64,000 nucleotides of DNA from Phorcus lineatus (lineage: Eukaryota; Mollusca; Gastropoda; Trochida; Trochidae): the NCBI GenBank assembly GCA_921293015.1, contig OV121087.1, forward strand, positions 40,782,630-40,846,629. Direction: 5' to 3'. The notes below the pieces were generated by a model, which saw nothing but the letters and a program-made list of their open reading frames with translations, searched no databases and was not told the origin of the DNA. Position numbers and translations under genes: made by a program. The first letter of the stretch is position 1. The number at the start of each line of letters is the position of its first letter. Positions 1 through 64,000 of this stretch are shown one piece after another.

Positions 1-3000
1 TGTCATATTGATTGAGCTTAGCCATTTGAGATGTCATAATTAGTTATGCAAACATTATTTACATTATTAATCCCCAACAATCAAAACATCCAAGTAACTA
101 CAAGGTTACTACAACGCAGATCAATCATGCAGCGGACAACAATCTAATGGCCGCCATGATCGCAATAGAGTTAAGCCCCTTGGTAGTGCTGGTCAGTGGC
201 TTCGATTGTTTTCGCTATTTTTTTCAGTTTGAAGGACGGATTACAACTAATTACCAAACATGAAAAAGTTGTAAACACAGAAAATAGAAAACAAATCGAA
301 TATATAAAAAAGTTACGTGTCGCGTGCAAAAGGGAATTCCCTCCCGAATATTTGTGGAACAGAAAATACCCGGTCGAACTGGCCGTTTAACCTTCCAGGG
401 CAGTGAATAACAATTTTGAAAACTTCAAATTTCCTGGAAACAAAAATAGGTCTTGTTTTGCTCAAAGCAAATTAACCTAGGAAAGTAAGGTAGTAGGCTG
501 TTAAAAACGAATTAACTGAGAAAAATACGATGGGAGGTCGTTAAATATATGGAACAGTATCTTGGCATTCTGTGACCTACTTTCAATGATTGATTTTGGC
601 TTATAAGAGTTTCCGTGCTCTCCAAACAACTCTGATGGACTTGGCACCGATAGTGCCTACGGTTCTTGGAATTAATTTGTTTGGTTCTGAGATCTAAGAA
701 TAAATGAAGGGGCTATTCAAAGGGGATTATAAACAGCATTTTTGTGTTACAGTTTTCTTGCATCAACATATAATTGTTTGAGTATAATTAATAAGAGTTT
801 TGTTGATTTGCCCAAGAAGGGATCTTAATTGGCTTTGAAACTGCCTCTGGTTCCTGTTTTTAGCTTGATTGATTTAGATCTCTTCAAGTATGTTAAGAAA
901 GGTGTTATACAGGGATCAAAGTATCTTATGCATCTAAATTTCATTATTATAGTGATACTTATAAGTAAGAGTGTTGTTAATTTTCTTAAAAAAAAGTTGG
1001 ATGTTAATTGACACTAGGAAGACTTTGGTACATGGAGCTATTTATCTTGTTATCTTGTAAATAAAGAACATTTTTTAAGTATGTCAAAGGATATTTTGAA
1101 TGGTTTGAGTTTGAACCACTTCTGGTTCAAGAATATTCCAAATAGGCCTGTATTCAGCCAATGGCACAGTAATTTTCCCTCTATTAAGAATTCACGATTC
1201 CTGTAAACTAAAGTCTCAGAATTATTAGATTGCTTTAATTATTTTAAGTGCCAGTTTGAGTATTGATAAATGTTTGAATCCTTTTTAACTCATCTTCCAT
1301 AGACTTGGCACCAGCAGTTCCAGGAATCACTCTGTTAGGTTTTCTGATAGTCTAGCAAATGAAGAATGGTTAATTCAAAGGACATTGTTAGGTCTCTGTA
1401 GTCTGACAATCCAACTTTGAAATGAAAATTTGGACAAAGAACAAAACAATTGAGAAAACATATTAGTTAAGATGAAAATGAGTTGGAGATTTATTCATTT
1501 TCTTAAATCAAGCTCTCAAGTCTTCTTGAAGTGCTTATCTTATGTCAATAATCTTATTTTAGTCTGTCAGATTAGGTCCTTCGTCAAACTGTTGAAATTT
1601 AGACGCAACGTACAGTTTACATTTAAAAATTTTTTTTAATGTTATGCAAGGTGACGAATGATTAAAAATTTATAATTAATAGACACAAAAAAAACGTTCA
1701 AAGACTTATTAGCAATTGTACAGTTTATTCAATAATAGGTTTGTTTTTTCACTCTAAGAAAAAAAAGTAAAAAAACTATCTAAAACTCATTAAAAAAAAT
1801 TTTAAATTTAAAATATGCATCAGGAAAAAGTATTTATTTATACACTAACGAGGAACATGACAAAAGCTCATATTTTTTCATAATCAATAGCAAACTGTTT
1901 GCACAATCTCTTTAGGAAGTCTGTTCATAAGGAAAATACTACTGTTGTTTCAATGAAAATAGTTGCATAAAAAATTTATTTATAAGGTGTATTTTTTCAA
2001 TAAAATTTTAAAACATATTTTTGAAAATTAACCCTTTGATAACCCCTCTGCATGATGTATAAGAAATAAAAAAATCAGTTTAAAAATTGAAAGGGAATCA
2101 AATTCATAGTAACAGCATGGGAAACTGCTTTCCCCCCCTGTCTTTTTCTGTGACTTTTATAGTTTATTCCTTTGGATAAGAGGGATTAGTATATAAAATA
2201 TGACATAATATCTATCATAACATTTGGGTATTTCGATTTGGAAATTCACTTTCTTGTTTTGGTGCACATAGAAACTTTCCTTTTATAGTTTAACCATTAA
2301 TCAATTTAATCCTTTATATAATATTTGTAGGCATTATTTAATCTTTGAGAAAATAAAAAATAAAGGATTGGCTGAAACAAGTTCCCTGATATGACGTCAT
2401 ATAATCTACTTTTCATGAACATGCAAGCAAAATCTGACATGACGTTTATTTTGAAACAAAGCATTATGTATTATATATGGAATAAATCAATTAAATCAAG
2501 AATAAGGGATTGCCTCTAAGCACTATATTTGTTGAAGCATGAGTGATCAACATACCATGTCGTACAGCAGTCTCTATTGAAATTGGTCTCGTTAAGTGCT
2601 TCTCATTAACATGTCATCGTTTATTGCTAAATATCATAATGAATTGATATCTCATAATTTGTTATAGTTTACAATGGTAGTAAAGTTTGTGTTATGATTT
2701 GTTAATTAGTTTGGCATTCAGTTTTGTTGATTTGAAGCTCGAGGGAATATTTCTTTTAATCTTTTTGTTAGGTAAGCATAGACATTGTTGTTTGGCCTGA
2801 AATATTGCTTATTTACACAATTCTCCCTTGTTTCTTGCCAAAATGAAAAATAAGCCGTCATAATGGGCTAAATTAACTATAAATCTTGACTTTCATAACA
2901 ATGATACCTTTGTCCTTTGAAATTATCCCTTCTTTGTTTAATGAAGTCCGATGAATTTCTTCCCTGGGAAAAAAGATCAATCATGTTCTAAAATATTTTT

Positions 3001-3002
3001 AG
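1..3002. other. AT-rich non-coding stretch
   Basis: No convincing gene: the few short open frames have no recognisable domains and are interrupted by A/T runs. A perfect 10-bp palindrome containing a CRE core (ATGACGTCAT) lies at 2391-2400. Probably intronic or intergenic. Confidence 0.6.
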
Positions 3003-3091
3003 AAATATGTACCCATACAGAAATATGTACCCTAACAGAAAAATGTACCCTTAGAGTAAAATGTACCCTTACAGAAATATGTACCCCTACC
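3003..3091. repeat. 18-bp tandem repeat, 5 copies
   Basis: Five successive 18-bp units share the core AATATGTACCC followed by a variable YTACAG-like half. The copies differ by 1-4 bases, so the array is short and fairly old. No coding meaning is apparent. Confidence 0.85.
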
Positions 3092-3682
3092 AAAATATCA
3101 ATTAGAATCTAAATGTGTATGCCCAGAGGATATAATTGAAGTAAGTCTTTTTTGCTTTTGAAAATGAAAATAAAAGAACATTTTAAAAAATAAAAACAAA
3201 AAGAAAGCTTTTTAGCAGAATCAATTTATTTAGTGTTAAGAGATCAAATGCAAGCCATTTATTTCACTTCTAGCAAGTGTTGAGATAATTTTTAACGAAG
3301 TTGTTTCTGTTAGATGTTTGAAATTGCAAACACTTTCAGCTATTTTATGGATAAGATCAGTCTAGGAAAATCTATTATATTACCATTTTGTCTTGAGGAT
3401 TAAAATCAAATTTATTACATTTATTATTATGCTTCATCAATTAGTTTTAAAAGGAATCATGTTATTGTCAAATTGTCAAGAAAATGTCTTTTCTGCCTTC
3501 ATCACTTTACAGTTGGAGGTCAGTAGGTTTCTAAGGGTAGGAATCTCTTTAACCTTTGTTATAGTGAGGAGGGAACATATTTAGTAATAAGTCTCAGGTA
3601 TGCGGGTAAAGCCTCGGGCATCTCAGCTCGTTAACAGGTGTATACAGGTGTATTGTCCAAAGGAAAGCTCCCACTTGTTAGT
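3092..3682. other. non-coding stretch before the 24-bp array
   Basis: AT-rich unique sequence. A 63-codon open frame (3393-3584, +) has no recognisable features and no splice context. Nothing else is seen. Confidence 0.5.
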
Positions 3683-4834
3683 TCTAGTCTCTGTTGGTAG
3701 ACTGAATCTAGTCTCTGTTGGTAGACTGAATCTAGTCTCTGTTGGTAGACTGAATCTAGTCTCTGTTGGTAGACTGAATCTAGTCTCTGTTGGTTGACTG
3801 AATCTAGTCTGTGTTGGTAGACTGAAACTAGTCTGTGTTGGTAGACTGAATCTAGTCTCTGTTGGTAGACTGAATCTAGTCTCTGTTGGTAGACTGAATC
3901 TAGTCTGTGTTGGTAGACTGAATCTAGTCTGTGTTGGTAGACTGAATCTAGTCTGTGTTGGTAGACTGAATCTAGTCTCTGTTAGTAGACTGAATCTAGT
4001 CTGTGTTGGTAGACTGAATCTAGTCTGTGTTAGTAAACTGAATCTAGTCTCTGTTAGTAGACTGAATCTAGTCTCTGTTAGTAAACTGAATCTAGTCTGT
4101 GTTGGTAAACTGAATCTAGTCTGTGTTGGTAGACTGAATCTAGTCTCTGTTGGTAGACTGAATCTAGTCTCTGTTGGTAGACTGAATCTAGTCTGTGTTG
4201 GTAGACTGAATCTAGTCTGTGTTGGTAGACTGAATCTAGTCTCTGTTGGTAGACTGAATCTAGTCTCTGTTGGTAGACTGAATCTAGTCTGTGTTGGTAG
4301 ACTGAATCTAGTCTCTGTTGGTAGACTGAATCTAGTCTGTGTTGGTAGACTGAATCTAGTCTCTGTTGGTAGACTGAATCTAGTCTGTGTTGGTAGACTG
4401 AATCTAGTCTCTGTTGGTAGACTGAATCTAGTCTGTGTTGGTAGACTGAATCTAGTCTCTGTTAGTAGACTGAATCTAGTCTGTGTTGGTAGACTGAATC
4501 TAGTCTGTGTTAGTAAACTGAATCTAGTCTCTGTTAGTAGACTGAATCTAGTCTCTGTTAGTAAACTGAATCTAGTCTGTGTTAGTAAACTGAAACTAGT
4601 CTGTGTTAGTAAACTGAATCTAGTCTCTGTTAGTAGACTGAATCTAGTCTCTGTTAGTAGACTGAATATAGTCTGTGTTGGTAAACTGAATCTAGTCTGT
4701 GTTGGTAGACTGAATCTAGTCTGTGTTGGTAAACTGAATCTAGTCTGTGTTGGTAGACTGAATCTAGTCTGTGTTAGTAAACTGAAACTAGTCTCTGCTG
4801 GTAGACTGAATCTAGTCTGTGTTGGTAGACTGAA
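3683..4834. repeat. 24-bp minisatellite, 48 copies, no indels
   Basis: Exactly 48 units of 24 bp (1152 bp) run without a single insertion or deletion. Each unit reads TCTAGTCT, then S-TGTTRGTA, then RACTGAA. Two sites vary most: CTCTG versus CTGTG, and TTGGTAGAC versus TTAGTARAC. AGTCT and AGACT within each unit are complementary across an ~8-nt loop, so each unit can form a small hairpin. Because 24 is divisible by 3, the minus strand stays open for about 400 codons (an 8-residue repeat, TETRFSLP/TQTRFSLL type). I read this as a by-product of the unit length, not as a gene. Bases 3961-4103 are identical to 4441-4583, a 20-unit (480-bp) offset that shows block duplication. Confidence 0.95.
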
Positions 4835-4840
4835 TCTAGT

Positions 4841-6886
4841 TTGCAAGCCAAAAGGGTATTTACTTCAATTCAATGATATGTAAAAACATAATTTTAATAT
4901 TGAAATCTTACGACCAAGTTTTACCTTTAACTCTACCTCAAATTCTATTTCTAACTCTTTTAAACATTAAAACAATATCTCTTTGTGACACAAGCAGTTG
5001 AATAGTTTACTCAAAGATTTACTTATTTCTATGTATTTTAAAATACATTTGACATGAATGCAATATTTATGTGTTTAGCAAATAAATGTCGTGAATATAT
5101 ATATATATATGTATCTCATATATATATGTATATTTTTTTCAAATATTCTGCCGTTCTCATTTGTTTATGATATATAGATTTCTGTACATACCTATACAAA
5201 GTTAGACCACCTGTTTCCTTATTGATAAATCTATTTTCATTGATCTCTCAAAACAAAGCCAGCTCACATTATATGGTCTAGTGGCTTTGTGACTTCTTTT
5301 GTATATATTGCTTTGAGAGCCTCTATATATATATATATATACTGTTCTTGTTCAATTTGGACGCCAAAGAAATTGTTTTATATTTTCAATGATCAAACAA
5401 ACATTTTGTAAATTATCAATAATGTGAGTAGGTGTGCTAACGATCTACCTGTTATATGTTCTCGTTAAGGTAAAAATGTTGGTAGAAAATGTCAATACAA
5501 TATGGATATCAACAATATGCCAACAGTTTGTTTAAACAAATATCAAGCATTTTCAGAACAACACTCAGAAGTGATTACATTTGTGTCTGAAGTCTATCTT
5601 AGACAATGTCATTTCTACCTTTCTTCAACCCCATTATGAATCTCTACATTGATTTAATTCACACCTATTACATCTCTGAAGTGTTGACACTCTCCAGACA
5701 TCTTGAGAGAAATTGCACTATCACCTTTCACTGATAATGTCAGAAAGAAGAAGCGTTAACCTATATATTAGTTGTTATGTCTATTTACATGTCTGGATCC
5801 AATGGGTCATTAATGCTAATGTCGTGGTCAGTCTTGTCCACGTGTTTGCCTGGAAGAGTGTTTTGGTGTTTATGATAACTTGATGGTCACGTCTGGAAAT
5901 ATATTATGAGGAATTGGGTTCTCTGTGAAGATTTTTGTACCATCATGCATTAACGATTAATGGAGGTTTAGAAGGTTTTTGTGAATACTCATTTCTTAAA
6001 ATGTTGACCTTAAAACTTTACTATATGCCAAATGCGTTATCTTGGGGAAGGTGGTTGCAGCTGTGGAGGTAAAAGGACAGGATTCACCTAATGTGTGTGC
6101 AACTATGAGTTTATCTTTTATAATAGTTTTGGAAAAAAAAGGAAAATGTAACTTTCATGTGCAAGTGATGAAGGAATTTTGTCTTTGTTTGAAAAAAGTT
6201 TTTTGTATTAGTTTGATCAGCTTTGACAGGGTTGATTGGGTTAAATGGTTATTACCTAAAAATGATTTGCTTCAAGAATACAACGTTGACAATATGAAAT
6301 TCGGACTTCTTAATGTTAAAGCCTTTAAATGAAAAACAATTATCACAGGTTCCACTAAAGTAGATAGATGTTTTGTGCTTTCCTCCAAATATAAAAGGAA
6401 ATTTGTTTCATCTGCATTTTCATTGGCTGATTTTAATCATATCTAGAATTTTTTTTGCAAAATTAATGATTCAAGATTAATTATCATAATCTGTTATTAA
6501 CACACAGTAATTAGCTGGTTAATTGTTATCAATTTATAAGCTTCATTTCTTTGCCTTGTCATATTTTATTGCTGTACCCATGTTGCGTCTATAACCTGAA
6601 ATATGATAGACATGTGGGAGTCTTGTGACCTAGATACTCGTCACATATGACCTAGTTTCCGACATGTCTCGTGTTTTCATGAGCAATATACTACCAAGAA
6701 CACACCCTTGTTTCATTTTGGGCTAAACTTGCACTCTGTCTCTGGAAAAATAATTCTTGAAAATTCTTCTCTCATTTGGTTCTAAAATGGAGCCTCAGAA
6801 AAGCAGGAATTGTTACTACCGATTCTAGACTTCCTTTTCAAAAGGATGTGTTCAGGCCTTAACTTCACAAAGCCCACTTATTGCCC
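4841..6886. other. non-coding stretch with AT microsatellites
   Basis: Short (AT)n tracts occur at 5093-5110, 5119-5133 and 5323-5341. An open frame at 6042-6332 (+, 96 codons) shows no domain and has no splice or promoter context. No gene is supported. Confidence 0.55.
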
Positions 6887-7060
6887 AGGTCTAAAATTTA
6901 GTCTATGGAATATTTTTAATAAATTACTTTTCCTTCATCTATATATTCTTTTCTTCGGGCTCCTAATTTCATGTGTATTCAGTCAATCTAGACTTGCTGA
7001 ATGTGAACCTAGACTGTATTAAAGGCTTTTATTTAATACACAGTCATGAAGCAGGACTAT
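6887..7060 (+). repeat. dispersed repeat family A, copy 1
   Basis: About 170 bp shared with 30102-30280, 41302-41455 and 63210-63350 (minus), and partly with 21090-21178. In order it has a TTTAGTCTATG-like start, a TTTACTGTTCCTTCATCC-like segment, GGGCTCCTAATTTCATG, two direct CTAGACT motifs about 21 bp apart, and the end CACAGTCATGAAGCAGGACTA. No ORF and no Pol III boxes are seen. It is most likely a short non-autonomous transposable element of unknown class. Confidence 0.8.
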
Positions 7061-8630
7061 TAGTGCCCTATAACATTGAGTTACATTCACTTAAATCTGA
7101 GGGTATGAATTTAATGAATTTAAGGGTACAATATCATGACACAGTCATGGGTTTAGACTTTGTTACTATGGTTACAATCCATATCCATTGTATTCATGTA
7201 TCCAAAATAGAAAAAGTCTGTATCATACAGAATTCTGTTTTTCGGTGTCAACACTTTTTTGTCTTTATTTTAGAAAAATAATTTATCATAAAATTTCATA
7301 ATAAAAATAATTTTTTAAGCCAAAAGTTTTCCAAATTTTTTTCTCCCACAGTCTAAAAAAAATAATATTAATGTTTTATTTCCAAACTCTATAATGTTGC
7401 TAATTAAGCTTCCTTACCTAATTCTCCTGAACTGGGGACCAGAAATTACGGGAGTATAGTGTCGTTGCATTAGCTACTGTATCCTCTTCATTATCTCTGA
7501 CACCCTTTAAGTGTTAATTAATGTCTCAGGGTGAGACGATATCTCGATATCTTGTTCTGTCTGGCCCTGGTATAGTACCAGTTTACCCTGTCAATGCCTA
7601 TTACCAGCGTCAATTTTGCAATGTCTCATAGAGTCTGGGCTAATTATTTGAAATATGACGCTTGATTTTATTTTTTTACAAGATATTTCGTAATGAATTT
7701 TCAACTTTCCATATTTGCAATTTACAATATTTCAGTTTCGTAATGCACGTCATTTTTGCCATGGTTTTAAGGCAAAGTAGGAAGTAAGAAACTTGATATT
7801 GTAATAACAAATTCAAAATAAGTTAAATTATGTTTACTTAGGATATGTGTGATAGAACCATCATTGTTATTTATGCTTCTCTTATGTACCTCATTTCTAC
7901 TTGAAATCAATGAGGAAAGTGAAGTCTTACATTTGTAATTGATTACAAGTTGTATATTTCAAATTGATGTGCTTTTTCTTGTAGCGGTACTGTTATATAT
8001 TGGCATGACCTTTGCTGTTGAACATTACATTCAGGATTAGTTACTCAGATTGATTGCTAATTGTAAGAAATATCCAACATCATTTCAATATGCAAAATTA
8101 AGCTTTTAATCATTATCTGATGGTCCAAGAGTATTCAAGACTAAGGGTCTTTATTGGTATATTGTGATACAGAAACAACACGATACTTACCGGTACAATC
8201 TTCTGAAAATATCCGATATATCGGATCATATGAAATTAACAATTTCCATGTAAAATTGCAGAAAAATATAACCAAAAAACATGATTTTACTGATAGTTGA
8301 AGTGTGAACTCGCAAAACGAAAATAGCACTGACATGATAAAAGTCTGAAACCAGTCCTTGAATAATCTTTCTTTACAAAACGAGCCAGATGAGCATTGAT
8401 CACTGGTCTTATTGCTGTTATTTAATCAAGAGAGCATGAAAAAATAAAATATGAAAAGTCCAAATATATTGCAATACGTATTGCAATAAGCCTTTCTGTA
8501 TCGCAACATATTGCAATACGGAAATGAGTGGCGATACCCATCCTTATTGAAGACTAACCTATATTTAATCAAAGTAAAAGAGGGTGGGGGATTACTATCA
8601 AAACACAGATAAAATACATATGAAAACAAC
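7061..8630. other. non-coding stretch with a 22-bp perfect palindrome
   Basis: AT-rich, with no gene seen. Bases 8467-8488 form a perfect 22-bp palindrome built on two inverted ATTGCAATAC motifs around ACGT. A third copy of the motif lies about 20 bp further on (near 8508). Confidence 0.55.
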
Positions 8631-8727
8631 ATTTAATTGTGATTTTTGGGCGCCGTTGGCCCCCCTTCATCAGACTGACGGATCTGATGAAGGGAGTCCA
8701 ATGACCCCTGGAATGTCACAATTAAAT
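8631..8727. mobile_element. 97-bp foldback (palindromic) element
   Basis: The outer arms ATTTAATTGTGA (8631-8642) and TCACAATTAAAT (8716-8727) are perfect reverse complements. The inner arms CCCTTCATCAGA (8663-8674) and TCTGATGAAGGG (8683-8694) are also perfect, around an 8-nt loop. The sequence between is partly complementary (GTTGG/CCAAT). The whole segment can fold into one long hairpin, as in short foldback or MITE-type elements. Confidence 0.75.
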
Positions 8728-8856
8728 GCTGAAATGTTCGATGTGTGTTACCTGTGTGTTAACTTTGTACCATCGTGTATCATTTTTTTTTATCACACAT
8801 CATTCTTCTTCCATCCTGTTAGCGCCCGCATTACTATATTTAACCAGTTAACAATT

Positions 8857-9214
8857 CCTTATTCGACGTGATAAGCGCCTGGGGCGCTTAAAAATTTGGT
8901 AAAAGGGGGCGCTAATTAAAACGATAAAAATTGTCCTCAAGTTTAGTCTTGAAAGTGTTTTCTTAGGATACACATGTCTTTGAAATATGGTTTTATCATT
9001 TTGATGGTGACTGGGGTCTTGAAATACCCTGTATTTTTCACTTTTGTGGAAGTAAAAGACTTATCGCAAGACTGGAAAACATTCTTCAATGAATCAGCAT
9101 GCAAGGTAAGCAATGTTTAGAGGTGGGTGCTAAATCAGGACGCATATTGTTCAGTCAAAAACGTGGTGGGTGGGTGCTTATAGGGGAAGGGGCGGTTATT
9201 AAGTCGAATACGGT
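8857..9214. mobile_element. probable MITE with imperfect terminal inverted repeats
   Basis: The left end (TTATTCGACGTGATAAGCGCC) and the reverse complement of the right end (TATTCGACTTAATAACCGCC) agree over about 20 bp with a few mismatches. Inside each end are GC-rich GGGGCGC-type blocks. A 44-codon open frame (ATG at 8974, donor-like AAG|GTAAGC at 9105/9106) lies inside and is probably fortuitous. Target-site duplication not determined. Confidence 0.5.
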
Positions 9215-10498
9215 ATTTCCTTCTCATTGACAATGATTCCTGATAATTTGTCTTGAAGAATACTTTGTTATTGATTAATCCAGCTACTTTGGGGATTGAG
9301 ATGATGATCATGAGTCTTACATTTACAGATATCTATTACATCTTGAATAGAGGAATTTTGAAAAATGTTATTAACTACCTTTGGTAAAACCTTCACAATT
9401 ATTGTACTATTTAAGCGTTCTAATGTTCAATCTTAGGTCAAATGTCAAAGGTTGAACATTTGACCTTTAGGATGAAAAAAACCTTGACACTTCATAACCC
9501 TTTACAAGTCTAAAGAATGCATCTCAATTTCTGTTGACTTTGTTTTATTCTTTCAATAAATGTTTTTATCAAACACATTCAAAAAACCAAAATAGCTCCT
9601 CTTTTGATTGTTTTACTCAAAGTTCATTTTTCAATTTTAATTCAATAACAAATTGCATGTTGAAGTTATCAAATTCATTATACCCCCATCAAGAATAAAA
9701 TCTTGTAAAACTATATCATATCTTCCACACTACTTTGAATTATTCATCATATATATTTTGCTAAATAAGCATAAAAATTCTAAGCTTTGAGGCAGAATGA
9801 CAAAAAAAATGTCAAATTAATTTTTCAGCTGAGTTAGCACATTTAACAGCAAGGAAGAATATTGAAGAAGCAAAATGAATTTTGTTCACCAAATGTAATA
9901 AACCCCCTCGGACATCAGATTCCAAAGGAAGTATGCAGAATGCTCTGTAAAAGATTCAATAGGTTTCATTGATTTGCTCGCATGCAAGGGACTATTACTT
10001 AGAGCCCAAACACGAGATGGGAAATAAATGTGGCGGCAAAGAATTTTATACCCCTTTAGTCTATCTGAAAGAAGAGGCAGTTGTTACATTCATTCAGGTT
10101 GTTATTCATTTGTGATCCCTGAGAGATGTATTGAAATGTTTTGGTAAATTGGTATTGATCTGTTGGTTTTGTAGACACCAAACTTGCAATTGAAACACCA
10201 GGAGTTGCCGTGGGTCGAATGTTTTGGACAGTAATGTTAGACACTGATTTGATATTGGAAAAATGTCAAAAGTGGAACCTGTGAATTTAACCCTTTTTCT
10301 GCTATGTGAATAATTATGGTTCATATGTTACTCAGTGATAATTTTTGGTAGTTTACATGTCGTATCTAACTGTCTATTGTTGTGCAGAAGTATCTATCTA
10401 ACGCTTACAAACCTCCCCAAATTTCACCAAAGTTTACAGAAAATATGATCAAAAACACCTCCATCAGGGTTGAACCGTCATTTTCAGTGTTCAGACAA
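9215..10498. other. non-coding stretch with an 11-bp-stem hairpin
   Basis: No gene is recognised. AGGTCAAATGT (9435-9445) and ACATTTGACCT (9456-9466) form a perfect 11-bp inverted repeat with a 10-nt loop. Two overlapping minus-strand open frames near 10056-10324 have no recognisable features. Confidence 0.5.
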
Positions 10499-10838
10499 AT
10501 AATGTTTCATATAACTTTCTTTCCATTTCACAGTCATCTGATGATCACTATAAATGGTCAAAGAATTCACATAAGATCATGATAACTATCATCATTATCC
10601 AGATATTTACCCATCATATTAATCTGTATTGTTTACTTTGGGATGACTATCCGTTTCAGCTTATGAGGCCTTTATAATGTTTCACATAACTTTCCTTCCA
10701 TTTCAGTTATCTGATGATCACTAAATGGTCAAAGAATTCACATATGAACATGAGAACCATTATCCATGTCCAGATATTTACCCATCATACCAATTTGTCT
10801 TGTTTACCTTAAGATGACCACCCTTTTCCCTAATCAGG
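10499..10838. repeat. ~170-bp tandem duplication, two diverged copies
   Basis: Copy 1 (about 10499-10672) and copy 2 (about 10675-10838) share in order AATGTTTCAYATAACTTTC, a CTGATGATCACT segment, AATGGTCAAAGAATTCACAT, CCAGATATTTACCCATCAT and TTGTTTAC, with scattered substitutions and small indels. This is a local duplication with no coding content. Confidence 0.8.
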
Positions 10839-12479
10839 GCTATACGGCCAGATGGGCTATTAGCATTTTGACTACTCCTTCAAAGGTGCTGAACCCCTAG
10901 AGCTGAAATTTTGTAGGGAGGAACCATTATGATACCTTGTTTGCCATCAAGATATGACTTGTTTATTGCTTTACATAAATTCATCATTTCAAGAGCATAG
11001 CTTAGCACATGGATCACAAGACTATTATCACATGTGATCTTGCTTTAAATTGCTTCTGTCAACGCCCAATCATGCCATTCCTTGTTTACAAAGCTTTGAT
11101 TTGTGTTTTCTTTCCCATTTCATTTCACATGCTAAAAATAACTTAGCAATCACAGGACTCTGATCACATGTGATCCTGCATCAGCTCGAGTTCCATCAAG
11201 GCCCATCAGGGTGATCCCTTTTGTTTAACCACATACCACGATTATCGTATTGATTGTTTTGGCCTGTTTCGGACATTGCCTCTTAATTGCTTCATTGTTG
11301 CCAAGATTTGATCCCAATTGCCTCGAAATCCCAAGTGCTCGCTACTCCATTAGAAACCTGTGTGATTGATTTGCTTTGATGAAATACAAGGGAACCCATG
11401 GTGGCAACTAGGCCAAGGGTTTACTCTCATTATGCTGTTGTTACTACATCTACATCTACATTAGAGTCAATACCTATCATGGATTTGGTGCTTCAGAGCC
11501 CCTGAGAGCTATGCCAGCCGGAGTTAAAATGCTCCTGGTAGTGGATAGAAGCCAAACAAAATTTTAATTGTTCTATGACCTGCTGTCTTTTTATCACTAT
11601 GCCTTTCTTTCCGTCTGTTCTCTTATCCTTTGGATCACTTTTCTTCAAAATCTGTCCATGCTCTGTCGATTTTCATCCACGTGTTTAATGCCTGAAATAT
11701 TATGAAAACATGTTTGATCCAAACTCACTTGACTCATCCACACCAACTTGCATGTTGGCACTTCCTAGATTCCTAGGTGTATAACTGTCACTAAAGTTCA
11801 TCAAGAGTGATCATGGTTAAACAATGGTTTGGTGATCCACTTCATGATGGATGATCTGAGATTTCGGAGGGTTGATTATGTGCCCCCATTAGGGACATTA
11901 GTTTAGAGGTTTGTTTTGTTATCTTGATTAAAGACTTCAAAATGTGATCTGACCTCAAGCAGTACAAGAAGGCAAAGTTGAAGGTCATGTCAGAGCAACC
12001 TTCACTTGATTAAGCACCACAATCATCACAGGATGCTTTTCTGTTAAAGATGTTTCATCAGGTTTGCATTCCTATCAAAACCTTTTCACATATTGTGTAT
12101 CCAACTTCTGTTAGATATTGGCAGCTATTGAAATAATGCAAGTGACATAGGTTCATGAATCTCAGACCCCCTGCATGGCTTTAGATTGTACCAGTCTCTA
12201 TCACTGGCTAATTCAAACCTTGTTGCCAACCTGTCAAAATTTGTGTTTTGAGTGCAGCGCCCTCTTTAAAGAGAAGTTGCAATTCTCAATTCTCATGATA
12301 TAAAGGTCCTTGCCCTTTAAGTTCTTTTGATCATTGCTGATTGCCTTTACATATGTTAGCCTAACAATTGACAAATTGGAGAGGTCTATCATTGTTATTG
12401 TTTTTAAAAGTAGGAAATCTGAACTGACATTATATAAAAAACAGAATTATCTTCATGTTCTTAACCTTTGAAGAAAGAA
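10839..12479. other. non-coding stretch with paired palindromes
   Basis: No gene is seen. ATCACATGTGAT (11027-11038) and GATCACATGTGATC (11162-11175) are perfect palindromes in partly similar surroundings (CTTAGCA...ATCACA...GAY...CATGTGATCYTGC), suggesting a degraded ~135-bp duplication. Confidence 0.5.
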
Positions 12480-12990
12480 ATGCACCAGTCCATACCATTG
12501 AGGCAAGAATAGTTTGGTAATAGATTTAGCTGCATTACTTGAGTGTGCCTGGGATGTTTACTTTGCCCTTGCTCTTGTAAAGTATTTCATGCAGTAGATA
12601 GATCTTTAGGAAAACAGAACTCCTTTTTGATTTTATGAAAAATTTAAACTAGATGCACTGAACATTTGTGAGTGTGTAGGGGTGTTTACTTGCATGGTCC
12701 TTGCTCTTTATCAAGTATGCTACAATTTCATGTACTGAACTAATTACTCAAAATAGATCTTTAGGTAATCAGAACTCATTTGTGATTTTTAAAAAAAACA
12801 TTGAACTACATGTACTGAAAATTTTAGAGAAGGAACTACACCAGTAATGGTCCGTACAATAAAGGCAAGAACAGATTCTTAATAGATTTAGCTACACTGT
12901 GTGAGTGTGCCCGGGGTGTTTACTTGGTCCTTGCTCTTTATCATACTTGCTAACTATTTCATGCAGTGGACTTACTGCTCAAAATAGTTC
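12480..12990. repeat. degenerate ~170-bp tandem repeat, three copies
   Basis: Three diverged blocks repeat the order GAGTGTG(C/T)..GGGTGTTTACTT, CCTTGCTCTT, ATTTCATG(C/T)A and AAAATAG. The first and third also share ACCAGT..., AGGCAAGAA and ATAGATTTAGCT. Old local duplication without coding features. Confidence 0.65.
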
Positions 12991-14589
12991 CACTTAATAC
13001 AAGAGAAACAAGTGCAGCTAATTTCAGGAACCATGCAGAGGTGCAGAGTTTGTTCCAGTTCTACCGTGCCACTTCAGATAAAGTAATGTGCAGATGCCAG
13101 GTTTTCAAGAGAGCGTGAATCTAAGTTTCTATCTATGACATTAGTTTGATAACATCCTGAATTTAAACTTCCTGTTCTTCCATTTTTAACTTTTGTGGAT
13201 TTTAACCAACAACATTTTCTGTTCAAAAAGTATCCTTTAATAAGTTTTGATTGACGATTTGCAGGTCCAATGCATGTTAAAAATGGATTATTAAGTTGTG
13301 CAGTTAGTTTATGTATTATGAAAAGGACAAATTTATGGTTATGTGATAATCACATTAGAGACACATATATATACATAGAGAACAAAGTTAAGCACCCCCC
13401 TATTTTCAAAATTGCAAAATGCATCTGTGGAGAAAAATACGACAATATGACTAAATGGATCCCCTTGACATAGAAACTAAAGTTTTTCGTGACTTCGTAT
13501 CTATAAAATCATCATACATGATGACATTTTGAGAACTTAAGATAAAAAACGTAATGGTACTGATTTTTCACCCAAAATAACTATCGTCCGTTTGTCAAAA
13601 GTATGCGATGGATTCTGATCTTAGTTGTCATGAACAACAATTTTGTTAACAGGTACAATTTTACACTTTAAAAAATCATGTATCCTTCACAATAAGGACA
13701 TTATTGGGTTTTGAAATTTGATAAGAATTTTCCATAATTTTTAGAAAATGGCCATAACCAGACGATTTTGGAATAAAGTTGGTCTTCTTTAACTTTGATT
13801 CAGTAACCCTATACTTCATTTTGCTTTGTAGTCGTTGTTACGGTTAAAACTGCCCCATTTAGTCCCTTTTTATGAATGGGCATTTTCCAAAAAATGAGAT
13901 TTTGGAGGTCCATACTGCTGTAACTACCCCCGGTAGTGACTTTTGCTTAAGAGATCCATAATGAAGTTTGATCAATGGAATAGAAATAATGGAATAATAC
14001 ACATTAAAACAAAAAATATTGACTTTCTGAACATATTCACCTTTTGATCTCAAAATTACCAATTTGTATAACTGCAATTATTCAAAATATCCTAAACGAT
14101 ATCTTAATGAAATTACGTTCTTAAATTGCAAAATTATGATTCTATCATATCATACACTTACTTTTATTGCAATGTGGTTCTCTTTATTCTTAGACAAACC
14201 TTACTGGTGAAAAACTTGGGGGTGCTTAACTTTTTTCCTTATGTATAAAGAACTGATCATACATTGGACATGTACTGGCATTAGAAAATTTTAGTTTATC
14301 CAATAAGGTTCATTTTGTTCATTGAACAATTCATTATTCAAACTTATTAGGGTAATAAATTGTCCTTAAAAGGTTCATGTATGTTTTATAACAATGTATG
14401 TAGCAATCATAAGCTCATTCTCTTTATGAAAATTTTTTTCTGTCCATGAAGGGTCTATGTTCCATTCGCTAAGCATATTATTTTGTAATTAAAAGAGTTT
14501 CCTATGGGTCATCCTGAAAAAGAAGCACATTTTGCTAATTTGGAGAAACTCCCTTGGCAGTAGAAGTTGTAAATGAGGGTTATAGTTTG
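12991..14589. other. non-coding stretch
   Basis: AT-rich. One exon-like string (about 13027-13081) was considered and set aside. The short ORFs at 13270-13473 (+) and 13859-14077 (-) have no recognisable domains. Nothing else is supported. Confidence 0.45.
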
Positions 14590-14970
14590 TCACACTGTTG
14601 TCATACAAGGGTCATATATGGTCATATCGAGGTCACTTTCTCGCATCTCCCAAGATGCATCTTGATATTGGACGCAAACAAGATAAGGGGATAAGCTTTG
14701 TTCATTCTCGTGAATAATCAATAGCGCATTCTCCTCAATTCCGATTCTCTCATCAACGTCCATTGACCAGTGTATACCTCTCCACTCCACTGATCCCAAA
14801 ATAGATTGGCAAGATGCTGTTACCCTCACCACTTTTAATCCATCAGTTTTGAACTTTGTGGCGGCCTGAATTCTCTGGCGGATACAAATATTCCAGGAGA
14901 ACATGTAGTTGGAAAGAACATCACTTAGAAGAATTAGGTTTCTAAAATTTACGATTGTGGAGAATTGCAA
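14590..14970 (-). CDS. possible coding exon or gene fragment, unknown (faintly KDM3/JMJD1-like)
   Basis: A 126-codon minus-strand open frame whose composition is visibly less AT-rich than its flanks. Its residues look protein-like, with scattered W, C and charged residues and no low complexity. It is not confidently identified. Near the C-terminus the segment VCVQYQDASWEMRE resembles, as I remember it, the V-x-V-E-F-D-x-x-x-W-x-K-R pattern in the N-terminal domain of KDM3/JMJD1 demethylases. The rest does not align convincingly, so this is only a hint. The upstream flank has no strong acceptor (an A-rich AACAG at the 5' side). A donor-like GTATGA follows a GACCCTT about 12 bases before the stop codon, so the ORF may be one exon or a pseudogene fragment. 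It lies about 360 bp from a LINE on the opposite strand, so a transposon-derived origin is also possible. Confidence 0.35.
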   Translation of the reverse strand: MQFSTIVNFRNLILLSDVLSNYMFSWNICIRQRIQAATKFKTDGLKVVRVTASCQSILGSVEWRGIHWSMDVDERIGIEENALLIIHENEQSLSPYLVCVQYQDASWEMRESDLDMTIYDPCMTTV

Positions 14971-15331
14971 TTCCTGTTTTGTTGCTAATTTAATTTGTGC
15001 TTTGCTTTGGGGATTAAAAAGTCAAATGAAATGTTGACGTCAGAGATATAATTAAACATATTTGTTCTGCTTGAAAGTATTTTTTATTGATTTAATATGA
15101 TAAAGATTTCTTCTTGTTGTTAAGAAGTGAAATACTAATGTTCAAGAGAGAAATCTTTATGCAAATCTTTATGTTAACCAAATCAAAACAAAATATGATG
15201 AAGTGATAGTTCAAAACTTTCTGAAGGATATGGATAACACAACATGCTCCTTCAGGATATCTTGTGTTTCAATCTCATAATTAACCATAGTTGTAATTGT
15301 AGGATATGTTAGAGATATTATAATGATATGA

Positions 15332-16684
15332 AATTACGGAATTGAAGGCAGCTTTTTAAAATGGTTTGAAAGTTATCTAAACGATAGAACCCAGAGGGTT
15401 GTTATCAATGGACACGCGTCAAACCCTCAACCTGTCTTGGCAGGCGTCCCTCAAGGTTCCGTTTTGGGACCTCTGTTGTTTATAATATACATTAATGATA
15501 TTGTAGATGATATTGATAGTAACATCAGACTTTTCGCAGATGATACTTCTCTTTACGTTATAATTGACGACCCCGACAAAGCTGCCAACTGTTTGAATAA
15601 TGACCTATTGCTAATTTCAAAGTGGGCGAAAAAATGGAAAGTGTCATTTAATCCTAAAAAAACGAAATCAATTCAGTTTAGTAGAAAGATAAACCGAAAC
15701 ACTAAACCGAATCTCACAATGGACGGAGAAAGAATTCAGGAAGTAGAACACTATAAGCATTTAGGTCTGACTCTTCAAAATAATTGTCACTGGGATATTC
15801 ACATAAACTCGATTATCAATAAAGTTAGCCCTTTGATAAACTGCTTAAGGAGCCTAAAATATCGTTTATCACGAAAAAGTTTGGATATTATTTATAAATC
15901 TTTCATCTTGCCAACTTTTGACTATTGCGGCCACATTTGGGATAATTGCACCAAACAACAGTGCATTTTACTCGAAAACTTGAATCTAGACGCATTGAGA
16001 TCAATTTGTGGAGCAGTCCGCGGGACAAGCCATAACAGTATTTATGAAGAAACTAATCAAACACCCCTATCGGAACGTAGAAATATATCTAAATTGACAA
16101 CGTTCTACAAAATGAAGAATAATATTGCGCCTCAATATCTATGTAATCTTCTACCTCCAATACCTAACAATAACTACAACCTCAGAGAAAATTCATCCGT
16201 CCGAACTGTAAAATGTAGGACAGCGTTATATGCAAGATCGTTTTTACCTGAAACAATAAAACTGTGGAATTCCTTAACTCCTGACGTTCAAAGTATTGAT
16301 ACATTATCCGGTTTCAGAAATTCAGTTCAAGGACCCGGTAATAAAACTACTACTTTCGATCTTAACTATGGTCCACGAATTTGCCAGATCATCCACTCTC
16401 GCCTCAGGCTCCACTGTAGTGACTTGAACGCTGATAAGTTCAACAGACATATCATCGAAAGCCCGGCCTGCTCCTGTGGTCACCCAGTCGAAAACGCTGT
16501 CCACTATTTCTTCACTTGCCATAAGTACATAGAATTAAGACAGAAATCATTCTTTTATCTGAAAGGATTTGGTATCAAAACGGTTCTGCAGGGATGCACA
16601 TCGCTCTCATTAAGTGATTCCAATAGATTATTGAACTCTATTCATCATTACATAATGAAATCAGATCGATTTGATATTTCATAA
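15332..16684 (+). pseudogene. 5'-truncated LINE: C-terminal part of a reverse-transcriptase ORF
   Basis: Non-LTR retrotransposon ORF2 fragment that would reverse-transcribe element RNA at a nicked target. The frame opens after a stop at 15329 and runs 450 codons to TAA. It starts in the middle of the RT domain (YGIEGS..WFESYLNDRTQRVV), continues with VPQGSVLGPLLF, the catalytic FADD box (residues 33-36 counted from the TTG at 15437) and HYKHLGLTL, and ends in a Cys/His motif CSCG-x6-H-x4-C typical of many LINE C-termini. There is no start codon in the RT region, and endonuclease, ORF1 and the N-terminal RT motifs are absent. This fits the usual 5' truncation during target-primed reverse transcription. 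The remaining frame has no stops or frameshifts, so the insertion looks fairly young. Clade (jockey, CR1 or similar) not assigned. Confidence 0.9.
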
Positions 16685-17034
16685 TGACTGCCAAACAAGC
16701 GAAATGTTATTCATGCATAACTACTATCTATGAAGCTATGATTGCAATCAGATATGTGTCACTACCATAAAGTTGTATATATATATATTTTCTCATATGT
16801 AATTGCTTCGGAGCGGCCTTAAAATAATCACCTAGGAGCTTGTTGGCCAATCCATTCATGATTTGTACATTTTCATGAATAAATATGTTTAAATCATATG
16901 AAATATAATAAAAGTCAATTATAATAGTTATAGACATTTTGGATAAAACAAAATCATCTACATAGTAGAAGCAATATTTGAATGTGAATATTCAATTGAT
17001 TCTAAATAGGACAGTCTGTTATTATGTTTATGTT
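16685..17034. other. LINE 3' flank / probable 3' UTR
   Basis: Sequence following the RT stop. It contains an (AT)n tract near 16778 and no clear poly-A tail, so the 3' end of the element cannot be fixed. No genes. Confidence 0.4.
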
Positions 17035-17235
17035 ATAAGAAATAATTTTGAGTGAAACAAAAAAAATTTTTTCAGACAAATAGTTTTCAAACCAATCAAT
17101 TAATTTTGAAGAAAATAATTTACATTGAAATAGATAATTTTCTGTGAAAGGAATAAATGTCAGTGGAACATAATTGTTAGTGATTTACTAGCTATTGAAA
17201 AAATAAGTGTCAGTGAAACAAATAATTTTGGAGTA
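17035..17235. repeat. degenerate short tandem repeat
   Basis: Recurring GTCAGTGRAACA, AAATAATTTT and TTGAA(A)-type strings at roughly 35-60 bp intervals suggest a decayed minisatellite. Copy borders are not sharp. Confidence 0.4.
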
Positions 17236-18450
17236 CCTAGATACAGTAAAACAAATTCCAGGAAGTAACCAAGGCACCTGGATATTTGTGGTCATTTGAT
17301 GGTCAGTTTGAGCTTTGATTAGTGGTCAGTGCTGACCAGAGATAAATGACCGGATTGATTAAATCAGGACAGTATGCCCTTGACAATCTGTCAATTAGAG
17401 GACCAGGCATTGACGAGATGCTTATCATAATGTCAGATATCGACTGACGAGTGACCGCTGGTCAGTTTTGTGTTATTGGACGTCAGTGAAATATTTATAA
17501 CAGAACGGTCCCAATCTAATTTTGTAAAATCTCCAATATAAGTAAGGAACTAATTCTCGAATAACTTGAAAGATTTCAGAATATTTTGTTTATCTGGATT
17601 TTTTGAAAAGTCATAAAAAAAAATTTCTTGTTTGTAAAAACTGGTACAGGTTAATTGGAATCATCTTTGTGAAATTGAAATATTTGGTTTTGATGATGTT
17701 AATCATTATTGCATTGCATCTTGATTCTAATTAAAGATTAGGTCATAGGAAAACTTTAGCTTGTTTTGATTTTAAATTTTAAAAAGTCAATTTTGCTTTT
17801 CAGAATTAAAACATATAAATTCTCTGGATATAAATCCATAACATAATCATATTATGTCTTTATTTGCTCACAAGTATTCATCAAATGCTATTGCAAATCA
17901 GGTCATAGAAAAATATTTCTCATTTCAAACCAAACTAGTAATCATTGGTAACAACTCCATTCAAAGAAATTTTGAAAACAGAAATTTGGGAGTGTCTGGT
18001 AAAATTCTAACGACAAACCAAATTGACTCTGAACACTGACACAAATCACCCAGTTGCAGCAATTAGTAATAACGGCACAGATTTAAGTGGTACTTATTTC
18101 AATCTCTGGTCTATGTTGGCGGCACGTGGGGTGTAGAATGATATTTATGGAGAAAGACGTATCTTAGTGACTCATAGTATTTGAAGTATCTTTGGCTTAG
18201 GGACTCTTGTTTAGAGAATATTTATCTCAATGTTTTAAATGCTTGGTTAATTGAACTGTTCGATGCCATTCTTAGGAGAAAATAAAACTGTATTATTTGT
18301 TGTAAGTTTTGGTTTAATACTAGCTGCTGAAAAATATGGGTTCTTACCATTCTCAGTGTCCAAATAACAGGAAAACAAAGGGATTGGCGTCTGACTTAAA
18401 GGTTCTTGGACCCATAGGAAAAAGGTTAATATCTGCAAACCAAATGGTTT
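17236..18450. other. non-coding stretch
   Basis: No gene is recognised. Several GGTCA/TGACC strings cluster at 17300-17470, including TGGTCAG-TG-CTGACCA. Otherwise AT-rich unique sequence. Confidence 0.45.
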
Positions 18451-18776
18451 CCTCAATATTGATGGTGGTGCCGGATAGTGCAGTGGTTAGCTCTTTCGGC
18501 TTTGGATCAAGAGGTCTGTGAATCGAATCCCGCCAGGTGCTTGGCAACTTTGTCTGCAATAGAGAACTGGTCACAGTTAGGTTAGGGTGCGATGCTTCCC
18601 TGAATTTTAGCCTTGTACCACCCATGGTTCGATAGCCGATGCTCGCAGGTTTCAGCTAAATGGAAAGGCACAATTGTGTTGCAGGCTTTCTCCCTGCAGT
18701 GATACTAGCAGCCGTGATATTAGTGAAATACCCTTGAAAGCGGCTTTAAACCCCAAATCACCTCACCTCAATATTG
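18451..18776 (+). mobile_element. tRNA-derived SINE, family B copy 1, with target-site duplication
   Basis: The head shows a Pol III A-box-like GGATAGTGCAGTGGTTAGC (about 18473) and a B-box-like AATCGAATCC (about 18522), as in a tRNA. The body is shared with four other copies: TTGGCAACTTTGTCTG, AGAACTG, GGTTTCAGC, GCAGGCTTTCTCCCTGCA and CTAGCAGCC. The tail is CTTGAAAGCGGCTTTAAACC followed by CACCTCACCTCA. CCTCAATATTG is repeated on both sides (18451-18461 and 18766-18776), a target-site duplication that shows retroposition. No protein is coded; the overlapping short ORFs are incidental. Confidence 0.9.
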
Positions 18777-19539
18777 GTGAATTGTTAGAATAAGGAGCTT
18801 TTCTTTATATTAAAATGAATTAGAAAGATTTATATTTATCAGAACATTTGAAATCATGCTATATCTAAATTGTCTATTGAAATATCGATAACCTGTTTTA
18901 TGTGAACATACTCCATAGCTGACAGGGATTATGACTTTCAAATTTAACAAGTTAAAACATCAAGTTTAGTGCTATGACAACAAAACAAACCAAATAATAA
19001 TTTGACCTCTAGAAATTGACCAATCCACAACATAATCCTATTTTGATTTGTGATATTTATGACTTTGGGATTTATTGTTAAGTATTACCTTAGGGTATCA
19101 TTCAATAAGAGACAAACTTCAAAGGTATCGCAGTTTCTAATATCTGAACTGAACTTATGAGTGCATTAACAACAGCTGAGAATAATATTGTCTTGGATAT
19201 TGAATAACTAAAATAGACTTTATTAAAGCTGTTTACAATTTTTAAAACTTCAATTTAGAATGAATAGAAAAATAGCTTTCATGATCTGAAACTACGATTT
19301 CTAACTTTTAAGAAAATTAAGTTCTCTTATTAACTTGTTAAGCCTGTCGTCTTATTTTAAGCCTGGCTGATAGACTAATTCTCTAATCTTACAGTATGTT
19401 AAGGGTTAAAGAAACCTCAAGTCAGTCTATATATCCACTTACCTAATCATTCATTCATAAACTTGATCCCAAAAGGTCAATATGCATGCTAGATTAGACA
19501 CAAATTCAAGATTATGATAACGGCTAACCACTAAAGCAT
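18777..19539. other. non-coding stretch
   Basis: AT-rich unique sequence with no ORF above 60 codons and no repeats recognised. Confidence 0.5.
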
Positions 19540-20640
19540 GAAGTGTTTGTTGTCACCAAGTACAGCTTTATGGTCTCCCTGCACTTATGCACTGTTTCAC
19601 CATACCCAAGAACTCATCTTTCTTTTTGGCTAATTCCCAAGTTGTGTCGGTAACAATGTTAACTTAATTGTTAACCATTCCATAAAACTTAATATCCTCT
19701 AACACAGCATTAAATAGATGCAGTCTTTCAATCCAAATTCAATTCTGTTTATCTATCAATGCGATCAACACAAACTAACATCTTTCAACTGATTTCGAAA
19801 TTGTGTTGGTAACATATTTGACCTTGTGCAATGTTACCAATTCATTGCTGGATAGAATGACAGCTTGAAGGGTGATTCCCTGGCCCACACTGAGACATGG
19901 TCTGAGAAACCTCAGGCAAGAGACTTTATTCGAAATGTGTCTCTGTTCACCCAGCAGTACAATTGGGTACCTGGTTTAGAAGTGATGGCAATGTGATAGA
20001 TAACCATAAAGGGCTTAATCAGCTGCTTTAAGGAATTGAGAATAAAAAGAAAGTGATGCTTGTCCTTACACCAGGGTAATAGTGTGTGTGTTGGTTATGG
20101 CATACTCTTGTAATGTGGAGCTCAGTATAGTATAAGTGTCCTCATTATTAACTCAAGTTATAAAAGACCACAAATAAGCTGTAAACGCTAATGTCCAAGA
20201 TGCAACTCGAAGTCTATTTGTTCAATGCCATTACCGTGAAAAGAATATTTTGCATCTTTTCCAGTTGTGTTGTTTACACTGTTATGCTTATGGTTACCGA
20301 TTCTAGAAATCTAAAAATCTCAAACACCACAACACACTTATCTAAGTCAAAGTAATATTCAAGTTGTGTCATTAATACTGTCAACCTTTCGGTTACCAAA
20401 GCAATTAAAAATCTATGTCAATGCAATCGCAAATAAATGTCCTACAACTACAACCAAAGTTGTCGATAATATTGTAAATATTAGGTAATCACAGCGATTC
20501 AAAATATACGTAAATGCCATCACCAAGAACTTATTTTCTTACAACCAATTTCTAAGTTGTGTCGGTAACACTATTAACTTTCTGGTTACCAATTCGATTA
20601 GACTAAAAGTCAACTAACACAGCAGGTAACACAATTGAGA
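19540..20640. repeat. old ~95-bp satellite-like array, interrupted by a SINE
   Basis: Diverged copies of a unit with AAGTTGTGTCGGTAACA, a TTAACTTTYTGGTTACCAAT-like segment, AATCTATGTCAAYGCAATC and CACCAAGAACTTATTTTCTT recur near 19630, 19797, 20264, 20353, 20460 and 20542. The interval between the second and third copies holds a SINE family C fragment (about 19868-20090), so the array predates that insertion. Confidence 0.6.
19868..20090 (+). mobile_element. SINE family C, copy 2 (degraded)
   Basis: Shares with 34770-35125 the strings TTGAAGGGT..TCCCTG-CCCACACTGAGACA, GGCAAGAGACTT, AAATGTG(T/C)CTCTGTTCACCCAGCAG, GGGTACCTGGT and ACACCAGGGTAATA. The tRNA-like head and the 3' tail are not recognisable, so this is an old fragment. 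Confidence 0.75.
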
Positions 20641-21089
20641 GCTAACTATGACATGGGCAGAAGCCTGATGGTGAGTGTTGTAATCTAATTTATTAGTGGT
20701 CAGCTCCTTATTGACCATTATTGACCACTTTTGGGATTCATCAATGGTCAAGCCTTCTGGTCAGCCGGTCAACAGTTGGACACATACTGAAGTCTGTTCA
20801 GTGGTGGACCTTGGAATTATCAAACTTGTTGTCAGATGGTTCAAAAGACCAAAGATAAACTTGAAAATATTATTTTAATCATTTAGGAATATGATTTCCA
20901 TGTTTAAAACGTCTCCAGGATCAAACAAAACTTGACATTAACATTTGAATCTAAAGGATAATAATTTTCAGTATGAAAAATGAAAACAGTCTCAGCACTA
21001 ATGTTCAATATACAGATTTTTAAAGACTAAAATTTAATTATGAAATATAATAAAAAAAAATTATTGCAAAGGGTATTGAAATTTCATAT
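20641..21089. other. non-coding stretch
   Basis: Several TTGACCA/TGGTCA strings occur at 20695-20770. No gene is seen. Confidence 0.45.
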
Positions 21090-21178
21090 GGCAATCTCTT
21101 AATAAAGTCTAGACTTGCTGAATGAGGATCTAGACTGTTTTTTAAGCCTCATTCAGTCGTGGAGAAAGACTAGCTTCG
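21090..21178 (+). repeat. dispersed repeat family A, copy 2 (partial)
   Basis: Keeps the core with two direct CTAGACT motifs, GCTGAATGAGGATCTAGACTG, and a diverged end (CATTCAGTCGTGGAGAAAGACTAG). The 5' half found in other copies is missing. Confidence 0.65.
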
Positions 21179-22064
21179 TAGCTTCTTCTGGAAATAAAGA
21201 ACTGTATATTTAAGTTCCTTAGATAGTATGAAATGGATTGAAATACATTGCAAGCTATTAGAAGATTAATATCAAAGCCAATTCTACTTTGTTTGACCTG
21301 TAAGATCCCCAGAGCATTGAAAGGATTATGTGAGAGAAATAACAGGTTTCCAAGTTTGCATAGGATGTTTGGATGTACTGTTCTGATACATGACTAGTAT
21401 TATGTATCTTGGGAATAAAAATAGGGAAGAATATAAGAGAAAATATAACACAAATGTTATACACTGTGACTCAGCTGTTTGTATTGAAGAGGAATAATGT
21501 TCTTAAAAATTTGAATTTTCTGCCCAGAAAGTTAAAAAAAATTGGGCAGTAGGAAGAAATCAATTAAGACAACAGAAAAGTGAACTTTGGTAAGTCTTTG
21601 CAAGTTTAAGTTTTTCTTGTCAGAAAAAGACTGGTTGTAAAACACAACCCTAGCAAACCCCTAACTAAGATTGATTTTGGCAAGGACTTGGTTTCTTAAG
21701 TACTTCACTTCTAAATGCTGGACAAAGAAGGTAGAGTGACATTGTAGGTTATGGACGTAAACAAAGCTATTAACAAGCTAATTAGGAAATCAAGCTCTTT
21801 TTAATGTTTTGTCAAGCTGACCTGTTTCAGACAGTGAAGGAAAGTAAATTAAGTATTGATTTGTGGAGTTTTCTTGTAATCTACTGTCAAGAATATTTTA
21901 TTTACTCTTGAATTGACTGGTAATTGTTTGCATGAAATTTTTTTTGCTTACATGAAAGGAATGAGGCTTTCTCTGGGTTGAAAACTTCTATCGGAGATTA
22001 GAGATAAGACACTAGTAAAGAAAAATATCTTTAAATTTGTCTTTTCTAATGATTATTCCAATGC
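21179..22064. other. non-coding stretch
   Basis: AT-rich. A 68-codon minus frame (21258-21464) has no recognisable features. Nothing else is seen. Confidence 0.45.
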
Positions 22065-22175
22065 TAAGGACGACAATGATATATGGATATACAACTTCTT
22101 TATTACACAGTGGCGACGTTTCGGTATAGTTCCTTATACCGTTTTCAAGCATATGATATATCATTGTCGTCCTTA
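22065..22175. mobile_element. 111-bp MITE with perfect 20-bp terminal inverted repeats
   Basis: TAAGGACGACAATGATATAT (22065-22084) is repeated as its exact reverse complement at 22156-22175. Inside, CGGTATA (22122-22128) and TATACCG (22135-22141) form a second stem. Size, termini and lack of ORF fit a MITE. Superfamily unknown. Confidence 0.85.
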
Positions 22176-23461
22176 TACTACCAACTTCTAGAATGCCACT
22201 GAAACAATTTATTCCAATACTGTTCAGCTAAGTACTAGTGTATGAAAAAAAAAAGAAGAAAGTACTTGTTGTAATATGTTTCCTTGTTTGATACATGTTT
22301 ATCACTTAACTAAAAGATTTGAAAAAGAAACTGTATTAATATAGAAGGAATCTGCAATACTTTATCAAGACAGTTATCTCCTGAGGTCGTGCAAACCCAA
22401 ATTTTTAACACAACTCTGAACAACTGAAGCAAATGTTTTTGTCTAGATACATTTTAAGTTCAGTCTAGTTCAAAAGAAAAAAATTGATGTGATAGTGGCC
22501 CTTAACTTGACTGAAATTATTTAAATTCTGCTTAATTGAACAATTTTCTTTCATAATCAGAGCAAGATTCTTTGTGTAACAATACCTTGATTGACACGTG
22601 AAGAATGCAGATATGTAGACGCAATCTGAAGGAAATGCCTGAATAAACGCTTGGTCGTGATAACCCTTTACCGGGCAAAAATGCTTAAACATTGGTGTAG
22701 TGCAATTCTTTCTTTCTTTTATTGAAAAGAACTGGTGGTAGAATACAACCCTATACTAGTGAACCCCTAACTGTGAGTGGTTTATTCATAAATCCCAACA
22801 ATCTGGTAAGGGCGACAAGGTGATTGTTTTAACACATTGTGGCAGATAACTTAGCCGATAACTCATAAACTTCCGGTCTTGATAGACTTACAGAGGTTTC
22901 ATTGGGAGTTTCAGATTCTTATCAACATATAGTTGTTTTTTGGCTCAGTGCATGCTGACTATATCTTTCTAGGTCAATATTTATTTAGGGCTAAGGTATT
23001 TATAATATTTATAGCTTTCGTAAATGTATAGTCTAATGTTTACAGTTTGATATAAATTCAGATGAAGGAATATTTCTCAAGATTTGATATTTTGAATTCA
23101 CTTTTAAGATTACCTGTATATATTTTCTAACAACAGAAATATGACCTTAGTCTTACAGGACAAAATTACTTATAAATATTAAAAAATACATAGCAATATA
23201 TATAGCAATATACATTGAACTTTTCTATAAATCTTGAAAGAATTTTTATCATTTTATCTAAGTTTTGTAAACGATTACACATACAGTAATTATTCTTAAC
23301 TCACTGACATACACAATTTTCAAATAATAAGCAAAAAGATAACTTTTTTAAACAATTTTGATTTCTAATTGACAATCAGTCTGTCAATTAAAATATAAAT
23401 TCTTAACATCATTAATTTGCCATGTAAACACATATATTGTAAAATTGTCCGTGTGTATAGA
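22176..23461. other. non-coding stretch
   Basis: AT-rich. A 75-codon minus frame (22465-22692) has no recognisable features. No gene is supported. Confidence 0.45.
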
Positions 23462-23579
23462 GCTCTGGAAAATTTGGCCTCTTGTGCTAATTATGGTTTA
23501 AGACTAGCAAGGCGGGTGCTGGAAATTCAGCAATAGGGGCAAAACTGGTCAAAATAATATTCAGTAGCATAAGATTTAA
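23462..23579 (+). mobile_element. remnant of a piggyBac-like right end
   Basis: This segment matches the last ~110 bp of the piggyBac-like element at 49697-56114: GGCTAATT-like, AGCRAGGCGRGTGCTGG, AAATTCAGC, GGGGCAAAACTGGTC and AAAATAATATTCAG. It ends at TTAA (23576-23579), the same place relative to the sequence as in the full element. The last bases before TTAA have drifted (CATAAGA instead of AACGGAAGGG). It is either a truncated copy or the right half of a decayed non-autonomous derivative. Confidence 0.8.
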
Positions 23580-25633
23580 TCTTCATATTCAACTTAAAAA
23601 TTTATAGAAATATTTTGGTTTTCGTCCACTTTCATTCAATACCAACTGCTCAGCTCAACCAATTCTTGTGTTAATTGATTGGTCCCTTGTGACGGACATT
23701 ATCAAGTCGCTGTCACGTCAGTTAGGTTGTCAATTCATCACTCGTCCCTCTGACATATACCAGGTGCTGTTATTGACGTACTGATTTAACTCAGTATGTT
23801 CATTTGACAGAAATTGTTAAATTTGTCAATACTGAAGTGAAGTGATGGGTTTGTAAGTAGGTCAATTCAATTTTGCTGAATGAACAGAAGTGAGATAAAA
23901 TTGGGTGAAATTTGAATTAAACATGTATATCCTTTTGAAAACTATTTTCTGTAGAATATATTGTGGGTATTCCTTAAAGTTTGATTTTTTATATAACAAG
24001 ACAGGTTATAATTATTTCTTATATCGATGAAATATGTTTGTTTGTTTTATCTATTATTTACTTTTGGTGAACATTGTCAACTTTTTATCCGATAAATTGT
24101 TTTCTTTTATGTGTAAAATTGAAAGCCATATTCTGAAAAAACTTGATAAATCAAACAACAGATCAACATTTAAATTCATGACATCTACGTAACTCAAAAC
24201 AACATTGAAACATCCCAAAAAATATTTCAACCACTTTATAAACAAGAAACTCCTTTTGATAACTGTAAAATTCACTGATAAATCTAAGCACACCAATGAC
24301 CAAAAGTGCCATTGATCATGATACCAATGCTCATGTGGGGCCCGTAATGTTGATTTATGGGCCCCAGGTAGTGATTAGGTATCATCTGTTATCAAAGAGA
24401 GCACGGTGCACTACAGGTAATTACTTGATAGAGACACATGTGGTTTTCCTCCCGGGGCAAATTTTCTTCATCAAAATTGGAGAAAATTTCTTTGGAATTA
24501 AAAACGTAAGATACGAAAATCATCCTGGAAGGAACTCATGCAGTCTTGATAGTTTCAAAAGCTGTGAATTATAGTCTTTTGATTTGTTATTACAGGGTTA
24601 GGGTAAGAACCTTTATGTTTATAAATATATATATGGTACAGGTGGACTTCTGTGTAAAAGTTTTAATCTGCAATTTTGTGCCAATAAGAGGTCAAACTAT
24701 TAGAGTAACTTTTTCCTCGTGATTGTTAAACCCTTGATAGCAGAAGAGATGTATATATATACAAATTTAAAATGAGAAATAGAAGACAAAATATTGTTTG
24801 TGGTATGCATTTTTCACCCTTCTTTTGCTTTCTGACAGCTAAAACTTTGACTTAATATATTGCAAAAATGTTTTCAATATCTTTGTTATCAAAAGTTGAA
24901 GATATACCTGTACTAGGGATTCTGAAGTTTGTTTATGCTGTTTATTGTATGTTGAAATACTGCATCACTCCATGAGACCCAGCTGTTGTGTTGAGGTACA
25001 TCTTATTGACTCATATAATAGAGATGGCACAGATGCTTATAACACACTTCAGAAGGTGCTAGACTTTCTTCAGTTCGCTTAATGATTGAAATATCAGAAA
25101 CATGAGCAAGAGAATTGTGAAATAAATATTATTTAAAGATGTAAGCGCTATAACTGAAACTGATTTTGGTCTTTGTGTGACAGTTCTGTTACAACTGAGG
25201 ACTGATTTGGAAACAAACTTACCCTGCAAAAGAAAAAAACTTGATGACAGAAGCTTGAAACCTTTCAGCGTGGTTCTAATATTTCAACACGAATTAGTTC
25301 AATAACGGCAGGGGAGTATTGTATGCCAGTTACAGAGTTGAAGGAGTTAAACTTGTTTACTTGTCATAAAAAGGTAATATCTGTACCTTACATTTTGCTA
25401 GAAATCTAAGAAACTTATTTAATGACAAGTTTATTATGAAATGGTCCATGTCTCTAAAAGATGGCATGCTTTCAGTAAAAGTTCTTTTAGAATTATCAAC
25501 CAATAATAAAGCATAAAGAAATTCAAAATAAGTATGTACATGTTAGGATATTAAGTTTGAAACGAACATAATTTAAGTGAATTAAAATGTTCTATTGATA
25601 TGTTGCAGTAATATTAGTTACATGGGTCTTAAT
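23580..25633. other. non-coding stretch
   Basis: No recognisable gene. A 92-codon frame (24296-24574, +) and an 80-codon frame (24054-24296, -) have no recognisable domains. Confidence 0.45.
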
Positions 25634-26037
25634 ACCAGTCTGATTAAAATCGACCTTGTTCCGAGGAATAAAAGTTTCAAAATATTGACTCTACCCACAA
25701 CAGTCTGAAGGCAGCCTCACTGCTCGCACGTGCTGACACCAGTTAAGCACAGACAAAACCTAGTCATTAGCGAACCAATCACATCATCACGTTTAAATAA
25801 GTATAGCGACGATCAAGGTTAACAAATGGTAAATGGGAGTTACTTGCCCCTAGACTGATACCAAATGCTTTTGCCGCACGCAATTGTGATTGGTTAGCTG
25901 AGTTTGCTACAGTAGGCTGCGGTCAGACCGTTGTGGAGAGGAAAGCCTAGACAGATAGAGTCTGTTCGAATCCTGCTAGAGTCATTTAAAAAAAAACTTT
26001 TATTCCTCGGAACAGGGTCGATTTTAATCAGACTGGT
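25634..26037. mobile_element. 404-bp MITE with 44-bp near-perfect terminal inverted repeats
   Basis: The arms 25634-25677 and 25994-26037 are reverse complements at 43 of 44 positions, beginning ACCAGTCTGATTAAAATCGA. The interior has no ORF. Just inside the right arm is GAGTCTGTTCGAATCCTGC, a good match to a tRNA B-box, followed by an A-run. It resembles a MITE carrying a tRNA-like piece. A diverged relative is seen near 32325-32430. Target-site duplication not clear. Confidence 0.85.
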
Positions 26038-27227
26038 CTGAATACATTCGCTACAGCCTTTTAAGTAGAGCATCTAGATGAAAATTTCTGATAAATTATT
26101 TCTGGAAAGTACTTTGCAAATGTGTCAGGCAGGGATAGTGTTTAGCTCCAACATTATTTCATCAAAGTGATCATTCATGTCTAACACTGATAATCTTCTA
26201 AGGTGATCGCTTTTGTCTGATAGCCTTTAGTCTTGGGCAATTGCCATTGTCTGGTAACCTTTGTCTGTCTATGTCATCACTCGAGAAAATATCCAAGATT
26301 CCTATCAGCCTGTGTGCTTGGCTGATATTTTAGAGAGAAGTGTCAGAAAGTTTCAAACAAATTGTCTAGACTTCACACAACCTTGTAACCTATTGGAAAA
26401 AGCAATGCTTTTCAACATGGAGACTTTCTAAGAACATCCCAGTCCAAAAGTTTTCTATAATGTTAAAGAACGAATGAAAGTTTTTCATCAACTTACTTTA
26501 ACAGTTTTGTATGTTAGTGAACTTGATTATAGTTAAAAAAAATTTGTGCAAGATATTTGACTGTTTTTTGGGATAAGCTTACAATTGATTTTAAACTCCT
26601 AATAAAATTCAAAGTTATTCTGCTACAAGATAATTATATTTGATTTTTTCTTATTTCTTATTAGGAATCATACATGGTGAAACATACCACAAAGAAAAAT
26701 TTGTACATGATCAAAGTAAAAGCAAAATTTATCTCACCATTAACCGGTTGATTTGAATGAATGCCAAACTATTCTCTTATCCCTGAATTCAAGGAACCAC
26801 AACCTGCATGTAGGGGCCATTTTTACAGCCCGGAGGGTGGGACAGGGGGCTAATGACACTGTCTCAGGTGGACATGAATATCAGAATAAAAATTTAATTT
26901 GCTCTTTGGAGGGATCATAAGTGAGAAATTGTGCCTGGTTCTTGAAATACAACGCTGTTTTCTTTGTAACTCACTGCCTCATGAACTAAAATAATAACAT
27001 AGGTTTGTACAGCGCTAGATTCCATACACACTGTATATTAAACGATAGGCCATATATATAAACAAGAGACAGGTGGTTGTTATTTGTAGTTTCTTTATTC
27101 CACTGTAGTAAAGTTAAACAAGGGTGGGTTTGTTTGAAAATTGTTATATATTCATTTCACCGTATGCAATTGTATGTATTGGTACTGAGCTAAAACATTG
27201 TGTGGAGTTGTGCACTCTTGTTTAATG
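26038..27227. other. non-coding stretch
   Basis: No ORF above 60 codons and no repeat recognised until the SINE. Confidence 0.45.
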
Positions 27228-27529
27228 GCAATCGACTTCGGATCATAAAGTTCGGGGTTGGAATCCTGCCAGGGGCTCGACAACTTTGTCTGTAGTAGAA
27301 AACTGTTCTACACGCAGTCATGTTTGGGAGCAATGCTTCATTGAAATTCAGTGCAGTACCACCCATAGTTCACTATTTCCAGCAGATGCTTGCAGGTTTC
27401 ACTGCAATGCATAGCCACATTGGTGTTGCGGGCTTTCTCCCTGCAATAATACTAGCTGCCATCATATAAGTGAAATACTCTTGAAAGTGACGTTAAACCC
27501 CAAGTCACCTCACCTCACCTTGTTTAATG
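27217..27529 (+). mobile_element. SINE family B, copy 2 (5'-truncated), perfect 11-bp target-site duplication
   Basis: CTTGTTTAATG occurs exactly at 27217-27227 and 27519-27529, enclosing the insertion. The copy starts after the A-box (CTTCGGATC...) and keeps GGGTTGGAATCC (diverged B-box), CAACTTTGTCTG, CACCCATAGTT, GGGCTTTCTCCCTGCAATAATACTAGC and the tail CTTGAAAGTGACGTTAAACCCC with CACCTCACCTCACC. 5' truncation together with a clean duplication fits LINE-driven retroposition. Confidence 0.92.
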
Positions 27530-28242
27530 ATTATTACAAAAGAGTGCTGCCGATTTCAGTTAGACAGGTATTGGTATCGACTCACACTTGCTTACTATTG
27601 CATCATAATTCTGGTATGATTTTTCAGCATTTATGTGATACTGGATTATATCCTTCATAAAAGAGTTGTGTTACTTTAAATTGACACCGTTGAATGGTTT
27701 TGCACTCATCACTTCTTCTCTCAGAGAGTTAGTTTTGAAGAAAGAGAGATTGAACATAAACATTGTAATTTCTAACAGAAAAGTTAAAAAATACTTTGGA
27801 CTACAGTTACAGTTTACAGTAACCTTTTTCTTATCTCACCTGGCTGCACCCAGTCTTAACGAGTTTTTCTGTTCTAATTTCATCTTCACATCAGGTGCGC
27901 TCTGTACTGCTCATATACTATTTGTGGTACAACTCATCAAGATAATTCCCACATGACACCTGCCATTTGTGTTTTTTTCCTTTTTAACTGTTTTTTTTAA
28001 ACCGAAAACTGTTCCGCTTGTATGAGGGCTTCAACGAGGCATCCATTATTCATATTCATAATATTTGTTATTAAATATTGTTTGAAAAATGTTTTATGTC
28101 ATTGTTTAATTGATTACTTGTTTGAATATTTATTAGATTAATTTTTAATTGACATTTAATTTTAAATGTTGTCTGTAATTGAATGACCATGAAATCTGCT
28201 TTTATAGATATTTTTTCTACCTTGTTAACACCGTAAGTGGAA
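27530..28242. other. non-coding stretch
   Basis: A 96-codon frame at 27666-27956 (+) is Leu/Phe-rich and has no recognisable domain. No gene is supported. Confidence 0.4.
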
Positions 28243-28800
28243 ATGAATGGATTGATAGCCAAAGAATGGATGGATAGACAAAGGATGAACAGATAGGCAA
28301 AGGTAGAATGGATAGGCAAAGGATGGACAGATAGGCAAAGGATGGATGGATAGGCAAAGGATGGATGCTAAGGCAAAGGATGGATGGTTAGGCAAAGGAT
28401 TGATGGATAGGCAAAGAATGGATGTATAGGCAAAGGTTGGATGGATAGGCAAAGGATGGACAGATAGGCAAAGGATGGATGGTTAGGCAAAGGATGGATA
28501 GATAGGCAAAGGATGGACAGAAAGGCAAAGGATGGATGGTAAGGCAAAGGATGGATGGTTAGGCAAAAAAGGGATGGATAGGCAAAGGTTGGATAGATAG
28601 GCAAAGGATTGATGGATAGGCAAAAAAGGGATGGATAGGCAAAGGTTGGATAGATAGGCAAAGGATGGACAGAAAGGCAAAGGATGGATGGTAAGGCAAA
28701 GGATGGATGGTTAGGCAAAGGATGGATGGTAAGGCAAAGGGAAGGAAAGAGCTAAAAGGATGGAAGGATAAGTAGACTTCAGGATGGATAGATGGATAGG
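28243..28800. repeat. ~20-bp tandem repeat, about 26 copies
   Basis: Units alternate AGGCAAAGGATGGAT with a variable 3-6-base linker (GGAT, GGTT, AGAT, CAGA, GGTA). Unit length is 19-21 bp. Blocks of several units recur: GGGATGGATAGGCAAAGGTT starts at both 28571 and 28628, and a GATGGACAGAAAGGC block recurs about 150 bp apart. The minus strand is open in several frames (His/Pro/Leu/Ser repeats such as LPIHPSFAY) simply because the period gives no regular stops. Confidence 0.93.
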
Positions 28801-30101
28801 CAAAGGGTGATAGGTGTTTATGATGATGATTAGTAAACAATATAAACTTTATTCAAAGAAGACTTATGAAAAATGAGCTCAAAGGTCAAGTATTGTAGAT
28901 TGAAAAATATATAGATTGCTAAAAAGAGTGGTTACATGGAAGAGATGGATAATAATTTGGATGGAAGAGACAAGCAGATTCAAAGATGAGACAGAAGCTA
29001 AGATGAAAATTGATGAAAGGTAGAAACTGGTTCTGACAGAATGAAAGGTTTATATCATGATAAATGAAAAACGTTATTTGCTTAATAGTTTGAATTAATA
29101 GACGTGTCAGGTGAAATATTTTTAAGAAGCGATGATCGATGGAGTGATCTTTCTCCACTTACATTTTACACTAAGGTGATCAAAAGTTTGCTAAGGTAGC
29201 CTTAGTGCAATGATAAAAGATGGCGCTTAGGTTTAAACCTTAATCGTAGGGTTATATTGTGCGACACCTCTTTGATTGAAATATTCTTTGAGATAGATAA
29301 TAAAAACATTTGTTGGTTTTGTTTTCATATCTATAATCCTCATTGGTAAACAGTTATCTCACAACGTTTAATGTTTACCAGGTTTATGTTGTGATGTATG
29401 ATCAAAAACCAAATAAAAGCACATGCCATTGACTCATATTACGTTATTTAAGAAATTTATTTACAAAAGAAACAATGACAAACATGTCTTGATTGTATTG
29501 AGTGGGTCGTTTAACTAATAGACACTTAAAATGGACTCAGAATTGAGACTTTTAAACATTTATATGGTCGTTTTCCAATTATCATTGAAAACAAGAAAAT
29601 TTTAACGTCTTGGCATTTTCGAGATTGTTATGCAAGTTTGGGGAGGGGATTTGAACTTAACACAGATCATATGGTATTTTGGCTCGTATTGAAGCCACAT
29701 TAAAAATCATAAATCTTTTTCAGAAAACTAGTCAGATGAGAATGTGACAGTTGCTTATGTGTATTTATATAAACAATGCTATCTTTGAAATGAACATGAC
29801 AAGTGAGTGACAGATTGTCAAGCAACAGTCAACCAGCTTGCTATTGACGACTACAGACCCTACATCAGGTGTCAATAAATTGTCTATTTCAAGTAGATGT
29901 CGCTGACTTGAAACCTCCTTGTTGCCAGTTGTTGTGAAATTCTTCTCTCAATTATGTAGTTCAATATGCCCTGTCAACAAGTTTATGTTCATTGGGACTT
30001 GCTTTAAGTCTCTTTTAACTGTTTACATATTATTAATACAAAATTAACTTTCCAAATCTGAAAAACGTAGATAAAAAAGGACAACACAGGCTTTATTTGT
30101 A
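28801..30101. other. non-coding stretch
   Basis: AT-rich. A 79-codon minus frame (28919-29158) has no recognisable features. Nothing else is seen. Confidence 0.45.
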
Positions 30102-30280
30102 GGTTAAAATTTTGTCTATGAAATAATTTAATAATTTACTGTTCCTTCATCCATTATATTCTTTTCTTCAGACTCTTAATTTATTAATTAATGTGTATTC
30201 ACTAAAACCTGGAGTTACTGAATGAGGACCTAGACTGTATTAAAGGCTCCTGTTTATACACAGTCATGAAGCAGGACTAG
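30102..30280 (+). repeat. dispersed repeat family A, copy 3
   Basis: Nearly full length: AGGTTAAAATTTTGTCTATG start, AATTTACTGTTCCTTCATCC, CTTTTCTTCAG, GTGTATTCA, TGAATGAGGACCTAGACTG, TTAAAGGCTCCTG and CACAGTCATGAAGCAGGACTA end. The first CTAGACT motif has decayed. Confidence 0.85.
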
Positions 30281-33200
30281 CCTTTTTGTTTCGAGGGGCA
30301 AACCTCATTGTGCCTTTATCTGTACTAAAGTGAGTTAACATTTTTTTCTTATAAGAAAACAGAAAGCTATCACAGCAGAGTAGATTATTCTCTCAAAAAA
30401 TAGAAATTTGAATTAGATATTCAGAAAGAAGTTCAGTAAAAAAATTATGATAAATCACACTGTTCATGATAAATTGGTGTAATATTATGAAAACATATAT
30501 CTCTTCTATCATTGTTATGAAATCATGAATGTTCCCTGAAAAGTCATCAAAATGCATAATACCTGTTGGTCTTCCTCTAATAATAAAATAATGATTGTAA
30601 CATTCAATAGGGAGACTTGAATATATTTTGTTATGGAGAATGACATCAAGTCTGTCTTTTCCAGGGATGTTTGTTTCAGACACTTTGTAACACAAGCCTT
30701 TTCAGCTGTCAGCATTAGAATAGATGTCAAGTAGATTGGCTCTGGTCTTTAGTATCCCTGGAGAAAAATGATATTATTAAATTTAAGTTTGAAAGATTTA
30801 TCAAAACAGAAAGATGATAAAAGCTGATAATTTAAAGGATTAGCATTACAAAAACCTGGTATGTATTCAGTTTCTTGACTTGTTTAAGATCTAAAATTAT
30901 ACAGTAACAAACTTTTCAGCTGTTGAGTGTTTGTATCATATTTCTGGTAGACATGATTCCACCATCAGTAGTGCCAGGATTGGGAAAGGTAAGGGCCATG
31001 GGCCATTTTGCACACTGGAAGACAAAATGGCCCATTTAAATTAGAAATTTTACCATTGCTAATAGGGGGAATGGCCCATTTAAAATTCCAAAAATGACTA
31101 AAAGCCCTAAAATAGCTTGGTGTCAAAGGTATCTTTACCATCCCTGTTAGTGTATGTCTTGCCATTTAATAAAAATCCTGTCAAATTCTTATTGAGAATT
31201 GTTAGTAAACATGACATTAAAATAAGAGTACCCTTGAAGTTCTGAGGGACTAAAAGTATATATAATGTAAACATTGAGAATAGAGCCATATTTTAGACAG
31301 CAAATTAGAAATATAAGCTGTGTCAGCAATATACAGTTGTAAATAATGTATTTGTTATACTATTGGGAATAGCCAAGTTGATATAGAATTATTCTTGGCA
31401 CAATAAATAGTTCTTCTTTCTTTTTATCATTCATTCATTAGTTGAATATTTTCCTTTTATTACATATAAATAACCAAAAAGCAAGTCAAAATTAAAAAAT
31501 AGGATGATATCTTTTTTTTTTTTTTAACTAGCAGGAATGGATCCAGTTTTATCATTTTCAGAAATAGAGTCAAAATGATTAGTGATATGAATAATTCTGA
31601 TTCCCAAGAAGACAACCCAAATTGTTTGAGGTTATTTTGATCAGGGCAAATTTTCAGAAGAAGACAATCATAAAAGGTGAAGATTGTCCCCAGAGATCAC
31701 ACTTTTCTCAACCATGAATTCTATTAAGAAATCTAAAGGCCACCATCTTGTCTTGGGGTTGAAGCTGTAAAGGTTAAGGATAATTTGAGTCCCCTTGGAG
31801 ATTCGTTAACAGATGATGGCTTATACACTGGCTTCTAGGGCGATATTGGTAATTATATGAGTCTCTAACACTGAAAAATAAAATATGAACTTGTAAACTA
31901 AGAAAGATTTCAAGGAAATTGTTGCAGTAACGAAAGTGTTTGTTTTTATGATTATGATGATTATGACGATGTAGACATTTATGGTAATGGCGATTATTAT
32001 ACCGATGATTAAACTGATACTGATGATGATGATTATGAAGATGATCAATGATGATGTTGATATTCTATTGTAATGGGGATTATACCGTTGATGATAAGCT
32101 GATACTGCCTGTCATGGAAATGGCGATTTTTATACTTATGACGAGTATTATCATCGTGATGCTGTAATTATGGTAATTCATTCATAATGATAATGGTTAT
32201 AATACACTGTAAATTACTTAGTTTGTACAACGTATTGATCAAAATTTTACTTGAAAAACAAAAGATTGTCACATTTTATCAAACGGTAAAAATCTTTTAT
32301 TTCTATATTATTTCTTTATCTCCTGGCTAGCCTGCCTTCAAAACGTGGAGGTTCATGGAAGTCCGTCTGGATAGATAGGGTCTATCTGAGAGAATCTATT
32401 CGTAACGAGAATCTTAAAAAAAAACTTTGTTGTTACCAAATAGGAAAGTAATTACTCTGCTTTCACAGTTGATGAAGAATTTGACGCAAAATTTCCGGTT
32501 CCAATTTGTCCAAGTTCAGGAGGGTATTTTTAGGTTATTTATAGGAAGGAACTCTTTTCAAAATTCACGAAGTGTTTTATGAAAGAAAGCCTTCAAGGCA
32601 CAAAGTGAGAAAAAATGCCTGTTGGAAACCTTTTTTCATGTAAGTTTGTAAGGAATTGTTATTTATGAAATCAGTTTGTTGAAAATGTCATTTGCATTTT
32701 ATAATCTTAAATGAGATTGATGTCTGTATGATGGATTTGTGCTAAGAGAAATTAAAAAAAATAAAATTAACCCTCCATCTGCAGGTTGTATGAACGAGGA
32801 TAAGTTCTTTTCATTGTGATCTTAAGAATTGTTCCTTTTGATGACAAATCATGTAAAATTCTCCTCATCATCTTTTACAGCAGAAGTATGATAAAAATAA
32901 TATTATTGATAATAATGACATAAAACCTTTTTGGGGGTTTCCCTAAATTTTGACAAAATTACCAGTTTACATACATATATTTGAAATAAGGCAATAAAAT
33001 TAGAACATTAAGTCACCTAGAATAGTACTTCAATTATCCAAGATTTACACTCCAATACCTTAGGTTATTTCATTGATGAAATTATTGCAATACTTTTGAT
33101 TTTAAGATGACATGAGACATTAGATTTTAGCCGTGAAAAAACTTTAGTGAAAATCTAAGAGATATTTTAACTTTTATATAATGGTCAAACAGTGAGTTTA

Positions 33201-34597
33201 AACATTTCATTTCTGTCTTTCCCTCAATATCTTTAAAGAATTGCCCCATTTTCTTTCTGATAAACTAGAGTATTTCCAAGGACATAATAAACACTCGCTG
33301 TAAGCTGCTGAATAAACTTTTCTTGGTTTGCCAATTTACAGACATAAAGATAGAAATATTTAGATACATTATAAACAGTAATAGGTGAAAAAAATAGGAC
33401 TCGACTACTGAGGGTGTCAGGCTTATCAAACTAGCTACTCAATTCTAAAAAAATCAACTAAAAAGAACGGTAATACAAAATCACTATAGACCTTTATACC
33501 TAAAGAGTATTTGTTATACATAAGATCTTAATTTCAAATTTTCATCTTCTTAAGGCATTCCTATTTCTGATGATATTGCTCCAAGTTCATTCCATTCATG
33601 TTCACTTTCTATTGCTTGAAGTTTTAATTTACAATAACATGATGATGAATTCAAAAAGGAAAACTTGATATTGCATACTCAAAGTTCTTCTAATGTTTTC
33701 AAGTTCGGAAAAATTTATGACCTTCAATTGGGTACTCGTGTGTGAGAAAATAGACTTGAATGCAGCTATACGTGACTCTTGCTTAATCACTCGAGTTAAT
33801 GGTTGAAAACAACACCTAGCTAACAGACGTCAGTAGTTATCACGTAAAATGTTCCAATGTTGATCTTACAAATTCGATAACATATATCAACCTTTCTCGG
33901 AAATTTGCTACAATGAGTTCCCCGATGACATTAAAGGGAAATCCCCTAAATCTACACTTGGTCCGTTTTCCATTAAAATACCGAAGGTTAAAGGAACAGA
34001 GGATTTACGAGATTATTTGAAACTCCCGTGGGATATTACTAAATGTGTGATATGTTGAAACTGACAGACCCATTATGTAATCAGGCGAAATGGATGGCTA
34101 ATTGATTATTCATGCAGAGACCTAAGCGATTTTGCCCAACAGAAATATTCAAGCATGACTTCTCAATAAATTCTATTTTCTTAGCTGTTGACATGTTTCG
34201 GCTTCTTAATGTGTTTTCATTTTCTCTTCAAAGTTAATGTTAATTTTTCTAAGTTTTGGCATGATGGAATAATGCATTTCATGTCTAAATTTATCTTTTT
34301 AATGATTTTGAATAACTGAGAAATTTTTTAAACTATAGAGAAGGATAGATATTTTTATTTCACTGAGATAAAAATTGATGACACAGAAATTTTGTTATTC
34401 AAACTTTCAAAATTGTCAAAATTTATCATGAAATTGATAACCATTTGTCTTATGAATTTTTAGTAATGTCGTTATGTTTATTGATCTAAGAAAATTGATT
34501 TTGCTTTCGCATCATTGACAGTGATGCATATACTGTGATAACTTAATTATTGAATGTATTTTTAAGATGTTTCTAATGTTAAATCTTTTGTTGTCAG
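30281..34597. other. long non-coding stretch, probably intronic
   Basis: No gene is recognised. Within it: direct repeats of AATGGCCCATTTAAA near 31026 and 31071; a degenerate GAT/ATT-rich tract at about 31940-32070; and, at about 32325-32430, a diverged piece related to the right part of the 25.6-kb MITE (GTCTGGATAGATAGGGTCTAT ... AAAAAAAACTTT). It precedes the FCHSD-like exon and is most simply read as its upstream intron. Confidence 0.45.
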
Positions 34598-34643
34598 GTC
34601 TTTCAGTTCACAAAGATCGAAGTTGGAGAAAGAATATGCTCAG
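34598..34643 (+). CDS. 46-bp internal exon, FCHSD/nervous-wreck-like F-BAR domain
   Basis: A short exon with a T-rich acceptor (TCTTTTGTTGTCAG) and a consensus donor (CAG|GTAAGA). It carries one base completing a codon, then 15 codons: SFSSQRSKLEKEYAQ. This strongly recalls the start of the F-BAR domain in FCHSD proteins; from memory, human FCHSD2 reads TFSQKKAAIEREYAQ and FCHSD1 SYSKQRAAIEREYGQ there. The split codon ends in G, so AG|G (Arg) would fit the Arg that precedes this segment in those proteins. FCHSD proteins bend membranes and drive actin assembly at endocytic sites and synapses. The exon before (…LLEDMR) and the one after (…QKLAxxYLKR) were looked for and not found, so they may lie outside the window. 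The match is short, so other F-BAR families remain possible. Confidence 0.6.
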
Positions 34644-34769
34644 GTAAGACATTTTATCAAAGTTTAGCTATTTTAGTCGTAAATTGATCTTGATCTTAAA
34701 AAATCATCAAAAGATAAGATGAGCAAACAGTATGGAACTAAATCAAATATGTGGTGGCACTTGGCCCTG

Positions 34770-35125
34770 TGCATAGCTCAGTTGGTCGCTATTAGTGAAG
34801 TTCAGCAACATCTGGCATGACTTGTCGGATGGAGGGGTTAACCCGTCATTGCTGGAAAAGCTGAGAGTTTGAAGGGTTGAGTCCCTGCCCCACACTGAGA
34901 CACAAGTTAAGAGACTTGTGGTGTCTACTTGGGCAAGAGACTTAGTTCAAAATGTGCCTCTGTTCACCCAGCAGGAAATGGGCACCTGGTAAAGCAGTGA
35001 GTTGGTGGTGACCTTTTAGCGACAAATATGTCAGCTTGGGTTAGACCAGGGTAATAATCTGATTGTAAAGCGCCTGTGAACAGCCAAGCTGAAACTTGGG
35101 GCTATAAAAAATTTATTATTGTTTT
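34770..35125 (+). mobile_element. tRNA-headed SINE, family C copy 1
   Basis: The head has a consensus A-box TAGCTCAGTTGG (34774-34785) and a decayed B-box region (GGGTTGAGTCCCTGCCCC). The body has CACACTGAGACA, CTTGGGCAAGAGACTT, GTGCCTCTGTTCACCCAGCAG and GGGCACCTGGTAAAGCAGTG. The tail, GTAAAGCGCCTGTGAA...CTTGGGGCTATAAAA followed by TTTATTATT, is of the kind found in marine-invertebrate SINEs that share a LINE 3' end. It lies 130 bp downstream of the FCHSD-like exon, inside the presumed next intron. Confidence 0.85.
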
Positions 35126-36726
35126 ACTATATGAAACACTGTATTTGATTTTGCATGCAGAGAAGTCTCACGCCTCATATGAAAATTGACGGAATCATGA
35201 GTCTTGTATTTGTTTTCAGAGTTATGGCCCCTGATGCTTTATCAATTGAAAAGTTGTTTTGTTGTCTGTATATTGACAACTATTTGCTGTTGATCATTTC
35301 TATATCAATTTCATGATATTTAGAAATTATTCAGTATTGTGGAATTTTCATTTGTATGTAATTATTTTACTTTCTTGAAGATCATTGGTCCATTTTAAAA
35401 AGAAGTTTTATATTTTAATGTCAACATGGAAAACTAACTGGATAAATCATTTTCATATCACAACATTAAAAAAGCATATGTTTTCATCTTAAAAGATATG
35501 AAATGTTTTTGAAAATCACTAATTCATGAAAATCTTCTCTGTTAGTTGACATGACATGTCATGGACAACTTGAAAGAGACAGAATCGTAAAGAACATACC
35601 ACAAAATTGAAACTTCTGTCCAGACAGAAACATATATTACAGTGCCTTTAACAAAACTCTGGTTCATTTTGCGATTGAGGCACAAACTTTGGAAAGGTGA
35701 TTGATTTTATCTGGAAGTAGAGCCAACTCCAAGACAGTTCCATCAATCTTTGTTCATTAATATCAGAAACCTCAGGAAGTCATCAACAATGCCTTCACAG
35801 TGTCTTTAGATTGTTTTGTAACAACAGATGAATCAAATGTGATGCATGTTTATGTAATTTCTTTATTAGATCAAAGTTCTTTTTTGTTTTGATCTCAGTT
35901 TATTGAAAATCCTGTTGGAAATGTTTGGTTTTGTTTTCTTTTCACATTAACACTTATGTAACTGAGTCTTTTCTGTTCTTGTTCAGTTTTTGCCTATGAT
36001 TGATAATCTTGTTGATAATTCTGTTCCTTCCATTCTTGTCAGGTTCTTCTTTCAGTTTTTGCTGTGTTAATGTAAATAATTCTGTTCTTTGACAGTTCTT
36101 ATGAAAAATCTTTTCTCTTTCTTGTTCTGTTCTTTTTAATAATTCCTTTCTTTTCTTGCTCTTAATTCTGTTCTCTTCTCATGATGTTCTGTTCTTGTTG
36201 CGTTCCTGTCAATACTTATCCTTTTGTTCTGATCTTCTTCTCTTATCTTCATTTAACCTTTTTCTCCTATGGTCAAATTCATTCTTCATCAGAAGCCTAG
36301 GAATCGTTCAGCTTACTACACATTAGTAAAGTCTTATTCCACTTAGCTGAACCAGAGCATGTTCATGTGCTTACGACTAAGTTTAGCCTTAGCTGTAGGG
36401 CTTTCTCTAGCTTCACAATGGTAGTAACACTTGTCTAAAATCCGTGAAAGCTGTGCCCTTTCCGCTGATTTAATCAATACTACCGATACCGTCGGAAGTA
36501 CGACTTGACAGATAGTCCTCTCTTGTGACTAGAGAGTAAGGACGAAACAGCCCATTCACGTTTTCATCGGCCCTCACCAAATTGGCCTCATTTTAGAAAC
36601 ATGGTTGCAAAGTGGTTAAAATGGTAGAGTGGGATAAAACTGATGGCGTTCGATAAATTTATTAGTTTGCTGATTCTTTCAGGATTGATGCCAAATTTTG
36701 TATTTTGATAAATGTTTGTGTCGAAG
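35126..36726. other. non-coding stretch with a pyrimidine-rich tract
   Basis: Bases about 35945-36245 are strongly T/C-rich on the plus strand, with repeated TTCTGTTCTT-like strings (a degenerate minisatellite). No gene is recognised in the rest. Confidence 0.5.
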
Positions 36727-37340
36727 TATAAGGCATTGAAGGGTTCCATTTTGTCTTCGAAGTTTCACAATTTGAAGCACGCATAATGCATTGAAGGGTT
36801 ACAAAATCGTCTTTGAGTTTTCAAATATTGAAGCATGCATAAGACATTTATGGTTTGTCACATTGTCTTTGAGGTCTCAAATATTGAAGCATGCATAAGA
36901 CATTTATGGTTTGTCACATTGTCTTTGAGGTCTCAAATATTGAAGGGTGCACAAGGCATTTAAGGTTTGTCATTTTGTCATTGAGGTTTCAAATATTGAA
37001 GCATGTATAAGGCATTTAAGGTTTGACATATTGTCTTTGAGTTTTCAAATATTGAAGCTTGCATAAGGCATTTAAGGTTTGACATATTGTCTTTGAGTTT
37101 TCAAATATTGAAGCTTGCATAAGGCATTTAAGGTTTGACATATTGTCTTTGAGTTTTCAAATATTGAAGCTTGCATAAGGCATTTAAGGTTTGACATATT
37201 GTCTTTGAGTTTTCAAATATTGAAGCTTGTATAAGGCATTGAAGGGTTACAATATTGTCTTTGAGGTTTCAAATATTGAAACTTGCATAAGACATGTAAG
37301 CTTTGTCATATTGTCTTTGAGGTTTCACAAATTGATGCAT
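36727..37340. repeat. 56-bp tandem repeat, 11 copies
   Basis: Unit starts fall at about 36727, 36781, 36837, 36893, 36949, 37005, 37061, 37117, 37173, 37229 and 37285. Each reads GCATAAGGCATTTAAGG, TTTGACATATTGTC, TTTGAGTTTTCAAATATTG and AAGC. Copies 3-4 share a private variant (CACATTGTC, GAGGTCTC) and copies 7-9 are virtually identical, so the array grew by successive local duplications. Outer copies are more diverged. Confidence 0.95.
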
Positions 37341-38924
37341 GCTAAATAAAAAACAGATTAAAAATTTAGAATTAATTGTGATGTAACCATGATGTTTATA
37401 ATTTGTCAAAGAGACAAATCATGATCAAATCTTTTTGATGACTCCTATAAAAGGTTCTGTTGTTAAAATTTGATTTGATCAATAGCTGCGAATTTTACCC
37501 AATTAGTCTGTTTCTGTGATATTAACCTTTCATTTTAATGAAACTACCACTTAGAAAACAAAAAAATTTGATTAAGATTTTTTTTTATAAATAAAAGAAT
37601 TGTGCAGTCTATAGTTTAGATATGAAAACAAATTGCTTTGTAGAAGATAATTCATTCCATTTAATGATATGAAATAAGCATACCATGGTGCAGTGAATTT
37701 TTTTTAGAGTTAAGGCCCCTTACTTGAATGCTTCACATTTTGCTTGACCAAATTTAGAATAACAATACCTGTCTTTAAGTTTCAAAATCAACACCTGAAG
37801 ATTACAATATATGATCCATCTTAATAATCCTTCAAATAACTGCTTTTTAAGGGAATCCGTAGTGCATAAATAGGGCACACTGTTAGGGTTGATGTGTTCT
37901 TGGAGCACTCTTTTTAGTCAAGGGGACGAGATTTGAGTCTAGATAAAAGTTGACATTTAGAATTCCTGCAACTAAGACTGTTTATATGATTTTTCCCAAA
38001 ATAATCCAAGATTAATTATCTGAAAGTAAGAGTAGGGTCTTCCATTGTCCAACAAATAGGCCATGCCTTCCGAGAAAACAGGGTGGGAATGATTATCCCC
38101 AGAATAAATATTTACCAAACTGACATTTTTGCACAAAGAGTATAAATAACAAAGTTCTCATCACTGTCCAATAAATCTGCCATATAAATAAATATATATA
38201 ATGAAGGTATGATAACATTTTTATAATAATTCACTTTAAATTGATGTTTTTAAAAAATATTGTTTAAGTTAAACTAGCTTATTTGAAACTGTAAATTCCG
38301 TTCAATCAATACTTTTCTGATTACGAAATTTTATATTTTTGTTTTTATTTATTTGTGAAGTTCATTATCACCGAACTTAAATATCTGATGAACATTTGCA
38401 ACCATTGTCTAATCTTACTATACACTATCTAACACATTTTCATGAATCTCATTGAAATGTTATAAGATTATTTAAATTGTAATAGTTTTTAGATTCTTGA
38501 ACAAAGCATTTTTGGTTTTAAAAAAAAGAGACAAATGATTTTATTATGCTCAAGAAACAACTTCCTCGCTGCTTGATGATTAATAATACTATCTGTATTC
38601 CTGAAGGATAATAGAGCAAGGAGATAAGGACCTTGCCACACTCCAGAAACCAGTTGAAATATTATCATGTTGAGGGACAATGCTTATTGTTAGCAAATTT
38701 AAAATTCAATTTTCTGTTTCAAGTTCCTGACTGGTATCCACAGTATGTTTTGACATAAGCTATAAGATTACTAAGTGCCTATGCATTATGATAAACCAGT
38801 GATTTACAGAATGGAAAAATACACACTAAGTATCCATAGGCTGTTATTGGAGATATAGGTTATGGGTTAATATTTAGTGGTGTAATGGTTAATGTGATGT
38901 TCTCTCATAATCATCAAAAGTTTT
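37341..38924. other. non-coding stretch
   Basis: AT-rich. Minus frames of 62-63 codons (37720-37908, 38489-38680) have no recognisable domain. No gene is supported. Confidence 0.45.
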
Positions 38925-39182
38925 GGGTGGTACAGCACAGTGGTCAGCGCATCTGGCTTTGGATCTAGAGGTCTGGGGTTCGAATCCTGCCAGGGGCTTG
39001 GCAACTTTGTCTGTAATAGAGAACTGTTCAACATGCAGTCAGGTTTGGATGCGATGCTACACTGAATTTCAGCGCAATACCACCCATAGTTTGCTAATTC
39101 CAGTCGCTGCTTACAGGTTTCAGCGCAATGCATATCCACAATAGCTTGCAGGCTTTCTCCCTGCAATAATACTAGCAGCCTT
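38925..39182 (+). mobile_element. SINE family B, copy 3 (3'-truncated)
   Basis: A-box-like GTACAGCACAGTGGTCAGCG, consensus B-box GGGGTTCGAATCCTGCC (about 38975), then the shared body through GCAGGCTTTCTCCCTGCAATAATACTAGCAGCC. The CGTTAAACC/CACCTCACCTC tail is missing. Best-preserved tRNA-like head in the window, but it is not a tRNA gene: no cloverleaf 3' half follows the B-box. Confidence 0.88.
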
Positions 39183-40738
39183 GGGATTCTTAGGAATCAT
39201 TGAACACTGGTATCAAAGAACATTTTCTCAAAGAATGAATGTCAATTTATGACAATGTTCATTCCTTTAATTGCATACTGTGACTGACCTTGTGATGAAT
39301 TGATTAGTTAAAGCCAAAAGTGACTGAATATTTGGTCAAAGTTTCAAAAGCATTTAGTACCTCATTTTGTCAGGTTTCGTTTTGTACAAATTTTAAGTTT
39401 TATGCGAATCATGATTGTGATTTTTTTTTTTTAAATAAACACAGTCAAAATTATAAAAATAAGGAAGATATTCAGATTGAATTCAATTTCAATTTATTTC
39501 ACATTATTAAAAATCTGTATGAAAAGTAAAAGGAATCATTATGTTTATGATATATATTTAAGGTTTCAAGTGTCTTGATGGTTTAGTGACAGAAATGATG
39601 GATCTGTTTCCTAATTTTTTTTTGCACGTAAATGCCCTAGTTGAGTGCAAATGTTTAACCAATAAATCTAAAAGTATAACTTCAAATAAGTGGAATGTAT
39701 TTTACAAAATTTATATTTTGATGAACAGATTGGCAAAAATGTTTCAAAAACAAAAATGAATACTTCCATTCATCCAAGATTTTACATCAGCATTAACAAG
39801 GTTTGTATGAGAGGAATGGATTTATAAAGTACAAAATTAAGCTTGTACAATACAACTCAAGCATCCAAGCAATGGAAATGATATATTTACTGGAACAGAT
39901 CATTCTGTTCATACAGTCAAGGTCAGTACTTGCTTTCATGAAGGAACCGAGAAAACAGTCAATACTACGTTCTATTGATTTAGGTTATTTCCATCTCGAC
40001 CAACGCTAGTATGACTTATTCTCTTACCAATGGAAGGTCCACAGAAACGCTTTTTTGGTCTTGGATCAATGGAATCATGGAACTAGGTCTTTGAGCGCCA
40101 AGGGCAAGCGGTTCTTTGACAGTTAGTTATAGGATGAATATTGCAATGTACTTTGAAGGCTGATTATTTCAGAGTAGCAGTGTACTAAGAAGGTTTAGTT
40201 GTAATGAAGTCAAGATTTGTGTATGTTCAACTTCTTTTCTATCTCACTGTGATGGTTTATGGTATAATTCCTCTACAATGTTTAAACATGGATGAAATAA
40301 GATTTTATAGCATGTTTTGAAAAGTTTTAAGTGACAAGGTAAATTAATGATTTACAAATCTCTATCCTATTTGGGTGTTTATGGCAACTTTTGATTACAG
40401 CAGTTTGTCGTATTTTATTTTAAAACCACAAATGTGCCTAAGTCACTGGCAGGTTCCATTGTTATATGTACCCGTCGGTTGCAGATATTCATCCTGATAA
40501 TTTCTGTTTCCTTTAGATTAACAATTTAAACACAAGAAAGAAACCGAGACAGGAAGTTTTGATAAGATTCTAAGTCACATTTTTGTGTTCCCGTGTTTGT
40601 TTATCTTTACTGAATTGTTATTGTTTAGTACACAAAGATCAATATTGTTTAGTTTCTATAGTAATAAACAATACTTTCTTAAGGAAGTAAACTAGAAATA
40701 TTTGATGATTTCAAAGGGTTGGGTTGATAAGGATGAGT
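39183..40738. other. non-coding stretch
   Basis: AT-rich. Two 68-69-codon plus-strand frames (39320-39529, 39803-40009) have no recognisable features. Confidence 0.45.
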
Positions 40739-40953
40739 CTCATTTCTATTATGGGGGGAGGGATAGCGCAGTGGTGAGCGTGTTTGGCTTCGGATCAGGA
40801 GGTCCGTGGTTTGAATCCCGCCAGCGGCTTGGCAACTTTCTCTGCAGTAGAGAACTGTTCTACACGCAGTCAGGTTTGGGTGCAGTGCTACATATAAGTG
40901 AAATAATCTTGAAAGTGGAGTTAAACCCCAACTCACCTCACCTCATTTCAATT
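40739..40953 (+). mobile_element. SINE family B, copy 4 (internal deletion)
   Basis: A-box GGATAGCGCAGTGGTGAGCG and B-box GTTTGAATCCCGCC, then the body to TGGGTGCAGTGCTAC. About 110 bp present in other copies are missing before the tail AAGTGAAATAATCTTGAAAG, GTTAAACCCC and CACCTCACCTC. Flanked by a near-perfect 12-bp duplication, CTCATTTC(T/A)ATT, at 40739-40750 and 40942-40953. Confidence 0.9.
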
Positions 40954-41301
40954 GTGGACACAGTCTTGCTTTAAGCACAGCAGTAGGGGATCAACTTGCC
41001 TGGAATGTCTAGGTTTGAATCCCAAAAGTTGAAGGTAGAAGAAAGTCTCCCTTAACAGAAAAAATGAGTCCTCATTCACTATGCTTGTGTAATGTGTCTC
41101 TGTTTGAAAATAACCCCTTTATAATATGTTTTGTTAACGTCCATACCATTTAAATAGCCCTATAGCTACTGAATTCCTTGGTGCCAAACCATTTGGCCAA
41201 AATACTGGATTTACCACTCATTAACAAATGGAATAAGCCAGGATTGGTAAGGAAATGTTGTCCTATGATGTTCCCGACTATCGTGTTAATTAATGGTCAT
41301 G
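40954..41301. other. non-coding stretch
   Basis: A B-box-like AGGTTTGAATCCC occurs at about 41012 without an A-box or tRNA fold. No gene is seen. Confidence 0.4.
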
Positions 41302-41455
41302 TAGGTAAAAATTTAGTCTATGAAATATTTTAATAATTTACTGTTCCTTCATCCATAATATTTTTTTCTGTGTATTCAGTCAATCTAGACTTGCTGAACG
41401 TGGACCTACACTGTATAAAAGGCTCCCATATATACACAGTCATAAAGCAGGACTA
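41302..41455 (+). repeat. dispersed repeat family A, copy 4
   Basis: GTAGGTAAAAATTTAGTCTATG start, TTTACTGTTCCTTCATCCAT, GTGTATTCAGTCAATCTAG, GCTGAACGTGGACCTACACTG, AAAGGCTCCCATATATACACAG and AAGCAGGACTA end. It lacks the GGGCTCCTAATTTCATG segment of copy 1. Confidence 0.85.
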
Positions 41456-43132
41456 ATGGTTAGGCTATGGGAGTTGTTGCTTCCTTGCTTGGCCGTCAGC
41501 ATCAGTTTGGACCAACCATCCTGTAACTGGCGCTTAAATGTGGCTTAAAATTAAAATTGCAAAAACATTTCAGAATTTTAATGCCATTTTATAAGATTTT
41601 GTGATTCTGATTCATATACAAAGGCTTTTATTGTTATGATATAAAATAATACCCAAGTTTGAAAATTCTTCATAAAGTTGAGCTGTAACTCTTATTTTCT
41701 TTTCTATGATAATTAGACATCCTCAAACTAATTTAATTTGTCATTAGGGATTTAATTATATAAAATTTCCCATTTTAGTTGATGCTCAAACACCTTAAAA
41801 TTTCCATGCTGAAATAGTATGTGAAAGTGAAACATCTTGGATTCTATTTTGGCGGAGGCAAGTTGGCTAATAAATGGCCCAAGCATAAAGGATTTTAAGT
41901 TCACTTTCAATTTGTGCCAAGGACCATTATAAGAATTCTTGGAGAACATTATTCTCATCTTCCAGGTCTTTTATTGCTATGTTAACAGTTTCAGGCAAGT
42001 TTGGCGTCATTGAATTTAGTCATGTATTTCCCTGACCATTTTGCACTCACCAATATTTCACTTCATAGCTTATGGCCAGTTTGCAATACGGGCAAAGAGA
42101 TGTATGCTAGATTATTTATCAAATGAAACATTGGCTATGGGATGAAATAAAATTTCAAGGTTATTTTGTGTATAAAAGATTTGATTGAATGGTTCTTTTT
42201 TGCAATTCAATGAAACTGCAATATCATTAGGTTGAGACAAAAGAGACAAAATAGAAATTCTAATTTTGGCAATTGTCAATCATCCCTGTAGCTACCTTAT
42301 TGATAATTTCGTGGTTGGAATACAGAAAGAGTATGTCAAAATATATATGAAGTATAGAATTGTTGATAAATCTATTAACATTATTATTCTTTGATGTGTA
42401 ACTGTTATATAGATATGTTAAAAACAACAAATTTAGATTAACAATGTGATAACAATAACAACATGCTTATATGATGCAGCAATTATAATAGTGTATACAT
42501 AAAAAAAATATCTTAATTGACACATCTGTTCTGTCAACATGCTTGAAAACAGTATAAGGAGCTATACTTATATGTTCTAAATCTATTAAAAAGATGTTGA
42601 ATATCCATAAAATCTTGTACTTTAAAAAAATGAAAACTAGCTAATAAGACAGGAACTATTTACATGTTTAAGGTTTTTTTCATCCAAAAAGTACCAAAAA
42701 GAATTGGGCGCATTAAGAATATTGCCAAAGCAACATTTCCAAAACAAATCTTTTTCTGCAATTTTAATGATGCCTGTTTATCCCATTTCATGAATTATTT
42801 TTTAGTGTCGCTAGAAAAAATTTCTCATTTGTGAGATGAAATGTATTTCTACATTGACGAAACATTCTGTCACTGTCCAACATTATAGCATTGTTAATTC
42901 AATATTTTCCCTCATCAATATCATGATGTGAGTGTTATGTTTCTAATTGAGTTTACTGAAATACCTTTAATGTCATCCAGTAAATGTGTTAATTAGTAAT
43001 ATCAGATTTGTTCATCTATGAATATCTACATGATTTTCTTTACAACAAAAGGTTACCGATATTTATACAATATTTCAAAAGTTCATATTCATTTCATTCT
43101 ATTTGTGAGAGAAAAAAATGCTAGATGAAACA
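41456..43132. other. non-coding stretch
   Basis: AT-rich, with a 68-codon minus frame (41752-41958) lacking recognisable features. No gene is supported. Confidence 0.45.
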
Positions 43133-43136
43133 TTAA

Positions 43137-43463
43137 CCCTTATCTAGCTAAAATGATATATTAGAAGAAAGTAAAGTATTTGCTGATGTAACTGAAAATC
43201 AGCAGACACTTACAGGTATTAATTCAACACTATTCCAAATGGTTCTGCAGGCTTTCTTCCCAAAATGGAAGCTGTTTTTGTAGAACAATTCTCTTAAGAA
43301 ACTGTCCCAGTGCAAAAATATGCCAATGATAGTTCAAGGTATACAGAGAGATGCAGAGATTGGAATTGGAGGAGATGATCAATATATTACATGCAATTTG
43401 GAATTATACTTACATCTCTACAATCGGCCATGGGCTCGTACTTCTGACCTAGCTGGTGATGGG
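43137..43463. mobile_element. possible TTAA-flanked MITE, 327 bp
   Basis: TTAA occurs directly outside both ends (43133-43136, 43464-43467). The left end reads CCCTTATCTAGCTA and the reverse complement of the right end CCCATCACCAGCTA; including TTAA they agree at 14 of 18 positions. Because TTAACCC is expected several times by chance in AT-rich DNA, this is only a candidate. A piece at about 43199-43262 resembles the 3' part of SINE family B. Confidence 0.3.
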
Positions 43464-43467
43464 TTAA

Positions 43468-44285
43468 TTTGAATCAAGATTTAATCATTTACAAATAATA
43501 CATATACAATAATTACAATTTTAATCAAAACAAATTTGGAAACTCAAGATGGTTGTCTTTACTTTAACCTGTTCCAGAAATACTCTAGAACCTGCATGTA
43601 ATGGGTTAATAACAATTACGTTCCTTCTAATTGATTAATGTTTTTAGCAATGTCAGGAAAACGACAAAATTGGATTGTGGAATCTCGACAAGGAAAATCA
43701 ATTAAATTGCTGAGTTCACATTGCTTAAAGAACATAAATAAATAATGATTTCTTTCAGTTGTTTTATTGTGTTTCCATTAATGGAACAAAGAAATTACTT
43801 ATATTGGTATGTATGACATATAATGGGAATGAATGAGAACTTCTAGTGACCTTGTTATTTATGTAATGTGTTTGATAAATGTTGTTTTATTTCTTTTCTT
43901 CTTCTGTGTCTGAAGAAGGAATTATTTTTGTTCCGTAATAATGGTTTCATCTATTTATCAATCATTTGTGAAAGAGATATTGATGCAAGGAGAGATCTGG
44001 ATATAAGGGAAATTTATTTCAGGAACTTGATGGAGGTTTTGTGTTTCTGGAGATTAGATAATGATTTGTTTTTGGGATATGTCAATTCTTACATGTTGCA
44101 ACTTTTACCATTAAGGATAATCCAATTAACTATATAGCTTACTGCAGGCTTGTGACTCGTATGTGCAAAGCCTATCCCATTAACCTCAACAAACCAGACA
44201 CAGATACATTTACAAGCCTCATTTAAGGTCTGTAGGGGTGAAAGGATTTAACAAATTGAAAGACGCAGTTGCTCTTGTTGATGGA
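43468..44285. other. non-coding stretch
   Basis: An 89-codon frame at 43868-44137 (+) has no recognisable domain. No gene is supported. Confidence 0.4.
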
Positions 44286-44515
44286 TAGATCAGTAGATAG
44301 ATTTTTCAGCCATGGGTCCTGTGTTCAAATTCCTGGTGGAATGACACTTCCAACTATGATTTTAGAGGTAATTTTCAACAACGTTCGCATAGAAAGCTGA
44401 AGATTTATTCAGTGGAGAAGAAGACATGTATGCTGGCAGGTTTCACTGTAACATGAAGTCACAATGGTGTTGCAGGATTTCCCCTCTCATCAATACTAGC
44501 TGTCATAAGTCAAAT
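44286..44515 (+). mobile_element. SINE family B, copy 5 (old)
   Basis: A decayed head (GATAGATCAGTAGATAGA, GTGTTCAAATTCCTGG) is followed by GCTGGCAGGTTTCACTG, CACAATGGTGTTGCAGGATT, CCTCTCATCAATACTAGC and AAGTCAAATCACCT, in the same order as in the younger copies but with many substitutions. Confidence 0.6.
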
Positions 44516-46072
44516 CACCTGGTGCAAATACCATCATCTTTGTGCAAATTTTTTTCTGTACAAGTTATGTCTAAAATAGGCAGAAAAGATAGTTTAGCAC
44601 AACTATCACTTCAACAGTTTTGAAAATGCCATGTTATGCCTATAGGGTACACAAAATATAAAGTTTCCTAAAAAAGGTTCCTGCTGTAAAAGGTAACCAA
44701 GAAAGTTGCAATATTCTTTCAATTTCAATATCATATTTCATATCAATCATGGGCATTTATTTTGCAACAGTTTTTGATATTTGTATATTTTTATTGGTGT
44801 CAAAGAAAATAGAAAGTTTGTAATGGAATGTTTTCTTTTTGAAATAACTGAATAACTGGTTTTTATTTGAAATACTCAAAGTTGAAGAAGAAAACCTTTA
44901 GATCAGTGTATGTTGAGAAGGCAGAATAAAAGAATGAAAAGCAAGACATAAGGACACATTTTATGGCGGTGAAATTCAGAAAAACTTCTATCTAAAAACA
45001 ATCTATTTCTTGATATGTAAGAGCTCGAGAGAGTTTACCCTCTGTATATCTTGTCTATATATTCCCCAGGGAGTTGATAGAGGACGATTTCATCAGGCAA
45101 AGTGCTACTGATGTTGGCAGAACCATCCCCAATGGCTCAGAATGAAAGAGATATCTTTGAAAAAAAATTGCTGTTACTCGAGAAAACAGCAAAGCTGTTA
45201 TTTTCAGAAATCATAAAAACCTTTTTTCAAGAAAACGCTTTAAAATGTTATTTCAGTAAACATTCATGTCATTTATTATTCATCATTCATCGTTCATTAA
45301 AATTAATATGGTTTGTGCTCTTACAATAAAGGTTTCACCAATTCGGTAATTTTCAGAAGAATTGTCAAACTTGAAAGGAATAGAGGCCTTTGATTGCTAA
45401 TGTAAATGTAAATTAAATGTGTCGTCATATCAATTAGAATATTTTCAGATGAATAAACAGTTAATGGCACCAATGGCTCTTTGCCAATGGTTCCATTATT
45501 TTGGTAAATCTCAAGAATTTTCCAGCCTGCAATGAATGGAAAGCACTTTACAAAGATAGACATCTGACGCTGATGCCAAATTGGTTCCAAACAATTTGAC
45601 ACACTTCATCTTTAACATTGCTTGTGTTCTTTGTACAAACCTGGCACATCGTTGCTGTTTTCTGTACAAACAAATATGAACTTTGAGGCCAAAAGAAACA
45701 ATCATAATACAGATCTGCTTTTGTAAAAGGGATGTACTAAGTTAACTATCTGCCTGCTGGATTGTTTGAACATCTATGAAATCATAGCTGCATTTTCTGC
45801 CCACGGCTGAGAGAGGGTTAATCTTGAGTATTGGAATATTTCATATTTGAAGATATTTATATATTCTATCATTTCTGTTGGCATTTTTTGTTTATATTAA
45901 GTATTAAGTTAATAAGTTTGATTTTAAGGAACATACTCCTAATTATTTTGATGAGTCAGAAGATTAATGTCAGTTGTATTACATGGAGTCATATGGATAA
46001 AGGTGAATTTGAGCAAATTAAAGATTAAATAATGATTTAACCATATAGGGTCCCTACTAGGCAATTACGTAC
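44516..46072. other. non-coding stretch
   Basis: Short open frames at 45102-45329 (+) and 45321-45705 (-) have no recognisable domains. No gene is supported. Confidence 0.4.
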
Positions 46073-46228
46073 ATAAAGATTATTACCTGAGGAAGTGTGT
46101 CATATGACTTTTACGAAACGAGTATTAGATTTTGTGTTACCCAATCGAGAGCAAGGACTATATACAAATTCACTTACGAGTTTCGTAAAAGTCGTATGAC
46201 AAACTCCTGAGGATAATAATTTCTTTAT
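46073..46228. mobile_element. 156-bp foldback element with ~52-bp imperfect arms
   Basis: The left arm (46073-46124) and right arm (46175-46228) are imperfect reverse complements. Both read ATAAAGA-TTATTA, CCTSAGGA, TGTCATAYGACTTTTACGAAAC and CGTA in the same order. The spacer is about 50 bp. No ORF. Fits a MITE or foldback element. Confidence 0.8.
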
Positions 46229-47674
46229 TACCAATTCTACTCCGTTTCAAACGCATGGAAATATTCAGGAAAGGACTTCCTTCCCTTCGGCGACCAGCTA
46301 CAGTGACAATGAGTTTATGACGTCACAGATGACGAAATACGGTAACCCGTACCTAGATAATCGTTGCTTGGCAATAGTGATATGTACACATGTAAAAATA
46401 TTGAAAATAAGTCACCGCTTATAAATAACTATATGGGTAATAAAGTATGTTGCAAACCAAGTACACTTTACCCGGTGTCTTCTTTGAAAACTCAGTCAGT
46501 ATCACTAACCAAAAAATTCTCATTTTACAAATATGTCCATGAAATCGTTATAATCCAACGTGATAATTTACCCCAAAAAATTCTGTTGTACCTGATAAGC
46601 ATACCATTTATATATGTTTATTACAATATTTTTGTCCCTCATTTCGTAATCACGTATTTCAATTTGTTTTTGATAGTCTACCTGTCATTCTCACCTGTCG
46701 TGCTTGAAAGGTCACAGAGGTCAATGACAAACCTTACCTGTGTATTCCCAAATCTTGTTTACCTTGAACATTTCGCGTGTTAACGAGATATACAACACTA
46801 ATTGTGCTAATCTTTCCCTGAAGCAAGTAATCTGATGATAGATAATTAATTCATTAAGATGGTGGTTTCTGATCTAATGGTTTTCCTGTATATGTTGCAA
46901 TTGTTTTTTTCAACATTTTTACTTTTGTGTGTAATTTAGGTGATAATCTGCTGGTTATAAATATTTATGCAAAACATCAAGTGTGAGTTTATTGTGTGTT
47001 TTTTACACTTAGCTATCAAGTTTATTTCAATAAGGAAATTATTTTGTTTACATGCTCCATACACTAATGTGATATACCAAAAAATTGCTTTTTGTTTCCA
47101 AAAAGTTATGTCAGCATCTTCAAGGGTGAGTCATAATTGATCTTAAAAAGTAAAAGAAGATTTCAAAGGAAAAGATTTGTTATTCTAACTCATGTTGTGA
47201 GGTAAATATTATTATCGTCCACTAGGATACCATAGACAGATGTAGTTAAAGAATTTATTACATGTTAAGAAAAGAAATACTTTTTAGCACACATAGGGTG
47301 AAACATAATAAGTGACATATTTTCAATAAGAGCACATGTGGGCGTATAATATTTTACCTAACGACGATTGTTTCAGAGCAAATTGACATATTTTGTCGTC
47401 TGTAACGTCATGAAATCATTGATAGTGATGTGACTGTAGTGGGCGTCACAAGGCAAGACTATCCATATTCAGGAACCCTCAAGTAAAGGGTTAAATAACC
47501 TTTTTGCAGTTTTTCTGTAAATCCTAGCAATGTTGTTGAAATAAGATCAATGGTCTCTGTTAAAATATTCACATCACCACCCATCCTGAAAGTGTCTTCT
47601 TATGAGGCACCAATAGAAAAGGCATACATTTCCTGTCTATCTCACCTGTATTACCTGTTGTTTATAGAACTTAC
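46229..47674. other. non-coding stretch
   Basis: A 139-codon frame (46364-46783, +) has no recognisable domain; its aromatic/aliphatic richness is what AT-rich DNA gives. A CRE-type TGACGTCA occurs at 46318-46325. No gene is supported. Confidence 0.4.
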
Positions 47675-47839
47675 CTGAGTTAACGAGATGTCTGTTACCT
47701 GCAAAGGGGACTGAAATCTGGAATCCTGCAATTCTGCAACTGCCAGGAATAGACTTTTGTTTGCTCCTCTTTGGATTTGCCATTCTTAAAGAATGGCGCT
47801 GAAGTTCAAGGAAGTGGTTACAGAAATCAACATGCTGTT
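47675..47839 (-). CDS. candidate exon, unknown product
   Basis: On the minus strand a strong acceptor (TTTTTGTTCTTTTCAG) and a consensus donor (CTCAG|GTAAGT) bound 165 bp that stay open in one frame. Two bases complete a codon, then come 54 codons, then one base, so the exon is phase-symmetric and divisible by three. The peptide contains MANPKRSKQKSIPGSC with a good Kozak-like context (AGAATGG), so translation could also begin within it. An alternative donor (GCAG|GTAACA) lies 24 bases earlier. I do not recognise the protein, and no partner exon was found. If real, it would belong to a gene on the opposite strand from the FCHSD-like exon. Confidence 0.33.
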
Positions 47840-47842
47840 CTG

Positions 47843-49692
47843 AAAAGAACAAAAACCTTGTGTTTATAGTGTAAAAGGTTGAGCAAGTGCTATTTTCAGA
47901 GATGTTTATTCTTGAAATAAAGGTTATAACAGTTGCTGTTTAAAGAAATTACAAGTTGTTTCTGAATAGAGTACCCTCATCAGAATTGAAAATAATAGAT
48001 TTTAACAGTATGCATTTTCTTAAAAAGGTTGAGAACCAGAATGTTATACAGTAAGAAGTGTATAAAATTAGCCTTGAATCTAACCAGTAAAGTGCAAGTT
48101 TGAATGGCAAGTTTTAAAAGACTAGAAAAAAGGAACAAAAGGTATCAGGTTACCTGCTTTCAGGCGGCCATTATTTGAGACACTGTTTGATGTGTCTCTG
48201 AAGGGGAGTTTTCTTGACAAAAATTTGGATAACAGGTTGATAGAAATGTTTTCTAAAAACTTTTTCTGACAAGATAGATGTTATTTCTGATCTGTTATTC
48301 TTGTATGGCACTGATTTGAAACATTGATTTCAAGAAAAATATGACGTATATAACTATGAAGATAGATAAGACTGATGCTAAAACAGGCTGTTTCTGAAGA
48401 AGACGGCAGATATCAATGATAATCCATTTTCATATGATGCTGTAAATGGTTTATATGCTTTCAAGATAAACATTTCTGTATGTAGTTCCTAGCTTTTAAC
48501 CTGTCCTAAACAATAAGCAGAGAAAACTGAATAAATATAATCTTTTCAAAATAATCAACATGATTATGTCAAAAGAAAAAGAAATCAAATCAAAGCTAAA
48601 AATTCTTGTAAATCACTGATTCTTTTTAAAAAAACAATGTGCCTCTTTGATAACCAACATAATCACTATAAGAATAAAAGATCCTATTTTTAAGACTGAC
48701 ATGCTGTTTTTGATAGGAAATTGTAGCTTAGAATATACTGGCATACAAGAAGCTTATTTTCTTGAATAACATGTTGGTTAAGTAAAGATAGGCATTTGAT
48801 CTATTTCTGTCGTTTTTTAGAATAATAGGATGTGCTTAGAGGATGGGTGTATAATATCCCTTTCCGTTGGCAGGAGAGTTTAACTCAATGCTCGAAAGAA
48901 TAGTGCAAAGGTGTTTATGTAGAAGATAATCAGCGAGGCAAAAGGTCAAGGATCTGTTGCAGAATTTATCCCCTGAGAATTTCTTTTGTGGTGTCATCTT
49001 TTGCTTTGAGAGCCCTCCATATGATAATTAAGTTTTTGTTTGATGTCTTACGTTTCTTGCCAAAGGGCTTAAGGTTTTCATCAAGTGTTAGGTTTTAAGT
49101 TTTAATATGAATGTTAAGAATGGGGAAGATTTTAAACTTTTGCTGCTTTCCAGACCAAGAATAAAAAAAAATTCTGAGTTCTAATTTATATAGTATATAT
49201 AATGTCAAATTGTTATATTTGGGATCACATTTCATTAGTAGAAATTTTTGTCCGGTTTTGAGCAAGTCTTTTGTCTAGGGAAAGTTTCGGTGCTCAAAGG
49301 GTGTTTTTTGTATCCTACAGTGGAATCACCAAAGGAACACTCTAGAAAATATGAAAATTTATGAAGTTCTACATGCATGGTTTTGCTCATTATAAAAATC
49401 TTCATGATTTCACCCAAAAAGTTCAATATGTATGTCAGGTCATATTTACTAAAATTTTACATTTGGCATCCATAAATATATTAGAATTATTTGTTTATTT
49501 TATATCAAAACATGGAAACCAGATGCAACATCAGAAGCTTGTGTGTTTTTGAACATCAAATTAGTTTGTTTCTTGAAGCTGCCAAACATTGAGTAGAAAG
49601 GATATTGTTTTACAAGTGTAACAGAGAGCTAATTAAAGGTAAACTTCTTTCACTTGAAATTGTATCAAGTGAGATCTTCTTTTTCTGGATTC
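47843..49692. other. non-coding stretch
   Basis: AT-rich with no ORF of interest up to the piggyBac-like insertion. The short frames at 49235-49552 on both strands have no recognisable features. Confidence 0.45.
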
Positions 49693-49696
49693 TTAA
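49693..49696. repeat. TTAA target-site duplication, left
   Basis: Matches the TTAA at 56115-56118 directly outside the other terminus; piggyBac transposases insert at and duplicate TTAA. Confidence 0.88.
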
Positions 49697-49706
49697 CCCT
49701 TAAGAT

Positions 49707-49836
49707 GCGGGTCCCGGAATATTCCGGGATGAAATTAGCTTTGCCCGCAAGTCCTCTTAGCGGGATGCGAGTAGCACACTCTATTTTTCTCACGCTAACT
49801 AATTATGACCGCGGGTCTCGGTAGCGGGTCCCGGAA
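49707..49836. promoter_or_regulatory. left subterminal palindrome and repeated 13-mer
   Basis: Bases 49712-49729 (TCCCGGAATATTCCGGGA) are a perfect 18-bp palindrome 15 bp from the terminus. The 13-mer GCGGGTCCCGGAA overlaps it at 49707-49719 and recurs at 49824-49836. Placement next to the terminus suggests a transposase-binding site, by inference only. Confidence 0.45.
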
Positions 49837-50194
49837 ATTTATTGCCTAGCAGTAGTCTCAGTTCAACGATTGTATTTTCGTTCCGGCTGCCGCTAAGCTA
49901 CCGTGTTTTGTTTCGTTGGTGGTCTAAATAATGCGCGAACATGCTCCGAAAGTTATGAGAATATTGATAATGTTTATCGTACCGAAAATAAGCGTTAAAA
50001 TCACTCAATTTTCCCCCACTCCCCGCCGCACGTGCTAATAGCCTGTGGGCACTTTCTAGCCTCTCGCACGAGCTTACCGACCCGCGCGTGCTATCGTTTA
50101 CTGAGACGCGTGCATTTTGACCCTATGCACGCCTTCCTATCGCACGCCCTATGTTCTGAACCCTTGGGCGGATTTCAATATAGGTGGGATCATT

Positions 50195-51190
50195 TGAAAG
50201 AGAAAACAAATGTCTTTAATTCGATGTAAAAAACATATGTGCGCCTCGTGAAATAAAGATACCGCATGTGCCGCAAAAAAGGTGATTTTTATATATTTTT
50301 AGTTTTACACTGTTTTGTCACACCAATTTTCTCATGGTGTGCTCAACATATTTTGACATTTTTTATATCACAAGATAGAGAAAAAGATTGTCTTTAATCC
50401 CATGTAAAATGTGTACATGCGCAACAATTCATAAAGATACAGCAAGCGCCGCACAAAAAGGTAATTTTGCCGACTTTCTTATCATGTGATCTGAAGCGCG
50501 ATTTTCATGTGCCTTTCTTTCACAATGAATTTCTTTTACACCGTGAAAAAGATTTTGTTGAATTTTACAACACTATAAAGACAAATGAATTGTCTCTAAT
50601 TCCCTATATCAATTATTATGCGCGCAAATAAATAAAGACTCAACAAGTGCCGTAAAAAGAACAACTTTCGCACTTCGCAATTCCGTTAGTGACGCAAATA
50701 GGGAAACTTTGGCACTTCATATCCCCGTGTACAAATGACACATTTCAAAACCATTTATATCATTATCAAGAGGAATAAATTGTCTACAAAGTGATATATA
50801 AAATGTACATGCGCTAAAACAAACGACGATGCAGCAAGCGCCGCACAAAGGGTTCTTTTCATGTGATCTGAAGTTCGATTTTCATGTACCTTTCTTTGGC
50901 ACTCGATATTTTCTATACCACTTGGCGGATTTTGATAAATATTACGTCTAAATAAAGACGGAACGTTGTTCTTCATTTCAATATATTGATCATACATGCG
51001 CACACAAAAATAAAGGCACAAGAAGTGCCGCAAATTTGGCAAGTTTCGCATTTCGTATTTCTGTAACCAAGTGGCGCGCTCAACAACGTTTGGTATCAGC
51101 GTAAAGAGCAGAAAATTCTCTTCAGTTTGATATACAATTTGTTTATGCGCTCATAGAAATAAAGACTCAACAAGCGCCGCTAAAATGTTA
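50195..51190 (+). repeat. left array of ~190-bp modules in the piggyBac-like element
   Basis: Six diverged modules share GTCTTTAATTCCATGTA, an ATGTACATGCGCAA-like core, ATAAAGAT and CAGCAAGCGCCGCA. Their GCGC cores fall at 50241, 50419, 50620, 50811, 50999 and 51147. Alternate modules resemble each other more: GTGATCTGAAG-CGATTTTCATGT follows modules 2 and 4, and CGCACTTCG/CGCATTTCG follows modules 3 and 5. This suggests a two-unit higher-order repeat of about 380-390 bp. No ORF of interest. Confidence 0.8.
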
Positions 51191-51344
51191 TAAATAAATG
51201 TAATAAGTAAAAAAATTATGAAGGAAACCCTGTTTCTTTAGTGTTCAATTATAGAGTTTTATAAACCATGAAAGTTGAAGGAAAAAAAACTTTTGGATTT
51301 ACATTCATAGCGTTATTGATGTCTTTTTTGAGTTAGGGGATTTT

Positions 51345-51612
51345 TGCGTCGGGCACCGCCATCAGTTCATGGGAAAATTGTCCAACGAAAATGTTGTGGT
51401 TGAGACACAGTATGTCGGGGATGCCGTCGGGAACCGCCATCAGGTCAAGGCAAAGTTGTCCAACGAAAATGTTTGTGGTTGAGACACAATATGTCGGGGA
51501 TCTTTCGCCGGGCACCGCCATCAGGTCATGAGAAAATGTGTCCAACGAAAATGTTCGTGTTCGAGAAAAAAAATTTCAGCGGACTTTCGTCGGGCACCGC
51601 CAGCAGGTATGT
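51345..51612 (+). repeat. ~80-bp tandem repeat, about 3.3 copies
   Basis: GGG(C/A)ACCGCCATCAG starts at 51351, 51429, 51510 and 51592, each followed (in the first three) by GTCCAACGAAAATGTT, GTGGTTGAGACACA and ATGTCGGGGAT. The last copy is cut short at CAGCAG|GTATGT, which looks like a splice donor. Confidence 0.85.
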
Positions 51613-51984
51613 GTTTTTTTCTGCCAAATTTTTGTTGGTCGAGGAAACTCATTTTTGAAAAAAAAGTTTGGTAGCATTCCGATGTTTTAAATAATTTGCT
51701 ATATATGTCGGGATGGCATGAGTTCCTTCCAGTGAACTAAAGACAAGGGGCCGGGTGCTCGTTGACTACGGCCGTCCCGACGGATAGGCCCGTGGAACCT
51801 ATCATTCTCGGAAGAGAAGTCAAAAGTTGAAAAACGTTTGTAATCCACAACTGACAATCAGAACTTTCCTGACGTAGAAGGCAGTTGTTCGCGACTCGCC
51901 GGCTCGTTGCATAGGAGTCAGAAGGCGGCATCAGGGTTGATAATGTTGATACAACGTCGGCGGCCGTCAGTGCCATCGGCACCT

Positions 51985-52115
51985 TCGGCGGGATTGTGAA
52001 AAGTCGTCCAAAAGTTAGAAAGTGTCCGGCGACATTAGAACTTGTTCGGCTGGATTGTGAAAAGTTGTCTGAAAGTTAGAAATTGTCCAGCAATGTTAGA
52101 ATTTGTCCTGATTTG
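51985..52115 (+). repeat. ~63-bp tandem repeat, two copies plus fragments
   Basis: GGATTGTGAAAAGTYGTC, AAAGTTAGAAA, TGTCCRGC and TTAGAA occur at about 51986 and 52049. Further AAATGTCCGG strings continue to about 52180. It lies directly upstream of the transposase gene. Confidence 0.75.
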
Positions 52116-52326
52116 TTATTTTTGCAAATCGTGAAACAAAATGTCCGGCTTTCGCCAGGACAATTAGAAAATGTCCGGATTATTGATGACCGCTGGCGCC
52201 AAAGGCGCGCAACGGCAAATTTGTTTCAAACACTTACAAAATGTGGCAATTGAATGTCCATGAAGCTCACATTGAATTTCTCTGTACAACAGGTCATGTG
52301 TTGATGTTATTATATCTTGCGTGTGC

Positions 52327-52352
52327 CTAAATTATTTTCAATCATTTACAGA
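52327..52352 (+). promoter_or_regulatory. possible splice acceptor in the transposase 5' UTR
   Basis: A pyrimidine-rich run ending in TTTACAG lies about a dozen bases before the start codon. A possible partner donor is CAGCAG|GTATGT at 51606. Inference only; no transcript evidence. Confidence 0.35.
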
Positions 52353-52364
52353 TTGATGTGAAAG

Positions 52365-54359
52365 ATGCCTAAGGCCAGGAGGCCGCGAACCAGGAGTTGG
52401 GAAGGTCCGTCAACGTCTAGCGACGACGACTTCATCAACGAGGTCCATGCCGATGAAGCTTCTGATATGGAATCAACTGATGAGAGTGATAGTGACAGTG
52501 ACAGTGACAGTGATAGTGAAAGTGACATTGATAGTGATCAAGAAATAAGAAACATTGCAAGAGACATATTAGCTGGTACGGGTGAAACTGCTACGGCTGG
52601 TACTTCCACAGAGGAAGAGTTCAGTGGCTTTGACGAGCAATATAATGAAATGGACACACATTTTGATGACCAAGATAATTTTATGGATCGCTGGGAAGAG
52701 GGGCCGAGGCAACGTGGACGTGTCGAATTGCATTTTACTGGCGCAACGGGATTAGGACGGTTTATAGAATTGCCTGATAACCCGCAACCTGTAGACTTTT
52801 TCGGACTGTTTTTTCATGAAGATGATTATGGATCATTGGCAGCAGAAACCAACAGATACTTCCACCAACAGGTCGATGATAAGGTTCTGAAACCCTGTTC
52901 ACGGTTGAGGCACTGGTATGATACGAATGCCGAAGAAATGAAAGTATTCATTGCAATGACAATAGCAATGTCTCTGGTTGTACAGAGAAACTTTTCTGAG
53001 TATTGGTCAACAAGTGATGTTACGTCGACGCCCTTCTTTTCCAAGTGCATGCCCCGCGACAGGTTCTGGCTACTGCTAACGTATCTACATTTGAATGATA
53101 ACAACCTAATGCCGGGACGAAACACTCCGCATTTTTCACCAATGAATAAACTTGGCTATCTGTACCAACGCATCGTGCATCGTTTTTCCAGAGTTTATAA
53201 GCCGCATCAAAACATTTGTGTTGACGAAGGGTTGGTGCCTTGGAAAGGCAATCTGAGTTTCAAAGTATATAATCCCGACAAGCCGAAGAAGTATGGGATA
53301 AAGGCCTACATGTTGTGCGACTCAACAAATGGTTATGTTTGCAAGTTCAAACTCTACACTGGAAAAACAAATGAAGCTGTTTCTGTTGGTGGGAAAACGT
53401 ATGATCTCGTCATGGACTTGGTGAAGGAATATGCTGGGAAAGGGTATCATGTGTTCATGGACAATTTCTATTCCTCGGTGGCATTGTATATAAACTTGTG
53501 GGAAATGGGAACTGGTGCGACGGGAACTTTGAGAGGAAATCGCAAAGGCATTCCTGAAAAGCTAAAGAAGGCACAGAAGAATCAGAAGAAAGGGGATATG
53601 ACAATCTATCACAATCAAGACCTACTCGTTTTGCGGTATGTGGACAGGAAGTCAGTGTTGCTCATGTCAACCGTAGAAGACGCCGAAATTGTAGAGACAG
53701 GAAAGAAGAACCGAGTGACTGGGGAAGCAAATACGAGACCACGTATTGTGCACGAATACAACAAATATATGGGAGGTGTGGATCGGGCCGACCAGATGCT
53801 GTCGTACACCCCGTTCAAAATGAAAACTCTTAAATGGTGGAAGCGCGTGTGGTTTCATGTGTTGAACGTTGCCATGTTGAATTCTTACATTATCTATAAA
53901 GAATTCTCAGAAGACAAACCTTTGAAAACAAGCCGTCAATTTAGAAAAGATTTGGTGCAGCATATGATCACCTTCGCCGAAACAGAAAAAGTGCCCTCCC
54001 TGCGCAGACGTCCTCGCGGCCGGCCGAGCACGAGCGACGATAGTGTCTTGCGACTCCATGGTCGTCACTTTCCATCAAAGATTCAGCCTGTTGGAAAGAA
54101 GAAAAACCTAACACGCATGTGTGTTGTTTGCTCCAAAGCGAATAGAGAACTTCGTCGAAGGGAATTCGAAGAAACAAATCAGCCAGTTCGAAAGAAGAAA
54201 AGGGTAGGCAAAGAATCTTCTTTCGAATGTATCGAGTGTAATGTGGCTCTATGTGCAGCACCATGTTTCAGAATTTATCACACGTCACAAGATTGCACTA
54301 AAGCTTATATCAGTTTGATGTCAGAGAAGGAAAATGAGGGGGATAATCAAGAAGATTGA
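52365..54359 (+). CDS. piggyBac-like transposase (DDE_Tnp_1_7 type), 664 aa
   Basis: Cut-and-paste transposase that excises the element and inserts it at TTAA in the nucleus. The N-terminus is acidic, with a Ser-Asp repeat (residues about 38-58). The catalytic domain spans about residues 140-515, and its three aspartates are visible: D287 in ICVDEGLVPWKG, D366 in HVFMDNFYSS and D473 in GGVDRADQM. The spacings (79 and 107) are close to those of insect piggyBac (D268, D346, D447). A basic stretch (RRRPRGRP, about 547-554) precedes a Cys/His domain (C586, C589, C622, C625, C630, C634, H639, C644) like the cysteine-rich domain that binds transposon ends. No stop or frameshift is seen. The ATG at 52365 is preceded closely by TTATTTTCAATCATTTACAG, an acceptor-like site, so a 5' UTR intron is possible. 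AATAAA follows at 54464. Confidence 0.96.
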   Translation: MPKARRPRTRSWEGPSTSSDDDFINEVHADEASDMESTDESDSDSDSDSDSESDIDSDQEIRNIARDILAGTGETATAGTSTEEEFSGFDEQYNEMDTHFDDQDNFMDRWEEGPRQRGRVELHFTGATGLGRFIELPDNPQPVDFFGLFFHEDDYGSLAAETNRYFHQQVDDKVLKPCSRLRHWYDTNAEEMKVFIAMTIAMSLVVQRNFSEYWSTSDVTSTPFFSKCMPRDRFWLLLTYLHLNDNNLMPGRNTPHFSPMNKLGYLYQRIVHRFSRVYKPHQNICVDEGLVPWKGNLSFKVYNPDKPKKYGIKAYMLCDSTNGYVCKFKLYTGKTNEAVSVGGKTYDLVMDLVKEYAGKGYHVFMDNFYSSVALYINLWEMGTGATGTLRGNRKGIPEKLKKAQKNQKKGDMTIYHNQDLLVLRYVDRKSVLLMSTVEDAEIVETGKKNRVTGEANTRPRIVHEYNKYMGGVDRADQMLSYTPFKMKTLKWWKRVWFHVLNVAMLNSYIIYKEFSEDKPLKTSRQFRKDLVQHMITFAETEKVPSLRRRPRGRPSTSDDSVLRLHGRHFPSKIQPVGKKKNLTRMCVVCSKANRELRRREFEETNQPVRKKKRVGKESSFECIECNVALCAAPCFRIYHTSQDCTKAYISLMSEKENEGDNQED

Positions 54360-54463
54360 AGAAAGAAGAAAGAAGCAGAAGTGTGGATGAGCGTTACTCT
54401 CCTTATAAAGTTTATTCTTCACATCAATAAGGTGAATAAGTGTAATATAAAATACTGATTGTC

Positions 54464-54469
54464 AATAAA
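54464..54469 (+). terminator. polyadenylation signal AATAAA
   Basis: A canonical AATAAA lies about 105 bases after the transposase stop, followed by a T-run (54476-54483). Likely the transcript end signal of the transposase gene. Confidence 0.6.
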
Positions 54470-54634
54470 ATAATCTTTTTTTTAAGTCGTAAAAGAGACA
54501 GAGAAAGTCAATGTGAGCTGTCACTGGACGTTCGATACGAGCCGCATCACGAACCTACCCCCGATCTTTCGCAATTTGTTTTCTTAGAATCGGGTGGCGA
54601 AACTTCATACTTTTTACATCATCGTAAAGGGAAA

Positions 54635-55835
54635 AGAACTGGCTTTAATTTATTATGAAATGTGTATGTGCGCAACACATAATAAAGAAGCGGCAAATAA
54701 TGCGAGAAATGTCGCAATTATCAATTTTTTTCCCCAAATGTCTGAGGGTACCCCTCTTTAACGGTTCATATCTCCCGAACTATTTGGCACTTTTTAAATT
54801 TTTTTCCACCTTTCTCAAGCGGAAAGAATGATCTTTAATTCCATGTATAATATGCATGTGCGCAATTAATAAAAATGGTGCAGCGAGTGCTGCGACAAAT
54901 GTCGCAAATAAAACGATTGTCAAAATCTATTTTCAAGTAGTTGAGGGTGTCGCTCTTTCGCGGTTCATATCTCCCGAACTATTTTATACTTTTTTATATT
55001 TTTTTCACCTATTTCAAGGGAATATAATTGTTTTTAATTCCATGTATAATATGCATATGCGCAGTCAATAATAACGATGCGGTGGATGATGCGACTGGTG
55101 TCGCAAATAGAACGCTTATCAAAATTTGTTTTCAAGCAGTTGAGGGTATCACTCTTTCGTTTTTCATATCTTTTGAACCAGTTGGCACCTTTTCATTATT
55201 TTTTCACAGTCGTAAGGACGAAAGATTTATCTTTATTTCCATGTATAATTTGTACATGCGCAGCAAGAAATAACGATGCGGCGTGCGTATAGAATGATTG
55301 ATTTTATTATCTCGGAATGTTCGCCCGCGTGTGACTGCACGCGCCGAGAGGATCGGTACAGCAGGAAGCAACGCTGGTGCTTAGAACACTGGCACTCGCA
55401 TGCTGGTGCCTCGGGGGTGCCCCGGGGGTATAACGGTACTAATTAGCGTACCGATGCCAGACTGCCCAAGGGAGAATTAGTTCTGGCTAAAAATCCCGTT
55501 ATGTCGGAGCATCCTCGGGGTACCCCCAACCATCTTTCGCGGCGTATATCTTTTGAACAGGGTGACATATTCTAACAATCTTATATCATCATAAAGAAGA
55601 ATAAATTGTCTACAATTCCATATATAATACATGTATGCGCGCTAAGTATTAGGGATTTTATTCAGCCGGAAATAAAGACAATCTTTAGATAATTGTAGAA
55701 ATCTAACTAGAGGTCGCATTGTATATCATCGTAAAGAGGAATAATGTATCTTCAATTCCATATAAAAAAATTAATTGTGCGATTATATTTAAGGATTTTC
55801 CGTAACTCTAAATAAAGACAATCTTCATATTGCAA
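54635..55835 (+). repeat. right array of ~190-200-bp modules in the piggyBac-like element
   Basis: Modules in the same orientation as the left array share CTTTAATTCCATGTATAATA, ATGCATATGCGCA and TGTCGCAAATA. Their GCGC cores fall at 54670, 54860, 55059, 55258 and 55637, with a decayed one near 55779. CGGTTCATATCTCCCGAACT also recurs about every 197 bp (54764, 54961). One module position is replaced by a GC-rich insert at about 55290-55540, which holds CGGTAC and GTACCG stems. Confidence 0.8.
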
Positions 55836-56009
55836 TAGAAACCGTTCTAGGTAAGATAAAAATTTCATTCAAAGTGTCGGATAAAGATCGTTCATTTGTG
55901 TACGGGATTGGCGGGCTAGTTTTGTATCGAACGGTCAGTTCCATCCGTAATCCGCCATGTGAATACACCATTTATCGAAAAAAACAGCCGCGACTCGCGG
56001 TGCGAAATA

Positions 56010-56114
56010 ATTCAGCCACAGGGGCTAATTGCGTTATTACCGTAGCGAGGCGAGTGCTGGAAAATTCAGCCACGGGGGCAAAACTGGTCAAAATAATATT
56101 CAGCAACGGAAGGG
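56010..56114 (+). repeat. right subterminal repeats of the piggyBac-like element
   Basis: ATTCAGC(C/A)AC occurs at 56010, 56064 and 56098, the first two continuing as RGGGGC. They may be transposase-binding repeats. The 23.5-kb remnant keeps this region too. Confidence 0.5.
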
Positions 56115-56118
56115 TTAA
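56115..56118. repeat. TTAA target-site duplication, right
   Basis: Directly follows the CAACGGAAGGG terminus; partner of 49693-49696. Confidence 0.88.
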
Positions 56119-56840
56119 AGTTAGTGAGTTATTGTTTAGAGCTGCTTGGTCAATAATTTAGCCGTTGTCAGTGTTAGCTTCTATATGGACTGTTAATAAA
56201 TTAACTGCATGGTGATGTCTTTTCATCGTTAAGAAGTTTTAGATCATTTGTTTACATCTTTTAAAAGAATTGTTGATAGATTCACAGTTTTTTGTTTTAT
56301 CTTTGAAAAATGTTCCTTAGGAGTAATTGTATCCTAATAGAAGTGAACACTTCTTTTACTTCCTCCAATCTCGGAGAGTCTTGTGTAACAGGAAGTTGTT
56401 GAGAACCCTGTTAGGAGTTTGAAGTAGCGATAGAGGAACAGTGTGAGGAGTTCAAGTGAGTTGATGGAAGGAGAACCAAACCTACGATCAAAACCAAAAC
56501 CAAACCTTGTATGGCATGATTTTGAATCTTTGAAAACTAACACTGTAAAAATCTAAATAATGTTTGAAAGCTGAATTCCAAATGGAGATAGCACAAATTG
56601 AGGTCACTTTTTTGCATTTGTTGAAATAATTCTAGTTATTCAAATCATAAAAATTAGCTATAACATTTTGGATTAAGAATTCTGATTTAGGAATCACACT
56701 AGAGATTCTACATATTTGCTGTTATGTACAGATAATTCTTGATGGATACGATTACGTTCCTGTTTAATGAAAAACATAAATGACAAGGATTTCCAGTTAA
56801 AGATGATACATGGTGAGGAAAGGTGTCATACGAGTGTGGG
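56119..56840. other. non-coding stretch
   Basis: AT-rich. A 69-codon minus frame (56334-56543) has no recognisable domain. No gene is supported. Confidence 0.45.
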
Positions 56841-57135
56841 TGCTTGTATCAACGGGTTGAGTGCTTGTATCAACGGGTTGAGTGCTTGTATCAATGGGTT
56901 TGAGTGCTTGTATCAACAGGTTGAGTGCTTGTATTAACGGGTTTGAGTGCTTGTATCAACGGGTTTGAGTGCTTGTATCAACTGGTTGAGTGCTTGTATC
57001 AACAAGTTTGAGTGCTTGTATCAACGTGTTTGAGCACTTGTATCAATGGGTTTGAGCACTTGTATCAACGGGTTTGAGCGCTTGTATCAACGGGTTTGAG
57101 CGCTTGTATCAACGGGTTTGAGCGCTTATATCAAG
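56841..57135. repeat. 21/22-bp tandem repeat, 14 copies
   Basis: The unit GAGTGCTTGTATCAACGGGT(T) alternates between 21 and 22 bp through one extra T. Late copies share GAGCGC or GAGCAC in place of GAGTGC, so variants are grouped by position. Confidence 0.95.
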
Positions 57136-57867
57136 GGAGCAACAGAGAGGGTTAGACTTAAATTTGTACAGGTTTGATTAAAGTCACACTTTATAGTGTA
57201 ATCATTTGTTTAATAAGGATCCTCTCCATTTGATTGTCATGAAAATATCCAGAAACACTTTCAGCACTTATGTTTCATGTTTGTTCTGAGGAAATGACAA
57301 ACATGGCTAATTGATCTCAGTTAGGAGATTTGTTTGTCAGTCAATAGGTCCTATCAGCACATCTAACCAAGATCTCATTCAATCAATGCAATATGGAGTT
57401 TGTGTTTTCATGCAAATAGTATATATAACAATCAGCCAAACAACTTTGATTATGTGCATTGATTGTTTTCAATACTTTGTTTGATGATTGGCAAGATCGT
57501 TTCCATGATGTAAGACAAACTTAACTATAACCAAAATTGCATTAAAGGATATAATGCAACACAACATATTTCATGATATATTTCATTAAGTTAAATAATA
57601 ATATTGTCATACAGAAAACTGTTTTATTATTGTGAGACATGGAAATATTGATTTTCTTTGTTAACCTATTTTTAAATGTTTTATTTTGAATGAAATTTGC
57701 CTTAAGGCCCTCTATCTCTTTTGGAACCCAAGTTTCAAGATCATTTTTAAATAAAAAATGTGTTCTGTTAATACTTGTAACACAATTATTGGGTTGCTAA
57801 AGATATTACTTAGCTTTGAATTTGAATAAATAGTAGTATATCAAAATCCATAGGACAAAGTTATATG
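57136..57867. other. non-coding stretch
   Basis: AT-rich unique sequence without ORFs of interest. Confidence 0.5.
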
Positions 57868-58008
57868 ATAATGATAATGATGATGTTGATAATAGTAGTA
57901 GTAGTATTTGCAGTATTGGTATCAATAATAATAATAATGATGTTATTGATAATAATAATAATAATAGTAGTAGTAATAATAATATTCATAATGATAATAA
58001 TAATATTT
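57868..58008. repeat. compound ATA/ATG/GTA trinucleotide microsatellite
   Basis: Runs of (ATA)n, (GAT)n and (TAG)n interleave. The Ile/Val/Met-rich 118-codon frame across it (57865-58221, +) is a by-product. Confidence 0.9.
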
Positions 58009-59329
58009 GTTAAGTGCCTATCTTCCAGCAGAGCTGCTCAATATCACAAGCTTTTCGTGTTGTGTAGTCTCAAAGCTTTATTGAAAAGACATGGAGACAT
58101 TCAAGTTGTTGACATACTCTTAATGGTCTGTTTGGTGGTAGGCAGATTTGTATCTGGTTTCGGTGATGTAAGGCAGGCATGCTTTCGATTAAAACTCCGA
58201 GAGATTAACTGTCTGGTCTGATGTGTATGATGGTCTGCAAATGGCTGCTTAGAGGATGATTATATACGATTCCAATGGTTGTGATACACAGTAATAAGCT
58301 AAACGCGAGCCATCTGTATAGAGAAGATGAGATTTATCGTTTTATCATAGATTTATTCAATAAATTGTAAGTAACTGCAGAGTACTAGAATCTTAATGTG
58401 GATCTGTTTTTGTGATTGGGTTGCACTCAATGACCTCAAACAACGTCTGCATAGTTTTCTCGTTATTATAAAAAGATTCTAGTTTCCTGTTTTGATTATA
58501 TAGGTGAATTCTGGAATGAAATGGGTAAAATAATTTGGAGTTATGTAATGTTTTCCAGATTATTTTTTTATCATAGCAGCTTGTATTACTGCCATTGAAG
58601 CTATGTATAACACTGAATCGTTTGACCACGGGCTGTAACTATTGCTGGTACAGCATTGAATTTTGCATTCAACATCAGATCCAAAAACTTTGTACCATGT
58701 AGGACTTATCTCATTTCATGGTTGCTGAAGCTTTGGCAAGATTACCAAATCCTTAAAAGATTTGAAGTGTCCATTGTGTAAATGATTTGACATCAATCCA
58801 AACTGTTAGCATCTCTGATAAAACATCTCATAAAGGGGCACAGAGTTGTTGTTGTCAAAACTTAAATGGTGTTATTTCATTGACAAGTTATTTCTAAAAA
58901 TCAAAATCTCAAAGCTTGTCAGTTGGCATAGTGACAATATACAGGACAAATGTAATGATTTATTATCGAAAAAGGGGCAATGGTGTGTGCCAATTAAAAG
59001 AAATCTTGGAATCTTAATTATAGCAGACACAACTAGATAGGTTGGTATTGATTAGTAGGTCATTTGATTAGTTGACATGTAAATGGGATGCTGAATTTCA
59101 ATTACTAACATTCATGACCGTTTTTAATCTACAATCTAAAACAAGAAAATGTCATAACTTTGGCATTTAAGAGATAAAAATGAAACCTTAGACAGGCAAT
59201 TTGAACATAACGCAGGTCATACAATATTTTGACAAAATTAATGAAACTTACTTTAATTGGATATATTGTCTGTCTATTCAATATTTGTTCCTGACTGTAC
59301 AATACCCAATTCTATCATGACATTTTAAA
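58009..59329. other. non-coding stretch
   Basis: Short frames at 58393-58629 (-) and 58846-59040 (+) have no recognisable domains. No gene is supported. Confidence 0.4.
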
Positions 59330-59900
59330 ATCCTTGATTTTGATTGGTTTATTTCATCGTCGAATCTACGTTCGAACACGATTTTAAGACACCCGAATGA
59401 CCGCGTTGGAATACATCTTCTCAAGGCTCGATGCAAAGAAGAGACCTAACAGCACTGCGCAGAGTTTGGCGCTCTACTGCTAAACATGATGAAAACGTGC
59501 TTTTGATAGCCTTCTGTTACCAATTACCATTGGGCATACATGCTTCTTCACGCTTATATATAAACAGTCCATTACTCAATCATATGACTTGTTTGCATTA
59601 ATGTGGAAAACGTTTGATTTCAAGCCGCGATGATCAGACTCGGCAACGATAGTTTTCATTCTAACACAGTGACGTCATAGGCTTGTGCAGTGTGACGTGA
59701 CGTCACAAGACTGGTCATGTGATCAGCTAATGGAATTTGGTATCGGCCATTTTGTTGGAGGTGATTCAGTACTTTTTGGAAGTCATATTGTCATGCTCTT
59801 TGCTGACGTCATGAGTGTCAAGACAAACTCAATGCTACGCGTTCGGCTCCGAATTTAAAATCAACAGGTTTCGAATCTACGTTCGAATCACAAAAAATTT
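59330..59900. other. GC-richer block with CRE motifs; possible transposon remnant
   Basis: Less AT-rich than its flanks. TCGAATCTACGTTCGAA recurs in direct orientation near both borders (about 59360 and 59874). Perfect TGACGTCA (CRE-type) palindromes lie at 59670-59677, 59698-59705 and 59804-59811. TTGATTTTGATTGG near the left and TTTAAAATCAAC near the right suggest decayed inverted ends. No ORF. It could be an old DNA-transposon copy or a regulatory segment. Confidence 0.45.
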
Positions 59901-61569
59901 AAAACACAATAGGTTTATCTCCTAATTATCACATGCATATGGTTGAAGATCATGAGTTCATTAGGAACTTTATTTAGTGGCCATTTGAAAATTAACATTT
60001 TATCATGAGGTTAATTCAGGATTATTGTGATCCAGAAACTGTTCTTAGGTCATTTGAGATCAGAGTAATTTGTTTTAGATAACATTAACTTTCATTATTG
60101 ACAAATCTCAGAAATAAGTGAAACAAAACCAGACTCTTCATTCTTTAAAGGACTGACTGTCTGCCCCGGTCTGTTTTTCATCTATCTCTGTTTGTGTTTA
60201 ATTCTGTGTCTCTCTGTCTGTCTCCTGATTTCAATCTTGTACTCAAATCCACGATTGGTTATGAACATTTACATGACTCAGTGAAAGTCTAGTTTGCTTA
60301 TTTCGTCTTGTATTTACTTTCTCCAAATTGCACAATCATTTGAATACTTGAAGTGTAAGTGTCCAATGGGGAAGTAAAATGTTTTCGGGAATTACGCTTG
60401 TTTGCCCAGGCTCTTTAGCTAGATGAGGTTTTTTTTTCATGTCATAATGTTATGAATTATAATTTCATTACATTAATGATATCAAAAAGTGGTCTTTTCT
60501 AATGTCATTAATAATTTGACTTCTTAAAGACCTGCTTTGTGCTAAAAGGTCTTTGATGGCCTGGCAGAAAGCAATAATTCAAAAGAATAGATGCCAAATT
60601 TTCTGTCATAGTAATTTCAATGGTGATGTGAGATTTGTGACAATTTAGAAGAACTTTTATTAAATATCAGTACTTTCAAATATCACTGATTCTGACAGAA
60701 TTTCTTTTCAATGGCATTGCTTTCATATTTCAATACTTCTTCTGCCTTGGATAATTTGTGATACAAGATTGTCTTTGTACTAAAGGACAATTTCCTTCAA
60801 GAAATAGTCAACTTCAATGCAAACACAACCTGCATTTATGTTCACGTGAAGTGGGATCCTGTTTTAGAATGCCAAGACTTGTCTTTGAGTAAACAGTTTT
60901 ATCGATGCCATCCATTCTTGGAGATTTCTATAGAGTCTGTTATTGAATTCCTGGCAGTGTCTGCTGGCTCAAAGAAAAGGGGTTTCGGACAATCAAACTG
61001 TTACCTTTGTGATGGTCCAAGATTTGTGCAGATTAAGGAATTATGTTGTTAGAATTTATTGGATTTCAATGATCATTGTAATCTTCCCTAATGCTGTCTC
61101 CCAGACATTCTTTGATTATGGTAAATTAAGAACGGTTCCTTTTGTGAAGTTCCTAATTGAAGAGAGTCTGAAGTGGATCAATAGATCTATCCACAATGGC
61201 AATCAACTGATTCCAGTAATGAAGAATACCATTGTCTCCAATCAAAGTTAAATATGTGTGCTGCTCTGATAAATGGCTGGAATGAAAACAAACAAGTCGG
61301 TATTAATCTAGCATTTAAAAAAAGAATGACGACAGATTTGTAATGAACTGAAATTTGGTCATCAATCTGAGATTAATATATCTATTTTTATTGTAGGCAT
61401 TAAAGTCTTTATATTTCTACATATAATTGTGTAGTTTAAATTTCCCCCTATAGCATATCTTTAGCAGTTTTTGATGATGCCTTTAGTCATAAGATATGAC
61501 TAAGTAAATTGGCAACTCAGAAATAAGTAAATCAGAAGATAAAGTGTTAATGTTCTTTTGATGACGGAC
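59901..61569. other. non-coding stretch
   Basis: Overlapping plus-strand frames (60846-61251) have no recognisable domain. No gene is supported. Confidence 0.4.
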
Positions 61570-62245
61570 CACAATTGCTCAATGTTTTATGTTCCTGATA
61601 TAGTGTATATGTTCCTGATACAGTGTATATGTTCCTGATACAGTGTATATGTTCCTGATACAGTGTATATGTTCCTGATACAGTGTATATGTTCCTGATA
61701 TAGTGTATATGTTCCTGATACAGTGTATATGTTCCTGATATAGTGTATGTGTTCCTGATATAGTGTATATGTTCCTGATATAGTGTATATGTTCCTGATA
61801 TAGTGTATATGTTCTCCGATAATGTCCATACCAATTCCATGAAAGTCTTTTAGAGATAATACAATCATAGATAGTGTCCATATTAAACAGAACAGTCTAA
61901 AATGGCTTAATATTTTATGTCGCTGATACAGTGTAAATGTTCTTCCGACATGTCAACATCAATTCCAAGAAAGTCCTTTAGAGATGACATATTTGAGAAT
62001 ATTGTCAAATATAAACTGGATGACAGTCTACAATGGCTTAATATTTTATGTCGCTGATAAAGTGTTAATATTCTCCTGTCATGTTGACACCGATTCCATA
62101 AAAGTCTTGAGATGACATAAGCAGATATGGTGTCAATATTCACTGGATGACAGACCCGATGGCTTAATATTTCATATCCTAGATATAGTCTATACATTTT
62201 CCGGTCATGTCACTGCAGTTTCCTGAAAATCTTTGAGAGATGAGG
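61570..62245. repeat. ~127-bp tandem repeat, 4 copies, with a nested 20-bp array
   Basis: Units starting ATGGCTTAATATTTTATGTCG lie at 61903, 62033 and 62159, with an earlier one around 61572 (CAATGTTTTATG). Each contains CTGATAYAGTGTA, TTCT-CCG-CATGTC, AATTCCA-GAAAGTC, GAGATGACAT and CTGGATGACAG. In the first unit the short piece GTTCCTGATAYAGTGTATAT has expanded into 11 exact 20-bp copies (61591-61810). The three overlapping minus-strand frames there arise from the 20-bp period. Confidence 0.92.
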
Positions 62246-63209
62246 TTCCTCATGGCGCCAGATCAATTTTGGTTTGTAATAATTTGTGATTTATTTGTGT
62301 GAGCCTTCACTGGATCTTCTGTTAAGATCGGGAAAAGTCAATATTTGGACGTGTAGAACTAACAAGGATCGGAGATGAAGTTGAGGATAGATTCAAAGTT
62401 CTTGCTCAAACATGCTCCAAAACATTCTGGTGTTTGTCTTTAATACACCTAACATGCAGGATCTGGAAATGCATAAAGTTTTAGGTACAGTCGATATTTG
62501 GAAATGTACAGAACTGAGCTTGACTTGATTGGATATCAGGTTGAGGATAGAGATTTTGCTGAAATAAAACAGAAAATACCTGCCATATATGCTGTTTTTT
62601 GTCCTAAAATTTTCAAAGAATTTTTTTCTGCTAGGTTTTGTCTGGTATAAATTCTTAAAGTTTCAGAATTGAGCAACATCAACTTGATCAACTGAATTAT
62701 GAACTAAATACATTTTTAAAAATACAAAATCCTCTGCTTCCACTTTTTTTAAAAATGAAATTCTTTTGTAGTATTAATACTTGATAGTATCAGTTTTGAA
62801 CTGAGAAAAATTTGTATAAAGTTGAGGGACTATTTTTTGGTTTCAACATGCAACTCAATCATTCTTGCTGGAGATGATGTTTCTGTTATAAATCTGTAAA
62901 AGGTGAAATTATTGTAAAAGATTCAGTCAATGTTATGGAGTGGAAGAGTTCATATACAGTTAGGTATCAGATGTAAGTTTTCCTATATATTTTTGATGAG
63001 ACAAAATTGCAAATGAGAATTTTCTGGTAAAAGGTCCAATCAGTAAAGATACGTTTTACTGGAGTGAGAATATAGAAAAATTGAATACTGTTATTCAATC
63101 TACTTAACTCAAATTGGTCCAAAAGGTCAACTGATATCAATATTTGTGGAACTGAGCAAATGAAAACGGAATGTCATAGTGAAAAGAAAAGTAATGTGTA
63201 ATTATTGTA
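62246..63209. other. non-coding stretch
   Basis: AT-rich unique sequence; no ORF above 60 codons is seen. Confidence 0.5.
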
Positions 63210-63350
63210 TAGTCCTGCTTCATTTATAAAGGAGCCTTTAATACAGTCTATGTCCACATTCAGCAAGTCTAGATTGACTGTATTAATACACATATGAAAT
63301 TAGGAGCCCGAAGAAAAAAAATATTATGGATGGAGGAACAGTAAATTTTA
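63210..63350 (-). repeat. dispersed repeat family A, copy 5 (minus orientation)
   Basis: Begins TAGTCCTGCTTCAT and runs through AGGAGCCTTTAATACAGTCTA, CCACATTCAGCAAGTCTAGATTG and AATTAGGAGCCCGAAGAAAA to GATGGAGGAACAGTAAA, the reverse complement of copies 1, 3 and 4 in order. A short internal deletion removes part of CACAGTCATG. Confidence 0.85.
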
Positions 63351-63589
63351 GTCTATTGATTGTACTGTAAACAACATGGTAACTTGCAGCTACCATTTCT
63401 TGGCACCATCAGACAATTCTGGGATATGTGACTGTGATTGTAAATATGCATCCTTCATTGCAACAGAGAACAAGACATCATTGCCTTCATGCAGATTCTG
63501 ATCAAACATTTTCAAACCATTTTAAGTTACTTGTTTCCAGGAACTAAGCACAAAATGCTGTCATCAATTCAGACATGCTGTTAGGGTAG
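63351..63589. other. non-coding stretch
   Basis: Unique sequence without features. Confidence 0.4.
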
Positions 63590-64000
63590 AAATAGTATCT
63601 TAATATTTTCCAACTCCATTTTTTAGGTGCCTATAACACAAGATTCAATTGCTATTATGTACACATTGGATCATTAATGTATCAAAATAATATCTTAATA
63701 TTTGCCAAGTATAATTTTTTGTGTTTTGCAAATAGCACAAGATTCCATTGCTATAAAGTTCACATTGCATCATAAATGCATCAAAATAGTATCAATATTT
63801 TCCAAGTATCATTATTTTTGTGTGCCAATAGCACAAAATTCCATTGCATTAATGCATCATTAATGTATCAAAATACTAACCTAAATGATTTGTCAAATAC
63901 CATTATTCTGTGGCGCCAATGGTACAAAATTCTATTACCATCATGGTCACATGGCACCATTAATGGTAACAGAGGGCCATTGTCTTCATGGCTTGGCGCT
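63590..64000. repeat. ~95-105-bp tandem repeat running off the window end
   Basis: Four diverged units share ATATTTTCCAAGTATCATT, GTG-GCCAATAGCACAA, GATTCCATTGCTAT and ACATTG-ATCATTAATG-ATCAAAATA. Their CAARATTCNATTGC strings lie near 63638, 63741, 63835 and 63925. The array probably continues past 64000. Confidence 0.8.

Follow-up and report, generated by a model that had tools for sequence, protein, structure and literature searches.

A one-direction module array flanking a piggyBac-type transposase gene in Phorcus lineatus and recurring in a gene-less partner element

Results

Structure of the element

The window, a stretch of 64,000 nucleotides of the Phorcus lineatus genome, contains a piggyBac-type element of 6418 bp at 49697-56114 with TTAA on each side (Table 1). 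Its TTAA duplication, CCC-type tips and DDE_Tnp_1_7 transposase are those of the piggyBac superfamily. The pattern CCCTT..G.TGC, picked after the ends had been inspected, follows the TTAA at 49693 and occurs inverted at 56118; it has two matches in 64 kb and none in 100 shuffles. CCCTT is given as the most conserved piggyBac tip in the available part of PMC10813416. Twenty other copies, fetched from this genome, had the same start and end in 20 different flanks, and TTAA was present on the left in all of them and on the right in all except copy L021, where the site reads TTAG. Since copies with the same boundaries lie in different flanks, the modules described below are located inside the transposon.

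Table 1 Features of the element, in window positions
Feature	Position	Strand	Remarks
Left TTAA target site duplication	49693..49696	.	Same boundary in 20/20 other copies with unrelated flanks
Left end (LE)	49697..50138	+	CCCTTAAGATGC tip; GCGGGT at bp 11-16; perfect 18-bp palindrome
Left array L1-L6	50139..51190	+	Anchors 50239, 50417, 50618, 50809, 50996, 51145; partly dimeric (~380 bp)
82-bp tandem repeat, 3.3 copies, 5' non-coding arm	51347..51608	+	Separate from modules; Tandem Repeats Finder
61-bp direct repeat, 2 copies, 5' non-coding arm	51984..52105	+	
Inner inverted repeat, left arm	52249..52285	+	39-column alignment, 87%, self-BLAST
Transposase, intact, 664 aa	52365..54359	+	DDE_Tnp_1_7 E 1.6e-92; piggyBat 9c0f E 6.6e-71
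Inner inverted repeat, right arm	54498..54536	-	Self-BLAST
Right array R1-R6	54561..55850	+	Anchors 54669, 54859, 55058, 55257, 55636, 55777
Right end (RE)	55851..56114	+	Three ATTCAGC[AC]AC motifs (56010, 56064, 56098); AAGGG tip
Right TTAA target site duplication	56115..56118	.	Intact in 19/20 other copies

The reading of this stretch from sequence only had described similar modules in the same direction, six upstream and about six downstream of a transposase gene, between 50195 and 55835. All of this was borne out: the Pfam match identifies the gene between the module sets as a transposase, self-BLAST and the anchors gave 12 related modules, six on each side and all on one strand, and the coordinates were nearly correct. 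The anchors are TGCG cores, which are present in all 12 modules. Neighbouring modules are 139-202 bp apart except for one 380-bp step, and a GC-rich interval at about 55310-55530 separates R4 from R5. Self-BLAST of 49.4-56.4 kb, used as a dot plot, gave the expected diagonals of about 190 bp on both sides, that is, direct repeats within each side, offset by about 178-199 and 380 bp and, in other alignments, by multiples of these or by 140-160 bp, and direct alignments of left against right at offsets of 3.5-5.2 kb. When each module was left out of the profile in turn, all 12 scored 28-76 bits, whereas 100 shuffles of each module never gave more than 5.0 bits, so that the modules align better than shuffled sequence. 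Outside the element, the best match of the module profile in 64 kb had only E = 4.7. Tandem Repeats Finder by itself detected just part of the right array.

Identity between modules, taken as whole 180-bp units, is 39-78% and mostly 45-57%. On the left, the top-scoring alignment is at an offset of 380 bp (62.8% identity), and L3/L5 (support 99) and L4/L6 (support 92) are sister pairs in the tree, which identifies L3-L4 and L5-L6, as judged from their sequences, as a duplicated dimer. The left dimer of about 385 bp proposed earlier therefore stood, while the alternation of modules was only partly real. The right array is monomeric across R1-R4, and R5 and R6 are a divergent type past the 380-bp step. 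An RNA gene inside the modules was ruled out by the lack of any Rfam match in 49-57 kb and of any tRNA in the 64-kb window.

GCGGG[AT] occurs in the LE at 49707, 49760, 49811 and 49824, and once more at 51988. The accessible text on piggyBat of Myotis (PMC11707139) places GCGGGA at bp 11-16, 55-60 and 99-104, and the LE is similarly laid out, with the GCGGG motif at bp 11-16, then a palindrome and the motif repeated inward. From this likeness we infer that the transposase probably targets the terminal ~130 bp rather than the modules. A motif scan found neither GCGGG[AT] nor the RE motif inside either array, and self-BLAST of 49.4-56.4 kb gave no alignment between ends and arrays; as far as known motifs go, the modules were rejected as additional transposase sites.

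The nearest solved structure to the transposase is piggyBat, and piggyBac chains also align. Asp 287, 366 and 473 fall in conserved motifs and are presumably the catalytic triad known from the family. A zf-Tnp_2 match reached 20.9 bits, under the cut-off of 24, and cysteines lie near residues 586-644. Comparison of subfamily W with B over 661 codons gave a dN/dS of 0.17; it was 0.33 for W-C and 0.50 for W-D, where in-frame stops (two and one, respectively) were skipped. Of 1746 first-look candidates, 67 transposases were scored, and 65 of these were free of stops. Judged by these substitution ratios, the transposase is under purifying selection. The only inverted self-BLAST match is a 39-bp pair, unrelated to the modules, which closely brackets the gene and is also found in the subfamily B and D copies. 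The idea that this pair marks a nested transposon was discarded, as no TTAA or CCC tip was visible there. The gene cassette (~51190-54560) as a whole is located within the array.

The window is rich in tandem repeats. A 24-bp minisatellite (48 copies, 94% matches) at 3683-4840 has long open frames on both strands with low-complexity Pfam matches (Cornifin) and is probably not a gene. A 22-bp array of 13.6 copies at 56840-57134 lies about 0.7 kb beyond the right end of the element, and other tandem repeats, with units of 19 bp, 56/112 bp, and 20 plus about 130 bp, are located at 28247-28740, 36728-37342 and 61588-62238, respectively. A 450-aa open frame at 15332-16684 with a partial reverse transcriptase (RVT_1, E 1.5e-15) is probably a LINE-like remnant.

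Copies and subfamilies in the genome

In the genome examined (958 Mb, 74 contigs), a 21-base left-end tag had 1024 exact copies and 1418 with up to three mismatches (reversed control, 3), and a degenerate transposase motif had 462 matches (control, 0). The 21 aligned copies, comprising the window copy and the 20 fetched, were 0.11-0.76% from their majority consensus. These counts and distances indicate that the piggyBac family is recently amplified, with hundreds of copies. All 20 fetched copies had 12 modules like the window copy, and the largest array indel among the 21 was 57 bp; copy L023 had big deletions within the gene. No array growth was seen among the recent copies. Since the modules are only 39-78% alike while the copies are 0.11-0.76% from the majority, the array long predates the current burst.

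A 30-base core common to R2 and R3 was found at 601 exact places, and the 100 places listed were singles or pairs 163-202 bp apart. Eight of 20 listed single cores were fetched, and all eight lay in elements that reached the same right end and had six right modules. These elements represented subfamilies whose identity to W was about 96%, 94% and 85-89%. A tree of the units was built from W, B, C, D, E (copy L030) and four gene-less copies, with one copy each of B, C and D. Units clustered by array position across subfamilies and not by element; concerted evolution of the units was thus not found in this tree. The single B copy has ten modules, without L5-L6, and the single D copy also has ten, without L1-L2 and without the left end, which indicates that older subfamilies do lose modules over time. 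Apart from these losses, the order of modules around the cassette is common to the autonomous subfamilies W, B, C, D and E. No relative of the element was confirmed in viral contigs.

A gene-less partner element with nine modules

On contig C1, 59 of 81 exact left ends were followed over 9 kb by neither the transposase motif nor the right-array core. The first 12 C1 left ends that lacked this core all proved to be copies of a single non-autonomous form, 2432-2469 bp long with TTAA at both ends, and each consisted of a left end, nine plus-strand modules and a right end. This non-autonomous form is probably the commoner one. The array makes up about 70% of the gene-less element; its weakest modules score 9-18 bits, and one or two weak antisense module matches per copy, of about 7-12 bits, overlap the arrays. 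No transposase match was found in the 12 copies by tblastn. In two copies AAGAG replaces AAGGG at the right tip. Copies L057 and L058, 7.2 kb apart, share their flanks, which points to a local duplication rather than two insertions, so the sample represents 11 independent insertions, not 12. Pairwise identity among gene-less copies was 91-100%, in at least three groups.

In the tree, gene-less module N1 was placed with L1, N2 with L2, N4 with the L2 type and N9 with R6; N3 was of left type with poor support, and N7 and N8 lay near R5. N5 and N6 were placed with R1-R4 at a support of 0.975 in one tree and only 60 in the other. The spacing of 178/198/178/198 bp (each +/-2 bp) ran unbroken from the left-type N4 to the right-type N5 in the four copies measured, and by-eye reading of the sequence found the spacer following module 5 to resemble that following R1. 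Left-type and right-type modules appear to meet in register in the gene-less form.

Past L2, identity of the gene-less units to the W unit nearest to each is only about 53-64%, which shows that the gene-less form is not a recent deletion of any sampled copy, and no fresh in-register deletion was caught among the sampled copies. For five gene-less copies, the 800 bp from the end were compared with those of autonomous W, B and C. In the first 400 bp, L052 and L056 matched W at 96-100%, and L055 and L061 matched B at 97-99%; past 400 bp, the identity of these four to W/B dropped to 77-93%. L062, with identities per 100 bp of 93, 83, 89 and 95 to W and of 78, 78, 96 and 95 to B, is a good match to neither in its left end, and no gene-less copy matched C throughout. 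We read the pattern in L052, L055, L056 and L061 as probable end exchange between autonomous and non-autonomous elements, which is to be expected if one transposase moves both forms.

Origin of the array

We favour, with modest confidence, a single long-lived and partly dimeric array of ~190-bp modules that is split by the gene in autonomous copies and continuous in the others. The gene cassette inside one old array would leave two long non-coding half-arrays, and one array with the gene inside explains why both halves run in the same direction. As direct repeats of each other, the halves would allow a left module to pair with a right module during excision-gap repair, a familiar mechanism, or in homologous recombination. 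Such pairing would drop the gene in register and yield an element without the gene that has both ends and can be transposed. Under this proposed mechanism, the array would be an inherited scaffold favouring the birth of non-autonomous partners, not a satellite. Because the gene-less units have diverged to 53-64% past L2, gene loss, or the opposite entry of the gene into the array, is old.

The reverse order, with the gene entering an array-bearing element, would fit the register equally. An element of two ends and an array may have gained a transposase cassette between two modules and so become the autonomous form, which we regard as possible and rather unlikely. The cassette sits between whole modules, as left homology stops past the GCCGC block (~51185) and right homology begins at the TTTCGC block of the next module (~54565), and the continuous form seems commoner on C1, with 59 of 81 left ends and every one of the 12 sampled. 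Against this, the cassette has no ends of its own that could be seen at the inner inverted repeat, the 22-mer marker of that repeat (393 places genome-wide) is close in number to the transposase motif (462), and W, B, C, D and E share their module order around the cassette, L5-L6 being missing in B and L1-L2 in D.

Tests for array function

The single split array favoured above may also be a functional part of the transposon, through in-register gene loss, a role in cis in transposition or both, with the gene-less form outnumbering its source; we regard this as possible but rather unlikely. A purely cis-acting array, with modules that serve as binding sites for a host protein or the transposase, or that space nucleosomes, and that are selected for expression or transposition, is likewise doubtful, and the observations divide. 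The array is present in autonomous and gene-less forms alike, takes up most of the latter (~70%) with its nine modules kept in 12 of 12, and has 11 gapped columns in about 1.7 kb among 11 gene-less copies. The 100-bp core is 58.8% alike, against 39-78% (mostly 45-57%) for 180-bp units, in an alignment anchored on the core. Between W and C, 17/449 core sites differ against 75/1159 other module sites (Fisher p = 0.04; the p values here are uncorrected for several tests), but core against spacer gives 17/449 and 28/676 (p = 0.88). Differences between W and B were 8/379 in cores, 21/965 in other module sites and 8/625 in spacers, and in gene-less copies 85/693 core sites vary against 155/1025 elsewhere in the array (p = 0.10). 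Conservation within the core was no more uneven than expected under a uniform rate, as 254 of 1000 simulated replicates reached the observed level, and the terminal motif is absent from the arrays. The D copy has no left end and the left end of the C copy is rearranged, which produces alignment artefacts in those rows; the comparison therefore left out the D and C left-end rows, together with the D array rows, which are artefacts in part. Across these tests, selection on module cores was weak or absent, and we rejected it.

That the gene-less form retains the array speaks against a promoter-only role. In the Daphnia piggyBac Pokey the pattern is reversed, and MITEs without repeats prompted its authors to suggest a role in transcription (PMC3849761, as far as its accessible text goes). 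The nucleosomal spacing suggested in the sequence-only reading agrees with the module periods, but the 10-bp A/T-dinucleotide rhythm is weak, as 29 of 200 left-side and 3 of 200 right-side shuffles reach it.

Searches for a satellite

A pattern of three ATGCGC at module spacing had 769 matches in the genome (reversed control, 72). On C1, where all places were listed, the longest module-type run had three matches, or about five modules, and 22 of 27 places adjoined another element marker (left end, transposase motif or right-array core); the other five were one 51-bp minisatellite, one unrelated sequence and three short module runs, at C1 positions 31566492, 34305044 and 34931808. The F-type subfamily module marker had 47 places, all listed, which were dispersed except for one pair (G000:C9:23663927 and 23664319, 392 bp apart), which suggests the gain of a dimer in one copy. 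These marker scans detect arrays with exact ATGCGC cores in assembled contigs, and among the places listed they revealed no long homogenised array outside elements, so the long arrays sought there did not materialise. A host satellite captured by the transposon, or a transposon now seeding one, as suggested earlier, is very improbable: unit size and dimer do resemble a satellite, and satellite-transposon links have been published for Tetris (PMC4079207) and Cg_HINE (PMC7492417) in the parts of those papers available, but no long array was listed, the F-type places are dispersed bar the one pair, and the modules are stable in number among recent copies, specific to their position and not homogenised, on which grounds we rejected the satellite as the main reading.

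Discussion

One array split by the transposase gene, the reading we prefer, has its nearest precedent, going by the accessible text of the source, in Daphnia Pokey, a piggyBac element that likewise has TTAA sites, ~200-bp repeats ahead of the transposase in its 5' non-coding arm, and non-autonomous relatives (PMC3849761). The earlier supposition that no described piggyBac has this plan thus needs qualifying: Pokey has ~200-bp tandem repeats, but the same plan was not found. According to the same text, Pokey has two to five repeats derived from the rDNA IGS, in the 5' arm only, which vary between copies and evolve in concert with rDNA, whereas the present element has 12 modules on both sides, in stable order and number in recent copies and without homogenisation. 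Pokey MITEs (mPok) are described there as lacking the repeats, while all 12 gene-less copies sampled here have nine modules. Pokey also inserts, besides other places, at a specific 28S rRNA site (PMC3849761, same text); the 20 fetched copies had 20 different flanks, and 49-57 kb was without an Rfam match.

Other systems share single traits, in each case as the part of the source available describes them. PiggyBat is described without an internal array (PMC11707139), unlike the 6.4-kb element here with its long arrayed arms. Cg_HINE of oyster is likewise gene-less with a satellite-like tandem middle, but is a non-autonomous Helentron and not a piggyBac (PMC7492417). Tetris, a foldback element of Drosophila virilis, has ~220-bp tandem repeats within the transposon; these lie in inverted terminal repeats and have expanded to satellite-like arrays, whereas the modules here are direct and no expansion was seen (PMC4079207). 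CMITE and CMITE-IN of coral are also TTAA-flanked, piggyBac-derived and non-autonomous with a conserved internal region, and CMITEs can form tandem arrays, but that region as described has no module array, in contrast to the modules here (PMC2872659). In the literature covered, mostly papers other than subscription ones, we found no piggyBac with stable one-direction arrays on both sides and a non-autonomous partner bearing the same array. A piggyBac with internal ~200-bp repeats is already known from Pokey, and what appears to be new is the two-sided stable array and the partner made of it.

Non-autonomous transposons usually retain little besides their ends. Here, an array is common to the autonomous and non-autonomous forms of a family of hundreds of copies and accounts for ~70% of the latter. 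A satellite-like array has been spread genome-wide by cut-and-paste without, as far as seen, turning into a satellite, and the family makes it possible to test directly whether a transposon spawns its own parasites more readily when it has internal tandem repeats.
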